From Anaerolineaceae bacterium (GTDB taxonomy: Bacteria; Chloroflexota; Anaerolineae; Aggregatilineales; Phototrophicaceae), in assembly GCA_026708325.1 (NCBI GenBank), contig JAPOVC010000028.1, positions 182,749 to 246,748 of the forward strand: a stretch of 64,000 nucleotides of DNA. The letters are read 5' to 3'. This document shows, in pieces, positions 1 to 64,000 of the stretch; the stretch's first letter is position 1, and the number at the start of each line of letters is the position of its first letter. A program made the translations under genes and the position numbers. Under the pieces are notes generated by a model. That model was not told the DNA's origin, made no database searches, and saw only the letters and a list, made by a program, of their open reading frames with translations.

Positions 1-344
1 TCTTTGCGCAGGAGCCGCCATGTACGACGGCGCAGGAGCTTCTGAAGCTTCTGGCCGGCATGGCGAAATTTGCCCTGCGGCAGCGCGACGGCGTTCTGTC
101 GCTGGACCTGCTGGCAGTCCGTGCGGCGCAGCCGCAACTGACGATCCAGACCTGCATCGAGTGGCTGGACAGGAGCAGCCAGCTGCGTTTCGCGCGCGTC
201 GACGAGGACCAATGGGTGGTGACGCGGGCTCCTGACGGCCTGGCGCGGCCGCCCGACCGGGACATCGGGGAGCGACTGCGCTCGCAAATGCTCGAGAGCG
301 CGGCCTGGCGTCGTCACTGGCGGCGGCGGAGCTTTTCCGGCTGA
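1..344 (+). CDS. C-terminal fragment of an unidentified gene (possibly recJ)
   Basis: Frame 3 is open from the window edge to the TGA at 342-344, giving the last ~113 residues of a gene that starts upstream. The piece begins FAQEPPCTTAQELLKLLAG, then has a basic stretch and a compact alpha/beta part (LSLDLLAVRAAQPQLTIQTC) that could be a winged helix, and ends in a basic tail (AAWRRHWRRRSFSG). It resembles the C-terminal extension of some bacterial RecJ exonucleases, but no catalytic motif lies inside the window, so the assignment is a guess. An internal ATG at 60 lies mid-frame and is unlikely to be a true start. It precedes the transhydrogenase gene by 62 bp on the same strand. Confidence 0.4.
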   Translation, partial: FAQEPPCTTAQELLKLLAGMAKFALRQRDGVLSLDLLAVRAAQPQLTIQTCIEWLDRSSQLRFARVDEDQWVVTRAPDGLARPPDRDIGERLRSQMLESAAWRRHWRRRSFSG

Positions 345-406
345 GCCCCTCGCGGCGACGCAGACCACGCGCTATCTTCAGGGCGAACACCAGACAGGAT
401 GGGACG

Positions 407-1690
407 ATGAGCGCCCGCGACACCGTCTTCACAATGGACAGCTCCAGCATCAAGTACGGCCCGGGCGCGACACGCGAACTGGGCGCGGACATGGCTGCCC
501 TGGGCGCCCGACGGGTGATGCTGCTTACTGACGCCAATCTGGCGGCGGGGGAGCAGGTCGAGGTCGCCCGCGAATCGTTGAACCGGGCGGGTGTCTATGC
601 CGCGTTGTTCTCCAGGGTGCGTGTGGAACCGAGCGACGCCTCATTTCAGGAGGCCATCGCCTACGCGCAGAGGGGCAACTTCGATGGTTACGTGGCGGTT
701 GGCGGCGGCTCGGTGATGGACACGGCCAAGGTGGCCAACCTCTATGACTGCTGGCCGCCCGAGGACTTTCTCGATTACGTCAACCCACCCATCGGCCGCG
801 GTCTGCCCGTGCCGGGGCCGCTCAAGCCGCTGATCGCCGTGCCGACGACGGCCGGCACCGGCAGCGAGACCACTGGCGTCGCCATCTTCGATTACGAAGC
901 CCTGCGCGCCAAGACCGGCATCGCCCATCGCGCCCTGCGTCCCACGCTGGGCATAATCGATCCCGACAACACGGCCACGCAGCCGCCCATGGTGGCGGCC
1001 TGCAGCGGTCTGGACGTGCTCAGCCACGCCATCGAGTCCCTGACTGCGCTGCCTTATTCACAGCGGCCAGCACCGGAGCAGCCGCAGGCCCGACCCGCCT
1101 ACCAGGGCGCCAACCCGATCAGCGACATTTGGGCCGCGGAGGCGTTGCGCATGGTGGGCGCCAATCTGCTGCGCGCCATCAAGGACCCCGACGACCTGGA
1201 GGCCCGCGGCAACATGCTGCTGGCGGCCGCCGCGGCCGGCATCGGCTTCGGCAACGCCGGCGTACACCTGCCGCACGGCATGTCCTACCCGGTCTCGGGC
1301 ATGGTGCGCGACTTTCTGCCGGAGGGCTACTACGTCAGCCATGCCATCGTGCCGCACGGCATGGCGGTCATCGTCAACGCGCCGGCGGTCTTCCGCTATA
1401 CGGCCAGCGCCAACCCCGAGCGGCATCTGCTGGCGGCACGGTTGCTGGGTCTGGACGTGAGCGATGCGGGGCCCGGGGACGTCGGCGAGATTCTGGCGCA
1501 GGGGATCATCGACATCATGCAGGCGACCGGCATGCCCAATGGTCTGGCGGCGCTGGGTTACCGTGAGTCGGACGCCCCGGCGCTGGCGGAGGGCACCCTG
1601 CCGCAGCACCGCGTCACGAAGCTGTCGCCGCGCCCGGCGGAACGCGAAGACCTGATTGAGCTCTTCCGCGCGGCCATGCGTTACTGGTAG
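407..1690 (+). CDS. Hydroxyacid-oxoacid transhydrogenase (iron-type ADH family)
   Basis: A 427-residue group III (iron-containing) alcohol dehydrogenase that matches the ADHFE1/HOT branch along its whole length. HOT oxidises 4-hydroxybutyrate while reducing 2-oxoglutarate to 2-hydroxyglutarate, with tightly bound cofactor. Family features include SSSIKYGPGATRELG near the start, the GGGS nucleotide loop at 99-102, TTAGTGSETTGVAIFDYE around 147-164 and a metal set: D203 and H207 (GLDVLSHAIES), H290 (LPHGMSYP) and H317 (VPHGMAV). The NPISDIWAAEALR segment (236-248) and the ending TLPQHRVTKLSPRP are typical of HOT and not of ordinary butanol dehydrogenases. The ATG at 407 follows AGGATGG. It converges with the arabinofuranosidase gene, 6 bp apart. 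Confidence 0.88.
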   Translation: MSARDTVFTMDSSSIKYGPGATRELGADMAALGARRVMLLTDANLAAGEQVEVARESLNRAGVYAALFSRVRVEPSDASFQEAIAYAQRGNFDGYVAVGGGSVMDTAKVANLYDCWPPEDFLDYVNPPIGRGLPVPGPLKPLIAVPTTAGTGSETTGVAIFDYEALRAKTGIAHRALRPTLGIIDPDNTATQPPMVAACSGLDVLSHAIESLTALPYSQRPAPEQPQARPAYQGANPISDIWAAEALRMVGANLLRAIKDPDDLEARGNMLLAAAAAGIGFGNAGVHLPHGMSYPVSGMVRDFLPEGYYVSHAIVPHGMAVIVNAPAVFRYTASANPERHLLAARLLGLDVSDAGPGDVGEILAQGIIDIMQATGMPNGLAALGYRESDAPALAEGTLPQHRVTKLSPRPAEREDLIELFRAAMRYW

Positions 1691-1696
1691 GCGGAC

Positions 1697-3193
1697 TTAA
1701 CGCAGCATCATCTCCAGGGCAGTAAAGGAAAGCGGCGGCAAGAGCAATTCGCTACCGGTCTCAACAGACTGGACCGGCAGCGGGCGCGCCACGACCCGGT
1801 TGGGCTCGTCAAAGCTGTTGGCGGCCTTCGGGTCCCTGCCGCGCATTTGCCAGGCGCGCGCGTTCCGCGGCCGGACGTTCTGCCAGTGGAAGCTGAGCGG
1901 GACTGCCTCGCTCTGGCTGCGGTTGACCAGGAAGAGAGCTCCCAGTCGCGATTCCGGGTCGTGCGTGGCGGAGACGTCCAGCAGCGGCACGTCGCCATAT
2001 TGCTGTGTTTCATGTCGGGGCGCATCGACCAGTACGTCCAGCGAGTTGCCGCTGGCCAGTCGACTGAAGAGCAGGAAGGGATAATAGATGGACTGTTTCA
2101 GCAAGGCTTCCGTCTCGGTCAGGATGGGCGCGATGACGTTGACGATCTGCGCGAGGCAGGCGATTTTCAGCACGTCGGCGCGGCGCAGGAATACGTTGAG
2201 CCACTGGGCCGCCACCAGGGCGTCCTCCAGGTTGTAGACCTCCTCAATGAGCCGCGGCGCTTCCTTCCAGCCGCCCTGCATTTGTTGGGCCTTGTACCAG
2301 ATGTTCCACTCGTCCCAGGAGAGGAAAACGTTTCTTTTTGAGCGCGCTTTCGCCTTGACGTAGCGCAGCACCCCTTCCAGGGTCGCGACGTAGTCCTCAA
2401 GGCCGACGGCGGTGGCGAGGTAGGAGTCTGTGTCGTCGTCGCGGTTGGCGGCGTAGTAGTGCATCGAATGGAAATTGACGTGTTCGTAGCAGTGTTCGAG
2501 CGCGATGCGGTCCCACTCGGGATAGGTGGGCATCGCCGAGCTCGAAGAGCCGCAAAGCACCAGTTTGATGTCCGGGTCATGCCAGCGCATCATTTTGGCG
2601 GCTTCCAGCGCCTTGCGACCGTATTCCTCCGCCTCCAGGTGGCCAATCTGCCAGGGGCCGTCCATCTCGTTGCCGATGCACCAGTAGCGCACGGCATGGG
2701 GGTCTTTGTAGCCATTGGCGACCCGCATGTCTGCGTACTTCGTGCCCTGCCGGGCGTTGCAGTATTCGACCAGGTTGGCCGCGTCCTGAATGCTACCCGT
2801 GCCCATGTTGACGCCCAGCATCGGCTCGCTGTCGATCTGGCGGCAGAAGTCGATGAAATCGTCGGTGCCGAACTGGTTGCTTTCGACGGACTGCCAGGCG
2901 AGGTCGCGGCGCCGCGGGCGCAGCTCGCGTGGGCCAACGCCGTCTTCCCAGCGGTAGCCGCTGAGAAAGTTGCCGCCGGGGTAGCGGATGGAGCGGAAGT
3001 TGAGTTCGCGCAGGGCGGCCAGCACGTCGCGCCGCAGGCCGTTTTCGTCGGCGCGCGGGGAGCCCGGCTCGTAGATGCCGCCATAGATGCAGCGACCCAT
3101 GTGCTCGGCGAAGCCGCTGAAGAGCAGGGGCGAGACCGGGCTGATGACGCGCCTGACGTCGATATGGACATGGGCGGCTGCACTCTGTGGCAT
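1697..3193 (-). CDS. abfA: Alpha-L-arabinofuranosidase, GH51 (copy 1)
   Basis: A 498-residue GH51 enzyme without signal peptide, so it should act in the cytoplasm on arabinosides brought in by the upstream importer. It has the GH51 opening [20 protein letters not shown], the RYPGGNF motif (70-76), the acid/base glutamate E176 in WCIGNEMDG and the nucleophile E295 in LSWDEWN. It is last in the minus-strand operon, 133 bp after its paralog at 3327-4823. The two align without length change and keep both catalytic residues. They differ mostly just after the nucleophile ([13 protein letters not shown] here, [13 protein letters not shown] there), a loop near the active site, which suggests different linkage or side-chain preference. 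Confidence 0.93.
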
Positions 3194-3326
3194 GGATTCG
3201 TCTCCCGGCTGAGGGACAGACTTGCGATTATGACAGCGGATTCAACGGACGCCCATGCCGCCGGTCAGGGCCAGGCCCCGTATTGGGCGCCGCCCAACCA
3301 TTGCAGAGACCGTCAGTGGACCGCGA

Positions 3327-4823
3327 CTAGAGCAGCATCATCTCGAAGGCGGTGAAGGACAGCGGCGGCAACAGCAACTGGCTGCCGGTCTCTATCGACT
3401 GAACGGCCAACGGCCGCGCGACGACCCTGTTGGGCGCTTCGAAGCTGTTGACCGCTTTCGGGTCAGCACCATGGAGTCGCCAGGCCCGGACGTTGAGCGG
3501 ACGAACGTTCTGCCAGTGGAAGCTGAGCGGTACCGCTTCGCTCTGGCTGCGGTTGACCAGGAAGAGGGCTCCCAGACGCGTCTCCGGGTCGTGAGTGGCG
3601 GAGACGTCCAGCAGCGGCACGTCGCCATACTGCTTCGTCTCATGTCGCGGCGCATCGACCAGCACGTCCAGCGCGTTGCCGCTGGCCAGGCGGCTGAATA
3701 GCAGGAAGGGATAGAAGATGGACTGCTTCAGTAAGGTGTCGGTCCGGGTAAGGATGGGCGCGATGACGTTGACGATTTGCGCAAGGCAGGCAATTTTCAC
3801 TACGTCGGCGCGGCGCAGGAAAACGTTGAGCCATTGGGCCGCCACCAGGGCGTCCTCGAGGGTGTAGACTTCCTCGATGAGCCGGGGCGCTTCTTTCCAG
3901 TCGCCCTTCACCTCCCCGTAATTGCCCGAGATATTCCATTCGTCCCAGGAGAGGTAGACCTCCCGTTTGCTGCGCGTCTTCGCCTTGACGTAACGCAGCA
4001 CGCCCTCCAGCGTGTCGACGAATTCCTCAAACGCAATCGACGTGGCGAGGAAGCTGTCCGTGTCATTTTCACGGTTGTCGGCATATTTGTGCATCGAATG
4101 GTAATCGACGAGCTCGTAGCAATGCTCAAGAGCGATGCGGTCCCATTCGGGAAAGGTGGGCATCTCCCAGGTGGAAGAGCCGCATAGCACGAGCTGGATG
4201 TCCGGGTCGTGCCAGAGCATCATTTTGGCGGCTTCCAGCGCCTTGCGACCGTATTCCTGCGCCTCCAGATGGCCGATCTGCCAGTGGCCGTCCATCTCGT
4301 TGCCCAGGCACCAGTACTTCACGCCATGTGGCTGCCGCTGGCCGTTGGCGACGCGCATGTCGGCATACTTCGTGCCGGGCGCGGCGTTGCAGTATTCCAC
4401 CAGGTTGGCCGCGTCCTGGATGCTGCCCGTGCCCATGTTGACGGCCAGCATGGGTTCGCTTTTGACCTGGCGGCAGAAGTCGATGAATTCGTCAGTGCCG
4501 AAGTGGTTGCTCTCGAGAGTTTGCCAGGCGAGGTCGCGCCGCGCCGGCCGTTTGTCGCGCGGGCCGATGCCGTCTTCCCAGTCGTAGCCGCTGAGAAAGT
4601 TGCCGCCCGGGTAGCGCATGCTGCGGAAATTGAGTTCCCGCAGGGCGGCCAGCACGTCGCGTCGCAGGCCGTTTTCGTCAGCGTGCGGCGAGCCGGGGTC
4701 GTAGATGCCGCCATAGATACAACGGCCCATGTGTTCGGCGAAGCCGCTGAAGAGCAGGGGCGAGACGGGGCTGATGATTCGCCTGGTGTCGATGTAAAGG
4801 TGAGCAGTCCTGTTGTCGGGCAC
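3327..4823 (-). CDS. abfA: Alpha-L-arabinofuranosidase, GH51 (copy 2)
   Basis: Second 498-residue GH51 paralog, removing terminal alpha-L-arabinofuranosyl residues with retention. E176 (WCLGNEMDG) is the predicted acid/base and E295 (LSWDEWN) the nucleophile. The C-terminal beta-sandwich ends [16 protein letters not shown]. There is no secretion signal. The start ATG lies 47 bp downstream of the MalG-type permease stop, in the same direction, so it is very likely on the transporter transcript. Near-identical DNA blocks shared with copy 1, for example the segment coding [20 protein letters not shown], show a tandem duplication of the whole gene. Both copies look intact. Confidence 0.93.
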
Positions 4824-4870
4824 TGACGTTCCTTCCAGAGGGAAATCCGAAAACCCTTATGTGATCGCCG

Positions 4871-5725
4871 TTAGCGGCCGCCCATGCCACCGGTCAACGT
4901 GACGCCCTGGATGATGCGGCGCTGGAAGATGATGTAGACGATCAGGATGGGGATGGTTGAAAGTACGGCGCCGGCAAGCACCATGGGGCGGTACTGCATG
5001 CCGTAGGCCGAGTTGAGGATGGTCAGACCCACGGGCAGGGTGCGCGTCTCCAGACTGTTGGTGACGATGAAGGGCCAGAAGAGATCGTTGTAGTGACCCA
5101 GAAAGACGAAGATGGCCAGCGCCGTCAGCGCGTTGGACGAGAGCGGCAGGACGATCTGCGTAAAGCGGCGCAGGTAGCCGGCGCCATCCATCACGGCCGC
5201 TTCCTCCAGTTCCTGCGGGATTTGCATAAAGAACTGGCGCAGCAGGAAAACGCCAAAGACATTGGCCGCGCCCGGGAAGATGAGGGCGTTGAAGGAATCC
5301 AGCCATTTCAGGTCGCGCATCAGCAGGTAGTTGGGGATGAGGGTGACCTGGGAGGGGATCATGATGGTCAGCAGCAGGATGGCGAAAAGGGCGTTGCTGC
5401 CGCGGAAACGCAGACGCGCGAAGGCGTAGGCCGCCGGCGCGCAAATGACCAGCACGGCCAGGGTATGGCCCGTCGCCGCCACCATGCTGTTGCGCAGCCA
5501 CAGGTCGAGGCGCAGGTCCTGGCGCGTGAGTACGTCATTGTAGTTGAACAGCGTCGGGTTGACCGGAACAATCTGCGGCGGCCAGCGAGTGACTTCCATG
5601 TTGGTCATGAGGGACTGCGAGAAGACCACCAGCATGGGCAAAAACACGAAGAGGGACAGCGCCACCAGCACCAGGTAGGCCCAGAACCTGTCTTGCCAGG
5701 CGCGTCTGCGATGCATCATTGCCAT
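4871..5725 (-). CDS. ABC sugar transporter permease, MalG/UgpE type
   Basis: A 284-residue CUT1-family inner-membrane permease. A first transmembrane helix (VLVALSLFVFLPMLVVFSQS) follows a short basic N-terminus, and about five more follow. The EAA loop that contacts the ATPase is EEAAVMDGAGYLRRF. It pairs with the MalF-type permease that ends 12 bp upstream. The start MAMMHRRR was chosen because it is the first in-frame ATG after that stop. No ATPase gene lies in this operon, so energy coupling probably comes from a shared MsmX/UgpC-type ATPase elsewhere. The downstream GH51 genes and upstream binding proteins point to arabinosides or arabino-oligosaccharides as cargo. Confidence 0.9.
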   Translation of the reverse strand: MAMMHRRRAWQDRFWAYLVLVALSLFVFLPMLVVFSQSLMTNMEVTRWPPQIVPVNPTLFNYNDVLTRQDLRLDLWLRNSMVAATGHTLAVLVICAPAAYAFARLRFRGSNALFAILLLTIMIPSQVTLIPNYLLMRDLKWLDSFNALIFPGAANVFGVFLLRQFFMQIPQELEEAAVMDGAGYLRRFTQIVLPLSSNALTALAIFVFLGHYNDLFWPFIVTNSLETRTLPVGLTILNSAYGMQYRPMVLAGAVLSTIPILIVYIIFQRRIIQGVTLTGGMGGR

Positions 5726-5737
5726 GGGCGGGCCCTT

Positions 5738-6676
5738 CTAGTACTCCACGCGCCGGCTGATGACCAGGAATTGCACGACGGTCACGACGGCCATGATGAC
5801 GGCCAGGGCCACCGCCACCGCTGCGCCGTAGCCCATGCGGAAAGATGCCCAGGCGGTATGGTAGAAGTAGAAAATGACCGTGTAGGAGGAGCGTCCGGGC
5901 CCGCCATTGGTCATGATGAAGGGTTGGCCATAGACCTGAAAGTGACCGATGACGCCGGTGACGGTGACGAAGAGGATGGTCGGCCGCAGCAGGGGCAGGG
6001 TGATGTTGAAGAAAAGCTGGCGGGCGTTGGCGCCGTCGATGCGCGCCGCCTCATAGAGGTGTTCGGGAATGCCCTGCAAGCCTGCGATGAAAATCAGCAT
6101 GGGAAAGCCGAAGGCCCACCAGATGGTCGTCAGGCTCAGCGCCGGCAGCACCAGGGCCGGGTCGCCCAGCCAGTTGACGGGTCGAATGCCGAAGAAACTG
6201 AGGCCATAGTTGATGACGCCAAATTGCGAGTTCAGCAACCAGACCCAGATGAGGCCCACCGCGCCAACAGAAAACAGGGATGGCATGTAAAGCAGCACGC
6301 GGAAAAAGTTCGCCTGTCGCACAGGTTGCGTGACGGCCAGGGCGGCCGCAAGGGCGACAACCGTCGTCCCCGCAACCGTCATGGCGGTGAAGACGATGGT
6401 GTTTTTCAGGGCGAACCAGAAGACGTCGTCCCTGAGCAGTTCCTCGTAATTTTCGAAGGAAACAAAGGGCCTTGAGGGACGCAGGGCGTGCCAGTCGTAG
6501 AAACTCATCTGCACGGCCGCAAACATGGCGCGACCGATGAAGACGGCAAAGAAAATCAGAAAGGGCGTCAGAAACAGCCAGGCGGCGATTTCTTCGCGCC
6601 TTTTGAGGTTGATCTCCGGCAACCAGGCAGGCCGCCAGTCGAGGCCTGCGCCGGGTCTGGCGGAAGCGCCCGTCAT
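5738..6676 (-). CDS. ABC sugar transporter permease, MalF/UgpA type
   Basis: A 312-residue CUT1 permease. A cytoplasmic N-terminal stretch of ~30 residues (KRREEIAAW) leads into the first helix (LFLTPFLIFFAVFIG), then five more helices. The EAA loop EAARIDGANARQLFF (about residues 204-218) is the ATPase docking site. It is second to the binding protein at 6781-8097, separated by a strong stem-loop, and ends 12 bp before the MalG-type partner. Its start ATG has no clear Shine-Dalgarno sequence, which with the upstream hairpin suggests lower expression than the binding protein. Confidence 0.9.
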   Translation of the reverse strand: MTGASARPGAGLDWRPAWLPEINLKRREEIAAWLFLTPFLIFFAVFIGRAMFAAVQMSFYDWHALRPSRPFVSFENYEELLRDDVFWFALKNTIVFTAMTVAGTTVVALAAALAVTQPVRQANFFRVLLYMPSLFSVGAVGLIWVWLLNSQFGVINYGLSFFGIRPVNWLGDPALVLPALSLTTIWWAFGFPMLIFIAGLQGIPEHLYEAARIDGANARQLFFNITLPLLRPTILFVTVTGVIGHFQVYGQPFIMTNGGPGRSSYTVIFYFYHTAWASFRMGYGAAVAVALAVIMAVVTVVQFLVISRRVEY

Positions 6677-6732
6677 GACAGATCAGGTCTCGTAACGCTG
6701 GCTTTCATCTCATGTCATTGCCCGCGCCGACC

Positions 6733-6765
6733 ATGGCCGGGGGAGGGAGGTCCGCCCCCGGCCAT
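6733..6765 (-). promoter_or_regulatory. Stem-loop between sugar SBP and permease
   Basis: A perfect 11-bp inverted repeat (6733-6743 ATGGCCGGGGG paired with 6755-6765) around an 11-nt loop, starting 15 bp after the binding-protein stop codon. There is no U-run on the minus-strand transcript, so it is more likely an mRNA-stabilising or attenuating hairpin that gives excess binding protein over permease than a full terminator. Confidence 0.6.
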
Positions 6766-6780
6766 ATTGCTCAGGACGAG

Positions 6781-8097
6781 CTACTCGCCGCGATCAAGGA
6801 TCGCCTGCATACGCTCGGCTGCGTCGTTGAGCGCCTGTTCGGCCGTCTTCTGGCCGTTAAGCGCCGCGTTCAATTCCGGTTCCAGGCCCGTCCGGTACAA
6901 CTCCGCGGTCACGGTGCTGCTGAAATCGACAACGCCGTGATCGGCGAAGCTTGCGCCCATCACGATGTTGGAGGGGAAATTCTCGGGGTCAAGCGAGGCC
7001 TGCACGGAGAGCAGGGCCGGAACCTGGCCGGACATGGCCCAGTGTCCCTGGTTGGCGCTGATCCACTGCAGCAGGGTCTCGACGGCCCCCAGCTTCTCGC
7101 CCTCAAGGATTGCCGGTACGAAGAAGGTGTGCGCGCCAAACCAGGCGGCCGGCTCGGGGCCGAACTGGTTAAAGGCGATGGCCTTGCTGTTGACGTCTAT
7201 TGTCCTGGAGAAGTTGAGGAACCAGGTGCCGGCGGGAAGCACGGACAGGGCGCCATTGGCATAGCCCTCCCAGGCATTGAAGCCGGCCGGAACCGGCGAG
7301 ACGTTGTATTTGTAGACCAGGTCAACGCTGTTCTGCAGGGCAGCGATGCCGGCCTCCGAGTTGACGGTGACGGTCGTGCCGTCCTCGCTGACCAGGCTGC
7401 CGCCATGCTGCGCCAGATGGGCGAGGAAAATGACGCGCGGGTATTGCCTCACGGAGTAGCCCCACTGCACGACATTCTCCGCGTCAAAGTCATCCGAGGC
7501 CGCGTTGTTGCCGTTGGCGTCGAGGGTCAGTTGCTGGAACAACTCGACCCAACCCTCGTAGGAATCCGGCATGGGGCCGTCCGGGTCCAGACCGGCCGCC
7601 TCGAAGTGATCGACGTTGATCCACTGGCCCATACCATGGTTGTCCAGCGGTATACCATATAGCACGCCGTCATAATGCATGCCGCCGTAGGTGGAGGGGG
7701 CCAGGTCATCATCGGGCAGCCAGCCGCCGCCGGAAGTGTACCAGTCGCTCATCTCGCGGATCACGCCATAGCTGGCGTATTGCGGCAACTCGGAGGCGTG
7801 CATGAGGACGAGGTCCGGCGGTGTGCCCGCCAGGAACGCGGCCTGCAGCTTCGCGTAGAGCGTGTCCCAGGGGATGAGTTCGGCAGTCACGCCGATATCC
7901 GGGTTCTCATCGACGAAATTGACCAGCATCTCGTTCAGGGTGGCGCCGTCGGAACCGCCCAGGCCGTGCCAGAACGAGACCTTAAACTCACCTTCGCCGA
8001 GGTCCGTGACCTCGCCGTCCTGGGCCACTGCCGCAAAGGGCAGCGCCAAAACTGCCAGCAACATCAGAACGACGAGCCTGAAAATGTTTCCGTTCAT
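6781..8097 (-). CDS. Extracellular sugar-binding protein (SBP family 1), copy 2
   Basis: A 438-residue solute-binding protein for the downstream MalFG-type permease. The start was moved to the ATG at 8097, which follows GGAGAAAGTC; the longer frame begins at an upstream TTG. The signal peptide (RLVVLMLLAVLALPFAAVA) ends at AVA|QDGE with no lipobox Cys, so it should be released or held by other means. Mature features of the family are FKVSFWHGLGGSDGATL and GTPPDLVLMHASELPQYA. It is clearly paralogous to the next gene upstream (8258-9577); the two share DNPDI-type, LYAKLQAAF and HASE(L/V)PQYASYG blocks. Two binding proteins for one permease may widen substrate range. Confidence 0.9.
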   Translation of the reverse strand: MNGNIFRLVVLMLLAVLALPFAAVAQDGEVTDLGEGEFKVSFWHGLGGSDGATLNEMLVNFVDENPDIGVTAELIPWDTLYAKLQAAFLAGTPPDLVLMHASELPQYASYGVIREMSDWYTSGGGWLPDDDLAPSTYGGMHYDGVLYGIPLDNHGMGQWINVDHFEAAGLDPDGPMPDSYEGWVELFQQLTLDANGNNAASDDFDAENVVQWGYSVRQYPRVIFLAHLAQHGGSLVSEDGTTVTVNSEAGIAALQNSVDLVYKYNVSPVPAGFNAWEGYANGALSVLPAGTWFLNFSRTIDVNSKAIAFNQFGPEPAAWFGAHTFFVPAILEGEKLGAVETLLQWISANQGHWAMSGQVPALLSVQASLDPENFPSNIVMGASFADHGVVDFSSTVTAELYRTGLEPELNAALNGQKTAEQALNDAAERMQAILDRGE

Positions 8098-8257
8098 GAC
8101 TTTCTCCAATCCTCACTACATAAATGAATTGATGCCAAATGCGCAGACTGGCGCAGGCAAGGAAATCCGCCGGAACCAGCCTGCATTATGGTACCGCAGA
8201 TACAGCCAGGTCTCCAGGAGTACGCTCCCGCAGGACCCTGGTTTCTGCCGCGATCGC

Positions 8258-9577
8258 TTATTCAGCGCGGTCCAGGATTGCCTGCATGCGCTCCGCGCCG
8301 TCGTTCAGGGCGTCTTCCACGGACTTGAGGCCGTTCAGCACGGCATCCAGTTCCGGATCGAGCGCGGCGTAGAGTTCCTGGGTGACCGTGCTCTTGAAAT
8401 CCAGGAATCCGTAGTCCGTGAAGCTCTGTCCCATGACGATATTGGAAGGGTAGTTCTCCGGGTCCAGTACCGCCTGGGCGGAGAGCAGCGCGGGCACCTG
8501 ACCGGATCCGGCCCAGTACACCTGGTTTTCGCTGTCGCTCATCCATTGCAGCAAACGTTCGACCGCCGCCAGTTTGTCGCCTTCCAGGCTGTCGGGGATG
8601 AGGAAGGTGTGGATGCCGAACCAGGTCGACGGCTGCTCGCCGAACTGCACCGTCGTCCAGGCCTGGCCGTTGACGTCAAGGGTACTGGCGAAATTGCGGA
8701 ACCAGGTGCCGGTCGGGATCACGGCCAGCTGGCCGGCCGCAAAGGCGCCCCAGGTATCGAAGCCGGCCGCGGGTGGCGAGACCTGGTACTCGTAGACCAG
8801 GTCCTGGTACTGCGACAGGGCCCTGATGCCGGCCTCGGAATTGATGGTGATGGTGCTGCCGTCCTCACTGACCATACTGCCGCCATGCTGAATGAGCAGG
8901 GTCAGGAAGTCCGCCAGCGGCCAGTTGCCGACGCCGTAGGCCCATTGCACGACGTTGTCCACGTTAAAGTCATCGGAGGTCGGGTTGTTGCCGTCCGCAT
9001 CCAGGGTGAGTTGCTGGAAAAGCTCGACCCAGCCCTCGAAGGTGGTGGGCTGGTCCATGTTCGGGTCCAGTCCGGCGGCCTCGAAGTGGTCGATGTTGAT
9101 CCACAGCCCGCGGCCGTGATTGTCCAGCGGGATGCCGTAGATGGTCCCTTCCCACTGCATGCCCGCGTAGGTGATGGCGGAGACGTCTTCGTCCGGGAAC
9201 CAGCCGCCGCCGGATTCGTAGAGGTAGCCGAGGTCCTTGACCACACCGTAGCTGGCGTACTGCGGCACTTCGGAGGCATGCATCAGGATGAGATCGGGTG
9301 GGTTGCCGGCCACGAAAGCCGCCTGCAACTTCGCGTAAAGCGTGTTCCAGGGAATGATCTCGCTGGTGACCGAGATATCGGGATTATCGACGACGAAATC
9401 CGCCAGCATTTCATTCATGGTCACGCCGTCGGAGCCGCTGAGGCCGTTCCAGTAGGAAATGTTCAGTTCGCCTTCACCGAGCATGGCGACGTCCGGCGTC
9501 GGCTCTGCGTCCTGCGCCGTGACGGACAGCGGCAACAGCAGGGTCAGCAAAATTGCGAAAGTCAATACCTTCTTCAT
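8258..9577 (-). CDS. Extracellular sugar-binding protein (SBP family 1), copy 1
   Basis: A 439-residue binding protein, first gene of the arabinoside operon. The ATG at 9577 follows an AGGA-type ribosome-binding site; the frame's earlier ATG at 9598 has none. The signal peptide KKVLTFAILLTLLLPLSVTA is cleaved before QDAEPTPD, with no lipobox. Conserved blocks are LNISYWNGLSGSDGVTMNE and NPPDLILMHASEVPQYASYG, and the C-terminal half carries the usual aromatic sugar-stacking region (LDFKSTVTQELY). It lies 160 bp upstream of its paralog and 131 bp downstream of the promoter at 9708-9736. Confidence 0.9.
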   Translation of the reverse strand: MKKVLTFAILLTLLLPLSVTAQDAEPTPDVAMLGEGELNISYWNGLSGSDGVTMNEMLADFVVDNPDISVTSEIIPWNTLYAKLQAAFVAGNPPDLILMHASEVPQYASYGVVKDLGYLYESGGGWFPDEDVSAITYAGMQWEGTIYGIPLDNHGRGLWINIDHFEAAGLDPNMDQPTTFEGWVELFQQLTLDADGNNPTSDDFNVDNVVQWAYGVGNWPLADFLTLLIQHGGSMVSEDGSTITINSEAGIRALSQYQDLVYEYQVSPPAAGFDTWGAFAAGQLAVIPTGTWFRNFASTLDVNGQAWTTVQFGEQPSTWFGIHTFLIPDSLEGDKLAAVERLLQWMSDSENQVYWAGSGQVPALLSAQAVLDPENYPSNIVMGQSFTDYGFLDFKSTVTQELYAALDPELDAVLNGLKSVEDALNDGAERMQAILDRAE

Positions 9578-9707
9578 GTCCTGTTCCTCGTCACTCAAAT
9601 GTCTTTCACTTCAACGAATTGACGGTGGATTCACCCACAGCAGGGCGGGATGGCGACCCGAAACCTCCTTTCCGAAACGCACTGCGGAGACCTGCCTCCC
9701 CATGGGA

Positions 9708-9736
9708 TTAATAGCAGCGGAGTTGTCGCTTCACAA
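9708..9736 (-). promoter_or_regulatory. Sigma-70-like promoter of the arabinoside operon
   Basis: On the minus strand, TTGTGA (9736-9731), a 17-bp spacer and TATTAA (9713-9708). It sits between the end of the hyu gene run and the first sugar-binding protein, which separates the two transcription units. The -35 match is only partial. Confidence 0.45.
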
Positions 9737-9757
9737 ACGACAGGGTTCGCGCCGGAC

Positions 9758-9782
9758 CGCAGGGCCTCGACGCCGCCCTGCG
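9758..9782 (-). terminator. Hairpin after the last hyuB gene (possible terminator)
   Basis: A perfect 8-bp inverted repeat, CGCAGGGC (9758-9765) with GCCCTGCG (9775-9782) around a 9-nt loop, starts 11 bp after the stop of the last hyuB gene. No U-tract follows, so it may be a Rho-dependent site or an RNA 3'-end stabiliser. Confidence 0.4.
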
Positions 9783-9792
9783 ACGCACTCGT

Positions 9793-11505
9793 TCAGGAAC
9801 GCAGGGCCGCGGTTGCCGCCTCGTCGACGCGCATGCGCTGCCCGTCGATGACCACGCCATAGTCCCGCCGGGCAGAGTCGAGCGAGACGAAGTCGTTGAT
9901 GACGTCGTCCAGCACCCGTTGAGGGTCGCGTTCGAGGGGATCGCCCCAGCCGCCACCACCGCCCGAGTTGTTCTCAAGCACATCTTCGGTATCCACCGGA
10001 TAGTGAATGGCGCCGGCCCGTTCTTCCCTCTCCGTGCCCGGCCAGACCACCACGTGTCCCGCGTCGGCGTCATGGCCGCCGGCCATGCCCCAGGGCGCGG
10101 ACTTCGTCTTTTTGCACATGGTCAGCGTGGTGGCGGGGTGCAGGAAGCGGTACCTGCGGTGCACGCCAACGCCCCCGCGGTATTTGCCCGGTCCGCCGGA
10201 GTCCCTGCGCATGTGATAGGTCTCGATGATCCAGGGCCCCTTGTTTTCGACCACCTCAATCGGGTTGTTGCGGCAACCGGGCTCGCTGAGGTGCATGATG
10301 GCGTCCTCGCCGTCGCTGCCCGCGAAGGCGCCGAAGCCGACCGCCTCGTTGCTGCCTTCCATCCAGATCTGGCCAGTCTCCGGGTGAACGCCGAGGCCCA
10401 TCACGCTGAAGACGTCGCCGCCGCTGCAGGCCGGGATGTGCTCCGGCAGGCCTGTCGACAGGGCCTTGAGTATGACCTCCGGCGCCAGCAGGGCGGCCCA
10501 GACGGTGAAAGTCGGCGCCGGCGGAATGGCATGCATCATTTCACCGGGCGGCGCGATGACCCTGAGCGGGCGGTAGTTGCCGGTGTTGGCGGGCGTGTCC
10601 GGCGTGGTGATGCCCTTGAAGGCCAGGGCGCTGACGCCCTCGGTCAGGCCGATCGGCAGATTCATGGGGCCGGGCGTGGCGGGATGCGATCCGCTCCAGT
10701 CGACGATGAACTCGTCGTCAGTTACGGTGACCTTCACCTTGATTTTGAGCAGGGTGGCGTGGTCGATGCCGTCGTCGTCGGCCCAGTCCTCGGCCTCCCA
10801 GGTGCCCCTGGGCAGGCGGGCCAGGCGGGCGCGCGCAATCCGCTCGCCGTGGTCGAGGATAGCCTCGACCGCCTGGTGGTAGCTGTCCAGGCCAAATCGT
10901 TCGACCAGGCTCGTCACGCGACGCTCGCCGGTGCGGCAGGCGGAGACCTGGGCGTTCAGGTCGCCTATGACGCGCTCCGGAATCCGCGTGTTAAAGCGCA
11001 ACAGGTTTTCGATCTCCTGGTCCAGCACACCGGCCTTGTAGAGCTTGAGGCCGGGCATCAGCAGGCCTTCCTGGAAGACCTCGGTTGAATCGAGGACGTA
11101 GCCGGCGTCCTTCTGGCCCAGGTCCATCCAGTGTTGTTTGATCGCGGTGTAACCGACCAGTTCGCCACAGGCGAAAATGGGTGAGACCGCCAGCACGTCC
11201 ATGGGATGCGCCGAGGACCAGTAGGGATAGGAGGTGAGCAGCAGGTCCCCCGGCTCCATGTTGTCGGCGCCGACAAATTCGACGGTCTTTTTCAGGCCGT
11301 AGTCGTTGCCGCGCGTGAAGACGGCCAGGCCGGGCGCTTCGGAGAGCATCCGGCAGCGTCTGTCGTAGATACCCAGGCCGAAATCCCGCACCTCGTAGAT
11401 CACCGTGCTGTAGGAGGTGCGCATCAGGTTGCGCTCCATCTCTCGCGCGGCGGAGAGAAGATAGTTGTGAATCACCTCGGTGGTGATGGGGTCCTGTTCG
11501 CTCAC
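9793..11505 (-). CDS. hyuB: Hydantoinase B/oxoprolinase-like subunit, array copy 7 (clade A)
   Basis: A 570-residue HyuB-family protein, the subunit that with HyuA forms ATP-dependent N-methylhydantoinases, 5-oxoprolinases and related carboxylases. It starts at GTG 11505 behind GGAGG. The family start DPITTEVIHNYLLSAARE, the putative metal ligands H100/D103 (AHPMDV) and H125/D128 (QHWMDLG), and the Gly-rich end SGGGGGWGDPLERDPQRVL are all present. The canonical N-D pair before the H-x-x-D motif is replaced by S-Y (LLTSYPYWSSAH). It is last of seven tandem paralogs and closest to copy 6, with which alone it shares KKTVEFVGADNMEPGD. Nothing suggests decay. The substrate is unknown. Confidence 0.9.
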   Translation of the reverse strand: MSEQDPITTEVIHNYLLSAAREMERNLMRTSYSTVIYEVRDFGLGIYDRRCRMLSEAPGLAVFTRGNDYGLKKTVEFVGADNMEPGDLLLTSYPYWSSAHPMDVLAVSPIFACGELVGYTAIKQHWMDLGQKDAGYVLDSTEVFQEGLLMPGLKLYKAGVLDQEIENLLRFNTRIPERVIGDLNAQVSACRTGERRVTSLVERFGLDSYHQAVEAILDHGERIARARLARLPRGTWEAEDWADDDGIDHATLLKIKVKVTVTDDEFIVDWSGSHPATPGPMNLPIGLTEGVSALAFKGITTPDTPANTGNYRPLRVIAPPGEMMHAIPPAPTFTVWAALLAPEVILKALSTGLPEHIPACSGGDVFSVMGLGVHPETGQIWMEGSNEAVGFGAFAGSDGEDAIMHLSEPGCRNNPIEVVENKGPWIIETYHMRRDSGGPGKYRGGVGVHRRYRFLHPATTLTMCKKTKSAPWGMAGGHDADAGHVVVWPGTEREERAGAIHYPVDTEDVLENNSGGGGGWGDPLERDPQRVLDDVINDFVSLDSARRDYGVVIDGQRMRVDEAATAALRS

Positions 11506-11532
11506 GGCACGCCTCCGCTGCCTGTACCGCGT

Positions 11533-13248
11533 TCAGCCCTCGCGCAACGCGGCAGTGGCGGCCTCGTCGATTCTCCCTGCGTCCACGTTGATGACGACAC
11601 CGTAGTCCCGCCGCGCTGAATCCAGCGAGACCAGGCCGTTGGCGACGTCCTCCAGCACCCGTTGCGGGTCCCGCTCCAGGGGGTTGCCCCAGCCGCCGCC
11701 GCCACCCGAGTTGTTTTGCAGCACGTCCCCGGCGTCCACAGGATAGTGGATGGCGCCGGTGCGTTCTTCCCTGTCGGTCCCCGGCCAGACCACCACATGA
11801 CCGGCATCGGCGTCGTGTCCGCCGGCCATGCCCCAGGGCGCGGATTTCGTCTTTTTGACCAGAGTCAGGGTGGTTGCGGGTTGCAGGAAGCGGTAACTGC
11901 GCCTGACGCCCACGCCGCCGCGGAACTTGCCCGGACCGCCGGAGTCCTGCCGCATGTGGTAGGTCTCGATGATCCAGGGAGCCTTGCTTTCAACGACCTC
12001 GACCGGGTTGTTGCGGCAGCCGGGCTCGCTGAGGTGCATGATGGCGTCTTCACCATCGCTGCCGGCGAAAGCGCCGAAGCCGACCGCCTCGTTACTGCCT
12101 TCCAGCCAGACCTCGCCCGTTTCGGGGAGCACACCGACGCCGACGACGCTGAAGACGTCCCCGCCGCTGCAGGCCGGGATGCGTTCCGGCATGCCCTGGG
12201 AGAGGGCCTTCAAAATGACCTCCGGCGCCAGCAGGGCGGCCCAGACGGTAAAGGTTGGCGCCGGCGGGATGGCGTGCATCATCTCACCCGGCGGCGCGAT
12301 GACCGTCAGCGGCCGGTAGTTGCCGGAATTGGCGGGCGTATCCGGCGTGGTGACGCCCTTGAAGGCCAGGGCGCTGACTCCCTCGGTAAGGCCGATGGGG
12401 AGATTCATGGGCCCGGGCGTGGCCGGGTGCGAACCGCTCCAGTCGACGATGAACTCGTCGTCCGTTACGGTGACCTTCACATGCAGTTTGAGCATGGTGT
12501 CATGGTCGATGCCATCGTCGTCAGCCCAGTCTTCGGCCTCCCAGGTGCCGTTGGGCAGCGCCGCCAGGCGTGCGCGCGTGATGCGTTCGCCGTGGTCGAG
12601 GATGGACTCGACCGCCTCGTTGAAGATTTCCAGCCCAAAGCGCTCGACCAGGCCGGTGACCCGCCGCTCGCCGGTACGGCTGGCGGAGACCTGGGCATTC
12701 AGGTCGCCGATGATGCGATCCGGCAGACGGGTGTTGAAGCGCAGCAGGTTTTCGATTTCCTGGTCCAGCACGCCGGCCTTGTAGAGCTTGAGGCCGGGCA
12801 TCAGCAGACCTTCCTGAAAGACGTCGACCGAATCGAGGATGTAACCGGCGTCCTTCTGGCCGAGATCGAGCCAGTGCTGCTTGATAGCGGTGTAACCGAC
12901 CAGTTCGCCCAGGGCGAAAATCGGCGCGACCGCCAGCACGTCCAGCGGGTGCGCCGAGGACCAGTAGGGGTAGGAGGTGAGCAGCAGGTCGCCCGGCTCC
13001 ATGTTATCGGCGCCGACGAACTCGACTGTCTTCTTCAGGCCGTAATCATTGCCGCGCGTGAAGACGGCCAGGCCGGGCGCTTCGGAGAGCATGCGGCAAT
13101 GCTTGTCGTAGATACCGAGGCCGAAGTCCCGCACCTCGTAGATGACTGTGCTGTAGGAGGTGCGCATGAGGTTGCGTTCCATCTCGCGCGCGGCGGAGAG
13201 CAAAAAGTTGTGGATGACCTCGGTGGTGATCGGGTCCAGTCCGCTCAT
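11533..13248 (-). CDS. hyuB: Hydantoinase B/oxoprolinase-like subunit, array copy 6 (clade A)
   Basis: A 571-residue paralog that forms a close pair with the following copy 7. The ATG at 13248 has GGAG six bases upstream. The clade A signature KKTVEFVGADNMEPGD and R65 in FTRGNDYG are present, as are the HPLD and QHWLDLGQK metal-type motifs. One change sets it apart from every other array member: the otherwise constant ACRTGERR reads ASRTGERR. The protein ends DEAATAALREG, and the next gene starts after 27 bp. Confidence 0.9.
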   Translation of the reverse strand: MSGLDPITTEVIHNFLLSAAREMERNLMRTSYSTVIYEVRDFGLGIYDKHCRMLSEAPGLAVFTRGNDYGLKKTVEFVGADNMEPGDLLLTSYPYWSSAHPLDVLAVAPIFALGELVGYTAIKQHWLDLGQKDAGYILDSVDVFQEGLLMPGLKLYKAGVLDQEIENLLRFNTRLPDRIIGDLNAQVSASRTGERRVTGLVERFGLEIFNEAVESILDHGERITRARLAALPNGTWEAEDWADDDGIDHDTMLKLHVKVTVTDDEFIVDWSGSHPATPGPMNLPIGLTEGVSALAFKGVTTPDTPANSGNYRPLTVIAPPGEMMHAIPPAPTFTVWAALLAPEVILKALSQGMPERIPACSGGDVFSVVGVGVLPETGEVWLEGSNEAVGFGAFAGSDGEDAIMHLSEPGCRNNPVEVVESKAPWIIETYHMRQDSGGPGKFRGGVGVRRSYRFLQPATTLTLVKKTKSAPWGMAGGHDADAGHVVVWPGTDREERTGAIHYPVDAGDVLQNNSGGGGGWGNPLERDPQRVLEDVANGLVSLDSARRDYGVVINVDAGRIDEAATAALREG

Positions 13249-13274
13249 GGCGACTCCGGTGGCTGTCCTTCCGA

Positions 13275-14993
13275 CTAACCGGCGCGCAGGGCTGCCGTGG
13301 CGCCCTCGTCGACGGTCAGTGTGTCCTCGTCAATGACGACGCCATAGTCCCGCCGCGCCGACTCCAGCGACACATATTCATTGACCACGTCTTCCAGCAC
13401 ACGTTGCGGATCGCGTTCCAGCGGGTCGCCCCAGCCGCCGCCGCCACCGGAGGAGTTGATGATGACGTCGCCGTCCTTAAGGTCCTTTTCGTGCAAGGCC
13501 CCGTTGGTTCGTTCCCGCTCCGTTTCCGGCCAGATGGTGACAAAACCCGGTGAACCGTCCTTGCCGCCGTTCATTCCCCAGGGAGGGGACTTGGTCCTCT
13601 TGACCACGGCCAGGGCCTGCGAATCATGCATGAAGTGATAGGTGCGGGTGACCCCAACTCCGCCGCGATAGATCCCCGGCCCGCCGGAGTCCTGGCGGTA
13701 GCCGTAGTTTTCGATGATCCAGGGCCCCTTGGTCTCCAGGACCTCAACGGGGTTGTTGCGGCAACCCGGCTCGCTGAGATGCATGATACCGTCTTCGCCG
13801 TCATTGCCTTCGAAAGCGCCGAAGCCGATGGCCTCGTTGGTGGCTTCCAGCCAGGGGATGCCGGTCTCCGGATGGACGCCGAGGCCCATGACGTCGAAGA
13901 TATCGCCGCCGGAGCAGGCCGGAACCTTGTCCGGCATGCCCTGGGAAAGCGCCTTGAGAATGACCTCCGGCGCCAGCAGGGCGGCCCAGATGGTGAAGGT
14001 CGGCGAGGGCGAGACCGCATGCATCATGGTGCCTTCTTCCGTGATGACGCGCAGCGGCCGGTAATGACCGGCGTTGGCCGGGTAATCGGGTGAAGTGACG
14101 CCCTTGAAGGCCAGTCCGCTAACGCCCCTGGTCAGGCCGATGGGCAGGTTCATGGGTCCCTCGGTGGTGGGTTCCGACCCGCGCCAGTCCACGATGAACT
14201 CGTCATCGCTGACCGTGACCTTGCATTTCAGTTTCAGCAACTGGTCCCGATTGATACCGTCGTCATCGACAAAGTCTTCGGCTTCCCAGGTGCCGTTGGG
14301 CAGCTCGGCCAGGCGCGAAAGCGACAGGCGCTCGCCATGGTCGAGAATGGCCTCAATGGACTGCAACAGGGTGTCCAGGCCAAAGCGTTCCGCCAGTTCC
14401 GCGACGCGGCGCTCGCCGGTGCGGCAGGCGGAGATCTGCGCGTTCATGTCGCCGATGACGCGGTCCGGGATGCGGCTGTTGAACTCGATCAGGTTGACGA
14501 TTTCCTGGTTGCGCACGCCGGCGCGATAGAGCTTCATGGCCGGCATGATGAGCCCTTCCTGGAAAACGTCGGTGGAATCCAGCATGTAGCCGGCTTCTTT
14601 CTGACCGAGGTCGATCCAGTGCTGCTTGATGGCCGTGAAGCCGATCAATTCGTCCTTGTAGAAAATCGGCGAGGTGGCCAGCACGTCCATCGGGTGGGCG
14701 GAGGACCAGTAGGGGTAGGAGGTGAGAATCAGGTCGCCCGGCTCCAGGTTTTCCTTGCCGATGAACTCAATCGACTGTTGCAGGCCATAGTCGTTGCCGC
14801 AGGTGAAAATGGCCAGGCCAGGCGATTCGGCCAGCATGCGGTAGTCCCTGTCGTAGATGCCGAGGCCGAAGTCACGGATCTCGTAGACGATGGTGGTATA
14901 GGAGGTCCGCATGAGGTTGCGTTCCATCTCACGCGCGGCAGACAGATAATAGTTGTGGATCACCTCCACGGTGATTGGATCGGGCGCAGCCAT
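13275..14993 (-). CDS. hyuB: Hydantoinase B/oxoprolinase-like subunit, array copy 5 (clade B)
   Basis: A 572-residue paralog. The ATG at 14993, behind GGGAGGAAC, was preferred over the upstream in-frame ATG at 15014, which lacks a ribosome-binding site and would add seven residues (MYQGRNN) not shared by the others. It belongs to clade B: Cys replaces Arg at position 65 (FTCGNDYG), KENLEPGDL follows, and the receptor-like loop reads MPAMKLYRAGVRNQEI where clade A has MPGLKLYKAGVLDQEI. It has FVDDDGINRD where clades A, C and D have WADDDG. The C-terminal half also differs (HEKDLKDGDVIIN). It probably pairs with a shared HyuA but acts on another substrate than clade A. Confidence 0.9.
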   Translation of the reverse strand: MAAPDPITVEVIHNYYLSAAREMERNLMRTSYTTIVYEIRDFGLGIYDRDYRMLAESPGLAIFTCGNDYGLQQSIEFIGKENLEPGDLILTSYPYWSSAHPMDVLATSPIFYKDELIGFTAIKQHWIDLGQKEAGYMLDSTDVFQEGLIMPAMKLYRAGVRNQEIVNLIEFNSRIPDRVIGDMNAQISACRTGERRVAELAERFGLDTLLQSIEAILDHGERLSLSRLAELPNGTWEAEDFVDDDGINRDQLLKLKCKVTVSDDEFIVDWRGSEPTTEGPMNLPIGLTRGVSGLAFKGVTSPDYPANAGHYRPLRVITEEGTMMHAVSPSPTFTIWAALLAPEVILKALSQGMPDKVPACSGGDIFDVMGLGVHPETGIPWLEATNEAIGFGAFEGNDGEDGIMHLSEPGCRNNPVEVLETKGPWIIENYGYRQDSGGPGIYRGGVGVTRTYHFMHDSQALAVVKRTKSPPWGMNGGKDGSPGFVTIWPETERERTNGALHEKDLKDGDVIINSSGGGGGWGDPLERDPQRVLEDVVNEYVSLESARRDYGVVIDEDTLTVDEGATAALRAG

Positions 14994-15018
14994 ATTGTTC
15001 CTCCCCTGGTACACCTGC

Positions 15019-16734
15019 TCAGTTTCGCAATTCGGCCGTGGCCGCTTCGTCGATAGTCATCGTCTCCGGATCGATCGCCACGCCGTAGTCGCGCCGGGCC
15101 GCTTCGAGCGACACGAAATCGTTTACGACGTCCGCCAGCACGAGTTGTGGGTCGCGCCTGCGTGGGTCGCCCCAGCCACCGCCGCCGCCGGATGTATTGA
15201 TGATGATGTCTCCCGATTTCAGGTCCTTTTCGTGCAGGGACCCGTTGACCCGTTCCCTGTCCGTGTCAGGCCAGATGGTGACGGAGCCCGGATCGCCGTC
15301 CATGCCGCCGTGCATACCCCATGGGGCCGATTTGGTCTTTTTAACAATCGCCAGGGCCTGGGCGTCATGTTTGAAGTGATAGGTGCGCGTGACGCCGACG
15401 CCGCCGCGGTATTCGCCGGGGCCACCGGAATCCTGGCGCATGCCGTAATTCTCAATGATCCAGGGCCCCTTGGTCTCCACGACCTCGACGGGGTTGTTGC
15501 GGCAGCCGGGTTCGCTGAGGTGCATGATGCCGTCCTCGCCGTCGTTGCCGGCGAAGGCGCCGAAGCCGATGGCCTCGTTGGTGGCTTCCAGCCAGGGCAG
15601 GCCCGTCTCCGGATGGACGCCCAGTCCCATCAGGCTGAAAATATCGCCGCCGGAGCAGGCCGGCACGGCGTCCGGCATGCCCTGCGAAATCGCCTTGAGA
15701 ATCACTTCCGGCATCAGCAGGCCCGCCCAGAGCGTGAAGGTCGGCGACGGGGCGACGGCGTGCGTCATGCTGCCTTCTTCGGTGATAACGCGCAGCGGCC
15801 GGTAATGGCCGGCGTTGGCAGGGTAGTCCGGCGTGGTGATGCCCTTGAAGCCCAGTCCGCTGACGCCGCGGGTCAGCCCGATCGGCAAATTCATCGGACC
15901 TTCGGTGGTGGGTTGCGAGCCGGTCCAGTCCACGATGAATTCGTCATCAGTGACGGTCACCCGGCACTTCAGTTTGAGCGGAATATCTCGGTTGATGCCA
16001 TCGTCATCGACGAAGTCCTCCGCCTCCCAGGTGCCCTTCGGCAATTCCGCCAGACGGTTGAGCGAAATGCGCTCGCCGTGGTCGAGGATGGCTTCAATGG
16101 CCTGCAACAGGGTGTCCAGGCCAAAGCGCTCCGCCAGTTCGGAAATGCGACGCTCCCCTGTGCGGCAGGCGGAGATCTGGGCATTCATGTCGCCGATGAC
16201 GCGGTCCGGAATGCGGCTGTTGAATTTGATCAGGTTGACGATTTCCTCATTGCGCACGCCGGCCTTGTAGAGCTTCATGGCGGGCATGATGAGGCCTTCC
16301 TGGAAGACGTCGGTGGAATCCAGCATGTAACCGGCTTCCTTCTGCCCGAGGTCGACCCAGTGCTGCTTGATGGCGGTGAAGCCGATCAGCTCGTCCCCGT
16401 GGAAGATGGGCGAGGTGGCCAGCACGTCCATCGGGTGCGCCGAGGACCAGTAGGGGTAGGACGTGAGCATCAGGTCGCCCGGCTCAAGATTTTCCTTTCC
16501 GATAAATTCGACAGTCTTCTGCAGGCCGTAGTCGTTGCCGCAGGTGAAGACCGCCAGCCCGGGCGACTCGGCCAGCATGCGAAAGTCCCTGTCGTAGATG
16601 CCCAGTCCGAAGTCCCGAATCTCGTAGACGATGGTCGTGTAGGACGTGCGCATGAGATTGCGTTCCATTTCACGCGCGGCGGACAGGTAATAGTTGTGGA
16701 TCACTTCAACGGTGATCGGGTCCGGTGCAGCCAT
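15019..16734 (-). CDS. hyuB: Hydantoinase B/oxoprolinase-like subunit, array copy 4 (clade B)
   Basis: A 571-residue sister of copy 5, with which it shares C65 (FTCGND), KENLEPGDL, the FVDDDGINRD segment, HEKDLK and RVITEEG. The ATG at 16734 follows GGGGGAGAG. H100/D103 (AHPMDVLATSPIF) and QHWVDLGQKEAGY are kept. It has FKHDAQALAIVKKTKSAPWG where copy 5 has the less usual KRTKSPPWG. The gap to copy 5 is 25 bp. The retained motifs and equal length argue that both members of the pair are functional. Confidence 0.9.
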   Translation of the reverse strand: MAAPDPITVEVIHNYYLSAAREMERNLMRTSYTTIVYEIRDFGLGIYDRDFRMLAESPGLAVFTCGNDYGLQKTVEFIGKENLEPGDLMLTSYPYWSSAHPMDVLATSPIFHGDELIGFTAIKQHWVDLGQKEAGYMLDSTDVFQEGLIMPAMKLYKAGVRNEEIVNLIKFNSRIPDRVIGDMNAQISACRTGERRISELAERFGLDTLLQAIEAILDHGERISLNRLAELPKGTWEAEDFVDDDGINRDIPLKLKCRVTVTDDEFIVDWTGSQPTTEGPMNLPIGLTRGVSGLGFKGITTPDYPANAGHYRPLRVITEEGSMTHAVAPSPTFTLWAGLLMPEVILKAISQGMPDAVPACSGGDIFSLMGLGVHPETGLPWLEATNEAIGFGAFAGNDGEDGIMHLSEPGCRNNPVEVVETKGPWIIENYGMRQDSGGPGEYRGGVGVTRTYHFKHDAQALAIVKKTKSAPWGMHGGMDGDPGSVTIWPDTDRERVNGSLHEKDLKSGDIIINTSGGGGGWGDPRRRDPQLVLADVVNDFVSLEAARRDYGVAIDPETMTIDEAATAELRN

Positions 16735-16755
16735 GCTCGTCTCTCCCCCAGGGTC

Positions 16756-18480
16756 CTACTGGCTCCGCAGGTCGGCCGTGGCGGCCTCGTCAATGGACAT
16801 GGTCTCCTGGTCGATGGCGACGCCGTAATCGCGCCTCGCCGACTCAAGCGAAACAAGGTCGTTGATGACGTCCTCCAGCACCAGCCCGGCATCGCGTTCG
16901 CGGGGGTCGCCCCAGCCGCCACCGCCTCCCGAGTTGTTGCAGATGACGTCCCCGGCGTCCATAGGGTAGTGAATGGCGCCGGTGATCTCCTGCTTGTCCG
17001 TGCCAGGCCAGACGATCACGTGGCCCACCTCGGCGTCCTTGCCGCCGGCCATGCCCCAGGGCGCGGACTTCGTCTTCTTGACCAGGGTCAGGGTGGTGGA
17101 GGGGTGCAGGAAGCGATAGGTGCGGGTGACCCCTACGCCGCCGCGGTTCTTGCCCGCCCCTGCCGAATCGCGGCGCAGATAGTAGTTTTCGATGATCCAG
17201 GGCGCTTTGGTCTCCAGAATTTCGATCGGGATGTTGCGGCAGCCCGGCTCGCTGAGATGCATGATGCCATCCTCGCCGTCGCCACCCGCATGGCCGCCGA
17301 AGCCGACGGCCTCATTGGTCGCCTGCAACCAGGGCAGCCCCGTCTCGGGATGCACGCCAACGCCCATCACGTCAAAGACGTCGCCGCCGCTGCAGGCCGG
17401 GATATGGTCCGGCATGCCAGTAGAAAGGGCCTTCAGAATTACCTCCGGCGCCAGCAGGCCGGCCCAAACGGTGAAGCAGGGCGCCGGCGGGATGGCATGC
17501 ATGATTTCACCCGCTGGCGCAATAACCTTCAGCGGTCGGTAGTTGCCGTCGTTGGCCGGGCTGTCCGGCGTCGTGATGCCCTTGAAGGCGAGGGCGCTGA
17601 CGCCCTGGGTCAGGCCGACGGGCATGTTCATGGGACCGACGGTGGCCGGGTGCGATCCGCTCCAGTCGACGATGAACTCGTCGTCCGTCACGGTGACCTT
17701 AACCTTCAGCTTCAGCATCGTTTCCCGGTCGATGCCGTCGTCGTCGGCCCAGTCCTCGGCCTCCCAGGTGCCGTTGGGCAGTGCCGCCAGACGCGAGCGC
17801 GCCATGCGCTCGCCATGGTCGAGAATGGCCTCGACGGCGTTGAAATAAGTATCCAGACCGTAGCGCTCGACCAGGCTGGCGACGCGCAGTTCCCCGGTGC
17901 GACAGGCGGAAATCTGTGCGTTCAGATCGCCGATGATGTTGTCCGGCATGCGGCTGTTGAAACGCAGCAGATTCTCGATATCCATGTCGAGCACGCCGGC
18001 CTTGTAAAGCTTGAGGCCCGGCATGAGCAGGCCTTCCTGGAAGACGTCGACCGAATCGAGGATGTAACCGGCGTCCTTCTGGCCGAGGTCCAGCCAGTGC
18101 TGCTTGATGGCGGTGTAGCCGACCAGTTCGCCGCAGGCGAAGATCGGCGAAACGGCCAGAACGTCCAGGGGATGCGCCGAGCTCCAGTAGGGGTAGGAGG
18201 TCAACAGCAGGTCGCCCGGCTCCATGTTTTCCGAGCCGACGTACTCCACGGTCTTTTGCAGGCCGTAGTCGTTGCCGCGAGTGAAGACGGCCAGGCCCGG
18301 CGCTTCGGACAGCATGCGACAATTGCGGTCGTAGAGTCCCAGACCGAAATCGCGCAATTCGTAGATGATGGTGCTGTAGGAGGTGCGCATGAGATTGCGT
18401 TCCATCTCACGCGCGGCCGAAAGCAAATAATTGTGAATGACCTCAATGGTGATGGGATCCAGCCCGTTGGACGTGCTCAC
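16756..18480 (-). CDS. hyuB: Hydantoinase B/oxoprolinase-like subunit, array copy 3 (clade C)
   Basis: A 574-residue paralog starting at a GTG (18480) that overlaps the TGA of the preceding gene by 4 bp (GTGA), a strong sign of translational coupling. It shares YELRDFGLG with copy 2 only, and has YVGSENMEPGD and R at the FTRGND position. Unusual points are the NIPIEILETKAPW block (GCRNIP where most copies have GCRNNP), a GGHAGGDGEDG variant of the GAFAGSDGEDA loop, and MDIENLLRFNSRMPDNIIG. These replace otherwise constant residues and mark this copy as one of the more diverged in the array. Confidence 0.9.
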   Translation of the reverse strand: MSTSNGLDPITIEVIHNYLLSAAREMERNLMRTSYSTIIYELRDFGLGLYDRNCRMLSEAPGLAVFTRGNDYGLQKTVEYVGSENMEPGDLLLTSYPYWSSAHPLDVLAVSPIFACGELVGYTAIKQHWLDLGQKDAGYILDSVDVFQEGLLMPGLKLYKAGVLDMDIENLLRFNSRMPDNIIGDLNAQISACRTGELRVASLVERYGLDTYFNAVEAILDHGERMARSRLAALPNGTWEAEDWADDDGIDRETMLKLKVKVTVTDDEFIVDWSGSHPATVGPMNMPVGLTQGVSALAFKGITTPDSPANDGNYRPLKVIAPAGEIMHAIPPAPCFTVWAGLLAPEVILKALSTGMPDHIPACSGGDVFDVMGVGVHPETGLPWLQATNEAVGFGGHAGGDGEDGIMHLSEPGCRNIPIEILETKAPWIIENYYLRRDSAGAGKNRGGVGVTRTYRFLHPSTTLTLVKKTKSAPWGMAGGKDAEVGHVIVWPGTDKQEITGAIHYPMDAGDVICNNSGGGGGWGDPRERDAGLVLEDVINDLVSLESARRDYGVAIDQETMSIDEAATADLRSQ

Positions 18481-20252
18481 CGGACGCCTCCTTTCCCAAG
18501 CCTGTCCTGGTCAGAGCGCAAGACCTCCGTGGCGTCGCCGTCGATGGTCAAGGTCTCCGCATCAATGGCCACGCCGTAGTCGCGTCGCGCCGATTCCAGC
18601 GACACATAGTCGTTGATAACGTCATCCAGCACACGCTGCGGGTCCCGCTGCCGGGGGTCGCCCCAGCCGCCACCGCCGCCTGAATTGTTCTGGATGACTT
18701 CCTCGGCATCCATCCGGTAGTAAATGGCGCCGGTGCGCTCTTCCTTGTCAGAGCCCGGCCAAACGATGACATGGCCGACGTCGGCATCCAGCCCGTCGAC
18801 CATGCCCCAGGGGGCGGACTTCGTCTTTTTTACCAGCGTCAGGACGGTGGAAGGCTGCAAAAAACGGTAGCGACGGGTGACGCCCACGCCACCGCGATAC
18901 ATGCCTGCTCCCCCTGAATCCCTGCGCATCCTGTAGGTCTCGATGATCCAGGGCGCCTTGGTCTCCATGATTTCAACCGGAACGTTGCGGCAGCCGGGTT
19001 CGCTGAGGTGCATGATAGCATCCTCGCCGTCGCTGCCGGCGTAGGCGCCGAAGCCGATTCCCTCGTTGGTCGCTTCCAGCCAGGGCAGGCCGGTCTCCGG
19101 GTGCATGCCCAGCCCCATCACGGTGAAGACGTCGCCGCCGCTGCAGGCGGGTATGCGGTCGGGCATGCCCTGAGCGAGGGCCTTGAGGATCACTTCGGGC
19201 GCCAGCAGGGCGGCCCAGACGGTGAAGGTCGGGGCGGGCGGGATGGCATGCATCATTTCGCCGGCCGGGGCGATGACCCTCAGCGGTCGATAGTTGCCGC
19301 CGTTGGCGGGCGTATCCGGCGTGGTGACGCCCTTGAATGCCAGGGCGCTCACGCCTTCCGTCAGGCCAATCGGCAAATTCATGGGGCCGGGCGTGGCAGG
19401 ATGGGAGCCGCTCCAGTCCACGATGAACTCGTCATCCGTGACCGTGACCTTAACCTTGAGCTTCAGCATGACGTCATGGTCGATGCCGTCATCATCGGCC
19501 CAGTCCTCGGCCTCCCAGGTGCCGTTGGGCAATTCGGCCAGACGCACGCGCGCCAACTGCTCGCCGTGGTCGAGGATGGCCGCCGTGGCCTCGCGGAAGA
19601 GGTCGAGGCCGAAGCGTTGCACGAGTTCAGCGACGCGACGCTCGCCGGTGCGGCAGGCGGAGATTTGCGCGTTGAGGTCGCCGATGATGCGCTCCGGCAA
19701 ACGACTGTTGAAGCGCAACAGATTCTCCACTTCCTGGTCGAGCACGCCGGCCTTGTAGAGCTTCAGGCCGGGCATGAGCAGGCCTTCCTGAAAAACGTCG
19801 ACAGAATCGAGGATATAGCCAGGGTCCTTCTGTCCGAGGTCGAGCCAGTGCTGCTTGATGGCGGTGTAGCCGACCAGTTCGCCGCCGGCGAAGATGGGAG
19901 AAACGGCGAGGACGTCCAGGGGATGGGCCGAACTCCAGTAGGGGTAGGACGTGAGCAAAAGGTCGCCGGCTTCCATGTTCTCTTCGCCGACGAACTCGAC
20001 CGTCTTCTGCAAGCCGTAATCGTTGCCGCGGGTGAAAACGGCCAGGCCGGGCGCCTCGGAGAGCATACGACACTCGCGGTCGTAGATGCCGAGGCCAAAG
20101 TCGCGGAGTTCATAAATCACCGTGCTGTAGGAGGTGCGCATGAGATTGCGCTCCATCTCACGCGCGGCGGATAGCAGGTAGTTGTGAATGACCTCCACGG
20201 TGATGGGATCGAGGGCGACGTCAGGCCGTTCCTGTGTGGGTTCGCTCATCAC
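18477..20252 (-). CDS. hyuB: Hydantoinase B/oxoprolinase-like subunit, array copy 2 (clade C)
   Basis: The longest array member (591 residues), with both an N-terminal extension (MMSEPTQERPDVA) and a basic C-terminal tail (SDQDRLGKGGVR). Its ATG overlaps the stop of copy 1 by 4 bp (ATGA), and its own stop overlaps copy 3. YELRDFGLG and RNVPVEIMETKAPW tie it to copy 3. It has EENMEAGDLLL where others have EPGD, and HWLDLGQKDPGY with Pro, as in copy 1, where most have DAGY or EAGY. The metal-type motifs HPLD and QHWLD are intact. Confidence 0.9.
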   Translation of the reverse strand: MMSEPTQERPDVALDPITVEVIHNYLLSAAREMERNLMRTSYSTVIYELRDFGLGIYDRECRMLSEAPGLAVFTRGNDYGLQKTVEFVGEENMEAGDLLLTSYPYWSSAHPLDVLAVSPIFAGGELVGYTAIKQHWLDLGQKDPGYILDSVDVFQEGLLMPGLKLYKAGVLDQEVENLLRFNSRLPERIIGDLNAQISACRTGERRVAELVQRFGLDLFREATAAILDHGEQLARVRLAELPNGTWEAEDWADDDGIDHDVMLKLKVKVTVTDDEFIVDWSGSHPATPGPMNLPIGLTEGVSALAFKGVTTPDTPANGGNYRPLRVIAPAGEMMHAIPPAPTFTVWAALLAPEVILKALAQGMPDRIPACSGGDVFTVMGLGMHPETGLPWLEATNEGIGFGAYAGSDGEDAIMHLSEPGCRNVPVEIMETKAPWIIETYRMRRDSGGAGMYRGGVGVTRRYRFLQPSTVLTLVKKTKSAPWGMVDGLDADVGHVIVWPGSDKEERTGAIYYRMDAEEVIQNNSGGGGGWGDPRQRDPQRVLDDVINDYVSLESARRDYGVAIDAETLTIDGDATEVLRSDQDRLGKGGVR

Positions 20253-21964
20253 TGCGCTCGCAGGGCGGCAGTGGCCGCCTGGTCGATAGCCAGCGGGTCC
20301 CCGTCAATGACGACGCCGTAGTCCGCGCGCGCCGATTCCAGCGATACGAAGTCGTTGATGACGTCATCGAGCACACGCTGCGGTTCGCGCTCAAACGGAT
20401 TGCCCCAGCCGCCGCCACCGCCGGAATTGTTGCGGATGACGTCTTCGGTCTCCATCTGATAGTAGATGGCGCCTGTGCGCTCTTCCTTGTCCGTCCCGGG
20501 CCAGACGATGACATGTCCGCCTTCGGCTTCCTGGCCGCCGGCCATGCCCCAGGGGGCGGACTTGGTCTTCTTGACCAGGGTCAGGGCGGAAGAGGGATGC
20601 AGGAAGCGATAGACGCGGGTGATGCCCACGCCGCCGCGATACTCGCCCGGCCCACCGGAATCGCGACGCATGTGATAGGTCTCGATAATCCAGGGCGCCT
20701 TGCTCTCCAGCACCTCAACGGGATTGTTGCGGCAGCCGGGTTCGCTGACGTGCATGATGGCATCCTCGCCATCGTTGCCGGCGAAAGCGCCGAAGCCAAC
20801 CGCCTCGTTGGTCGCTTCCAGCCAGGGAACGCCGGTCTCGGGGTGCATGCCGAGACCCATCACGGTGAAGATGTCCCCGCCGCTGCAGGCCTGCACCCGT
20901 TCGGGCATGCCCCTGGCCAGCGCCTTGAAGACCACTTCCGGCGCCAGAATGCCGGTCCAGATGAAGAAGGTGGCAGCGGGGTGCTGGGCATTCATCAGTT
21001 CACCCGGCGGGGCGATCACCCGCAGCGGGCGGTAGTGGCCGTGGTTGGCGGGCAAATCCGGCGTGGAAACGCCCTTGAAGGCCAGCCCGCTGACGCCCTC
21101 GGTCAGGCCGATGGGCAGATTCATGGGGCCGAGACAGGCGGGATTGGAGCCACTCCAGTCCACGACGAACTCATCGTCGGTGACGGTAACCGTGCAGCGG
21201 AGTTTCAACATGGTGTCGCGGTCCACGCCGTCATCATCGGCCCAGTCTTCAGCCGTCCAGGTGCCCTTCGGCAGCGCGGCCAGGCGCGCGCGCGCGACCC
21301 GTTCGCCATGGTCGAGGATGGCCTCAACCGCCTTCTGGAAGAGTTCCACGCCGAATCTCTCCACCAGCTCCGAGACGCGGCGCTCGCCGGTGCGGCAGGC
21401 GGAGATTTGCGCATTCATGTCGCCGATGACGCGGTCCGGCAGGCGGCTGTTGAAACGAATCAGGTTGTAGATCTCTTCGTCGCGCACGCCGGCCTTGTAG
21501 ATCTTCAGGCCCGGCATGATCAGACCCTCCTGGAAGACGTCGACGGAATCGAGGACGTAGCCGGGGTCCTTCTGACCCAGATCGAGCCAGTGCAGCTTGA
21601 TGGCCGTGTAACCCACCAGTTCGCCACAGGCGAAGATGGGAGAGATTGCCAACACGTCCATCGGGTGCGCCGAGCTCCAGTAGGGATAGGAGGTCAGGAG
21701 CAGGTCTCCCGGCTCCAAATTTTCCTCTCCGACAAAATCGATGGTCTTTCCAAGGCCGTAGTCGTTGCCGCGCGTGAAGATGGCCAGACCCGGCGCTTCC
21801 GCCAGCAAGCGGCAGTGACGGTCGTAGATGCCCAGGCCGAAATCGCGAATCTCGTAGACGATCGTGTTGTAAGAGGTGCGCATCAGGTTGCGCTCCATCT
21901 CACGCGCGGCCGAGAGCAGGTAGTTGTGAATGACCTCCGTCGTGATGAGGTCCAGTTCAGCCAT
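20249..21964 (-). CDS. hyuB: Hydantoinase B/oxoprolinase-like subunit, array copy 1 (clade D)
   Basis: A 571-residue protein, first of the seven-gene array and directly coupled to hyuA: its ATG shares one base with the HyuA stop (TGATG). It has no close pair in the array. It reads DLITTEVIHNYLL, KTIDFVGEENLEPGD and KLHWLDLGQKDPGY, with Leu replacing the Gln of the other six in the KQHW motif. It also has a distinct loop (MNAQHPAATFFIWTGILAPEVVFKAL). It mixes clade A/C features (FTRGND, SSAHPMDVLAIS) with clade B features (NLEPGD, GVRDEEI), so it may be closest to the ancestor. It is the most likely primary partner of the adjacent HyuA. Confidence 0.9.
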   Translation of the reverse strand: MAELDLITTEVIHNYLLSAAREMERNLMRTSYNTIVYEIRDFGLGIYDRHCRLLAEAPGLAIFTRGNDYGLGKTIDFVGEENLEPGDLLLTSYPYWSSAHPMDVLAISPIFACGELVGYTAIKLHWLDLGQKDPGYVLDSVDVFQEGLIMPGLKIYKAGVRDEEIYNLIRFNSRLPDRVIGDMNAQISACRTGERRVSELVERFGVELFQKAVEAILDHGERVARARLAALPKGTWTAEDWADDDGVDRDTMLKLRCTVTVTDDEFVVDWSGSNPACLGPMNLPIGLTEGVSGLAFKGVSTPDLPANHGHYRPLRVIAPPGELMNAQHPAATFFIWTGILAPEVVFKALARGMPERVQACSGGDIFTVMGLGMHPETGVPWLEATNEAVGFGAFAGNDGEDAIMHVSEPGCRNNPVEVLESKAPWIIETYHMRRDSGGPGEYRGGVGITRVYRFLHPSSALTLVKKTKSAPWGMAGGQEAEGGHVIVWPGTDKEERTGAIYYQMETEDVIRNNSGGGGGWGNPFEREPQRVLDDVINDFVSLESARADYGVVIDGDPLAIDQAATAALRAQ

Positions 21965-24015
21965 CAGCCGTTGTCACCCCGTTGGGCGATCCGGATCTGC
22001 AGCTCGCCGTATTCGCCGACGGTCAGCGTATCGCCCGTATGCACCATGGTCGTGGAGCTTGGCTCCTCGACAATCGCCGGTCCGGACAGGCTGTCGCCGG
22101 CGCCCAGTTTCATGCGATCGTAGACCTGGTACTCGATCTCTGAACCGCTGGCCCGGTCGAAGACCATGCGACTGCCGCGCGACGCAGCGGCAAGATCGCC
22201 ACTGCCGGACTCGGCGCGGGCCAGGTCCGGCCGCGGCAGCAGGCCGACGGCGCGCAGGCGCAGGGTCACGATTTCGATCGGGTCCTGCATCATGCTGTGG
22301 CCATACTGCTGCAGATGGGCCGCGTGAAAGCGCTCGGTGATGAGCGGAATGTCGTCCGTCGAGAGCGTCACGCCGGGCAGCGGGATGTTTACAGTGTGTT
22401 CCTGGCCGCGGTAACGCATCTCGGCGCTGGGGAGGTACTGCTGCTGGTCTGCGCCGAAGCCATCGCTCGCCAGCGCGGCCTGGCCCTGGGCCGCCAGTTC
22501 GGTGTAGACCTGGTTCGCCTGGGCGGGGTCCATGTCCACCAGGCCGGTGATGTGCGTGCGGGCGTAGTCGTGCACCACGTCCACCATCAGCATGCCGAGG
22601 GCGGAAAAGTTGCCGGGCCCCGGCGGAATAATCGCCAGCGGAACGCCCAGTTCGCGAGAAATATTGGCGGCCACAAATGCGCCGCCGCCACCGAAGGCGC
22701 AGAGGGCGAAGTCGCGCGGATGGTAGCCGCGCTCGACCGAGATGACGCGCACGGCGCCGGCCATCTTGGCTTCCAGGATGCTGACGATGCCGGCCGCCAC
22801 GTCTTGCAGGCCCATGCCAAGCTGCTGCGCCAGACGGTCAATGGCCGCCTCGGCCAGGGCCGGGTCGATGTCGATTTCACCGCCAAGGAAATTGTCCGGG
22901 TTGAGGAAGCCGATTTGCAGGGCGGCGTCGGTGAAGGTGGCCTGCTGGCCGCCCTTGCTGTAACAGGCGGGGCCGGGGTCGGCGCCGGCGCTTTGCGGGC
23001 CTACCTGCAGGTGGCCGCCTTCATCCACCCAGGCGATGCTGCCGCCGCCGGCGCCGATGGTGTGGATGTCAATGGTTGGAATGGAGATCGGCAGGGTCTG
23101 GAAGACCTGTTCGTTCTCGACCGTCGGTTCGCCCTCGGCGATGAGCGAGGCATCCAGACTGGTGCCGCCCATGTCCACCGTAATCATGTTGGGCAGGTCG
23201 ATCAACTTGCCCAGAAAAGCGCCGCCAATGACGCCGCCGGCCGGGCCGGAGAGCACCAGATGGGCCGGTTCCTCGCGCGCGGTGTCAAGTGTCATGGCCC
23301 CGCCACCGGAACGGGTCATCAGGAAGTTGCCGTTGAAGCCGCCGTCAACCAGTTCGCTGTTGAGGCGCGTGAGGTAGGTGCGGGTGATGGGTTTGATGTA
23401 AGCGTCGATGACGGTCGTGCTGGAGCGCTCGTATTCACGATAGACGCGGCTGAGGCGGTGCGACAGGGTGACGGAAATCTGCGGCGCGACTTCCTGGAAG
23501 ACCTTCTCAAAGGCCAGTTCGTGCGCCGGGTTGGCGTAGCTGTGCAGAAAACAGACGGCGACTGACTCCACGCCCTGGTCCACGATGCGTTGCGCCACCT
23601 CACGCGCCTGGTCGGCGTCAAAGGGGGTCAGCACCTGGCCCTTGTAATTCAGGCGCCCGGTGACTTCAAAACACAGCGAGCGGGGCACCAGGGACTTCGG
23701 TTTCTTGTATTTGAAATCGTACATGGGCTCACGATCGGTCCGGCCGAGCACGTAGATATCGCGGAAGCCGCGCGTGGTGACAAAGGCGACCTTCGCGCCA
23801 CTGCGGGTCAACATCGCGTTGATGCCAAGTGTCGTGCCGTGCACGAAATATTCAATCTCACCGGTTTGTGCGCCGACCTTATCGAAACCCTGCAACACAC
23901 CTTCGGCCGGATTGGCGGGCGTGGTCGCCACCTTGTCCAGCTGGATGTCGCCGCTGTCCTCGTCAAGAACGATGACATCGGTGAAGGTGCCGCCTACATC
24001 GACTGAAACGCGCAT
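21964..24015 (-). CDS. hyuA: Hydantoinase A/oxoprolinase-like ATPase subunit (array-associated)
   Basis: A 683-residue HyuA-family protein of the ASKHA (acetate kinase/Hsp70) fold, which phosphorylates the substrate so that the HyuB partner can complete ring opening or carboxylation. The N-terminal phosphate loop is VDVGGTFTDVIVLDED, a second nucleotide segment is TVDMGGTSLDASLI, and adenosine-contact glycines lie in GAGGGSIAWVDEGG. VFCFLHSYANPAHE-type and SHRLSRVYREYERSSTTVIDAY motifs are family hallmarks. The start ATG follows AGAGGAAG. It is the only hyuA that touches the seven-copy hyuB array, so up to seven HyuB proteins may share it. Confidence 0.92.
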   Translation of the reverse strand: MRVSVDVGGTFTDVIVLDEDSGDIQLDKVATTPANPAEGVLQGFDKVGAQTGEIEYFVHGTTLGINAMLTRSGAKVAFVTTRGFRDIYVLGRTDREPMYDFKYKKPKSLVPRSLCFEVTGRLNYKGQVLTPFDADQAREVAQRIVDQGVESVAVCFLHSYANPAHELAFEKVFQEVAPQISVTLSHRLSRVYREYERSSTTVIDAYIKPITRTYLTRLNSELVDGGFNGNFLMTRSGGGAMTLDTAREEPAHLVLSGPAGGVIGGAFLGKLIDLPNMITVDMGGTSLDASLIAEGEPTVENEQVFQTLPISIPTIDIHTIGAGGGSIAWVDEGGHLQVGPQSAGADPGPACYSKGGQQATFTDAALQIGFLNPDNFLGGEIDIDPALAEAAIDRLAQQLGMGLQDVAAGIVSILEAKMAGAVRVISVERGYHPRDFALCAFGGGGAFVAANISRELGVPLAIIPPGPGNFSALGMLMVDVVHDYARTHITGLVDMDPAQANQVYTELAAQGQAALASDGFGADQQQYLPSAEMRYRGQEHTVNIPLPGVTLSTDDIPLITERFHAAHLQQYGHSMMQDPIEIVTLRLRAVGLLPRPDLARAESGSGDLAAASRGSRMVFDRASGSEIEYQVYDRMKLGAGDSLSGPAIVEEPSSTTMVHTGDTLTVGEYGELQIRIAQRGDNG

Positions 24016-24030
24016 GACTTCCTCTCTCTC

Positions 24031-25779
24031 TCAGAACTCCAGATTCACTTGCCTTGCAAACTCACGGCGCTCCGGCATGATCTCCAGCAATTCCAGCGTT
24101 TCCGGATCAAAGCGAAGTCCGTAATCCTCCATGGCCTGTTGCGGGGTGACCAGACCGGCCCGCAAGTCCTCGCGCAGGGCGTCCGGCGGACGCTCCAGCG
24201 GATTGCCGCGCCCACCGCCGCTGCCCGTGATGATACGCACCAGATCGCCCCTGCACAGGGGATATCTGGCCAGCTTGCCGCGTCGCACTTCCGCCTGCGT
24301 CGAGCCGGCGCGGATGACGGAGGCACTGTTGGAAGAGCCCGGCTGGCCGCCGTCCGCGCCCCAGGGCGCAATGCGGTGCCGGCCGTAGGTTGTGGTGATG
24401 TGGCCGGCGGGTCCGGTCAGGCGGTAATCGCGCACCATGCCGCGCCCGCCGCGCCAGCGTCCGGCGCCATGGGCCGTGATGTCCAGCGCATATTGTTCAA
24501 CGAGCAGGGGATAGCGCGACTCGCAGACCTCGACCGGGATGTTGCGCGTTTCGCCATTGCCCTGGGCGACGAGGCCGTTTTGGCCGTCCCGGGCCGGCGC
24601 GGCTCCCCAGCCGCCGGCCTGCGGTTCTGTCAGAACAAAGAGCTCGCCATTGTCGAAGGTCCCACTGAGGTTGGTGCCGCAAATGCTGAGGAAGTGGCCC
24701 GCCGAGAGTCGCTCGCTGGCGATGGGCCAGAGCGCTTGCCAGAGCAGGTCGATCGCGGCTGCGCCCGCTTCCCAGTAGGTGGAGACCGGCGCGGGGCGCT
24801 GCGCGGTAAAGATGGTGCCAGGCGGGCAAATCACTTTCACAGGGCGGAAGCAACCGCCATTGTTGGGGTAGTCCGGTGCCGTGACCGACTTGAACATCAC
24901 CCGCGCCGATGACTGCAGGCGCGCCCAGGTGCCATTGACCGGGCCGGGTCTTTGTGGCGAAGAACCGCTGAAATCCGCGATGAATTCCTCATCGGTGACC
25001 GTGATGCGCACGCGCACGGGGATTTTCTCGTCACTGAAGCCGTCGTCATCCATGAAGTCCTGCGCCTCCCAGCTGCCCTTTGGCAGTTTGGCAAGCGCAG
25101 TGCGCGCGACCAGTTCTCCCTGTTGCAGCAGCGTGTCGATGCTGGCGCGCAGGGCGTCGACGCCGTGCCGCTCACAGATAGCGGCGATGCGCGCCTCGGC
25201 GACGCGAATGGCAGCCACCCCGGCGTAAAGGTCGCTGAGCGTCATGTCGGGCAGGCGCACGTTGGCGGCGAGCAGGTCAATGATGTCCTGCACGGGCTCA
25301 CCGGCGTCATAAACGCGTACGGCCGGCAGTTGCAGCCCTTCCTGGTAAATCTCGGTCGCGTCAGTGGTCCAGCTGCCAGGGGCCATGCCACCGAGTTCGG
25401 TCCAGTGGCCCTTGTTGGCGGCGAAGGCCACCAGCTCGCCGTCGACAATGACCGGGCCGACCAGGCAAACGTCGCTGAGATGCGTGCCGCCGCCGGAATA
25501 GGGATCGTTGGTGGCGAAAATGTCCCCCTCGCGCATGCCCCCGGCGCCGAACTTTTCCAGAATGGATTCCACGGCCACCGGCAGGACCCCGGTGAAGCCG
25601 GGCACGCCCTGGGCCTCGGCGATCAATTCCGCCTGCGGCGTCAAGAGGGCGCAGGCGTAGTCCAGCACCTCGTAGATGATGGGGCTCTTGCTGGCGCGAC
25701 CCAGGCGCACAAAGCTTTCGTCAGCGGCAGCCTGCAGCTGCTCCTGAATGATGGTCAGGGTGAAGGGGTCAAGCACCAT
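24031..25779 (-). CDS. hyuB: Canonical hydantoinase B/oxoprolinase subunit (outside the array), second
   Basis: A 582-residue HyuB with the canonical metal region: N91-D92 then GGGTHLSD with H100 and D103, and H125 in NKGHWTELGGM. The ATG at 25779, behind GGGAG, overlaps the end of the upstream hyuB by 11 bp; the longer frame extending to 25959 is antisense to nothing conserved and was rejected. Nucleotide context is one tight operon, 15 bp before hyuA. It is a paralog of the gene just upstream and only distantly similar to the array copies. It ends GSGGGRGNPLERPPDALRED, the family's Gly-rich motif without the Trp of the array type (GGGGWGDP). Confidence 0.92.
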   Translation of the reverse strand: MVLDPFTLTIIQEQLQAAADESFVRLGRASKSPIIYEVLDYACALLTPQAELIAEAQGVPGFTGVLPVAVESILEKFGAGGMREGDIFATNDPYSGGGTHLSDVCLVGPVIVDGELVAFAANKGHWTELGGMAPGSWTTDATEIYQEGLQLPAVRVYDAGEPVQDIIDLLAANVRLPDMTLSDLYAGVAAIRVAEARIAAICERHGVDALRASIDTLLQQGELVARTALAKLPKGSWEAQDFMDDDGFSDEKIPVRVRITVTDEEFIADFSGSSPQRPGPVNGTWARLQSSARVMFKSVTAPDYPNNGGCFRPVKVICPPGTIFTAQRPAPVSTYWEAGAAAIDLLWQALWPIASERLSAGHFLSICGTNLSGTFDNGELFVLTEPQAGGWGAAPARDGQNGLVAQGNGETRNIPVEVCESRYPLLVEQYALDITAHGAGRWRGGRGMVRDYRLTGPAGHITTTYGRHRIAPWGADGGQPGSSNSASVIRAGSTQAEVRRGKLARYPLCRGDLVRIITGSGGGRGNPLERPPDALREDLRAGLVTPQQAMEDYGLRFDPETLELLEIMPERREFARQVNLEF

Positions 25780-27517
25780 GTTCGCGCTCCCGCGACATGT
25801 CCGCGCGCAGCGACGCCGTGGCTGCCTCGTCCACCCCTGCACTGTCAAGCACGACACCATAGGCCTGGCGCGCGATTTCCGGCGACAGGTAGCCCTCGCG
25901 CAGGTCCTCCGCCACGCGTTGCGGATCGCGCTGCAGCGGATCGCCAAAGCCGCCGCCAACGGCCGTGATCAGTCGCGCTACGTCTCCGCGCTGCAGGCGT
26001 TGGCGGGCACAACGACCCGTACGCAGCACGGCCTTTTCCTGTCCGGCAGGGATGATTTCGATGGCGTTGTTGGAACCGTCCGCGCCGCCCTGCGCGCCCC
26101 AGGGTGGAAAGCGGAAGCGACCGAAGGAGGCGGTCAGGTCTGCGTGGCTGGAGGTCACCTGGTAATCGCGAATGAGGCCGAAGCCGCCGCGCCAGCGACC
26201 CGCGCCGCCGGGCTCGGTGTTGAAGGCAAACCGGTCGACCAGAAGCGGGTAGCGCGTTTCGCAGATCTCGACCGGCATGATGTAGGTCTCGCCGTCGCCG
26301 GAGGGCACCAGACCGTTCTGGCCGTCGCGCTGTTGCGTGGCGCCCCAGCCACCGGCCTGGGGCTCGACCAGCACCCATGGCCTCCCGTCCTCATCCTCGC
26401 CGCTGACAATCGTGCCGCAGATGCTGAGGTGATGACCGACGGAGAGACGCTCCGGGGCGACCGCATACATGGCGCGCCAGATCAACTCGGCGGCGTAGGA
26501 TCCCGTCTCCCAGTAGGTGGAGGTAGGCGCGGGCCGTTGCGCAGTGAAGAGCGTGCCCGGCGGGCAAATGATCTCGATGGGTCGAAAGAAGCCGTCGTTG
26601 TTGGGAAAGTGCGGGTCCATCACGCACTTGAACATTTCGCGCACGACGACCATCAGGCCAACGTGGGTGGTGTTGATGGGGCCGCTCGCCTGGGGGGCGC
26701 AACCGCTGTAATCGGCGATGAAGCGTTCGCCGTCGATGGTAACCCTGACACAAACATATTGGGGTTCGTCGCCGATGCCGTCGTCGTCGAGCCAGGCTTC
26801 GGCGAACCAGGAGCCGTCGGGCAGGGCCGCCAGTCGCTCGCGCGCCACACTTTCGCCGCGCTGCAGGAGCAGGGCGATGGCCTCCAGCAGGGCATCGGCG
26901 CCATACCTGGCGCAGACCGTGGCCACGCCGCGGGCGCCCGCGTGCAGCGCGGCGATGCCGGCGTACATGTCGCCCAAGGTCATCTCCGGCAGGCGTACGT
27001 TGGCCTCGAGAATGTCAAGCAGGTCCTGCTGTGGCTGCCCGGCGCGGTACAGGCGCAGGGCCGGCAATTGCAGCCCTTCCTGATAAATCTCGGTCGAGTC
27101 GGTGGTCCAGCTGCCCGGGGCCATACCGCCCACCTCGGTCCAGTGGGCCTTGTTGGCGGCAAAGGCCAGCAGATTGCCTTCATGGAACAGGGGCATCACC
27201 AGCACGACGTCGCTGAGGTGCGTACCACCGCCGCCCCAGGGGTCGTTGCAGGCGAAGATGTCGCCGGGTTGCAGCGCGTCGGCGCCGAATTTCTCCAGCA
27301 CTTCGCGCACCGCGAAACCCAGGCAGCCGACAAAGCCGGGGACGCCCTCGGCTTCCGCGATCAGTTCCCCTTCCGCCGAGATCAGGCCGCAGCCCATGTC
27401 CAGCACTTCGTAGATGATTGGACTCTGCGCGCTGCGACCGTAGGTGATGAACATCTCCACGGCGCTTGCGCGCAGCATGTCGCCGATAATCTCGAGCGTG
27501 AAGGGGTCCCTGCTCAT
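25769..27517 (-). CDS. hyuB: Canonical hydantoinase B/oxoprolinase subunit (outside the array), first
   Basis: A 582-residue HyuB whose ATG overlaps the racemase stop by 4 bp. It keeps the canonical CNDPWGGGGTHLSDVVL metal motif and the NKAHWTEVGGMAPGSWTTD segment, and ends in GGGFGDPLQRDPQRVAEDLREG. With the neighbouring HyuB and the HyuA at 28299-30353, it could form a complete ATP-dependent hydantoinase or oxoprolinase independently of the downstream array. The hydantoin-racemase-like gene immediately upstream supports cyclic ureide or lactam substrates of both chiralities. Confidence 0.92.
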   Translation of the reverse strand: MSRDPFTLEIIGDMLRASAVEMFITYGRSAQSPIIYEVLDMGCGLISAEGELIAEAEGVPGFVGCLGFAVREVLEKFGADALQPGDIFACNDPWGGGGTHLSDVVLVMPLFHEGNLLAFAANKAHWTEVGGMAPGSWTTDSTEIYQEGLQLPALRLYRAGQPQQDLLDILEANVRLPEMTLGDMYAGIAALHAGARGVATVCARYGADALLEAIALLLQRGESVARERLAALPDGSWFAEAWLDDDGIGDEPQYVCVRVTIDGERFIADYSGCAPQASGPINTTHVGLMVVVREMFKCVMDPHFPNNDGFFRPIEIICPPGTLFTAQRPAPTSTYWETGSYAAELIWRAMYAVAPERLSVGHHLSICGTIVSGEDEDGRPWVLVEPQAGGWGATQQRDGQNGLVPSGDGETYIMPVEICETRYPLLVDRFAFNTEPGGAGRWRGGFGLIRDYQVTSSHADLTASFGRFRFPPWGAQGGADGSNNAIEIIPAGQEKAVLRTGRCARQRLQRGDVARLITAVGGGFGDPLQRDPQRVAEDLREGYLSPEIARQAYGVVLDSAGVDEAATASLRADMSREREHGA

Positions 27518-28302
27518 TGCGGTTGTGCCATCTCCGCAAGTCGTGTTCCGATCGGGGCGGAATCGCCGAAAAAGCCGCGACGGGCGACCTCGTCGACGGG
27601 CGGCCCCTCGCTGGCCCCGACGCGCGAGGGCAGCCAGTCAAAGCGTTCGGCGGCCTCGGCCATCATTTCCGCCGTCTTCAGGGCGGAGATCACGGGGTCG
27701 AGCACCGGTACGCCCAGTTCCTGCTGCATGTGGCTGTAAAAGCCAAACTCGGCGGTGCAACCGAGGATGAGTGCCTCGGCGCCGTCCTCCTCGATTGCCG
27801 CGCGGCCGGCCTCCAGCAAGCGCTCACAGGTCAGTTCGTGGTCGACCTGGAAATCGCGGACGCCCATGCCCATGGTGCGGAAGGAAGCGAGGCGCTCGCC
27901 ATGGCCGTAGAGCAGGAGGTTCTCGCGCATCTTGGAGATCCATTTCTCGCGTCCGACCAGCACCGAAAAGCGATGGCTCAGCATGGCGGCGATGGCGCTG
28001 CTTGAATGGCAGGGGGCCACCACCGGCGCGCGGCCGGAGACTTCGCGGGCCTCACGCAGGCCGACGTCGTAGAAGCAGCCGATGATGATGGCGTCGAAGG
28101 CCGGCGCTTCGTGCCAGGTGATGCGCACGATGTCGGCGATTACCTGCGCCTCGTAGGAGTGGTATTCGACGTGGTGAGGGCGGCCCTGGGGCAGGGCGAC
28201 CATCTCGATTTCCGTTTGAATGCCTTTGGCGGCCAGCAGGGCATCGTACATGCCGGGGTCCATGGAATCGGCGCCAACAGGGTCGATATAGAGCAATCTC
28301 AT
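27514..28302 (-). CDS. Hydantoin racemase-like protein (Asp/Glu racemase family)
   Basis: A 262-residue member of the Asp/Glu/hydantoin racemase family, which uses two cysteines as acid and base to invert C-alpha. Here they are C76 (IIGCFYDVG) and C182 (LILGCTAEFG), both conserved, so activity is likely. The start (MRLLYIDPVGAD) follows GGGGGAG and overlaps the hyuA stop by 4 bp. The stop overlaps the hyuB start by 4 bp. Position between hyuA and hyuB is the classical hydantoin-degradation arrangement: racemisation lets a stereospecific hydrolase consume both enantiomers. Allantoin racemase or aspartate racemase remain alternatives. Confidence 0.85.
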   Translation of the reverse strand: MRLLYIDPVGADSMDPGMYDALLAAKGIQTEIEMVALPQGRPHHVEYHSYEAQVIADIVRITWHEAPAFDAIIIGCFYDVGLREAREVSGRAPVVAPCHSSSAIAAMLSHRFSVLVGREKWISKMRENLLLYGHGERLASFRTMGMGVRDFQVDHELTCERLLEAGRAAIEEDGAEALILGCTAEFGFYSHMQQELGVPVLDPVISALKTAEMMAEAAERFDWLPSRVGASEGPPVDEVARRGFFGDSAPIGTRLAEMAQPQ

Positions 28303-30353
28303 GATTTATTCTCCCCCTGAATGTGAATAAAACCGTAGCAATCACGCCAGGCGCGTTGCTGCGGAAAAACAAGAATGGTCGCGGTGGGCTCTTCGATGAC
28401 AGCCGGTCCCGTCAGGGCCTCATTGACGGGCAAGCGGTCACGCTCGAAGATGTCCGCCTGCAACGGCACGGGATCATCGAAATACACCCCACGCCGGCCC
28501 TTGGCGGCGCCCGCCAGCGTGAGGCCATCGCTGCACACCCTGCCGATCTCGGGCGCAGGCACCAGGCCAAAGGCGGTGACGTGGTAGTTGACCAGTTCGA
28601 CGGGCGTATCCAGGCGGAAGGTGTAGGTCTGCTCGTGCACCTGGTGGAAGCGTTCCAGCAGCCCGTCGACGGCGGCGGCGTCGATGCAGCCCTCCGCCAG
28701 CGGGACCTTGACTGTGTGTTCCTGGCCGAGATAGCGCATGTCGGCGTGGCGTTCACTGCGAATGTCGGCTGCCGCCACGTCTTCGCGGCGCAGCGCTTCA
28801 TGAACGCGCCTGCCCATGTCGGCGAAGGTCTCGTCCAGCACGGGAGCGGCCTCTTCGGTAACCCGGGTGATGCGGGTGCGAATGTCGTCGCGGCGCAGGT
28901 CGCTCATCAACATGCCCCAGGCGGAAAAGACGCCGGGTTGCTCGGGAATGACGACCTTGCGCGTTTGCAGTTCGCGCATCAGGGCGGCGCCGTGCAAGGC
29001 GCCACCGCCGCCAAAGGGCAGCAACACAAAGTCGCGCGGGTCATGGCCTCGTCGCACTGAAACGAGCTTGAGCGCATTGATCATGTTGGAGTCGGCGATA
29101 CGAATGATTCCCAGCGCGGTCTCGGCGATGCCGAGGCCGAAGTGAGCGGCAAGTGGTTGCAGCGCCTGTTGCGCCCGCGCCACGCTGAGCGGCATGCGTC
29201 CGCCCAGGAAATAGTCCGGGTTGATGCGGCCGGCGACGAGGTTGGCATCGGTGAGCGTCGGCTGGTCGCCCACGCCCTGGCAGGCCGGGCCGGGGTCGGC
29301 GCCGGCGCTCTGCGGGCCGACGCGCAGGGCGCCGCTGTCGTCGAGATGGGCGATGGACCCGCCGCCCGCGCCAATTTCGACGATATCCACGGTAGGCACA
29401 AGAATGGGGTAGCCGGCGCTACGCCGGTCATGTTCGATCTTGTAATCGCTGGTGATGCGTGGCGCGCCATCCAGCACCAGCGAACACTTGGCCGTGGTCC
29501 CGCCGACGTCCAGCGAAATCACGTTCGGCTCGCCGATGATCCCGCCGATGCGGGCGGCGCCGATGACGCCGGCGACAGGCCCGGATTCGACCAGGTTGAC
29601 GGGCAACTGGCGACCTGCGCCAAAGCTGGCGCTGCCGCCATTGGATTGCATCACGTGAAGCGAGGGGGAAGGGATGCCCATGTCATTCAGGTCGCGCTCG
29701 AGGCTGTTGAGATAGCGCGCCACGATGGGCATGACGTAGCTGTTGAGGACCGCGGTGTTGCTGCGCTCGAATTCCCGCCACTCGCGCGTCACCTGGTGCG
29801 AAAGCGTTACCGGCAGGTCCGGCGCAAGGTCCGCCAGGATCCGGCCGCACTCCAGTTCATGCTGCGGATTGACGTAACTGTGCAGAAAACAGACCGCGAC
29901 GGCTTCGACGCCTTCCGCCAGCAGGGTCTCCGCCGCGCGCGCCACGTCCTCACGACAAAGTGGTTCCAGAATCTCGCCGCGATAATTCAGGCGACCGGTG
30001 ACCTCGAGTCGCAGCCGACGCGGTACAAAGGGCGTCGGCTTGACGTAGGTCATGTTGTAGATGTCGGGGCGATTGGCGCGCCCGATTTCCAGCACGTCGC
30101 GGAAGCCCCGGGTGGTGATGAGCCCCGTGCGCACCCCCTTGCGTTCGGTCAGCGCGTTGATGACGAGGGTGGTGCCGTGCACCAGAAAGCCGGTGCCGCG
30201 CGCATCCTGTCCGCTCTGTCGGATGGCGGCAACCACGGCGGCGCCAAAGTCATGCGGCGTCGTGGGCACCTTGGTGTTGCCGACGGCGCCACTTTCTTCG
30301 TCCTGCCAGACAAGGTCCGTGAAGGTACCGCCTATGTCGGTGGCGATGCGCAT
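28299..30353 (-). CDS. hyuA: Hydantoinase A/oxoprolinase-like ATPase subunit (racemase-associated)
   Basis: A 684-residue HyuA. The phosphate loop is TDIGGTFTDLVWQDEE and the second ATPase segment SLDVGGTTAKCSLVLDG. It also has GAGGGSIAHLDDSGALRVG and the SHQVTREWREFERSNTAVLNSY motif. It is a paralog of the array-linked HyuA but clearly different in sequence, so the two probably serve different HyuB sets: this one the racemase and two canonical HyuB proteins, the other the array. It starts one base after the OppF stop and ends overlapping the racemase, inside a transcript led by the peptide importer. Confidence 0.92.
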   Translation of the reverse strand: MRIATDIGGTFTDLVWQDEESGAVGNTKVPTTPHDFGAAVVAAIRQSGQDARGTGFLVHGTTLVINALTERKGVRTGLITTRGFRDVLEIGRANRPDIYNMTYVKPTPFVPRRLRLEVTGRLNYRGEILEPLCREDVARAAETLLAEGVEAVAVCFLHSYVNPQHELECGRILADLAPDLPVTLSHQVTREWREFERSNTAVLNSYVMPIVARYLNSLERDLNDMGIPSPSLHVMQSNGGSASFGAGRQLPVNLVESGPVAGVIGAARIGGIIGEPNVISLDVGGTTAKCSLVLDGAPRITSDYKIEHDRRSAGYPILVPTVDIVEIGAGGGSIAHLDDSGALRVGPQSAGADPGPACQGVGDQPTLTDANLVAGRINPDYFLGGRMPLSVARAQQALQPLAAHFGLGIAETALGIIRIADSNMINALKLVSVRRGHDPRDFVLLPFGGGGALHGAALMRELQTRKVVIPEQPGVFSAWGMLMSDLRRDDIRTRITRVTEEAAPVLDETFADMGRRVHEALRREDVAAADIRSERHADMRYLGQEHTVKVPLAEGCIDAAAVDGLLERFHQVHEQTYTFRLDTPVELVNYHVTAFGLVPAPEIGRVCSDGLTLAGAAKGRRGVYFDDPVPLQADIFERDRLPVNEALTGPAVIEEPTATILVFPQQRAWRDCYGFIHIQGENKS

Positions 30354-30354
30354 G

Positions 30355-31365
30355 TCAGGACGAAACCTGGCCGTTCGCTTGCTCGAACAGGTGGCAACGC
30401 ACGATGTGGTCGCTGCCGGTGACGTCGATGGGCACCATCAGCGGATCGATGTGGCGGCAATGGTCCATGACCTGGGGGCAGCGGGTGTGAAAGCTGCAGC
30501 CTGAAGGCAGATCGACCGGACTGGGGATCTCGCCCGTAGAGCGGATCTGTGCAGGGCGCAAGGCTTCTTCGGCTTCTGTCAGGACGGGAATGGATGAGAG
30601 CAACATCTGCGTGTAGGGGTGCTGCGGCGATTCGAAGAAGTGCACTGCTTCGGCGACTTCCGCTACCCGACCGAGGTACATGATGGCGACGCGCGACGCC
30701 AGGTTGCGCATCACGCTCAGGTCGTGCGTGATGAACATGTAGGTCAGGTTCAGCTCCCGCTGCAGGCGAATGAGCAGGTTGAGGACCTTGCCCTGAACGG
30801 AGACGTCCAGCGCGGACGTGGGTTCGTCGAGAATGACCAGCGAGGGGTTGGTGGCCAGCGCGCGGGCAATGGCGACGATCTGTCGCTCGCCGCCGCTCAA
30901 CTGCCGCGGGTACTTGTGCATGAATTCCGGCGGCAGGTCCACCAGCTCCAGCAATCGGATGATTTCCGTCAGACGATCTTTTTCCGGCTGATGGATGCTG
31001 AGGGGAAGCTCGAGGATCTGGCGAATGGTTCGGCGCGGATTGAGCGAGGAGCCGGGGTCCTGAAAAACGATCTGGACCTCCTTGCGCAGGTCCAGTGGCC
31101 GCCGGTCGCCATGGCCGAAGAGGTCCCGGTCATTGAAGGTGATGGTGCCGCTGGTGGGCAGGTACATGCCCATCGTGATGTAGGCGATGGTGCTCTTGCC
31201 GGAACCGGACTCGCCGACAATGCCGAAGGTCTCACCACGGCGTACATTGAAGGAGACGCCATCGACCGCCTTGACAGTGATCGGCTCCCGTTTGATCAGG
31301 CCCTTGCGGCCTACAATGAAATGCTTGCGCAGGTTTTCGACACGAAGAATGATATCGTCGCTCAT
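30355..31365 (-). CDS. Dipeptide/oligopeptide ABC transporter ATPase (OppF/DppF type)
   Basis: A 336-residue ATPase with Walker [10 protein letters not shown], signature LSGGERQIV, Walker [13 protein letters not shown] and the switch His in [11 protein letters not shown]-terminal oligopeptide-transporter domain carries the cysteine cluster [14 protein letters not shown]. Its ATG overlaps the OppD stop by 4 bp. With OppD it powers the permease pair at 32405-34400. The direct run-on into hyuA implies that imported peptides or cyclic amides feed the hydantoinase enzymes. Confidence 0.93.
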
Positions 31366-32405
31366 ACCGGCTGGAGCTCCGCCTTGTAGTTGCTCACCTT
31401 GTGGGGCTCGTCGTAAAGGAAACAGGCCACCTCGTGCGACTCGTCTTCCGGGCCTTCTATCTGAAACACCGGCGGCTTTTCACGACTGCAAACGGGCATG
31501 GCGTGCGGACAACGTCCGGAAAAGCGACAGCCGGAGGGCGGATTCATGTAGTCCGGGATCCTTCCGGGAATGCCCTCGCTGATGCCGCCGCCGGTGAGTC
31601 GCGGAACGGCGTCCATCAGGCCCTGGGTGTAGGGATGCAGGGGATTGGTGAACAGGCGCTGCGTTGGCGCCACTTCCACCATGTTGCCGGCGTACATGAC
31701 GTAAACCCGGTCCGTCATCTGGCGCACGATGCCAAGCGTGTGCGTGATGAGAATGAAGGAATTGCCCTGTTGCTCCACCAGGTCCTGCAACAGGCGCAGG
31801 ACCTGGTCCTGGATGGTGACGTCCAGCGCGGTGCCAGGCTCGTCGGCGATCAACAGGCCGGGCCGGGTGCTGAGCGCCATGCCAATGCAGACGCGCTGGC
31901 GCATGCCGCCACTGAGCTGGATGGGATAGCTGTCCAGCAGACGTTCCGGGTCCGCCAAGGCGACCTGGCGCAAGGCCTCCAGCGCGCGTTCCCGCAACTG
32001 GCTATTGTTCAGGTTCCGGTTTTCCGGCGAGGCGTGGCGGATCACCGCGGTGAGTTGCTGGCCGACGGTGAAGACCGGGTTCAGGGCGGCGGTGGGGTCC
32101 TGAAAGATCATGGAGATGCCCTGGCCGCGCATGTTGACCAGTTCGCGCTGGCTCATCGTCATGACGTCCTGGCCCTGAAAACGGATCTCACCCTGGGGGA
32201 TTTCGGCCGGCGGCGTGGGCAGCACCTGCAGGATGGTCTTCATGGTGGTCGTCTTGCCGCAGCCCGTCTCGCCCACCAGGCCGACGCGCTCGCCCTGCAG
32301 GACGTGGAAGTTGATGCGGTCGAGGACCCTGAGTACACCGCCATAGACGCGGAAATGGACGGACAGATCACGGATATCAAGCAGCGGCGTTTCCCGGGCC
32401 ACCAT
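31362..32405 (-). CDS. Dipeptide/oligopeptide ABC transporter ATPase (OppD/DppD type)
   Basis: A 347-residue ATPase. The start was set at ATG 32405, sharing TAATG with the permease stop; the longer frame reaching 32510 only reads antisense permease code. Walker A is GETGCGKTT, signature LSGGMRQRV, Walker [13 protein letters not shown] (Gly where most OppD have Thr), and the C-terminal cysteine cluster [14 protein letters not shown]. It forms the heterodimeric motor with OppF. Confidence 0.93.
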
Positions 32406-33334
32406 TACACCTCTTCCGCGGAGAACAGATCGCGCAGGCCGTCGCCAAGCAGGTTGAAGCCGAGTACCACGACGACGATGGCCAGGGCGGGGAAAATGGC
32501 CATCCACCACTGGCCGGTCGGCAGGTAATCGGAACCCTTGGCGACCATCGTGCCGAGGCCGGGCTGGGGTTCCTGTACGCCCAGGCCAAGGAAACTCAGC
32601 ATGGAGCCAATGATGATGACCCAGCCCACGTCCAGGCTCATCTTGGTGAAGATGGGCGAAATCATGTTGGGCAGAATCTCGCGAAAGAGAATGTGCGGGG
32701 TCCTGGCGCCGATGGTCTCCGCCGAACTGACAAAGTATTCAGTGCGCAGGGCGCTGGAAAGGCCGTAGACCAGGCGGGCATACCATGGCCACCACATCAG
32801 CGAGACAGCAACCATCGAGTTGGTCAGGTTGGGAGTCAGTACGGAGGCGATGGCCAGCGCCAGAATCAGGGGTGGCACGGAAAGGAAGATATCGGTGATG
32901 CGCATGATGATGGTATCGATGATGGTCCCCTGAAAGTAACCGGCGACCATGCCCAGGGTAACCCCGACCGGCACAACCAGGGTCAGCACCACAACGGCCA
33001 TCAGCAGCGAGAAGCGGAAGCCAAAGACGATTCGGCTGAGAATGTCGCGGCCGAACTGGTCCGTCCCCAGCAGATACTCACCGCCCGGCGGCTTCTTGGC
33101 ATTGACGAAGTCCGTGAAGGGCCTGACATGGTCGGGAAAGGGTGTGACGAACTCCGCGAAAATGGCCAGCAGAATGATGGCAATGACCATCAGCAGGCCG
33201 ATCACCGAGAGCGGATTGCGGGAGAATTTGAACCACATGCGCCCCAGGTTTTCGCGGCGATTCTGACGCTGGATGCGCGCAAGGGCAGCGGCGTCGATCA
33301 CCTCGGGCACCGGTGAAACAGCAATTTCGGCCAT
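32405..33334 (-). CDS. Peptide ABC transporter permease (DppC/OppC type)
   Basis: A 309-residue inner-membrane permease. A long cytoplasmic N-terminus precedes the first helix (PLSVIGLLMVIAIILLAIFAEF), followed by YLLGTDQFGRDILSRIVFG, a DppC hallmark, and five more helices. The ATPase-contact loop is AETIGARTPHILFREILPN. It begins one base after the DppB stop and overlaps OppD at its end. In this family DppB and DppC form the translocation pore. Confidence 0.93.
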   Translation of the reverse strand: MAEIAVSPVPEVIDAAALARIQRQNRRENLGRMWFKFSRNPLSVIGLLMVIAIILLAIFAEFVTPFPDHVRPFTDFVNAKKPPGGEYLLGTDQFGRDILSRIVFGFRFSLLMAVVVLTLVVPVGVTLGMVAGYFQGTIIDTIIMRITDIFLSVPPLILALAIASVLTPNLTNSMVAVSLMWWPWYARLVYGLSSALRTEYFVSSAETIGARTPHILFREILPNMISPIFTKMSLDVGWVIIIGSMLSFLGLGVQEPQPGLGTMVAKGSDYLPTGQWWMAIFPALAIVVVVLGFNLLGDGLRDLFSAEEV

Positions 33335-33335
33335 G

Positions 33336-34400
33336 TCAGTCGCTCCTCGCCCCTCGCAGTCGGATGCGCGGGTCCAGAATACCTACCACCAGGTCAACAA
33401 GAATATTCACCACGATAAAGGTCACGCCCAGGATCAGGATGACGGCGGCAATGGCGTTCAGGTCCTTGTACAACATCGCCGTCGTGGCGTAGCGGGAGAT
33501 GCCGGGCCAGTTGAAAATCACTTCCACCAGAAAGGCGTTGGAGAGATTCGCCGCGAAGTCCAGCCCAAAAATCGATACGGTCGGGATCAGTGAGGGCTTG
33601 AGCAGAAATTTGCCGGTAACGGTCTTTTCAGGGATGCCCAGCGCGCGCTCCGCCGCGATGTAGTCACGGGTCAGATTGTCCGACATGGTGGAACGGGTGA
33701 TGCGCGCTTCCTGCGAAAGCGAGCCCAGCGCCAGCGCCAGCGACGGCAATATGAGGTGGTGCAGGGCATTCACAAAGGTGTCGAACTGACCGGCAAGCAG
33801 GGCATCTACCGTATAGAGGCCCGTGACTCGCGGCGGCGGCTCAAAACCGCTGCTGAGCCGCCCGATGGGCGGAAAGAGGTCCAGCCCGAATTCGGCGGTC
33901 GTAAAGAAGGTAAGAAATATGATGGCGACAACGAAGGCGGGGGTCACCACGCCCATATAGGAAACGACGCGCACCAGGTTGTCTATCCATGAGTCCTTGT
34001 GGCGCGCGCTAAGTGTGCCGAGGGTGATGCCGCCGATAGCGGAAATGACGCCGGCCAGCAGCACCAGTTCCATGGAGGCCGGCAGGAACTCGACGATGTC
34101 GTCGACGACCGGGCGACGGGTGCGCAGGGAGTCGCCGAGGTCGCCGCCCAGGGCGTTAGTGAACCAGATCTGATATTGCTGAAGTAGCGGCTCATCAAGG
34201 TGCATTTCATCGCGCAAACGCTGGATGGTCTCTTGCGGCGCTCTTGCGCCAAGCGCCATGCGCGCCGGATCGCCGGGCAGGACTCGGCTGAGCAGGAAGA
34301 TGAGAATGCTCAGTCCGAACAGGACAAAAACGGACTGAAAAATTCTTCGCAACAAAAAGAGGAAGAGGCGCTGAAGCTCCTCAACATTAAGGAAATTCAT
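33336..34400 (-). CDS. Peptide ABC transporter permease (DppB/OppB type)
   Basis: A 354-residue permease. The first helix SVFVLFGLSILIFLLSRVLPGDPAR is the standard DppB start, followed by the periplasmic helical region with DEPLLQQYQIWF and GDLGDSLRT. The EAA-type loop RALGIPEKTVTGKFLLKPSL contacts the ATPases. It lies 86 bp after the binding-protein stop, with a strong hairpin in between, and is the head of a set of genes that all overlap or abut down to hyuB copy 3. Confidence 0.93.
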   Translation of the reverse strand: MNFLNVEELQRLFLFLLRRIFQSVFVLFGLSILIFLLSRVLPGDPARMALGARAPQETIQRLRDEMHLDEPLLQQYQIWFTNALGGDLGDSLRTRRPVVDDIVEFLPASMELVLLAGVISAIGGITLGTLSARHKDSWIDNLVRVVSYMGVVTPAFVVAIIFLTFFTTAEFGLDLFPPIGRLSSGFEPPPRVTGLYTVDALLAGQFDTFVNALHHLILPSLALALGSLSQEARITRSTMSDNLTRDYIAAERALGIPEKTVTGKFLLKPSLIPTVSIFGLDFAANLSNAFLVEVIFNWPGISRYATTAMLYKDLNAIAAVILILGVTFIVVNILVDLVVGILDPRIRLRGARSD

Positions 34401-34436
34401 GGACTCTCCTTCTCGCTGACTTTATTGCCTGCCAGA

Positions 34437-34463
34437 GGGGGCGCAGCGTGGCGCCGCGCCCCC
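34437..34463 (-). promoter_or_regulatory. Stem-loop between peptide SBP and DppB
   Basis: GGGGGCGC (34437-34444) pairs with GCGCCCCC (34456-34463). The stem extends inward by three more pairs past one A-C mismatch, leaving a 3-nt loop. It sits 24 bp beyond the stop of the binding protein and lacks a U-tract, as expected for a partial terminator or an RNA 3'-end block that protects the binding-protein message. Confidence 0.6.
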
Positions 34464-34486
34464 CGTGTTTGCAGACGGGTAGAACT

Positions 34487-36067
34487 CTAGCCGTCCACGC
34501 CGATGAAGGGCGCGAAGATTTGATAGCCCATCACGCGGCTGTTCTCCTCCGGGCGCCAGTCAACGAAAGTCTTGAAAGCGTGCTTTTCCAGCTGGTCGTA
34601 GAGGAAAAGCGAGTAGGACTGGTCGGCGATCTCCTGTTGCAGGGCAGCGTACTTGGCGAAGCGCTCGTCCCGGTCCATGGTGAGCAGGGCATCGGTGATG
34701 CGCGCGTCCAGATCCTCATCCAACAGCCATTCGTTCTGTTGCCATGTGTTGGCTGTGGGCGAGGTGTAGCGCTGCTGCAGCATCAGACCGGCCTCCGGCA
34801 GGTCCGTGGAAACGTAGATGGTGACGATGTGCGGGCTGGTCTCCATGCTGGCGGCGTTCTCGACAACCGTGCCCCAGGGCGTGGAGAGCACATTTACCGG
34901 CACGCCGATTTCGGCCATGTTGGCCTGGAAGAGCAGGGCGAACTGCTCCTCGAAGGGCACCTGTGAGATCCAGTGCACGTCCACCGGGTAGTCGGCTATG
35001 TTGGCGGCGTACTGGCACTGGGCCAGTTCCTCGCGCGCCTTGTCGAGATCACGGCTGTAGATGGTGAGATCGGAGGTGTGCCCACCCAGACTCTGCGGCA
35101 CGGGTCCGATCATGGCCTGGGTGCCAGGCCACTCAAGGGCCACGACCTGATCGTAATCGAAGGCGTAGGCCAGGGCGCGGCGGCAGTGGACATCGTCCAG
35201 CGGGGCCAGACGCGTATTCATCATGTAGTAGAACGAGGTCATGGAGGGGATGGCCATGACGTCAATGCCATCGACCGAATCCAGGGCCTGCAAACCTTCG
35301 ATGGACTGCCAGGCGTCCGTGATTTCCAGCTCGTCATTGAGCATCAGGGAACGGACCGTGGCCGCCTCGGTAGTGTCCACGTAGGTGACGACGTCAGCGG
35401 CGTTCTCGTGGAAGTTATCCGCATTCCACCAGCTGTCCCAGCGGCGCATTTCAAGGTAACCAACCAGCGGGTAGTCCGTGACCTCATAGGGGCCGGAACC
35501 GGCGGAATTCGTCAGCAGCCAGTTGCGGCCGTAGTCGCCATGTTCGCCGTAAAGGTCCGACTCCATGTCGTAGTTGGCCCGCACGACATCCTCATTGGCG
35601 ATATAGAGGCGGATCATCTTGTCGACGGCGAAGGGGTCCGGCTGTGACATATTGAACTGGACGGTGTAGTCATCCACGGCCTCGGCGGTGGCGTCCGGCA
35701 TCAGATAGGCATAGCCTTCGCCGACGGCCCTGAGGCGATCGAAGGAGTAGGCCACGTCAGAAGCCTGCAACTCCGAACCGTCATGGAAGAGGACTCCCTG
35801 ACGCAGGTTAAAGGTGATGGTGAGGAAGTCGTCCGAGATTTCCCAGGATTCCGCTACCCAGGGGTCCACCGAGGCCATGTTGTTGGGGAAGACCAGGGTG
35901 TCATAAATGTTGGCCAGGGCGTGCGAACTGGAGAAGTCGTCGCCGACGGCCGGATCGATATCGGTATCCCAGGAAAAGGTGATGCGCAACTGGCTTTCGT
36001 CCTGGGCGAGGGCTGCCGACGCGAACACCAGCAGCGACAGCAGGGTAAGAACGAGCAACTTTCTCAT
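34487..36067 (-). CDS. Peptide/nickel-type ABC binding protein (SBP family 5), copy 2
   Basis: A 526-residue extracytoplasmic binding protein for the DppBCDF system. The ATG at 36067 follows GGAGGAGAAAGG; the longer frame has no support. The signal peptide RKLLVLTLLSLLVFASAALA ends at A|QDES, without a lipobox. Family 5 blocks are visible: ANIYDTLVF, PWVAESWEISDD, FNLRQGVLFHDGSELQASDV and CRRALAYAFDYDQV. The substrate pocket half is similar to, but not the same as, the upstream paralog, which suggests a split of peptide or ureide ligands between two receptors for one permease. Confidence 0.9.
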   Translation of the reverse strand: MRKLLVLTLLSLLVFASAALAQDESQLRITFSWDTDIDPAVGDDFSSSHALANIYDTLVFPNNMASVDPWVAESWEISDDFLTITFNLRQGVLFHDGSELQASDVAYSFDRLRAVGEGYAYLMPDATAEAVDDYTVQFNMSQPDPFAVDKMIRLYIANEDVVRANYDMESDLYGEHGDYGRNWLLTNSAGSGPYEVTDYPLVGYLEMRRWDSWWNADNFHENAADVVTYVDTTEAATVRSLMLNDELEITDAWQSIEGLQALDSVDGIDVMAIPSMTSFYYMMNTRLAPLDDVHCRRALAYAFDYDQVVALEWPGTQAMIGPVPQSLGGHTSDLTIYSRDLDKAREELAQCQYAANIADYPVDVHWISQVPFEEQFALLFQANMAEIGVPVNVLSTPWGTVVENAASMETSPHIVTIYVSTDLPEAGLMLQQRYTSPTANTWQQNEWLLDEDLDARITDALLTMDRDERFAKYAALQQEIADQSYSLFLYDQLEKHAFKTFVDWRPEENSRVMGYQIFAPFIGVDG

Positions 36068-36162
36068 GGTGCCTTTCTCCTCCATCTTTCGAAACAAATC
36101 TGCGACGCCGATCCATACGGGCGGTGTCGTTTGTCGCCGTGCCACACGTGAAGCGCAGGTCA

Positions 36163-37752
36163 TCAGGGATTGTTGACCCCGATTTGCGGCAGATAGTAGT
36201 GATAGCCCTGAATGCGGGCCCCGGCTGAGGAGTCCCAATCGACGTAATCGGCGACGGCGCGCTTCTCCAGCTGATCATAGAGGAAGAAGGAGACGACGTC
36301 CTCGGCCAGCTGTTCCTGCAGCACCATGTATTTGGCGAATCGCTCCTCTATGTCGACCGTGGCCAGGGCGTCGTCGATGGCCGCATCCAGCTCGGGGTCT
36401 TCCAGCCATTCATTCTGGAAGAAGGTGGCCGCAGTCTTGGAATGGTAGCGCTGTTCAATGAGGAGACCCGCTTCGGGGAGATCGGCGCCAGTGTAAAGCG
36501 TGACGATGTGGGGACTCAGTTCCTTGCTGGCCGTGTTCTCGACAACGTTGCCCCAGGGCAGGCCGACCACGGTGACCGGCATGCCGATCTCGGCCAGGTT
36601 GGACTGGAAGAGCAGGGCGAACTGTTCCTCGTCAGGCACTTCCGTCACCCAGACGACCTCGATGGGGTAGTCCTGAATGCTGTCGGCGTACTTGCATTCG
36701 GCCAGGGCGGCACGGGCAGCGTCCAGGTCCCGCCGCGGTGTGAAGACGTTCGGGTTATGCCCGGGTGTGGACTGCGAGAGGATGCCGACCATGGCCGGGG
36801 TGCCCGGCCATTCCAGACTGACGATGGTTTCGTAGTCGTAGGCCAGGGCGGCGGCCCGGCGACAGTTCACGTCATCGAAGGGAGGCAGGATGTTGTTCAC
36901 CATGTAGTAGAGCGAACTGCCCATGGAGGTCGTGTCAATGCTCACGCCATCAATGCTGCCAAGCGAGTTGTACGATTCGAGACCCTGCCAGGGATCGCTG
37001 ATTTCAAGTTCGCCATCAAGGAAGAGGGCGCGGATGGTGGCGAACTCAATCGTGCCGATGAATGTCACTTCGTCGGCCGCGTTTTCCACGTAGGCGTTCT
37101 GGTTCCAGTAATCGCCGAAGCGCGACATTTCGAGTTGCTCGGCAAGGTTGAATTCCACGACCTGGTAGGGTCCGGAACCCGCGTCGTTGGTCAGCAACCA
37201 CCCCTTGCCGTAATCGCCATGCTCGCCATACAGGGTCGAATCGCTGTCGTAGTTGGCGCGCACCAGGTCCTCATTGACGAAGTAGAAGCGTGAAAGGCGC
37301 AAGGTAAACAGCGGATCGGGATTGGACAGTGTGAACCGGACGGTTGAATCGTCCGGCGCTTCTACCGTGGCTTCCGGAAGCAGATAGGAGAAGCCTTCTC
37401 CGATGGTCTTCAGGCGAGTGTAGCTGTAGACGACGTCGCCTGCCTGCAATTCACTTCCGTCATGGAAGAGCACACCGGAGCGCAAATGGAAGGTGTAGGT
37501 CAGACCATCGTCAGAAACGTCCCAGCTTTCTGCGACCCAGGGGTCTGCGCCGCCGGCCGGATTGGGGAAGATGAGCGTATCGTAGATGTTGGTAATCGAT
37601 ATGGAACTCGAAAAATCGGAACCTACGTGCGGGTCAATGAACGTGGGCCAGGCGAAGTTGGCGCGCAGGCGACGGACGTCGTCGTCCTGGGCCATGGTCG
37701 TTGCCGAAACCAGCAACAGCAGCGCCAGGCAAAGTAAAATCACTCTCTTCAT
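36163..37752 (-). CDS. Peptide/nickel-type ABC binding protein (SBP family 5), copy 1
   Basis: A 529-residue binding protein, first gene of the 28-kb transcript. The ATG at 37752 follows GAGGAGA; the frame can begin two codons earlier at a TTG. The signal peptide KRVILLCLALLLLVSATTMA is followed by QDDD. TNIYDTLIFP, PWVAESWDVSDDGL and FHLRSGVLFHDGSELQAGDV match the paralog downstream (95-bp gap). It has LSPHIVTLYTGADLPEAGLL near the C-terminus, closely matching the same region in copy 2, so the duplication covers the whole gene. Confidence 0.9.
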   Translation of the reverse strand: MKRVILLCLALLLLVSATTMAQDDDVRRLRANFAWPTFIDPHVGSDFSSSISITNIYDTLIFPNPAGGADPWVAESWDVSDDGLTYTFHLRSGVLFHDGSELQAGDVVYSYTRLKTIGEGFSYLLPEATVEAPDDSTVRFTLSNPDPLFTLRLSRFYFVNEDLVRANYDSDSTLYGEHGDYGKGWLLTNDAGSGPYQVVEFNLAEQLEMSRFGDYWNQNAYVENAADEVTFIGTIEFATIRALFLDGELEISDPWQGLESYNSLGSIDGVSIDTTSMGSSLYYMVNNILPPFDDVNCRRAAALAYDYETIVSLEWPGTPAMVGILSQSTPGHNPNVFTPRRDLDAARAALAECKYADSIQDYPIEVVWVTEVPDEEQFALLFQSNLAEIGMPVTVVGLPWGNVVENTASKELSPHIVTLYTGADLPEAGLLIEQRYHSKTAATFFQNEWLEDPELDAAIDDALATVDIEERFAKYMVLQEQLAEDVVSFFLYDQLEKRAVADYVDWDSSAGARIQGYHYYLPQIGVNNP

Positions 37753-38387
37753 GAGCAAGTCTCCTCAATTCTTGCGGACAAAACAGGGTTCAGGCCAGCC
37801 CGGCCCGTTGCACGCGCCATCTCGGGGTAAAGGGACCGGGGGCGCGCCCGCTCCCGGGACAGGGACTGGATTGGCTGCGGTGGCTCCGGGGGCGCCTGGG
37901 CAATGTCAGGGTCTGGAGATGCGCCCGCTCTCCGGACCCGGCTGGGCGGGCGGGGTATGGGCGGTGGCAGGTCCAGGCGTTCCGGGGCCCGAAAATGTCG
38001 GCGTTGACATCGCGCGCAGCCCCTGAAATCAGTAGTAGAAAGTCTCGCCATACCTTGCCAACTAACTGCGGCAATCAGCCGTAACCACGGGAAGGTAACG
38101 CGGCCCGCAGCAATTGTCAAAAAAAGGCCCTGGTCAGTCGCCGCAGATGACAATCTGTACATGGCAAGCTTGCCGATGCTGGTTTAAGATTGTGTTGCCA
38201 TTCAGGCAGGCACACTCCGGGGCCCGCATGCGCCCGCCGGGTTGGAATCCCGTCGGGCGGAATCGAACAGGTTTCTTGCATTCCGTTTCAGGGCCCCTGG
38301 TCTCGAGCCTGCGGCTGGCGGCAGGTATGGCTCCCCAGATTTGAAATCCCCGCAGGGTTGCGGACGGGCGGTCGACGTGGAGGCAAG
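37753..38387. other. Gene-free divergent control region (635 bp)
   Basis: No supported gene in either strand. It separates the minus-strand peptide/hyu run from the plus-strand redox pair. Visible structure: a perfect 12-bp palindrome GGCAAGCTTGCC (38163-38174), and an 11-bp inverted repeat with one mismatch around a 7-nt loop (38231-38241 with 38249-38259). A weak minus-strand promoter-like pair, TTGGCA and TACTAC 18 bp apart, lies near 38030-38060. The 37800-37990 part is very GC-rich. Confidence 0.6.
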
Positions 38388-39674
38388 GTGAGGACTGCGG
38401 ACGGGCAGGGGAAAGAAAACGGGAGCGCCGCGAATCGGGCGACGATCTACGGCGCCCACTGGTGTCCCGACTGCCGGCGCTGCAAGACGTTCATGGGCGA
38501 GCACGGCGTGCCCTACCAATGGATTGACATCCTGGAACATCCCGAATACACGCGGGAGATACTGGACAAGACCGGTGGCAAGCGCGTCCTGCCAACCCTG
38601 GTGTTCGATGACGGCGACGTCCTTTTGTGCCCGACCAACCTGGAGTTGGCGAGAAAACTGGACATTTCGCTGCACCTGAATCGCAGCTTCTGGCCGCTGA
38701 TCATCATAGGTGCGGGTCCGGCCGGACTGACGGCGTCCCTGTTCACAGCACGGGACGCGACAGAGACCCTGGTTATCGAACGCGAGGCAGTCGGAGGCAA
38801 CGCCAATTTCACCGGCTATCTGGATAACGTTCCGGGCTTCCCCACGCCGATTACGGGATTTGAATTCAGTGACAGACTTCGTGAGCAGGCCGAATTTTTC
38901 GGCGTGGAAATCCTGCAGTCTTCCAGCATTGCCACGATACGCAGCCGCGACAGCTATCACACGGTAGTCACCACAACCGGCGAGGAATTTAGCGGCAGCG
39001 CCGTCATCATCGCGACAGGGAGCAAATACCGGCGCCTGAACGTGGAAGGCGAGGACAAATTTTTGGGCAACGGCGTACATTACTGCGCTGCCTGCGACGG
39101 ACCCTTCTACAAGGGACAGCACGTTGCGGTGCTGGGCGGCGGCAACAGTGCCGTCGAGGCGGCGCTGGACCTGGCCGGGATTGCCGACCGGGTCTCACTG
39201 CTGGTGCGCGGCAAGGAACTGACCGCCAACACGGTATATCAGGACAAGCTGCACGAACAGCAAAACGTGAGCATCCGCTTCAACAACATGACCATCGGCT
39301 TTGAAGGACGCAAACGGTTGCGGCGCCTGCGGGTAAGAGACGTCAGGACCGGCGTCGAGGACCAGGTGCATGTGAACGGCGCTTTCGTATTCATCGGTCT
39401 GGAACCCAACACGTCTTTCCTGAATGACACGGACGTGGAACTGAACAGGGCAGGCTTCATACTGACCGGTCACAACTTGCCGGCAAACAGTGGCTGGTTG
39501 AATCGCAATGAATCGCGTTTGCCCCTGATGTTCGAGACTTCCGTGCCAGGCATTTTTGCCGCCGGGGACGTGCGCGAAGGCAGCACCAAGCAGGTCGCAT
39601 CCGCGGCGGGAGAAGGAGTGACGGCAGCGATGCTGGTACGGGAATACCTGAAGGGCGTCAGGTTCAGGATCTGA
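38388..39674 (+). CDS. Glutaredoxin-like domain fused to thioredoxin reductase-like flavoprotein
   Basis: A 428-residue fusion. The start is GTG 38388 behind GGAGG; the frame is open further upstream but has no other good start. Residues ~16-96 form a glutaredoxin/NrdH-like domain with WCPDC (C26, C29) and the cis-proline VLPT. Residues ~101-428 are a thioredoxin reductase: FAD loop IIIGAGPAG (105-113), redox pair C233-A-A-C236 in YCAACDG, NADPH loop LGGGNSAVEAA and the FAD-binding end GIFAAGDVREGSTKQVASAAGEG. Electrons should pass from NADPH through FAD and the 233/236 disulfide to the attached redoxin. The thiol peroxidase gene 36 bp downstream is the obvious acceptor. Confidence 0.9.
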   Translation: MRTADGQGKENGSAANRATIYGAHWCPDCRRCKTFMGEHGVPYQWIDILEHPEYTREILDKTGGKRVLPTLVFDDGDVLLCPTNLELARKLDISLHLNRSFWPLIIIGAGPAGLTASLFTARDATETLVIEREAVGGNANFTGYLDNVPGFPTPITGFEFSDRLREQAEFFGVEILQSSSIATIRSRDSYHTVVTTTGEEFSGSAVIIATGSKYRRLNVEGEDKFLGNGVHYCAACDGPFYKGQHVAVLGGGNSAVEAALDLAGIADRVSLLVRGKELTANTVYQDKLHEQQNVSIRFNNMTIGFEGRKRLRRLRVRDVRTGVEDQVHVNGAFVFIGLEPNTSFLNDTDVELNRAGFILTGHNLPANSGWLNRNESRLPLMFETSVPGIFAAGDVREGSTKQVASAAGEGVTAAMLVREYLKGVRFRI

Positions 39675-39710
39675 TGAGTGGCGGGAAAATGAGTGGGTCA
39701 GGGGGAGATG

Positions 39711-40226
39711 ATGAGCGAAAGAACCGTCACCTATCTGGGTGAGATGATCGTGCATCTGGACGGAACACGTCTCTCCGCCGGCGATGAAGCGCCGGAGGCG
39801 ACCGTCCAAAGCAAATTCCATACGTCCTTCGACTTGCTGGGCGACACCGATGGCAAGATTCGCCTGGTCAGTTCGGTGCCGAGTCTGGATACGGCCATCT
39901 GCAACGAACAGACCATGCTGTTGAGCAGGGAAGTGGCGGAAATGGGCGAAGACTTCGCTTTCATCACCGTCAGTATGGACCTTCCCTTCGCGCAGGACCG
40001 CTGGTGCTCCGCCGCCGGCGTTTCGCGTAACGTGGTCCTTTCAGACTATCGCGACGGGACCTTTGGCAGGGCCTACGGCACGATCATCCGGGAACTGAGA
40101 ATCCTGCACCGCGCGCTGTTCGTCATTGATGACGAAAACTACATTTGCTACGTTCAGTATCTTCCTGAAGTTCACGAGCATCCGGACTACGAGACGGCGC
40201 TGGCAGTTCTGAAGGGCCTGGCCTGA
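39711..40226 (+). CDS. tpx: Thiol peroxidase (Tpx, 2-Cys peroxiredoxin)
   Basis: A 171-residue Tpx-class peroxiredoxin that reduces H2O2 and alkyl hydroperoxides. The peroxidatic cysteine is C64 in PSLDTAICNEQT and the resolving cysteine C99 in MDLPFAQDRWCS, the same spacing as E. coli Tpx (C61/C95). The end DYETALAVLKGLA is also typical. Of two adjacent ATGs, the one at 39711 has better distance from AGGGGG. It follows the redoxin-reductase fusion and should be recycled by it. It converges with the PfkB kinase gene after 17 bp. Confidence 0.94.
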   Translation: MSERTVTYLGEMIVHLDGTRLSAGDEAPEATVQSKFHTSFDLLGDTDGKIRLVSSVPSLDTAICNEQTMLLSREVAEMGEDFAFITVSMDLPFAQDRWCSAAGVSRNVVLSDYRDGTFGRAYGTIIRELRILHRALFVIDDENYICYVQYLPEVHEHPDYETALAVLKGLA

Positions 40227-40243
40227 ATTGTTCGCTGCGGCTT

Positions 40244-41203
40244 TCACGCCTGGGCGCGGACCTGCCGCTGCATAGTCGCAAGGCGCGCTTGCGCCGCCGG
40301 CAGTGACGGCAAATTTGTCTGGCAACCGACGGCTTCCACGACGAAGCTGGCGACGCTGGCCCCGAGCCGGATGGCTTCCGGCAGCGTCTGGCCCTGCGCC
40401 AGACCGACTGCCAGGCCCGCGACGAAACCGTCACCGGCCCCGGTGGAATCCAGCACGCGGCGTGCGGCGACGGCCGGGACCTGCCCCCTGAACTTCGGCG
40501 TTTGCCAGGCGACGCCGCCCGCGCCCCGGGTACAGACAATGGCGGACAGCCCTGCATCCAGAAGCGCATGCTCCTCGTCAAGGCCCGGCATTGATACAAG
40601 CTGTGCCAGTTCGTGTTCGGTGCATACCAGCATGTTTGCCCTGCCAACGAAGGCTGCGGCCAGATCAGGCGCGGTCGCCAGGGCGCCACTCAATAACACC
40701 TGTGCTCCGCCCGCCCGCGCCAACTCCGCTGCCTTCAGGGTGAAGCGGTCGAAGCGATAGGTGATGACGGCGACACTTGCCGCGGCAAGGATGGCGGGAT
40801 CCGGCGCAAATTCCTCCTGGCGCGCGGCGACGCCGATCTGCGAGATGCAGACGGAATCTCCATCGGCATCGCGAAACATGAAGCTGTGGCCGCAACGCTC
40901 GCCGGGGATAACCTGCACGGCCCGCCGGTCCACGCCGCATTCATCAAGATGCGTCGCGTAGCCGCGCGCCTCAAAGTCATCGCCGACCACGCTGACCAGG
41001 GCCGAACGGGCTCCCAGGCGGGCGGCGGCGACCGCCACATTGGGGGCGCAGCCGCCGAAATACACGCGTTCCACGTCATCGACGGGGCTGCAGATCTGGA
41101 CCGTGTCGCCAGGAGCGGGCAGGGATGCGACTTCAAACAGGTGGTCGAAATTGGTCCAGGAGCCGACCGCGACGACGTCAAGGTCCGCTGCGGGCCGGCT
41201 CAT
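40244..41203 (-). CDS. PfkB-family sugar/nucleoside kinase
   Basis: A 319-residue ribokinase-like enzyme. The start MSRPAADLDVVAVGSW at 41203 overlaps the amidohydrolase stop by 4 bp. PfkB signature 1 is FGGCAPNVAVAAARLGARS; signature 2 with the catalytic aspartate is DSTGAGDGFVAGLAVG. The substrate cannot be read from sequence; sugar, nucleoside or hydroxymethylpyrimidine-like compounds are all possible. It is the last gene of an operon led by a NitT/TauT-type importer, so it probably phosphorylates the imported compound or the product released by the amidohydrolase. Confidence 0.85.
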   Translation of the reverse strand: MSRPAADLDVVAVGSWTNFDHLFEVASLPAPGDTVQICSPVDDVERVYFGGCAPNVAVAAARLGARSALVSVVGDDFEARGYATHLDECGVDRRAVQVIPGERCGHSFMFRDADGDSVCISQIGVAARQEEFAPDPAILAAASVAVITYRFDRFTLKAAELARAGGAQVLLSGALATAPDLAAAFVGRANMLVCTEHELAQLVSMPGLDEEHALLDAGLSAIVCTRGAGGVAWQTPKFRGQVPAVAARRVLDSTGAGDGFVAGLAVGLAQGQTLPEAIRLGASVASFVVEAVGCQTNLPSLPAAQARLATMQRQVRAQA

Positions 41204-41994
41204 GCGCTTGCGGCGGGGAAGCCCCAGATGCGCTCGGCGTTGCGGTGGAAGATCAACTCCAGCTCCGCGTCGGTGAAGCGGCATTCCTCAACCTTGATGC
41301 GTTCCACCAACGGCGACTGGAAAGGCGCGTCACTGCCGTAGAGCAGGCGTTCGGCGCCGACGGCGCGCACGAAAGCCTTGATGTCGTAGGGCCAGGCCTG
41401 GCTCATGTCGGCGAAGACATTCTCCGCCTCCTTGCAGGCGATGATGGTCTCTGTCAGGTAATCGTGCAGGCCGATGTGGGCGATGATGACCTTCGCCCGG
41501 GGGTACTGGCGGGCCGCATAACCCTGCAGCGAAGGCAGGTCGCGGCCAGGGTGTCCGGAGTGAAAAAGGACGGGAATGTCGTATTTTGCCGCCGCCTCGA
41601 AGACCGGGCCGGTGACCTTCAGGCTGGCCGGATTGTAGAAATCGGCGCGGGCGACCATCTTGATCCCGCCAAGGCCGCGTTTCTCGACGAAGTAACGCAC
41701 AGTTTCCCACACGAATTCCTCGCCGAACAGTGGATTCAGTCGAATCGCGCCGATCAGACGCTCCGGATTCGCAGCGACCGCGCGGGCAACGGCCTCATTG
41801 GCCTGGCGGTAATCGTTGTCGTACGGGGGGTTGAGAATGCGGTCCGGCGGCAGCAACACACCGCGGTCGAGGCCGTACTCATCCAGCATGCGGATGATGG
41901 ATTCGGGTTGGTCGTACTGCACGTAGGGCACGATGAGATGCCCGGCGATGGCCGGGTCCGTACCGAAATGTATGTGCGCGTCGATGATGGTCAT
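41200..41994 (-). CDS. Amidohydrolase family 2 (metal-dependent TIM-barrel hydrolase)
   Basis: A 264-residue protein of the amidohydrolase-2 group (decarboxylases, lactonases and hydrolases such as ACMSD-like enzymes). The first metal motif is IIDAHIHFG with H7 and H9, a barrel His lies in VLFHSGHPG, and the terminal Asp in LYGSDAPFQSP. There is no signal peptide. It lies 58 bp after the NMT1-type binding protein, behind a perfect hairpin, and its stop overlaps the PfkB kinase start (ATGA), so the two enzymes are made together. The reaction is not predictable. Confidence 0.85.
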   Translation of the reverse strand: MTIIDAHIHFGTDPAIAGHLIVPYVQYDQPESIIRMLDEYGLDRGVLLPPDRILNPPYDNDYRQANEAVARAVAANPERLIGAIRLNPLFGEEFVWETVRYFVEKRGLGGIKMVARADFYNPASLKVTGPVFEAAAKYDIPVLFHSGHPGRDLPSLQGYAARQYPRAKVIIAHIGLHDYLTETIIACKEAENVFADMSQAWPYDIKAFVRAVGAERLLYGSDAPFQSPLVERIKVEECRFTDAELELIFHRNAERIWGFPAASA

Positions 41995-42013
41995 GGATTT
42001 CGTGCCCGTGATT

Positions 42014-42039
42014 GAGGGGGTCGCCGTGGCGACCCCCTC
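42014..42039 (-). promoter_or_regulatory. Perfect stem-loop between SBP and amidohydrolase
   Basis: GAGGGGGTCGCC (42014-42025) and its exact complement at 42028-42039 form a 12-bp stem with a very tight loop (2 nt, or 4 nt if the closing pair opens). It starts 13 bp after the binding-protein stop. No U-run follows in the minus direction. It is likely a stabiliser of the upstream transporter message and may reduce read-through to the two enzymes. Confidence 0.65.
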
Positions 42040-42052
42040 CCGCAGTCAGTCG

Positions 42053-43138
42053 CTATTCTTCTTCGCCATACATTTCGACGAAGGCCGCGTGGACGTCTTC
42101 CATCAGGAAGACACCTTCGGTGGGTACGGGCTCCATGATGACGCCGCTGACGTTCACGAAGTAGTCATTCGTGTCGTCCCAGCGCGCCTTCCAGTAGCTG
42201 TATCCATCTTCCGAGAGGATGTCGCGCTCGATCTCGCTGGCGTTGAGCGGGTAGTGCTCGTAGCCCTGCCAGAATTCCTTGAAAGCCTCAACGGACATGT
42301 TGGCACCCGTCTGGGTATTGAGGACGTCGAGAATGATGGCCGCGCCCTCATCCGTGTTCTCTTCGACGAAATTGACGATGCGGAACCAGACATTCAGCAG
42401 TTTCAGTATGGTCTCCTGGTTTTCGGCCGCGTAATCCGGCGTGGAGATGATTCCGTTCAGCGGCGGTGGCGCCAGGTCCGCGCCGACGACAACCGGCTTG
42501 TAGCCCTCTGCAGTCGCGCGCGTGCGCTGCGGGATGCCACCCAGGTAGAAGTCGCCCGTGCCTGAGAGGAAGGCGGCCAGACCCTCGTCCGGATTCAGGT
42601 CAACAATGGTGATGTCCATATCGGGATCCAGACCGACGCGCGCCGCCGAGCCGACCACCGCCTGGCCCATATCGGTGTTGCCCGTGGTCACGACGGTATG
42701 CCCCTGCATCTGCTGCAGGGCCGCGACGACGGCATCCTCGCGCTCCATCCCTTCGGCCTCGAATTCCTCAACCGACATGAATTCGGGTCTTGCCATCAGG
42801 GCTGCACCGGCGTCGAAAATGTTGAAGCCGTACACGTAAACGAACTGGAAGGCATCGTAGGTGGCGATGACCGAGGAGATGTTGTTGATGGCGACGTCAA
42901 CTTCACCGGCGGCCAGCGCTTCCTGAACCTCGGTCCAGCCAAGGATGACGAACTCGACGTCGAGTCCTTCTTCGGCGTACCAGCCAAATTCCTGCCCGAG
43001 GATGGGCAGCAAGGTATCCTGGAAGGGCGATACACCGTAACGGACGCTGACCATCTCATCCTGGGCCTGCACGCCCGAAATGGCGAATGCAGCCAGCAAC
43101 AGGACGATCAAAACGCCGCGAACACCTTTCACCTGCAT
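42053..43138 (-). CDS. NMT1/SsuA-type ABC substrate-binding protein
   Basis: A 361-residue binding protein of the NitT/TauT group. ATG 43138 follows AAGGAGG; 19 upstream in-frame residues lack a start signal. The signal peptide (GVLIVLLLAAFAISGVQA) is cut before QDEM, with no lipobox. Mature hallmarks are DTLLPILGQEFGWYAEEGLDVEF, GEVDVAINNISSV and VVTTGNTDMGQAVVG, typical of proteins that bind small organic ions or pyrimidine-like molecules (taurine, sulfonates, HMP). The permease gene ends 78 bp upstream. Confidence 0.88.
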   Translation of the reverse strand: MQVKGVRGVLIVLLLAAFAISGVQAQDEMVSVRYGVSPFQDTLLPILGQEFGWYAEEGLDVEFVILGWTEVQEALAAGEVDVAINNISSVIATYDAFQFVYVYGFNIFDAGAALMARPEFMSVEEFEAEGMEREDAVVAALQQMQGHTVVTTGNTDMGQAVVGSAARVGLDPDMDITIVDLNPDEGLAAFLSGTGDFYLGGIPQRTRATAEGYKPVVVGADLAPPPLNGIISTPDYAAENQETILKLLNVWFRIVNFVEENTDEGAAIILDVLNTQTGANMSVEAFKEFWQGYEHYPLNASEIERDILSEDGYSYWKARWDDTNDYFVNVSGVIMEPVPTEGVFLMEDVHAAFVEMYGEEE

Positions 43139-43216
43139 CTCTTCCTCCTTATGGAACAACGAAAACACTCTGGCATTTTGCCAGCGGACAACCACGGCAG
43201 CGCGCGCGAAAGTCTC

Positions 43217-44011
43217 TCATACCTGCGTTTCAGCGTCACGTTCCGTCCAGCGCGTCAGGCGGCGCGTAAACAGGTAGAGCAGGCGGTCTGCCAATGCCGC
43301 CTCCATACCGATGATAATGATACCCAGCAGGATGGTCTGCGTGTTCAGGCTGCGTCGCGCGACCATGATCATGAAGCCGATGCCCTCCTGCGCACCCATC
43401 AATTCCGCCGCGATCATCAGGCCGAAGGCGAGCGCCAACGCCACGCGCCAGCCGGCGATCAGCTCGGGCACAATGGCCGGCAGGATCACCGTACGATAAA
43501 TATGGTCCTGCCCGGCGCCCAGCGAGCGCGCTGCCTGGATGTAAATGCGCGGTACGTTGCGCACGGCCTCGATGGTACTCACGACCATGACCATGAAGCA
43601 ACCCAGTCCCGCCAGCAGGACCTGGCCAAACATGCCGATACCGAACCAGAGGATGAAAAAGGGGATCAGGGCGATCGGCGGAATGGGCCGCAATGCCTCG
43701 ATGACCGGCTCCAGCAACGCGAAGACAATGCGGAAGCGGCTCATCACCAGGCCGACCAGCACGCCCAGCGCCGAACCGGCGAGGAAACTGATACTCACGC
43801 GATAGAAGGTCACCAGGGCCTGGCGCAGAATGGTGGACCGCACCTGCACCAGGGTATCCAGCACGCGATCCGGGCTGGGCAACTTGAGCGACGAGACCAG
43901 TTCCCATTCCGTGGTCACCAGATACCAGGTGACGAGCACCAGCAGGATCGAGGCCAGGCTGATGGCGCGCGTGCGGCGAATCCGCTGGCGTACGCCTTCT
44001 TCCTGCAGCAT
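43217..44011 (-). CDS. NitT/TauT-type ABC transporter permease
   Basis: A 264-residue inner-membrane permease (SsuC/TauC-like) with a first helix at ~16-35 (ISLASILLVLVTWYLVTTEW) and about five more. The EAA loop reads AARSLGAGQDHIYRTVILPA. The start ATG shares a base with the ATPase stop (TGATG). It works with the ATPase at 44011-44805 and the binding protein downstream. Order ATPase-permease-SBP places the high-demand SBP third but with its own strong ribosome-binding site. Confidence 0.92.
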   Translation of the reverse strand: MLQEEGVRQRIRRTRAISLASILLVLVTWYLVTTEWELVSSLKLPSPDRVLDTLVQVRSTILRQALVTFYRVSISFLAGSALGVLVGLVMSRFRIVFALLEPVIEALRPIPPIALIPFFILWFGIGMFGQVLLAGLGCFMVMVVSTIEAVRNVPRIYIQAARSLGAGQDHIYRTVILPAIVPELIAGWRVALALAFGLMIAAELMGAQEGIGFMIMVARRSLNTQTILLGIIIIGMEAALADRLLYLFTRRLTRWTERDAETQV

Positions 44012-44805
44012 CAGGCGGCAGACTCCGCTTCCTTTTGGCTCAGGACGTCCATCAATTGCTGACGAAGCGCCTGGAAGCTGGCGCTGGTCTTGCGGCGCGG
44101 GTCCAGCTCGCGTCCAAGAGGCACGGGCACGTCCGCCGCCACGCGCGCTGGGCGAGGAGTCAACACGACCACGCGATCGCCGATGAACAACGCTTCTTCA
44201 ATGTCGTGCGTGACGAAAAGGATGGTCAGCGCTTCTTCCTGCCAAAGGCGCAGCAACTCAATCTGCATTTCCTCCCTGGTCAGCACGTCCAGCGCGCCAA
44301 AGGGCTCGTCCATCAGCAGGATGGCCGGCTTGTTGGCGTAGGCGCGGGCAAGATCGACGCGCTTTTTCATGCCGCCCGAGAGTTGCAGGGGGTAGAGGTC
44401 GCGGTATTCGGCGAGGCCGACGAGGGAGAGCAAGCGCTCGACGATTCGCGAAACCTCGGCGGCCGGCACCTTGCGCGCCACCGGGCCATAGGCAAGGTTT
44501 TGCTCCACGGTCAGCCAGGGGAACACGGAGTCCTGCTGGAAGACAACCGCTCTTTCCGCCCCCGGGCCGGTCACTGTTGCGCCATCGACGAGGACTGCGC
44601 CGGCGCCGGGCGCGATGAAACCGGCGACCAGGTTCAACAGGGTCGATTTGCCGCAGCCCGACGGTCCAACGATGCAGACGATTTCATTGGTGGCGATTTG
44701 CAGGCTGGTTTCATCCAGCGCCGCGACCGAACCCTGTGGCGTCGCAAAGGACTTGCTAACGCCAAGTAACTCTATTTTGGGCGAAGGGAGGTTCTGAACT
44801 GCCAC
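44011..44805 (-). CDS. NitT/TauT-type ABC transporter ATPase
   Basis: A 264-residue ATPase with Walker A GPSGCGKST, Q-loop VVFQQDSVFPWL, signature LSGGMKKRVDLARA, Walker B AILLMDEPFGALD and switch FVTHDIEEALF. The frame is open to an ATG at 44916, but a good promoter at 44840-44868 lies inside that extension. The start was therefore set at GTG 44805, giving a leader of about 28 nt and a protein of normal family length. It is first in the operon ATPase-permease-SBP-amidohydrolase-kinase. Confidence 0.9.
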   Translation of the reverse strand: MAVQNLPSPKIELLGVSKSFATPQGSVAALDETSLQIATNEIVCIVGPSGCGKSTLLNLVAGFIAPGAGAVLVDGATVTGPGAERAVVFQQDSVFPWLTVEQNLAYGPVARKVPAAEVSRIVERLLSLVGLAEYRDLYPLQLSGGMKKRVDLARAYANKPAILLMDEPFGALDVLTREEMQIELLRLWQEEALTILFVTHDIEEALFIGDRVVVLTPRPARVAADVPVPLGRELDPRRKTSASFQALRQQLMDVLSQKEAESAA

Positions 44806-44839
44806 TGTTCCCGTACTCAAGCGATTTGTGCCGCGGGCG

Positions 44840-44868
44840 ATAATAGCGCGGGCACGTTGCGGTCTCAA
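44840..44868 (-). promoter_or_regulatory. Sigma-70-like promoter of the NitT/TauT operon
   Basis: On the minus strand, TTGAGA (44868-44863), a spacer of exactly 17 bp and TATTAT (44845-44840). Each hexamer matches consensus at 5 of 6 positions. It predicts transcription from about 44833 and decides the start codon of the ATPase gene. Confidence 0.65.
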
Positions 44869-44960
44869 CAATTCGCTATCATTGCCCACGCCCGACTTTG
44901 ACAGGAGTGCCGGCATTCCGGAGCTGAAGCGGGCATGCCCGGCGCAGGCCGACCCTGTTG

Positions 44961-44985
44961 GGAGCCGTTCACAGGCTCCGTGAAC
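44961..44985 (+). promoter_or_regulatory. Two overlapping, mutually exclusive inverted repeats before the SDR gene
   Basis: GGAGCC (44961-44966) pairs with GGCTCC (44974-44979), and GTTCAC (44967-44972) pairs with GTGAAC (44980-44985). Each stem is a perfect 6 bp with a 7-nt loop, and each uses the other's bases as loop, so only one can form. It lies 30 bp upstream of the SDR start. It may be a small leader switch or simply a protein operator (GTTCAC-N7-GTGAAC). Confidence 0.4.
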
Positions 44986-45014
44986 AGACCGTGAAATGGA
45001 TGGAGTGAAGGGAT

Positions 45015-45791
45015 GTGGAACCCGTGACCGACAAGGCCATGTCCGGGCACCCGGTTGTCCTGATTTCGGGCGGCAACATTGGCATCGGGCGGGCGGTGGC
45101 CCTGCGCTTCGCCCGTGAGGGTGCGAGCATCGTCATTGCGGCGCGCAATGCGGAGACAGCGCAGGAGACCCTGGGACTGATTGAGACCGCCGGCGGGCAG
45201 AGCCACTTTGTCGCCTGTGACGTGCGTGACGAAGCGCAGTGCGACCGGGCCGTGATGGAAACGGTCGAACGTCACGGTCGCCTTGACGTGCTGGTCAACA
45301 ACGCCGGCAGCATCATTCGCCAGCGGACCGTGGCGCAACTCACGACGGCCCAGTGGCGGGAGATGCTGGACGTCAATCTGAACGGGACCTTCTACCTCAG
45401 TCGGGCAGCCCTGCCGCATCTGGCGCGGACCCGAGGCAACATCGTCAACGTCTCATCCTACGCCGGTCTGGTGGGATTCCCCGGCTCGGCGGCCTACTGC
45501 GCCGCCAAGGGCGCTGTGGTCCAGTTGACGCGGGCCATGGCGCTGGACCACGCTGCGGAGGGAATTCGCGTCAACTGCGTCTGTCCCGGCAGCGTGAACA
45601 CGCCCATGATCGCCGCGGCCTGGGAGCAGCACGGGCCGGGCGCGAAGGAACTCTGGTCGGAGAAACACCCGCTGGGACGCATCGCCGAGGCCGAAGAGGT
45701 GGCCGAGGCCATTTACTGGCTGGCCAGTGACGCCGCCAGTTTTGTGACGGGCGCAGCGTTGCCGGTCGACGGCGGCATCACCGCCGGCTAG
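45015..45791 (+). CDS. Short-chain dehydrogenase/reductase (FabG-like)
   Basis: A 258-residue classical SDR. The cofactor loop is SGGNIGIGRA (18-27), with N96 in VNNAG and catalytic S148, Y161 and K165 (YCAAK). The end FVTGAALPVDGGITAG is the usual C-terminal dimer and substrate region. GTG 45015 follows AAGGGAT; a later ATG at 45039 is a possible alternative start. It could be a 3-oxoacyl-ACP reductase homolog, but its position outside any fatty-acid cluster favours a catabolic polyol or hydroxy-acid dehydrogenase. Its stop and that of the convergent dipeptidase share the CTAG palindrome at 45788-45791. Confidence 0.88.
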   Translation: MEPVTDKAMSGHPVVLISGGNIGIGRAVALRFAREGASIVIAARNAETAQETLGLIETAGGQSHFVACDVRDEAQCDRAVMETVERHGRLDVLVNNAGSIIRQRTVAQLTTAQWREMLDVNLNGTFYLSRAALPHLARTRGNIVNVSSYAGLVGFPGSAAYCAAKGAVVQLTRAMALDHAAEGIRVNCVCPGSVNTPMIAAAWEQHGPGAKELWSEKHPLGRIAEAEEVAEAIYWLASDAASFVTGAALPVDGGITAG

Positions 45792-46822
45792 CCACCCCAG
45801 ACCTGCTCAAAGACACGCATCCAGTTGCCGCCCAGCAGGGCGGTCAGTTCCTCTTGGGAAAAGCCGCGCCTGAGCAGCTCGGCCACAAACACGGGCATCT
45901 GGTCCGCGCTCTGACAGTCCTCAATCCAGTTGTGGAGCATGTCCGGCCCGATGGAGGATTCGACCAGAGCGTGTACGCTCACTTCCCGCAGCGTGCCCTC
46001 CAGAAAGTCCGCGCCGATGCCGAAATGCTCGATGCCCACCAGTTCGACCATGTGCTGCAGGTGGTCGGCCATGCGCGCGCAGGTGGGCGGGTCGGAAATG
46101 TAGCCGCCATAAAAGTTGAGGCCGATGACGCCGCCGCAGTCCGCCACGGCGCGGATCTGGTCGTCGGTCAGATTGCGCGGGTGGTCATGCACGGCGCGGG
46201 CGTTGCTGTGCGAGGCGACCAGCGGTCCCTCCACGATGTCGATGGCATCCCAAAAGCCGGGTTCCGCCAGGTGGCTGACGTCAAAGATAACCTTGCTGCG
46301 GCACAGGTCGCGCAGGGCTTCCTGGCCGGCGGCGGTCAGACCGCCCGGATTGCGGACGCCGGTGCCATCGGCGAAGGCATTGCGCCGCTCCCAGGTGAAA
46401 GCGACCATGCGGATGCCGAATCGGCAGAGCGCGCGCAGCACGCGGGCATCGCCGCCGAGACCGTCGCAACCCTCAAGGGCCAGCAGGCCGGCGATCTTGC
46501 CTGCGTCGGTGATGCGCTGAATGTCCGCCACGCTGTTGGCCAGTTCCATGCGGCTGTCGTCGCTGGTGAGGTCTTCCTCCGCGGCCTGCAAATGGCGCAG
46601 GATTTCGCGCAGGCCCAGGCCGGGTAGAAAACGGTCATCGACGTAGACCGGCAAGACCTGAACATTGATGCCGCCCGCCTCCATGATCGGGGCCCAGTAA
46701 CCTGAGAGCGCGCCGCGCTCCCCCCGATGGTGGCGGGACATGACGTCCATCAAAATGTCGTGATGGGAATCGACGAACAACAGGTCCTGACAGACCTCCT
46801 GGGCTTGCTGCAGAAATTGCAT
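45788..46822 (-). CDS. Membrane dipeptidase homolog (peptidase family M19)
   Basis: A 344-residue zinc dipeptidase of the renal dipeptidase family, cleaving dipeptides including those with a C-terminal D-residue. The first metal motif is VDSHHDILMDV (H20, D22). ALEGCDGLGGDARVLRAL carries the bridging Glu, SHSNARAVHDHPRNLTDDQI a metal His, and GADFLEG the later Asp region. The ATG at 46822 follows GGGAGGGAGCC; the longer frame to 47203 is only antisense oxidase code. No signal peptide is seen, so it should be cytoplasmic. It is divergent from the FAD oxidase, with 57 bp between starts. Confidence 0.9.
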   Translation of the reverse strand: MQFLQQAQEVCQDLLFVDSHHDILMDVMSRHHRGERGALSGYWAPIMEAGGINVQVLPVYVDDRFLPGLGLREILRHLQAAEEDLTSDDSRMELANSVADIQRITDAGKIAGLLALEGCDGLGGDARVLRALCRFGIRMVAFTWERRNAFADGTGVRNPGGLTAAGQEALRDLCRSKVIFDVSHLAEPGFWDAIDIVEGPLVASHSNARAVHDHPRNLTDDQIRAVADCGGVIGLNFYGGYISDPPTCARMADHLQHMVELVGIEHFGIGADFLEGTLREVSVHALVESSIGPDMLHNWIEDCQSADQMPVFVAELLRRGFSQEELTALLGGNWMRVFEQVWGG

Positions 46823-46879
46823 GGCTCCCTCCCGGCAGGCTATGCTCGCGCGCAGGAGTATGCCACAAGGAGAGCGCGA

Positions 46880-48001
46880 GTGCCTGCCTGCAGCGCAAAG
46901 GAGAGCGCCGACGTCGTGGTCATCGGAGCGGGCATTCAGGGCCTCAGCGCAGCCTGGCATTTGGCGAAATTCGGCATACGCGACGTGGCCCTGGTTGAAA
47001 AGTCCACCGTGGGCAGCGGCTCCTCGCGCTGGTCCGCGTCGATGCTGATGAAGCAGATGTGGGGCGAATGGCAGCAGCGCTTTTCGGCCTACACCTTCGA
47101 ACGCTACGCGGCCTTCGCCGAAGACACCGGCTTCGACGCCGGTTTCGTGCGCACGGGTACCCTGACCCTGGTGACGCCGGACGTGGCGGAGCAGGAACAA
47201 CACTTCGTGGACTTGCGGCGCAAGTACGGCGTCGAGACCCAGGTGCTCACGCCGGACGAGGTTGTCCGCTGGCTACCCTTGCTTTCCCCGGACGAAATGA
47301 CTTTCGGCGTCTACGGCCCGGATGATGGCGTGCTGGATACGCCCAACATCCTGCGCGGCTGGCGCCATTCCGCGCAAGCCATGGGCGTGACGATCCACGA
47401 AGGCCGGCGCGCGACCGGACTGGAAATCGAAAGCGGGCGCATCGCCGCCGTGCACACGACGGCGGGCCCCATCGCCACGCGTTGCGCCGTAAACGCGGCT
47501 GGTGCAGATGCCGACGAGGTCGGCGCCTGGGCCGGGTTGCGTATCCCGCTACTCAACCGGGTGCGCAACATCTTTCTGGTCGAGAGACCGCCGCAACTGA
47601 AGTCCAGAATCTACGTGATGGACGCCGCCACGCACTGGTACTTTCGCAGCGATAACGGCGAGGTGCTGGTGGGCATGGGCGCGCGCGAGCATGCGACAGT
47701 GCAGGATCGCCCGGACATGGACTACTGGCCGGAAATGCGCGCGATGTGCCTGCGCAAGGCCCCGGCCCTGGCACAGGCCCGTATCGTCGGCGGCTGGGCC
47801 GGCATTCGGCCGCTGACTCCGGACGACAGGCCGGTCCTGGGCCCGGTTGCGGAAGTGGAGGGTTTCATCAACAACTGCGGCTGGGGCGGCGTGGGCATCA
47901 TGAATGCGCCGGTCGGCGGCCAGCTGGTCGCGGAGCAGATTCATGACGGCAGGACGAGCACCTTCGATACAGGGCCTTTCCTTTTGTCACGCTTCAACTG
48001 A
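46880..48001 (+). CDS. FAD-dependent amine/amino-acid oxidoreductase (DadA/sarcosine oxidase type)
   Basis: A 373-residue DAO-family flavoprotein. It starts at GTG 46880 behind AAGGAG; the frame is open upstream but lies in the dipeptidase. The Rossmann FAD motif is VVVIGAGIQGLSAAWHL (11-28), SGSSRWSASMLMKQMW resembles the FAD-pyrophosphate loop of sarcosine oxidase beta subunits, and the end GWAGIRPLTPDDRPVLGPV is the classical DadA/SoxB C-terminal FAD contact. It probably oxidises N-methyl or D-amino acids. Its place beside a dipeptidase suggests peptide-derived amine catabolism. Confidence 0.88.
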   Translation: MPACSAKESADVVVIGAGIQGLSAAWHLAKFGIRDVALVEKSTVGSGSSRWSASMLMKQMWGEWQQRFSAYTFERYAAFAEDTGFDAGFVRTGTLTLVTPDVAEQEQHFVDLRRKYGVETQVLTPDEVVRWLPLLSPDEMTFGVYGPDDGVLDTPNILRGWRHSAQAMGVTIHEGRRATGLEIESGRIAAVHTTAGPIATRCAVNAAGADADEVGAWAGLRIPLLNRVRNIFLVERPPQLKSRIYVMDAATHWYFRSDNGEVLVGMGAREHATVQDRPDMDYWPEMRAMCLRKAPALAQARIVGGWAGIRPLTPDDRPVLGPVAEVEGFINNCGWGGVGIMNAPVGGQLVAEQIHDGRTSTFDTGPFLLSRFN

Positions 48002-48049
48002 AATGGGTCGGCCCGGACTCCTAGCCACTACCTGCTTTCATAAACTCTA

Positions 48050-48079
48050 CTTAACAATTCTTTAAATTCATGTTAAAGT
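48050..48079 (+). promoter_or_regulatory. Pho-box-like triple repeat upstream of DUF4956 gene
   Basis: Three 8-mers, CTTAACAA (48050-48057), TTTAAATT (48061-48068) and GTTAAAGT (48072-48079), separated by 3 bp each, so TTAA recurs every 11 bp on one helix face. This spacing and core match the layout of PhoB/PhoP-family binding boxes in cyanobacteria and Bacillus. The last unit ends 71 bp before the start codon. It stands out in an otherwise GC-rich sequence and may also contain the promoter. Confidence 0.5.
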
Positions 48080-48150
48080 CGGCGGGCGGGGTCGGCCACC
48101 TGTTGCCACGCAACCGGCCCGGGTTCGGTTTAGCGGGAAAAGCAGCGACA

Positions 48151-48723
48151 ATGACGTTATTTGCCGAGTATCTGATTCATTTTCTGATCAACCAACTGGT
48201 TCTCGCTTCCTTTGTGATCATCAATTACAACCCGCGCAAGCACAGAAGCAACAATTCCGTTGCCCTGCTGGTGATCGGCGCCCTGGTTTACGTCGTCATC
48301 ACCCTCATTGTGCGTTATGAGATCGGGCTAGGCATCGGATTTGGCATCTTTGCCATCTTCTCCCTGTTGCGCTTTCGCACGGTGGCCATCAACCTGCGCG
48401 ACATGACCTACCTGTTCGCTGTGGTGGCGGTCTCCTTCGCCAACGCTTTCCTGCTCTACAACAGGGAATATGCCGGAACGCTGGCAGTTGCCCTGGTGCT
48501 GTTTGCAACCATGTTGCTGCTGGAAAAGGGAAGGCTGTTGCCCGTTTACAGCGAGATTTCCCTGACCTGCAACAACCTCGAACTGTTGCGGCCGGAGCAG
48601 CGACCGGCCTTGCTGGCGGATTTGCAGGAGCGCACCGGACTGAAGGTTGAGCATCTGGTCATCGACAGCATCAACCTTCGCAGCGGCACGGCGCGAATAC
48701 AGGTCTACATTGCCGAGGAATGA
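48151..48723 (+). CDS. DUF4956 membrane protein
   Basis: A 190-residue protein with about four transmembrane helices in residues 1-120, then a ~70-residue soluble ferredoxin-like end (LLADLQERTGLKVEHLVIDS). The central motif FSLLRFRTVAINLRDMTYLF (about 74-93) is the DUF4956 hallmark. ATG 48151 fits the membrane topology; an ATG at 48070 in the same frame lies within the Pho-like box and was rejected. DUF4956 genes often neighbour VTC-type polyphosphate polymerases, which fits the predicted phosphate box, but no such enzyme is in the window. Function is not established. Confidence 0.85.
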   Translation: MTLFAEYLIHFLINQLVLASFVIINYNPRKHRSNNSVALLVIGALVYVVITLIVRYEIGLGIGFGIFAIFSLLRFRTVAINLRDMTYLFAVVAVSFANAFLLYNREYAGTLAVALVLFATMLLLEKGRLLPVYSEISLTCNNLELLRPEQRPALLADLQERTGLKVEHLVIDSINLRSGTARIQVYIAEE

Positions 48724-48824
48724 TGGCCGTGCCGCGTGTCCCTGCTAGGGACAGTTCGGCTCCTGAAATCCGTCCTGGCGGCTCTGCACTACCCTACAAA
48801 TTTGACGGCGTGAACCATTTGAGC

Positions 48825-48846
48825 GAACCAGAATGATTCCTGGTTC
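48825..48846 (-). terminator. Hairpin at the end of the M24 peptidase gene
   Basis: GAACCAG (48825-48831) and CTGGTTC (48840-48846) form a perfect 7-bp stem with an 8-nt loop that overlaps the M24 stop codon. It lies between convergent genes. No U-tract, so termination is only a possibility. Confidence 0.3.
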
Positions 48847-49951
48847 AGCCGATGATGCGCAAATCGCGTGGAAACGAGGTCAGGGACTCGAGACCGTCGT
48901 CGCTAATCACCACATTGTCCTCGACGCGCACACCCAGGACGTCGGTCTTGTAGAGGCCGGGTTCGATGGTGAAGACCATGCCGGGCTCAAGCAGGGCCTC
49001 GTTGCCACGCGTGATCCACGGCCCTTCGTGAACGTCAAGGCCCAGGCCGTGTCCGGTGCGGTGCAGGATGTAGTCGCCGTAGCCGGCGTCCAGCAGCGTC
49101 TGCGTGACAATGGCGTCCAACTCGCCGCAAGGCAGGCCCGGCCGCGCCGTCTGGCGACCGACTGTGTTGGCATGCAGCACGGCGGCGTACAGGGCGCGCG
49201 CTTCGTCGCTCGCTTCTTCAATGAAGAATGTGCGCGTGATATCCGCCGGATAGCCATCGATGACAGTGCCGAAATCGAAGATCAGGGCGTCGCCGGCCTC
49301 CAGGGGGGCGTCGTCGCGGATCTTGCCGTGGGGACGCGAACTGTTGTCGCCACCCAGCACCAGCGGTTCGAAGGACAGGCCCTGGCCACCCAGTTCACTC
49401 ATCTGGTTGATGAGGAAATTGGCCACCTCGCGTTCCGTCATGCCGGCGCGCAGCCAGGTGACGGTGTTCTCGAGCGCCTGTTCCGAGATGCGAATGGCGC
49501 GTCGCAGGGCCTCGATTTCCTCCGCTTCCTTACGCAGGCGAATGGAGGAGATCAGCTCCTGGGCGTCCATCAGGGCCGCGTCCGGCGCATTGCGGCGGAT
49601 GGCCTCGGATTCGAAGAATCGCATGTTTTGGCCTTCGATGCCGATACGGCCGTCCAGCAGTTCCAGATGCGCCAGCGCGGCGGCGAAAGCGCCCTCGAAA
49701 CCATCGGCATCGGCCCAGCGGAAGTGGTCGGCTTCAAAGCCCTTGCTGGCGAAGAAATCCGCCTCGAGGTCGGGAATGACGATGGCAGGCCGGCCGTCGC
49801 GCGGCACAAAGAGCACGATGGGGCGCTCCATAACATGGTGAACGGAGCCGGTCAGATAGAAAAAGCCGGGGCCCGGAATGAGCGCCGCGGCATCAAGGCG
49901 ATTGTCGGCCAGGACCTTCTGCAAGTGCTGCAAACGTTTTTCGGAAGGCAT
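48845..49951 (-). CDS. Xaa-Pro peptidase (M24, PepQ/aminopeptidase P-like)
   Basis: A 368-residue M24 metallopeptidase that removes residues N-terminal to proline. The creatinase-type N-domain covers ~1-130, then the pita-bread domain with five metal ligands: D226 and D237 (DFGTVIDGYPADITR), H301 (RTGHGLG), E330 (FTIEPG) and E344 (VRVEDN). All are conserved, so activity is expected. There is no signal peptide. It starts one base after the stop of the third EthD-like gene, so it is co-transcribed with that small gene family. Confidence 0.93.
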   Translation of the reverse strand: MPSEKRLQHLQKVLADNRLDAAALIPGPGFFYLTGSVHHVMERPIVLFVPRDGRPAIVIPDLEADFFASKGFEADHFRWADADGFEGAFAAALAHLELLDGRIGIEGQNMRFFESEAIRRNAPDAALMDAQELISSIRLRKEAEEIEALRRAIRISEQALENTVTWLRAGMTEREVANFLINQMSELGGQGLSFEPLVLGGDNSSRPHGKIRDDAPLEAGDALIFDFGTVIDGYPADITRTFFIEEASDEARALYAAVLHANTVGRQTARPGLPCGELDAIVTQTLLDAGYGDYILHRTGHGLGLDVHEGPWITRGNEALLEPGMVFTIEPGLYKTDVLGVRVEDNVVISDDGLESLTSFPRDLRIIG

Positions 49952-49952
49952 G

Positions 49953-50306
49953 TCAGGGCATCTCCACGCTATTGTCGGTCCCGGTCAAAATCTCGCTGAC
50001 GAGAAAAAGGGCGTCCGAAGTCTTGTTCCCGATCTCCCCGACCTGGGCCTGCAAGCCTTCATCATAGAAGCTGCTTTCGAAGGCCTCGCGCGTCTCCCAT
50101 TCGGCCACGGTCATGAAGCGGAAGGGCAGGACGTTGGGTGCCCGACCCTGACCCGGCAAGGGGGATTCCGTCACCAGAGCAAAGTCGGTGCGAAGAACGC
50201 CTGCCATGGCCGCCGCAGGGTCGCGACGTTCGCTCTGGCGCAGTCGCAAGAATGCAGCCTCGTCACTGCCTGGCAGCAAATTGTAAAACACGGTCAGGCG
50301 AATCAC
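49953..50306 (-). CDS. EthD/ABM-like dimeric alpha-beta barrel protein, copy 3
   Basis: A 117-residue single-domain protein, MIRLTVFYNLLPGSDEAAFL onward, of the ferredoxin-like dimeric barrel group (EthD, antibiotic-biosynthesis monooxygenase-like). The most diverged of three tandem copies: it has LRLRQSERRDPAAAMAG where the others have LRWRLGEHQEANAS-type sequence. It keeps LRTDFALVTESPLPGQGRAP and LPFRFMTVAEWETREAFE. It sits next to the M24 peptidase. Role unknown; members of this fold act as small oxygenases, isomerases or binding proteins. Confidence 0.75.
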   Translation of the reverse strand: MIRLTVFYNLLPGSDEAAFLRLRQSERRDPAAAMAGVLRTDFALVTESPLPGQGRAPNVLPFRFMTVAEWETREAFESSFYDEGLQAQVGEIGNKTSDALFLVSEILTGTDNSVEMP

Positions 50307-50397
50307 GGTAGTCTCCCGACGGCAGCCATCATCGACGTTGCAGTCCTGACAGGCAGCGACCCGCAGCCAGGCCTACTGACCGGTCCCGGATGAACCG

Positions 50398-50751
50398 TCA
50401 GGACGCATCGGTCCGATTGTCCGTCTCGGTCAGGATTTCAGTGACGAGAAACACGGCGTCAGAAATCCGTTCCACATTTTCCCTGAGTTCATTTTGCAGA
50501 CCCTCTTCGTAAAAGCTGGCCTCGAACTCCTCACGAGTCTCCCATTCGGCCACGGTCATGAAGCGGAAAGGCAGGGCATTGGGCGCACGTCCCTGACCGG
50601 GCAGCGGCGATTCCGTCACCTGGCCAAAGTCCGTCCGCAGAACGCCTGGCATGGAGGCATTGGCCTCCTGGTGTTCACCCAGTCGCCAACGCAGAAACTC
50701 TTCCTCGTCGCTGCCGGGCGGCAGGTTGTAGAGCACGGTCAATCGAATCAC
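50398..50751 (-). CDS. EthD/ABM-like dimeric alpha-beta barrel protein, copy 2
   Basis: A 117-residue middle copy, very close to copy 1 in the first 75 residues (MIRLTVLYNLPPGSDEEEFL, then LRTDFGQVTESPLPGQGRAP). It differs in the second half, EEGLQNELRENVERISDAVF against DEGRQAILAEDVKRISDAVF in copy 1. The SD is AGGAGGCATC-like, just before the ATG. A conserved His in GEHQEAN could be catalytic, as in other barrel oxygenases, but copy 3 lacks it. Spacing to the neighbours is 90 and 91 bp. Confidence 0.75.
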   Translation of the reverse strand: MIRLTVLYNLPPGSDEEEFLRWRLGEHQEANASMPGVLRTDFGQVTESPLPGQGRAPNALPFRFMTVAEWETREEFEASFYEEGLQNELRENVERISDAVFLVTEILTETDNRTDAS

Positions 50752-50841
50752 GATGCCTCCTGTGGTCAGGTCCCGGGCGTAACAGGCTGGCGGCCGGCGA
50801 AGAATCCTTGCAGGGGATGCGGGCAGTTGGCGGGCGACACG

Positions 50842-51195
50842 TCAGGGCGTCCCCTCGCGGTTGTCGGTCTGCGTCAGAATTTCGGTGACGAGAAAAACCG
50901 CGTCCGAGATGCGTTTGACGTCTTCCGCCAGGATCGCCTGACGACCTTCATCATAAAAGCTGTGTTCGAATTCCTCACGGGTATCGTATTCGGCGACGGT
51001 CATGAAGCGGAAGGGCAGGGCATTGGGCGCCCGTCCCTGGCCCGGCAGGGGCGATTCCGTGACCTGGCCAAAGTCTGTTCGCAGCACGCCGGGTCTTGAG
51101 GCATTGGACTCCTGATGTTCGCCGAGGCGCCAGCGCAGAAACTCTTCCTCGTCGCTGCCGGGGGGCAGGTTGTAGAGCACGGTCAGCCGAATCAC
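50842..51195 (-). CDS. EthD/ABM-like dimeric alpha-beta barrel protein, copy 1
   Basis: A 117-residue first copy of the triplet, starting behind AGGAGGCC. It has YDTREEFEHSFYDEG where copies 2 and 3 have WETRE(E/A)FE. Same length and core as the other two. It is divergent from the sugar-binding protein at 51317, with the TTGCAA repeats between them. The three are co-directional with the M24 peptidase and are probably one transcript. Confidence 0.75.
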   Translation of the reverse strand: MIRLTVLYNLPPGSDEEEFLRWRLGEHQESNASRPGVLRTDFGQVTESPLPGQGRAPNALPFRFMTVAEYDTREEFEHSFYDEGRQAILAEDVKRISDAVFLVTEILTQTDNREGTP

Positions 51196-51240
51196 GGAGG
51201 CCTCCTAATGGCGTGGAACAACGGCGTCCAGCCTGACATG

Positions 51241-51258
51241 TTGCAAGGAATTTTGCAA
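51241..51258. promoter_or_regulatory. TTGCAA palindrome pair (candidate operator)
   Basis: TTGCAA, a self-complementary hexamer, occurs at 51241-51246 and 51253-51258 (12-bp step) and a third time at 51298-51303, near the ribosome-binding site of the sugar SBP gene. It lies between divergent genes and could bind a LacI-type regulator of the ribose-like importer. Confidence 0.35.
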
Positions 51259-51316
51259 CGCATGCGGCCAGTGAGTACACTTTTGCCGGGTTTCAGATTG
51301 CAAGGGAGCGTTTGTA

Positions 51317-52300
51317 ATGCACAGAAAAATTTCACTGTTCATTCTGCTGGCCATTCTGCTGGCGCTGCTGATGCCAGCGGCGGCGCAGGACGGACCCAGG
51401 ATCGCCGTGTTGCTTCCGCTCGGTAACAATGAGTACGTGCGCAATTTTGCGCTAGGCGTGCAAAACGTGGTCGAGGCTGCCGGCGGCAGTATCGCGGAGT
51501 ATGACGCCGGCTTCAACCTGGAGGAGCAAATCAACCAGATTGAAGACGTCATCACCTCCGGCGATTTCAATGCCATCGTCCTGTACACGGTCGACGGCGT
51601 TGGAATCACGGTAGGCGTTGACATCGCTCACGAGGCCGGTATGCCGGTCATTGCCGCGGATGCGGCCATCAACCCGGATCGCAAGACCCTGGTGCCCTAC
51701 AAGAACGTATCGGCACAGATCGCGCGCACCGGCGACGGCGACGGCAGTCAGATCGGCCAGGCCATCGTGATGGCCTGCGAGGGCATGGACATCTGCGAAG
51801 TGGCCTTCATGATCGGTTTCGAGGGTTTCCCGCTGGACATCGACCGCTTCAACGCTGTTCAGGGCGTCGTTGACATGCACGACCACATCGAGATCGTGAC
51901 GATGCAGGCGGCTTCCTACACCAACGAGCATGGCTTCGAAGTGGCCACTGACATGCTGCAGGCCAATCCGGGCATCGATGTGATCGCCACCGTGGGCGAC
52001 CAGATGACCCTGGGCGCCGAACTCGCGGTTGAGGATGCCGGATTGACAGGCCAGGTGGCGTTGATCGGACAGGGCGCCAGCATCGATGGCTACAATGCCG
52101 TGAAGGAAGGGCGCATGTTTGCCACGATCGCCAACATCCCCTATACCAACGGGCAGATCGCCGGGCAGATGGCGCTGCAGGTGATCTCGGGCGACCTGAT
52201 CGTGAGGTCGGTCAACATGTACGACCAGGCGCCGCCCTTCCCGCCCACCGGCCCGATCATCACTGCCGACAACTACGAGGGCTTTGAGCCCCAGTGGTAA
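51317..52300 (+). CDS. Sugar ABC binding protein (RbsB/periplasmic-binding-4 type)
   Basis: A 327-residue binding protein. The signal peptide HRKISLFILLAILLALLMPAAA ends before QDGP, with no lipobox. RIAVLLPLGNNEYVRNFALGV and NAIVLYTVDGVGITVGVDIAHEAGMPVIAAD are typical of the pulsatile ribose/autoinducer-2 group. It has VATVGDQMTLGAELAVEDAG near the hinge. ATG 51317 follows GGGAG. The ATPase gene starts 12 bp downstream. The sugar is unknown; pentoses or polyols are plausible. Confidence 0.92.
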   Translation: MHRKISLFILLAILLALLMPAAAQDGPRIAVLLPLGNNEYVRNFALGVQNVVEAAGGSIAEYDAGFNLEEQINQIEDVITSGDFNAIVLYTVDGVGITVGVDIAHEAGMPVIAADAAINPDRKTLVPYKNVSAQIARTGDGDGSQIGQAIVMACEGMDICEVAFMIGFEGFPLDIDRFNAVQGVVDMHDHIEIVTMQAASYTNEHGFEVATDMLQANPGIDVIATVGDQMTLGAELAVEDAGLTGQVALIGQGASIDGYNAVKEGRMFATIANIPYTNGQIAGQMALQVISGDLIVRSVNMYDQAPPFPPTGPIITADNYEGFEPQW

Positions 52301-52312
52301 TGACAGGGCTGG

Positions 52313-53860
52313 GTGGTCTTGAACCCGACAGCGCTCGTTGAGATACGCAAGGTCTCGCTGAGTTTCGTCGCCGTCCAGGCGTTGCAGGAGATCGACCTTT
52401 CCATCAACCAGGGCGATATCCACGCCCTGGTTGGTGAGAATGGCGCCGGGAAATCCACCCTCGGCAAGGTCATCAGTGGCATCGAGCGACCTGATGAAGG
52501 CGATTTGCTGATCAACGGGGAAGTGCGACACTATACGCACCCCCGCGACGCCCTTCGCGACGGCATCACCACCATCACCCAGGAAATCGCCCTGCTCAAC
52601 AATCAAAGTGTGCTGCACAACGTGCTGCTGGGGCAGGAAATCTGTCGGGCCGGCGTTCTGCAGCGCGGTCAGATGCTGGCCGAGTTCGAACGTCTTGTGG
52701 AGTTGACAGGCTTTTCGCTTGACCCCGACGAAAGGGTCGGACGCCTGCACATGGCCGATCAGCGCAAGGTAGAAGTGTTGCAGGCCGTTGCGCGCGATTC
52801 GCGGCTGATCATCATGGACGAGCCGACCGCCATGCTGGCGGACGACGAGACCCAGGTCTTTCTCGACATCGTGCGCAATTTGCAGCGCAGCGGCCACACC
52901 ATCATCTATATCTCCCATTTCCTGGAAGAAGTGCTGGAACTGGCGGACGTCGTCACGGTCATGCGCAACGGGCGCATCGTGCGCACGGCGCCCACCGCCG
53001 AAGAGACGACCCACTCGCTGGTTGAAGCGATGCTGGGCCGCAGCATGCTGGAGATGTACCCGCCGCGCCAGGCCCCGGCGCAAGACGCAGCGGTCGTCTT
53101 TGAAGTGCGGGGTCTGGCAGCGCCGGGCCTGGGTTCCGTCGATCTTCAGTTGCGGGCCGGCGAAATCACCGGCCTGGCTGGCCTGGTCGGCAGCGGCCGC
53201 AGTCGCCTCGCGCGCACGCTGTTCGGCGCGCTGGAAAGGGATGCGGGCGAGATTCTCGTCCATGGCGAGGCCGTGCAGTTGAACTCAACTTCGGATGCCA
53301 TTCAGGCCGGTGTATTCATGCTGCCGGAGAGCCGCAAGGAGCAGGGACTGCTATTGAAGCAAAACATCCGCAGTAACCTGTCCCTGCCGCACATGCACAG
53401 CGTTGTGGGCCGCGGCGGAGTAATCAGGCGCGCGCGCGAAAGCGATCGAATAGGACAATTGTTAAAAATACTCAACGTCGTGCCGCCGGAACCGCGGCTG
53501 ATCGTCAACCGGCTATCGGGCGGCAATCAACAAAAGGTTCTTTTCGGCAAATGGCTGTTTGAGCAACCGACGGTCTTCATCGTGGATGAACCCACCCGTG
53601 GCATCGACATTGGCGCACGACGCGCGATCTACGAGCTGGTGGTGGAACTGGCGACGCAGGGCGTGGCCATTTTGCTCATCTCTTCAGAAATTGAGGAAAT
53701 CATGGGGCTGGCGCACCGCAGCCTGGTCATGCGTCTGGGCAGCATCGTGGCGGAATTCGAGGCGGGCGAGGACGGCAAACTGGACGAACAGGCCATTATG
53801 CAGGCGGCCTTCGGCGCGGAAACAATGCAGCGAGCCACCACCGGGGGTGAAGCACCGTGA
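52313..53860 (+). CDS. Sugar ABC transporter ATPase, two-domain (RbsA type)
   Basis: A 515-residue protein with two ABC domains. Domain 1 has Walker A GENGAGKST, Walker B LIIMDEPTAML and a degenerate signature (HMADQRKVEV). Domain 2 has a degenerate Walker A (GLVGSGRSRL), the signature LSGGNQQKVLFGKWL and Walker B FIVDEPTRGID. This asymmetry is normal in RbsA, MglA and XylG. It starts at GTG 52313. The stop overlaps the permease start by 4 bp (GTGA). Confidence 0.92.
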   Translation: MVLNPTALVEIRKVSLSFVAVQALQEIDLSINQGDIHALVGENGAGKSTLGKVISGIERPDEGDLLINGEVRHYTHPRDALRDGITTITQEIALLNNQSVLHNVLLGQEICRAGVLQRGQMLAEFERLVELTGFSLDPDERVGRLHMADQRKVEVLQAVARDSRLIIMDEPTAMLADDETQVFLDIVRNLQRSGHTIIYISHFLEEVLELADVVTVMRNGRIVRTAPTAEETTHSLVEAMLGRSMLEMYPPRQAPAQDAAVVFEVRGLAAPGLGSVDLQLRAGEITGLAGLVGSGRSRLARTLFGALERDAGEILVHGEAVQLNSTSDAIQAGVFMLPESRKEQGLLLKQNIRSNLSLPHMHSVVGRGGVIRRARESDRIGQLLKILNVVPPEPRLIVNRLSGGNQQKVLFGKWLFEQPTVFIVDEPTRGIDIGARRAIYELVVELATQGVAILLISSEIEEIMGLAHRSLVMRLGSIVAEFEAGEDGKLDEQAIMQAAFGAETMQRATTGGEAP

Positions 53861-54852
53861 CACAGCAGACCAGCGCGGTACGCGAACGTTCCGCCCGGAC
53901 GATCAGCGCCTTTCTGCTGGACTACGGCATTATTATCGCCGTCTTCCTGCTCTACATCGTGCTTTCCCTGCAGACCGACGCCTTCTTTTCCATTCGCAAC
54001 CAGCTGAACATCCTCGACCAGGCGCACCAGATCGGGTTGATCGCGGTGGCGGCAACGGTGGTGATCATCGCCGGCGGCTTTGATCTTTCCACCGGCGCCA
54101 TCTTCGCCATGAGCGGCGTGATCGCGGCCATGGTCGCCCGCGACCTTGGCGCCCACGAGGAGTTTGCCACGGCGGCGCCCTGGCTGGGCTGGACGGCCGG
54201 TCTCATCGCAGGCACGCTGCTGGGCCTGCTCAACGGAGTCCTGGTGACTTTCTTTCGCATCAACACCTTCGTCGCCACGCTGTCCTCCGGCATCGTGTTC
54301 CGCGGCTTCGCGTTGCTGATCACCGAGGCGGAAATGGTGCGCGTTTCGGACAGCGCCTTCCGCGAGCTGGCGCGGGGCAACATCCTTGACGTGCGCCACA
54401 CGGTCTTCATCTGGCTGGGCTTCGCCCTGGCGTTGTCATTCATGCTCTTCCGCACGCGCTTCGGCCGTTACGTCTTCGCCGCCGGCGACAACCCGGAGGC
54501 GGCGCGGCTCTCCGGCATCAACGTCAACCTGGTGCGCACGATCACTTTCGGCATCAGCGGTCTGGCGGCCGGCATGGCCGGCGTGCTGTCCGCTTCGAAG
54601 TTTCTCAAGGCGCAGAATGACTCCGGCCAGGGCCTGGAACTGATTTCGATCGCTGCCGTGGTGATCGGAGGCACGAGCATCATGGGCGGCGAAGGCGCCG
54701 TCTGGCGCACGGTGCTGGGCGTGATGCTCTTGCGCCTGATCGAGAACGGCTTCAACCTGATGAACGTCGAGCCCTTCTACCAGGACATTTTCCAGGGGCT
54801 GATTATTTTGCTGGCTGTCGCGCTGGACGCCTTGCGGCATCGGCGGAGCTAA
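53857..54852 (+). CDS. Sugar ABC transporter permease (RbsC type)
   Basis: A 331-residue permease with 8-10 predicted helices. FDLSTGAIFAMSGVIAAMVA, GLLNGVLVTFFRINTFVATL and the ATPase-contact region AARLSGINVNLVRTITFGISG are typical for the RbsC/XylH group. The GTG start overlaps the ATPase stop. It ends the plus-strand operon and converges with the VOC gene; the hairpin at 54943-54965 lies in between. Confidence 0.93.
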   Translation: MTQQTSAVRERSARTISAFLLDYGIIIAVFLLYIVLSLQTDAFFSIRNQLNILDQAHQIGLIAVAATVVIIAGGFDLSTGAIFAMSGVIAAMVARDLGAHEEFATAAPWLGWTAGLIAGTLLGLLNGVLVTFFRINTFVATLSSGIVFRGFALLITEAEMVRVSDSAFRELARGNILDVRHTVFIWLGFALALSFMLFRTRFGRYVFAAGDNPEAARLSGINVNLVRTITFGISGLAAGMAGVLSASKFLKAQNDSGQGLELISIAAVVIGGTSIMGGEGAVWRTVLGVMLLRLIENGFNLMNVEPFYQDIFQGLIILLAVALDALRHRRS

Positions 54853-54942
54853 AATCGGGCAGACCGTGGCCCTCGCAATTGTTCACTTGCCAACATTTCA
54901 GTTGATGAGGCAAGCCACCTCAACAAGTTAAGTCAAGAGCAT

Positions 54943-54965
54943 GGGGCCGCCATGCTGGCGACCCC
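54943..54965 (-). terminator. Stem-loop between convergent permease and VOC genes
   Basis: GGGGCCGCC (54943-54951) and GGCGACCCC (54957-54965) around a 5-nt loop. In the minus-strand RNA the single mismatch becomes a G-U pair, so the stem is a full 9 bp in the direction of the VOC gene. The U-run is poor. Confidence 0.45.
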
Positions 54966-55018
54966 ACCATTGTGCATTTGCCATTGTATTTCTGCGCCTG
55001 CGGTGCACGCAGGGGAGC

Positions 55019-55828
55019 TTACTCGATCCAGGGCTCTGGCTCGCTGAGCTGGATGATGGTGAAGACGGCGCCGGCCGGCTCCCGGATGATGCGAAAGCGA
55101 CCTGTATCAGGCGCTTCCAGGGTCTCGTACATCGCTTCGCCGCCCAGTTCCGTGACCTTCTCGACGGCAGCGTCGATGTCGGCGACGGAGAAATAGACGC
55201 TCCAGTGCGCGGGCATGAAGTTGCCGTCGGGCATCTTCCACTCATCGGTCATCTGCAGGATGCCGCCGTTGTTGCGCCCCTGGTTACGAACAAGCATGTA
55301 GCCGGGCGGCCCTTCCTGTGCGAATTCCCAGCCCAGCAGGGCGCCATAGAAGGCCTGGGCCGCCTCGGTGTCGGGCGTGGCCAGTTCGTTCCAGGACATG
55401 GCGCCCGGACAATTGACGAGCCCGGCGCCGATATGCGAACGCGGCTGCCAGAGACTGAGGTTCGCGCCCGTCGGATCCGCCAGCACCAGCATGCGACCGG
55501 AGTCGAAGACGTCGAAGGGCCCTGATATCAGGGTGCCGCCCAGTTCTGAGATTCGGGGCGCGATGGCGTCCACGTCATCGACAGTGACGTAGTTGTTCCA
55601 GAAGGAGGGCACACCCGGCGGGAAGCGTTCGTCATCCATCTGAAAGCCGGCGGCGACGTACTGGCCGTCGAGCGTAAACATGGTGTAGACCATGTCCCCG
55701 CCCATGGGGACGTCGACGAAGGACCAGCCCAGCAGGCCGGTGAGAAACTGCTTGCTTTTCTCACTCTCCCTGCTGGCCAGTTCTGCCCAGGAAAAAGTGC
55801 CGTGCGGGTATTTCGTGACCTTGAACAT
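55019..55828 (-). CDS. Two-domain VOC (glyoxalase/bleomycin-resistance fold) protein
   Basis: A 269-residue protein with two VOC domains, residues ~5-125 and ~135-265, each opening in a related way (GTFSWAELASRESEKSKQF and GAMSWNELATPDTEAAQAF) and each having a (L/F)LGW segment. The ATG at 55828 follows GAGGAGAAATCC; the longer frame to 55963 is unsupported. The single chain gives a complete pseudo-symmetric metal site. It resembles the Streptomyces-type CFP30B antigen family. No substrate can be assigned. Confidence 0.85.
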   Translation of the reverse strand: MFKVTKYPHGTFSWAELASRESEKSKQFLTGLLGWSFVDVPMGGDMVYTMFTLDGQYVAAGFQMDDERFPPGVPSFWNNYVTVDDVDAIAPRISELGGTLISGPFDVFDSGRMLVLADPTGANLSLWQPRSHIGAGLVNCPGAMSWNELATPDTEAAQAFYGALLGWEFAQEGPPGYMLVRNQGRNNGGILQMTDEWKMPDGNFMPAHWSVYFSVADIDAAVEKVTELGGEAMYETLEAPDTGRFRIIREPAGAVFTIIQLSEPEPWIE

Positions 55829-55852
55829 GGATTTCTCCTCGATGTCGTCGTG

Positions 55853-55892
55853 AATGCAAAACCGAGGGCCTGACCGGCAGGTCAGGCCCTCG
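55853..55892 (-). terminator. Intrinsic terminator of the M16 protease gene
   Basis: CGAGGGCCTGACC (55863-55875) and its exact complement (55880-55892) form a 13-bp stem with loop GGCA. On the minus strand it is followed by GGTTTTGC, a short U-run. It starts 9 bp after the M16 stop, so it is a convincing factor-independent terminator. Confidence 0.8.
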
Positions 55893-55901
55893 CGAAATCG
55901 A

Positions 55902-58748
55902 CTACTCCTCACCCTCGGGGTCCAGCGCTTCGGGGAACAGCGTGGCAAGGAGCCAGGCGTCATCGCGAATGGCGATGCCGGCCTGCTCCTGGATGGCTTC
56001 CGCCGTCAGGTTTTCCCACCTGTCTGTACTGTGCCTTGTGTAACCGTAGTCATCTTCCAACCCGATGATTACGCGACGAAGCGCGCCCAGCCAGTAGCCG
56101 TTCTGCTCGCGCGCTTCCTCGATGTTGTTGATTCGCTGCGTGCGGACGCCTTCGACTTCCTCTTCCGTCGGCCCGTTGTCGCGCAAATCGTGCAGAATTT
56201 CGAAGGCAGCGGCGCGCAACGCCGGGTACTTCTCCGCGTTGGTGAAGGCCACGCCCTGCAGCACGAAGTTACGGTTCGGGATTTCGCTGACGCTGGCCGT
56301 GGCGTAGGGCGAATAGGCTCCGCTCAGGTCCTCGCGCAGGTCTTCGACGAAGCGCTGGTCCACGATGTCACCCAGCGCGATCATGTCGGCCGAGTCCTGC
56401 CGGTCGCCGGTGAACGCGCCGCCATAGGCCAGCAGGAAAATGACCTGTTCCTCGATGCCGGCGTAGACGTCCTGCTCGCGGATTTCGTCGGGGAAGGGCA
56501 GGGTGCGGTCCACCCATTCTTCGGTGCCGCCGCCCGTAGGCAGGTTCCCCAAGTAACGCTGCGCCAGTTCGCGCACGTCGTCATGTTCAAAACTGCCGAC
56601 CAGGGCGAAGGTGAAGTCACCGGCTTCCCGCCAGCGCGCGCGCCAGCTGGCAAAGGCCCCGGCGGAATCCAGCGCTTCCATTTCTTCCACAGTGGCCGGC
56701 CGGTAGCGCGGCGATTCATTGCCGTAGGTCATCAGTTCATTGATAACGTCGGTCAGGGCGACGATGGGGTTGAGATCCCGGTTTTTCAACGCATCAATCT
56801 CGCGGCTGCGGGCGGCCTCGAAAGCGCCTTCATCCACGCGGGGTTCGGTGAGGTAGAGCCAGACGAGCTGGAAGAGTGTTTCCAGTTCGTCGTTGTTGGC
56901 GAAGCCGCTGACCCGCTCGTGCGTGCCGGAGACCGACAGGCTCGCGCGGACTGTACGGCCACTGAGGTAGCGTTCCAGCTGGTCCTGGCTTACGTCGCCG
57001 ATACCGCTCTGATGCACGACGCCGTTGACAAAGGTCGCGCCCAGGTACTCCTCGTCGCTGTACAGACCCGTACCACCCGGACTGAGGCCGGAGAGAGAGA
57101 CTTCCCGTTCCGCGAGGTCCGTGGGCATGAGTAACAGTCGGACCCCGTTGGCGAAGGTCCATTCGCTCAGGGGCCATTCCGCGCCCTCAATGTTCTGCTC
57201 GGCGACGATGGCAGCGGGTTCAGGCGGAGTCTCCAGTAGAGTCTCCACCGTCTCGATTTCCTGGTAGGCAGCGACGTCCCGGGCAGCGCCCAGTTCCGCC
57301 TGCAGCGCAGCCTCGTCGGGCAAGGCCTCCAGTGAACGTTCCGGCCCGAAAAGCAACAGTACCCGTTCTTCCGGCTCAAGCAGGAAACCGGAAAGTTCGT
57401 TCATGGTCTCCAGCGTCAGCTGCGGCAGCATTTCATTGACCAGATCAATTTCCACCTCGATGCCGGGCGAGATTTCGTCCTCAAGGAAATGACGACGGTA
57501 TTCGCTGGCGATGGACGTGTTCTCGCGGAACTCCTTCTCTTCGAGGGCATTCTCGTAAAACTGCAGGCGGTCCGCCTTCGCGTCTGCCAGTTCGCCTTCG
57601 GTGAAGCCATCGCGGTCAACCCGTTCCAGTTCGTCAAGGACGGCGGCGACTGCCTTGATCACACCGTCCTCGGTGCTGTAAACGGTGAAGCCGTGGATGG
57701 CGACGTTTCCCAGCGTGCCGCCGCCAAAGGCCGAGGCCTGCAGGAAGGGGGCATCCGCCTTGCGTTGCCTTTCCTGCAGTCGTTCGTTGAGCATGGAATA
57801 GAAAAGGGAGTTGCGCTGTAGATCGCGATAGTCACCGAGGGTCACCAGGCCGGTGCCGTCCACCTTGCGAAACATCTGGACGGCCGTGACCGGAAGTTCC
57901 GGATCGGTGATGATGCCGACGCGAGTGTCTGAATGGCGTTCGTTGTCGAATTCCTGGGGCATGGGCGCATCCGGCGGGCTGGTAAGAGGGCCGAAGTGCT
58001 CCCGAATGCGCGCTTCGGCATCGGCCACGTCGACGTCGCCGACGATGATAATCGCCATCAGTTCCGGCCGGTACCAGGTCTCGTAGAAGCTGCGCAGTTG
58101 TTCGGTCGGGGCACTTTCGACAATGCTCATGTCGCCGCCGATGATGTCCCGCGTCACATAGCGCGATTCTTCACCGAGAATGACGGGCCAGGCTTTCTCG
58201 TTGATGCGGCCGGAGGCGTTTTGCTGGCGCTGGCGCCATTCCTCGATAATGACGCCCACTTCCTTTTCGACCTCCACGGGGTCAAGCGTGGCGTTGACGG
58301 CCCAGTCGAGCAGCACGTCGTAGGCAGTGTCGTATAGTTCGGGGTTGGTCGTATCGATGCTCAGCAGATAGACGGTGGCTTCGTGGGAGGTGAAGGCGTT
58401 GAGGTCCGGGCCGAATTCCATGCCGTTCAGTTCGAAGAAGTCGATGAGTTCGTTGGCCGGAAAGCTCTCGGTGCCGTTGAACATCATGTGCTCGAGGAAA
58501 TGGGCGAGCCCGAGTTGCTCCTCCGTTTCTTGCAGGGCGCCCACGCGCACCGCCAGTTGCATTTCCGCGCGCCCGGCGGGCTGCTCGTGATGCTGGATGT
58601 AGAAGGTCAGGCCATTTTCCAGAACGCCGTAATGGACGTCGGGCGTGAGGGGTAACGTGGCATCACGATCGAAACCATCCTGGGCGAACACGCCGCCCGT
58701 GGCGACAAGAAGCATGACAAGGGCCAGGGCAATTCTTCCGAAATACAA
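55902..58748 (-). CDS. Exported M16 zinc metalloprotease (pitrilysin-like)
   Basis: A 948-residue protease with two M16 halves. The start was set at TTG 58748, which has GGGGAG eight bases upstream and gives a clean signal peptide (YFGRIALALVMLLVATGGVFA|QDG); the alternative ATG at 58778 has no SD and adds ten odd residues. The active site is the inverted zinc motif H83-F-L-E86-H87 (HFLEHMMFNGT), with the distal Glu in EKEVGVIIEEW. The C-terminal half lacks a second zinc motif and has a late RRVIIGLEDDYGYT segment. It probably degrades peptides outside the membrane. Promoter at 58792-58821. Confidence 0.9.
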   Translation of the reverse strand: MYFGRIALALVMLLVATGGVFAQDGFDRDATLPLTPDVHYGVLENGLTFYIQHHEQPAGRAEMQLAVRVGALQETEEQLGLAHFLEHMMFNGTESFPANELIDFFELNGMEFGPDLNAFTSHEATVYLLSIDTTNPELYDTAYDVLLDWAVNATLDPVEVEKEVGVIIEEWRQRQQNASGRINEKAWPVILGEESRYVTRDIIGGDMSIVESAPTEQLRSFYETWYRPELMAIIIVGDVDVADAEARIREHFGPLTSPPDAPMPQEFDNERHSDTRVGIITDPELPVTAVQMFRKVDGTGLVTLGDYRDLQRNSLFYSMLNERLQERQRKADAPFLQASAFGGGTLGNVAIHGFTVYSTEDGVIKAVAAVLDELERVDRDGFTEGELADAKADRLQFYENALEEKEFRENTSIASEYRRHFLEDEISPGIEVEIDLVNEMLPQLTLETMNELSGFLLEPEERVLLLFGPERSLEALPDEAALQAELGAARDVAAYQEIETVETLLETPPEPAAIVAEQNIEGAEWPLSEWTFANGVRLLLMPTDLAEREVSLSGLSPGGTGLYSDEEYLGATFVNGVVHQSGIGDVSQDQLERYLSGRTVRASLSVSGTHERVSGFANNDELETLFQLVWLYLTEPRVDEGAFEAARSREIDALKNRDLNPIVALTDVINELMTYGNESPRYRPATVEEMEALDSAGAFASWRARWREAGDFTFALVGSFEHDDVRELAQRYLGNLPTGGGTEEWVDRTLPFPDEIREQDVYAGIEEQVIFLLAYGGAFTGDRQDSADMIALGDIVDQRFVEDLREDLSGAYSPYATASVSEIPNRNFVLQGVAFTNAEKYPALRAAAFEILHDLRDNGPTEEEVEGVRTQRINNIEEAREQNGYWLGALRRVIIGLEDDYGYTRHSTDRWENLTAEAIQEQAGIAIRDDAWLLATLFPEALDPEGEE

Positions 58749-58791
58749 GGCACTATCTCCCCAAGGTTTGCCGAACATTGACAGCGTCTAC

Positions 58792-58821
58792 ATTATCACA
58801 GGCCCGGGCAGGGCGTGTGAA
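58792..58821 (-). promoter_or_regulatory. Sigma-70-like promoter of the M16 gene
   Basis: On the minus strand, TTCACA (58821-58816), an 18-bp spacer and GATAAT (58797-58792) preceded by TG as in extended -10 elements. Each hexamer matches at 5 of 6 positions. Start would be near 58785, in line with the TTG start codon at 58748. Confidence 0.6.
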
Positions 58822-58957
58822 TCTTGCATAAGAAGGGTTGAAAGCGTGGCTGCGGTATTGTTGCCAGGTGCGTCAGGCCAGGCATTTGCCCCAGGGCCGA
58901 TTGACCCCGGGCAGGCGTTGGACGACAGAGTTGTGTTGCCTTCGGCCGGGTTGAGCG

Positions 58958-59863
58958 CTACCAGCCGCGCTTGCCCAGCACGATTTCTTCCGGCCCCACG
59001 GCGATTCCGGACATGGGCTCTCCCAGGTCCCGGCTGACGCGCAGGAGCGCATCCGGATCCTGAAAGTGCGTCACGGCCTCGACAATGGCGCGGGCGCGTT
59101 TGGCCGGATCGCCGCTCTTGAATATGCCGGAGCCGACAAACACGCCATCCACGCCCAGTTGCATCATCAGCGCGGCATCCGCCGGCGTGGCGACGCCTCC
59201 GGCGGCGAAATTTACGACCGGCATGCGGCCCAGTTGCGCCGTTTCCCTCACAAGATGCAGCGGCGCGCGGATTTCCTTCGCGTAGCTGTAGATTTCGTCT
59301 TCATCCATGCTGGTCAGTCGGCGGATTTCGCCATTGACGGCGCGGGCATGCCGCACGGCCTCGACCACGTCTCCGGTGCCGGCTTCCCCCTTGGTGCGCA
59401 TCATGGCGGCGCCTTCGCCGATGCGACGCAAGGCCTCGCCCAGGTTGCGGCAGCCGCAAACAAAGGGCACGCTGAACGCAGCCTTGTTGATGTGATGCTC
59501 CTCGTCGGCCGGGGTCAGCACTTCGCTTTCGTCGATGTAGTCGACGCCCAGGGACTCCAGAATCTGCGCCTCAACGAAATGACCGATGCGTACCTTGGCC
59601 ATGACGGGAATCGAGACGGCTTCCATAATTCGACTGATCAGGCCGGGATCGCTCATGCGCGCGACACCGCCCTGGGCGCGAATGTCGGCGGGGACGCGCT
59701 CGAGCGCCATCACGGAGCAAGCGCCGGCGTCCTCGGCGATGATGGCCTGTTCGGGCGTGACCACGTCCATGATCACACCGCCCTTGAGCATTTGCGCCAG
59801 ACCCGCTTTAAGGCGGAAGCTGGCCACTTCAGAAGCGCCCTGTCTGTTTCCGTTGCTGACCAT
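58958..59863 (-). CDS. pdxS: Pyridoxal 5'-phosphate synthase lyase subunit PdxS
   Basis: A 301-residue PdxS, which makes PLP from ribose 5-phosphate, glyceraldehyde 3-phosphate and ammonia. The start of the barrel [19 protein letters not shown], the catalytic lysine in [33 protein letters not shown] with the second lysine, and [20 protein letters not shown] with [11 protein letters not shown] are all intact. The ATG follows AAAGGAAC. The glutaminase partner pdxT is not in this window, unlike in many genomes where the two are adjacent. Confidence 0.97.
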
Positions 59864-59955
59864 TTTCCGTTCCTTTCCCTAGTTGCTGCCAGCCTACGAA
59901 GGCCGCCAGGCCAACTGTATGTCCAGTTGAGTCCAATCCGAAACTGGTGGCATAT

Positions 59956-60990
59956 TCACTGCCGGGGCCGCACGTCGAAAGCGCTTTCGTCCCGGGTCCG
60001 GTCCGGATAAAGCAGGTCCAGCGCGTCCTGCTCCATTTCCCACAGTTCCAGTTCCGCGTGCTTGCGCAACAAACGCAAGAGGCGCGGGTAGCCGTCCAAT
60101 TGCTCGCGCGCCCAGTCGCGTGAGAAAGCCCCGCTGCGAATGTCGTCCAGCGTCAGGCTCATGAGAGTCACCAGACGGTTGTCCTGAAAACGCTCCAGGC
60201 GGCTGAAGAGGCCGTACTGGCTGGTGAGCGACATGGTGCGCACTGCCGGGAAAAACCCTTCGCGGCCCGCACGGCGCATCAGGTCTTCCAGTTCACCGGA
60301 AAGGTACAGGTCGATGAAGGTGGCCTCGGGCGGGTAGCCATGATCGATCAGGACCTGTCCGGCCGTCTGGATGGCGTTTTGCAGCACGGGCATCACGGCC
60401 TGCTGCATGAAAAGGTCCAGTTCGGCCTCCAGCGTGAAACTGATTTCGATGCCCCCGGCATCGCCCCGCAGGGAGCCCACCGCCCTTGCCAGCGCCAGCA
60501 GACTGCGCCAGGCGCGGCCGCTGGCATCCTGGTGCACGGAGAGAAAGCAAAAAAAGCCGCGCTCCGCAAGATAGCGCTCGCGCACGGCCAGGCCGATCGT
60601 CCTTGGCGCCAGCAGGGCGACGTCGACCATCGGCGGGGGCTCGATGAAGCCGAAAGCGATGTTGCTGGCGCTGGCGAAAACCAGCATGTCTCCGCGCGTC
60701 AGCCAGGGGGAAATATCGCGCAGGAAAACAGTCTGCATGATTTCATCCGGCAGCAGGAGAAATATCAGGTCCGCGTTTCGCACCAGATCGGGCAGGGGAA
60801 CAGGGCGAAAGCCTTCGCGGCGGGCAAGGGTCTGGCGTTCGCTGTCACGTTCACTGAGCACAACGTCCAGGCCGCTGTCACGCAGATTGAGGGCGATGGG
60901 GCGCCCCAGGTTGCCGTAGCCGATGATCCCGGTCCGGCGGCCGGCGAGGTCATCGAGGCTGGCGTCCTCTGCGCGGAATATCTTCTTCAT
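59956..60990 (-). CDS. Ketol-acid reductoisomerase-like protein lacking catalytic residues
   Basis: A 344-residue protein similar to KARI (IlvC) along its whole length: Rossmann loop GIIGYGNLGRPIALNLRDSG (21-40), then PPPMVDVALLAPRTIG. The active site is not kept. The catalytic His in the AHGFNI motif is Ser107 (FASASNI). Of the metal ligands, D192 remains (DLFMQQ), but the Glu of DLFGEQ is Q196. The two Glu of the YFECLHE helix correspond to D227 and S231. It is therefore unlikely to make branched-chain precursors. It may be a reductase of another substrate or a pseudoenzyme. Its ATG overlaps the GNAT stop by 3 bp (ATGA). Confidence 0.8.
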   Translation of the reverse strand: MKKIFRAEDASLDDLAGRRTGIIGYGNLGRPIALNLRDSGLDVVLSERDSERQTLARREGFRPVPLPDLVRNADLIFLLLPDEIMQTVFLRDISPWLTRGDMLVFASASNIAFGFIEPPPMVDVALLAPRTIGLAVRERYLAERGFFCFLSVHQDASGRAWRSLLALARAVGSLRGDAGGIEISFTLEAELDLFMQQAVMPVLQNAIQTAGQVLIDHGYPPEATFIDLYLSGELEDLMRRAGREGFFPAVRTMSLTSQYGLFSRLERFQDNRLVTLMSLTLDDIRSGAFSRDWAREQLDGYPRLLRLLRKHAELELWEMEQDALDLLYPDRTRDESAFDVRPRQ

Positions 60991-61865
60991 ATCACTGCGA
61001 CGACTTCAGGAAGTCGCTGTGACCAGACCTTGTAATCCGGCCCGGTATGTTGAAAACCAAAGCGACGGTACAGGCGCAGCGAGCGCCGGTTGTGTTTCTG
61101 GGTGTTGACGCTCAGCGACGTGAGACCACGCCTCCTGGAGCGGCCCATCACGTCAGCCAGCACGCGCGATCCGTGGCCCAGCCCCTGGTGGTCCGGATGG
61201 ACGGCAAGGCGCGACAGATGCGCTTCGGATTGGTCCCGCGTGGTGATTTGGCAGGCGCAAACGACCCCTTCCAGCTCGAGGACGGTGAAGCTGGCCGCAC
61301 GTCGCAAAGCGCGGCGAATGTCCCTGGCGGGCATGCGCCAGTGCGGCGGGAATGCGGCCTCGTCCAGGGCCAGCAGCGGTTCAAGGTCATCGTCGGTGGC
61401 CAGACGAATGTCCCCTGGGCCAGAGGGGCAGGGCGGCGCAGTGTGCAGGGGCCTGCCCAGGGTGATGACCTGCTCTCCAATGGCGAAACCGCTGGCCGGC
61501 AGACAGGCTCGCAACCAGTCCTGGCCGCCGCCCAGCAGATGGACCTCACGCACACCACGCTGCTGCAGGACAGGCCTCAGGCCCAGCCACAGGTCTGGAA
61601 AAGCGTGGGCGGCGTCCACGTCGTCGGCCAGGGCGCAGACCTGCAGCCAGGTGCAACCGGCGTGAGGCGGCGTGCAGGCCAGCAGGCCGACGAGTCGGTC
61701 ATCCTGCCACAGACTGCGCGTCCAGGCGGAGTCCTGCCGCAACCAGTCGCTGCTGTCGTTCCAGTGCAGTCCGGTGGCGACGCGTCGGCTGCTGTAGAGC
61801 AGTTGTTGTATGCGCGCGGGGGAGGCAGTTTGTTCGGCAGGGGAAACTTCCAGGGCAAGACTCAC
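60987..61865 (-). CDS. GNAT-family N-acetyltransferase
   Basis: A 292-residue protein. GTG 61865 overlaps the TGA of the helicase-loader gene (GTGA), so its translation is coupled; longer starts would run into that gene. The acetyl-CoA loop is HPDHQGLGHGSRVLADVM, followed by SLSVNTQKHNRRSLRLYRRFGF, both in the last third. The N-terminal half is less conserved and may be a second, degenerate GNAT lobe. The substrate is unknown. It sits between a replication gene and the KARI-like gene in a five-gene operon. Confidence 0.85.
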   Translation of the reverse strand: MSLALEVSPAEQTASPARIQQLLYSSRRVATGLHWNDSSDWLRQDSAWTRSLWQDDRLVGLLACTPPHAGCTWLQVCALADDVDAAHAFPDLWLGLRPVLQQRGVREVHLLGGGQDWLRACLPASGFAIGEQVITLGRPLHTAPPCPSGPGDIRLATDDDLEPLLALDEAAFPPHWRMPARDIRRALRRAASFTVLELEGVVCACQITTRDQSEAHLSRLAVHPDHQGLGHGSRVLADVMGRSRRRGLTSLSVNTQKHNRRSLRLYRRFGFQHTGPDYKVWSQRLPEVVAVI

Positions 61866-63178
61866 CGCGATTTGCCGGGTTGACCCAGACGTTCGGCGTA
61901 GGCACGGGCAGTGATGGCGAAAATGTGGCAACGGCGGCGGTCAATGAGACGGGTGGCAATTCTCTCGTCCAGTTCATCAATTTGACTGGCTGTGGTGAAC
62001 ACCGTCGGCAGTTCGTTGTTGTAGCGCGAGTCGATTAACTGAAACAATTTTTCCCGTACCCACGGCGTTCCCTGGCTTGCCGAAAGACTGTCAAGGATCA
62101 ACAGAGGCGCATTACGCACCATGTGAAATCTTTGTTGAAAACTGGTCGACGCGCTGTTGTCGAAGGAAACGCGGAGCCAGTCCATGAGGTCCGGCACGGT
62201 GCTGAAGGCGACCTTCGTGCCGCGTTCATACTGATGACAGGCAATCGCGGCAGCCAGGTGAGTCTTGCCGCTGCCAAAGCCACCGGTGAAGATCAGCCAT
62301 TTGTCCGGATTCTCGGCGAAGTCGTGGGCGACTTGCAGCGCAGCGGCGAGGTTCTTCTGTTCCCTGCGGTTGGTACCCAGGATGGCGTCAAAATTCTCCA
62401 GCCGCATTTCATTTGGCCAGGTGAGTTGCAGTTCCCTGGGCAGGGCAGGCGTCCGGTAGTCGGGCGCAGAGATTTCTACGTGGCGAATGATCGCTTCATC
62501 CAGCAAGCGACTGCGGATGCGACCTTCCATGGTATCCAGGTCAACATTTGTCGTAATGACGGTGGGCAGGTTTTGGCTGTGCCGGTGGTTGAGCAACTGG
62601 TAAAGCTTCTCACCGGCCCATGGACTGGGATTTTCAGCACCAAGGTCATCAAGAACGAGCAATTGCGCGCTGCGGATTCGGTCAAATTGCTCGTCGTAAC
62701 CGATTTCCGAGGAAGGACCGTAGGTGCTGCGCAAATGGTCGAGCAGGTCTGGCGCGGTTATGAACAGTACGACGTCTCCATGGGCCAGCCGTACGTTTCC
62801 GACGGCTGCCGCAAGGTGTGTCTTTCCACTTCCAATGCGACCGGAAAAGACCAGCCAGCCTTGAGGACGGTTGGCAAAGTCACGGGCATTTGACAGCGCC
62901 CTCTGGAGCGACACATTTTCCGGCTGACCGATTCCCTTGCGAGGGACGATGAAATTGTCGAAACGTTTGTCGGCGAAAGCCTCCAGGTTGCTTAGCCGAC
63001 GCAGGCGCGCCTGACGTTCCCCGTCACTGGAGGGCGGCAGGTTGGGGCAGCGATAGAGCTTGCCAAAGTCGGGGTGATCGTAAGGGACGTCGTGTCCCAG
63101 TACGCCCAGTCCGCCGCACAGGGGCGTCTCGCCGCAACGCTCGCAACGCTCCAGGTCAGCTGTCGATGAACTCCGCAT
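61862..63178 (-). CDS. Helicase loader homolog with two tandem DnaC/DnaI AAA+ domains
   Basis: A 438-residue protein. The ATG at 63178 overlaps the DnaD-like gene by 23 bp. Residues ~10-45 hold four cysteines (CERCGETPLC and a later C44) resembling a zinc-binding helicase-contact module. AAA+ domain 1 (~95-240): Walker A GRIGSGKT (113-120), Walker B LLVLDDLG (173-180), sensor 1 TTN (209-211) and the arginine region RIRSRL. AAA+ domain 2 (~275-430): Walker A GGFGSGKT (299-306), but Walker B LLILDSLS (359-366) has Ser for the second acid, and sensor 1 is TTA. Domain 2 probably binds ATP without hydrolysing it. Expected role: loading the DnaB helicase encoded just upstream. Confidence 0.88.
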   Translation of the reverse strand: MRSSSTADLERCERCGETPLCGGLGVLGHDVPYDHPDFGKLYRCPNLPPSSDGERQARLRRLSNLEAFADKRFDNFIVPRKGIGQPENVSLQRALSNARDFANRPQGWLVFSGRIGSGKTHLAAAVGNVRLAHGDVVLFITAPDLLDHLRSTYGPSSEIGYDEQFDRIRSAQLLVLDDLGAENPSPWAGEKLYQLLNHRHSQNLPTVITTNVDLDTMEGRIRSRLLDEAIIRHVEISAPDYRTPALPRELQLTWPNEMRLENFDAILGTNRREQKNLAAALQVAHDFAENPDKWLIFTGGFGSGKTHLAAAIACHQYERGTKVAFSTVPDLMDWLRVSFDNSASTSFQQRFHMVRNAPLLILDSLSASQGTPWVREKLFQLIDSRYNNELPTVFTTASQIDELDERIATRLIDRRRCHIFAITARAYAERLGQPGKSR

Positions 63179-63866
63179 AGCGTCCGCTGACAAAGCGTCG
63201 TCCGTCGTCCTGCGCAGCCCGTCCGACAAGTCCACGGTCCCGTCCTTCCCGCTCCCAACGGTCCAGAATGGCGCGCACGTAGCGCCAGTTGCGTTTGTTG
63301 TGTTGCACGGCCAGTTGAAGGGCTTCCTCAAGCCAAAAGTAAGGGAAACCGGCTTCGGCCTCATTCAACTGCTCGGCGAGCATCGGCGTGATTGTACCGA
63401 TGTTGGCCTCATAGAGACGGAAGAGGCCCGGTCGTTCCGGCAGGATTGCGGCGGTTTGCCGGGCGTCTCCGGGTCGCCAGTGGCCCGCCTCGAGGCGCGC
63501 CAGCAGGTCCCGTCCCGTGGCGCTGTTGAGTACGTAAAGAGTCTGCCCGTCCTCACCCTCCCCGAAAGTCGCCGCCAGCAGGACGCGCCGCTTCAGCGCG
63601 CGACCCAGGGCCCCCTTGAGTGTGTCGGCTGGCGACTGCCCCGGCGCCGCCTGCCGCAGGGCCAGCAACAGGTGTTCGTCCGTTTCAAGTTCAAAACGCT
63701 GCAGGTAGCGCAGCGGCCCGTCCTTTTGCGCCAGCGCGCGGCAGCAGAAGAGGATCAGCTGCAACTCGGCCAGGTCATCGATCAGCGGCAGCAACTCGCC
63801 GAAGAAGCTTTCAGGCAGGGGCGTATGCCGGCTCAGGCCCTCGCGGAAACCAGGGAAGCTGCGCAT
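63156..63866 (-). CDS. DnaD-domain replication initiation protein
   Basis: A 236-residue protein with an N-terminal winged-helix-like part (~15-125) and a C-terminal DnaD domain (~147-208): GLFRLYEANIGTITPMLAEQ, then the signature YVRAILDRWEREG (197-209). In Bacillus, DnaD with DnaB and DnaI remodels the origin and helps load the replicative helicase. Here the gene lies between the helicase and the loader, with a TGATG junction to dnaB and a 23-bp overlap to the loader. The end NS(GR)YAEFIDS is not conserved in the family. Confidence 0.85.
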   Translation of the reverse strand: MRSFPGFREGLSRHTPLPESFFGELLPLIDDLAELQLILFCCRALAQKDGPLRYLQRFELETDEHLLLALRQAAPGQSPADTLKGALGRALKRRVLLAATFGEGEDGQTLYVLNSATGRDLLARLEAGHWRPGDARQTAAILPERPGLFRLYEANIGTITPMLAEQLNEAEAGFPYFWLEEALQLAVQHNKRNWRYVRAILDRWEREGRDRGLVGRAAQDDGRRFVSGRYAEFIDS

Positions 63867-64000
63867 CAGCCGGCGCCAAGGTCGACTGGTCGTGCATTGA
63901 CGTCGCGGAAGCGGGTGACGGCCTTGTCAAAGAACAGCGAGACCGTGCCGGTGGGTCCGTTGCGATGTTTGGCGACGATGATGTCCGCCTGACCGGGAAT
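63866..64000 (-). CDS. dnaB: Replicative DNA helicase DnaB (C-terminal fragment)
   Basis: The last 44 codons of dnaB, cut by the window end. ADIIVAKHRNGPTGTVSLFF, then DKAVTRFRDV, is the signature C-terminus of bacterial DnaB, covering the hydrolysis-linked end of the RecA-like domain. The TGA (63868-63866) shares its A with the ATG of the DnaD-like gene. It is the upstream-most visible gene of the replication operon. Confidence 0.95.
   Translation of the reverse strand: MPGQADIIVAKHRNGPTGTVSLFFDKAVTRFRDVNARPVDLGAG

Follow-up and report, generated by a model that had tools for sequence, protein, structure and literature searches.

A four-unit array of 8-bp repeats, three of them TTAA-centred, lies upstream of a gene for a DUF4956 membrane protein in the window, that is, the whole 64-kb stretch of DNA analysed here. 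We read this array as a probable PhoB-type operator of the cyanobacterial (SphR) type through which this DUF4956 gene, which stands alone, would belong to the Pho regulon. We give this reading a probability of about 0.72.

Four tandem units upstream of the DUF4956 gene

The original prediction described three TTAA-centred 8-mers with 3-bp gaps and an 11-bp period before a DUF4956 gene, and that description proved exact. On the forward strand, positions 48050-48079 read CTTAACAA ttc TTTAAATT cat GTTAAAGT, and the TTAA cores begin at 48051, 48062 and 48073. A fourth, weaker unit, CATAAACT at 48039-48046, keeps the same period and lies inside a stretch conserved in the sister genome G001 (13 of 14 positions identical over 48037-48050). 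The repeat is really a four-unit array with units at 48039, 48050, 48061 and 48072. It therefore combines the 8-bp direct repeats and 3-bp linkers of a Pho box, four in tandem where at least two are expected. Outside the TTAA core, the units bear little likeness to each other. The pattern TTAA-N7,8-TTAA-N7,8-TTAA matched once in the window, and none of 100 dinucleotide shuffles contained a match. The DUF4956 box was also the sole match to TTAA-N7-TTAA-N7-TTAA in the whole own genome, G000 (3,308,062 bases in 29 contigs, 96.5% complete), where its palindromic TTAA cores cause it to be reported on either strand.

We scored the array with an 8-mer matrix built from the Pho-box triples in Table 1 of PMC1906773 (27 of the 30 rows, three duplicates dropped), which derives from phosphate-linked genes of cyanobacteria, a lineage other than the host's. 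The units at 48039-48046, 48050-48057, 48061-48068 and 48072-48079 scored 8.9, 9.0, 11.8 and 7.2 bits, respectively. The best three-unit match in the window was 48039-48068 (29.6 bits, next independent site 9.1 bits) and the best four-unit match was 48039-48079 (36.9 compared to 4.7 bits), a margin that supports the Pho-box-like reading proposed originally; the three units first described (48050-48079) score 28.0 bits. In 100 random 64-kb sequences from a first-order Markov model, no three-unit match attained 28.0 bits and no four-unit match 36.9 bits, the maxima being 18.6 and 14.7 bits. Likewise, 73 upstream regions were compared from 13 own-genome loci, which total 171 kb, include two that overlap and were in part chosen for their repeats; the DUF4956 promoter ranked first whether two (20.8 bits), three (29.6 bits) or four units (36.9 bits) were scored. 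Second ranks went to ugpB for two units (19.0 bits) and to pstS for three and four (10.6 and 15.1 bits). The match to published boxes is thus above chance.

The gene downstream occupies 48151-48723 on the forward strand and codes for a 190-aa protein assigned to DUF4956 by PF16316 (119.7 bits, gathering score 30.6), for which the structure model predicts five helices plus an alpha/beta domain at the C terminus. The gene is solitary, flanked by genes for an FAD oxidoreductase and an M24 peptidase. We take the start to be 48151 rather than the ATG at 48070, since the own and sister sequences differ upstream of 48151 by frame-breaking indels, two bases net; the two proteins are 97% identical. The structure model (mean pLDDT 75.6, pTM 0.61) gave no Foldseek match in the PDB at E≤0.001, and VIA-align returned unrelated proteins with Z at most 6.7, and we therefore assigned no function on the basis of the fold. 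A possible likeness of DUF4956 to MgtC was dropped, as MgtC is absent among the structure matches listed. Further along the window, three tandem, closely similar 117-aa ORFs with GTG starts lie on the reverse strand at 49953-51195.

TTAA pairs at phosphate genes and a candidate regulator pair

A scan of the genome for similar repeats at phosphate genes, suggested originally as a check, found them before pstC (in three congeneric genomes), pstS and ugpB. The absence of such repeats, named beforehand as a refuting outcome, was thus not observed. In the own genome, pstB, pstA and pstC score above the NCBIfam cut-offs. The two PF12849 genes that adjoin them are read as pstS; three further PF12849 matches lie elsewhere, one of them below cut-off. 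The gene ugpB occurs twice, followed by ugpA and ugpE. UgpB was the only NCBIfam match for its two genes (136.7 and 154.5 bits), while UgpA (202.9 bits) and UgpE (208.6 bits) were the best matches for theirs, all three below the curated cut-offs. No PhoU, which had been named for the scan as well, was found in the own genome or in any of the 13 own-family genomes searched, and PstB was used as the marker of pst loci in its place.

In the own genome, TTAA-N7-TTAA occurs at five places: the DUF4956 box (two), pstC, the second ugpB and C23:9206. The congener G002 has no DUF4956 match, and its two sites lie one at pstC and one at the ugp locus. By itself the pattern shows no enrichment, with 5, 6, 2 and 1 occurrences in G000, G001, G002 and G013, while its reversed control has 10, 9, 20 and 43. 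The G013 site and a G001 site at C11:271364 lie, by our reading, in or by glycosyltransferase-like ORFs. A wider search of the own genome for TTAA pairs with 5 to 20 bases between them listed 27 pairs, compared to 215 for the reversed control AATT...AATT. This listing (nearest partner at 9-24 bp) seems to hold nearest partners only, as the outer DUF4956 pair at 22 bp is absent from it. By spacing, two pairs each were listed at 9, 10 and 20 bp, five each at 11 and 18 bp, four at 22 bp, and one each at 12, 13, 14, 15, 17, 21 and 23 bp. Seven of the 27 lie at DUF4956 (two), pstC (two), pstS (two, both 22 bp) and ugpB (one), and these genes account for six of the nine pairs at 11 or 22 bp. The other three precede genes for a Trm112-like protein, an HSDR_N-domain protein and an S41 peptidase.

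All three congeners, G000, G001 and G002, retain the pstC box (CTTAATCRSGAKTTAACRC ... CTTAACCT ... TATACT). The pstS and ugpB boxes are both conserved in G001, and the G002 counterpart of the ugpB locus has a TTAA pair. In addition, surE, whose product belongs to a nucleotidase family, is preceded by TTTACC-N5-TTAACC in three congeneric genomes (own site L146, G000:C13:3185-3200). The regions upstream of pstS1 and ugpB1 hold no box. By the matrix, the pstC and surE boxes reach 13.7 bits with two units, less than three other matches of 14.6-16.1 bits, one of which precedes an exonuclease/helicase gene (L199) and looks false. The pstS box is weak (P = 0.026 for two units, P = 0.006 for four), and the top score of the ugpB box falls on the other strand from ugpB itself. 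What lends weight to these boxes is their conservation, together with pst having been named beforehand. A conserved two-unit TTTAACATGGTTTTAAATC site scoring 18.5 bits by the Pho-box matrix was also observed before the Trm112-like gene (G000:C23:9205-9223, L123; G001:C12:98988-99006), and no phosphate link was found for that gene.

Five PhoB/OmpR-type regulators of the own genome match the PhoB model with E up to 1e-50, all below cut-off. For one of them, the C3 regulator (C3:3933-4619), PhoB is the best NCBIfam model (248.8 bits, cut-off 296.2; next MtrA, 226.1 bits). A PAS-type kinase encoded about 1 kb downstream has PnpS (219.6 bits, cut-off 400) and PhoR (202.7 bits, cut-off 334.2) as its best models. 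A PhoB/PhoR-type pair is thus encoded, with scores below the model cut-offs, and we infer that it is the pair acting at the DUF4956 box. By tblastn, orthologues of the C3 pair occur with pst genes in G044:C80 (63.9/40.7%) and G043 (58.2/38.4%), on contigs that also hold PhoU matches, and beside phoU in G037 (59.3/38.7%). Among four other stretches searched, L200, L201 and L204 held no close C3 pair and L205 gave distant matches alone. In these order-level relatives, the best three-unit matrix match of a locus lay before phoU in G042:C1 (28.1 bits; P = 0.002, the floor of this upstream-region test), before pstS in G043 (P = 0.014; five units P = 0.002) and, weakly, before phoU in G037 (P = 0.018). 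The matrix found no site before pst of G044:C51 or phoU of G042:C3, and in G038 and G044:C80 the promoter seemingly lies off the contig.

DUF4956 promoters of relatives and alternative readings

DUF4956 gave 12 matches in 10 of 61 genomes. The polyphosphate argument of the original prediction, that DUF4956 proteins often sit beside VTC-type polymerases, holds in relatives and fails in the own genome. A VTC gene lies directly upstream of DUF4956 in all seven loci examined, taken from eight matches outside G000, G001 and G013 with one partial match (L010) left out. In G000, 96.5% complete, no VTC polymerase (PF09359) matched at E up to 0.001, and the family is present in 2 of 21 genomes searched. 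Because VTC was not found in the own genome, the argument from polyphosphate neighbours is indirect.

Four of the seven VTC-DUF4956 promoters, from four genera (L207, L210, L018 and L017), share an 11-bp repeat, CTGAAYANNTTCTGAAYA, three exactly and one with two mismatches, as a direct repeat upstream of the VTC gene. It occurred nowhere else in the 214 kb of these loci (overlaps counted twice), nor at pst or phoU in the loci scanned, and its reversed control had no occurrence. The cyanobacterial matrix gave three-unit P values of 0.010, 0.214, 0.098, 0.004, 0.289, 0.894 and 0.004 for the seven promoters, and these CTGAA-type repeats are at most candidate PhoB sites. The G001 paralogue and the G013 gene also have periodic arrays upstream (three units, P = 0.002 each). 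The motif CTTWACA-N4-TTTAA occurs at three sites in four whole genomes, one in G000 and two in G001, each before a DUF4956 gene. Judging from these promoter sequences, operators with 11-bp repeats may be common for DUF4956 operons.

The array could be a PhoB/OmpR-type operator for another winged-helix regulator that answers a signal other than phosphate, a reading we find unlikely. The five PhoB-like regulators, all below cut-off and one encoded less than 7 kb from the ugp box, would provide for it, as would the separate repeat of the four VTC-DUF4956 operons with its absence from the pst and phoU loci scanned. Tandem TTTAC-N6-TTTAC sites point the same way: they precede two putative secreted-protein genes beside a PPK2 gene (L127/L182, G000:C4:87587 and 88777), have similar counterparts at G001:C10:494256 and G002:C176:39094, and may serve another OmpR-family regulator. 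However, the listed TTAA pairs at 11 and 22 bp concentrate at pst and ugp, we saw no other function common to the matches, and the matrix that singles out the DUF4956 array comes from phosphate-linked genes.

The array also coincides with a predicted promoter. A scan of 46500-50000 found a single sigma-70-like site (shuffles mean 0.8), with TTAACA at 48051-48056, a 17-bp spacer and TAAAGT at 48074-48079 on the forward strand, preceded by TG; the hexamers agree with the consensus at 9 of 12 positions and share bases with the box. Hexamers so spaced (16-18 bp) are those of a sigma-70 promoter and are compatible with an operator on the same bases. An ordinary sigma-70 promoter in an AT-rich patch, with the outer TTAA cores as parts of its -35 and -10 hexamers and the period a coincidence, is a less probable reading still. 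The scan finds exactly such a promoter, which alone could account for conservation. Moreover, and also to the disadvantage of the operator reading, generic lag-11 self-similarity fell short of significance at the own site, where two window sizes gave P = 0.243 and P = 0.150 and lag 6 was the best. It was significant at the orthologous G001 site (P = 0.043 and 0.007), and three of 11 upstream regions (the G001 orthologue, L007 and L009) reached P≤0.01 in at least one window size; we do not build on this test since the own site misses significance. What speaks against a plain promoter is the extent of the conserved island, which spans 48037-48080 on the forward strand, holds the entire box and is identical to G001 at 42 of 44 positions, compared to 26 of 35 (48002-48036) and 39 of 56 alignment columns (48081-48133) in its flanks. 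Conservation extends to the core within the spacer, TTTAAATT, and to the upstream unit, CATAAACT, so that the stretch exceeds the needs of a bare promoter. Furthermore, the four-unit score went unmatched in the random 64-kb sequences, and TTAA pairs are rare, with 7 of the 27 listed at DUF4956 and three phosphate-linked genes.

That the likeness of DUF4956 promoters is merely inherited, functionless, from an ancestral duplication is very improbable: G001 does carry a DUF4956 paralogue, separated by about 2 kb and preceded by a duplicate of the upstream gene's 3′ end, but the flanks of the orthologues now share about 70-74% identity and the box has not diverged with them, and G013, of another genus, has a different yet periodic array. 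In G001:C8 (L014, 7954-10675), a CotH gene and the second DUF4956 gene lie between two copies, of about 85 bp, of the 3′ end of the upstream oxidoreductase gene. The own genome has a single such piece (window 47910-47994), with neither CotH nor a second DUF4956 gene there. Either a recombinational loss or a gain through duplication would fit this difference.

A proposed model for phosphate control of DUF4956

According to our preferred reading, a PhoB-type operator, the four-unit array of 11-bp tandem repeats would act where it overlaps the promoter of the stand-alone DUF4956 gene. As with PhoB and SphR, each unit would be expected to take one winged-helix domain, and four units two dimers. 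Upon phosphate limitation, the PAS-type kinase would phosphorylate the PhoB-like C3 regulator, which would bind the array head to tail with one DNA-binding domain per unit, recruit RNA polymerase at the weak TTAACA/TAAAGT promoter and also act at pstCAB, pstS and ugpB. Units 1-3 would put the regulator on and upstream of the -35 hexamer, next to sigma region 4. As unit 4 falls on TAAAGT, either the true -10 would differ or the last unit would go unused. Both the binding of the regulator and activation at the DUF4956 box are inferred, activation being the likelier direction because pst and ugp genes are normally induced by starvation. DUF4956 itself might help to handle phosphate or polyphosphate at the membrane; a role in phosphate or polyphosphate transfer, suggested by the VTC partners, is a guess.

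PMC1906773 describes the cyanobacterial Pho box bound by SphR as CTTAACCT, an 8-bp unit with 3-bp linkers in at least three tandem units. The DUF4956 array resembles it in unit length, linker, TTAA core, presence of at least three tandem units and, as in that account, position upstream of phosphate-metabolism genes. It differs in lineage and in having four units, and DUF4956 is not named in Table 1 of PMC1906773. The E. coli PhoB box, as given in the same source, consists of 8-bp repeats with an A/T-rich 3-bp linker and lies 10 bp upstream of the -10. The array shares with it 11-bp direct repeats at a promoter, whereas its TTAA-type core departs from the consensus given there, and its position would depart from that spacing if TAAAGT, which unit 4 overlaps, is the -10. 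VTC-DUF4956 operons, as well as cotH-PPP-DUF4956 groups beside pel clusters, are among the arrangements described in PMC7112168. The DUF4956 family is shared with these, and in G001 the second copy adjoins a CotH gene; unlike the VTC operons of that source, the own genome has no detected VTC and its DUF4956 gene is alone. Titles retrieved in a limited literature search on Pho box, Chloroflexi and PhoB included none reporting such a box, which does not prove absence, and titles in further searches included none on DUF4956. We regard the array as an element of a familiar type at a new location, before a gene whose function is unknown.

It is conceivable, although we hold it rather doubtful, that DUF4956 is a phosphate-starvation membrane protein across the class, with VTC-linked and stand-alone genes alike under 11-bp PhoB-family operators and VTC as an optional partner. 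Where VTC is lacking, DUF4956 would, on this view, still move phosphate or polyphosphate across the membrane. For the organism, our findings suggest a cyanobacterial-type Pho box, together with a PhoB/PhoR pair and without detectable PhoU, in an uncultured lineage of the Chloroflexota. For the family, whose function is unknown according to its Pfam name, membership of a solitary gene in the phosphate regulon would point to a role independent of VTC.
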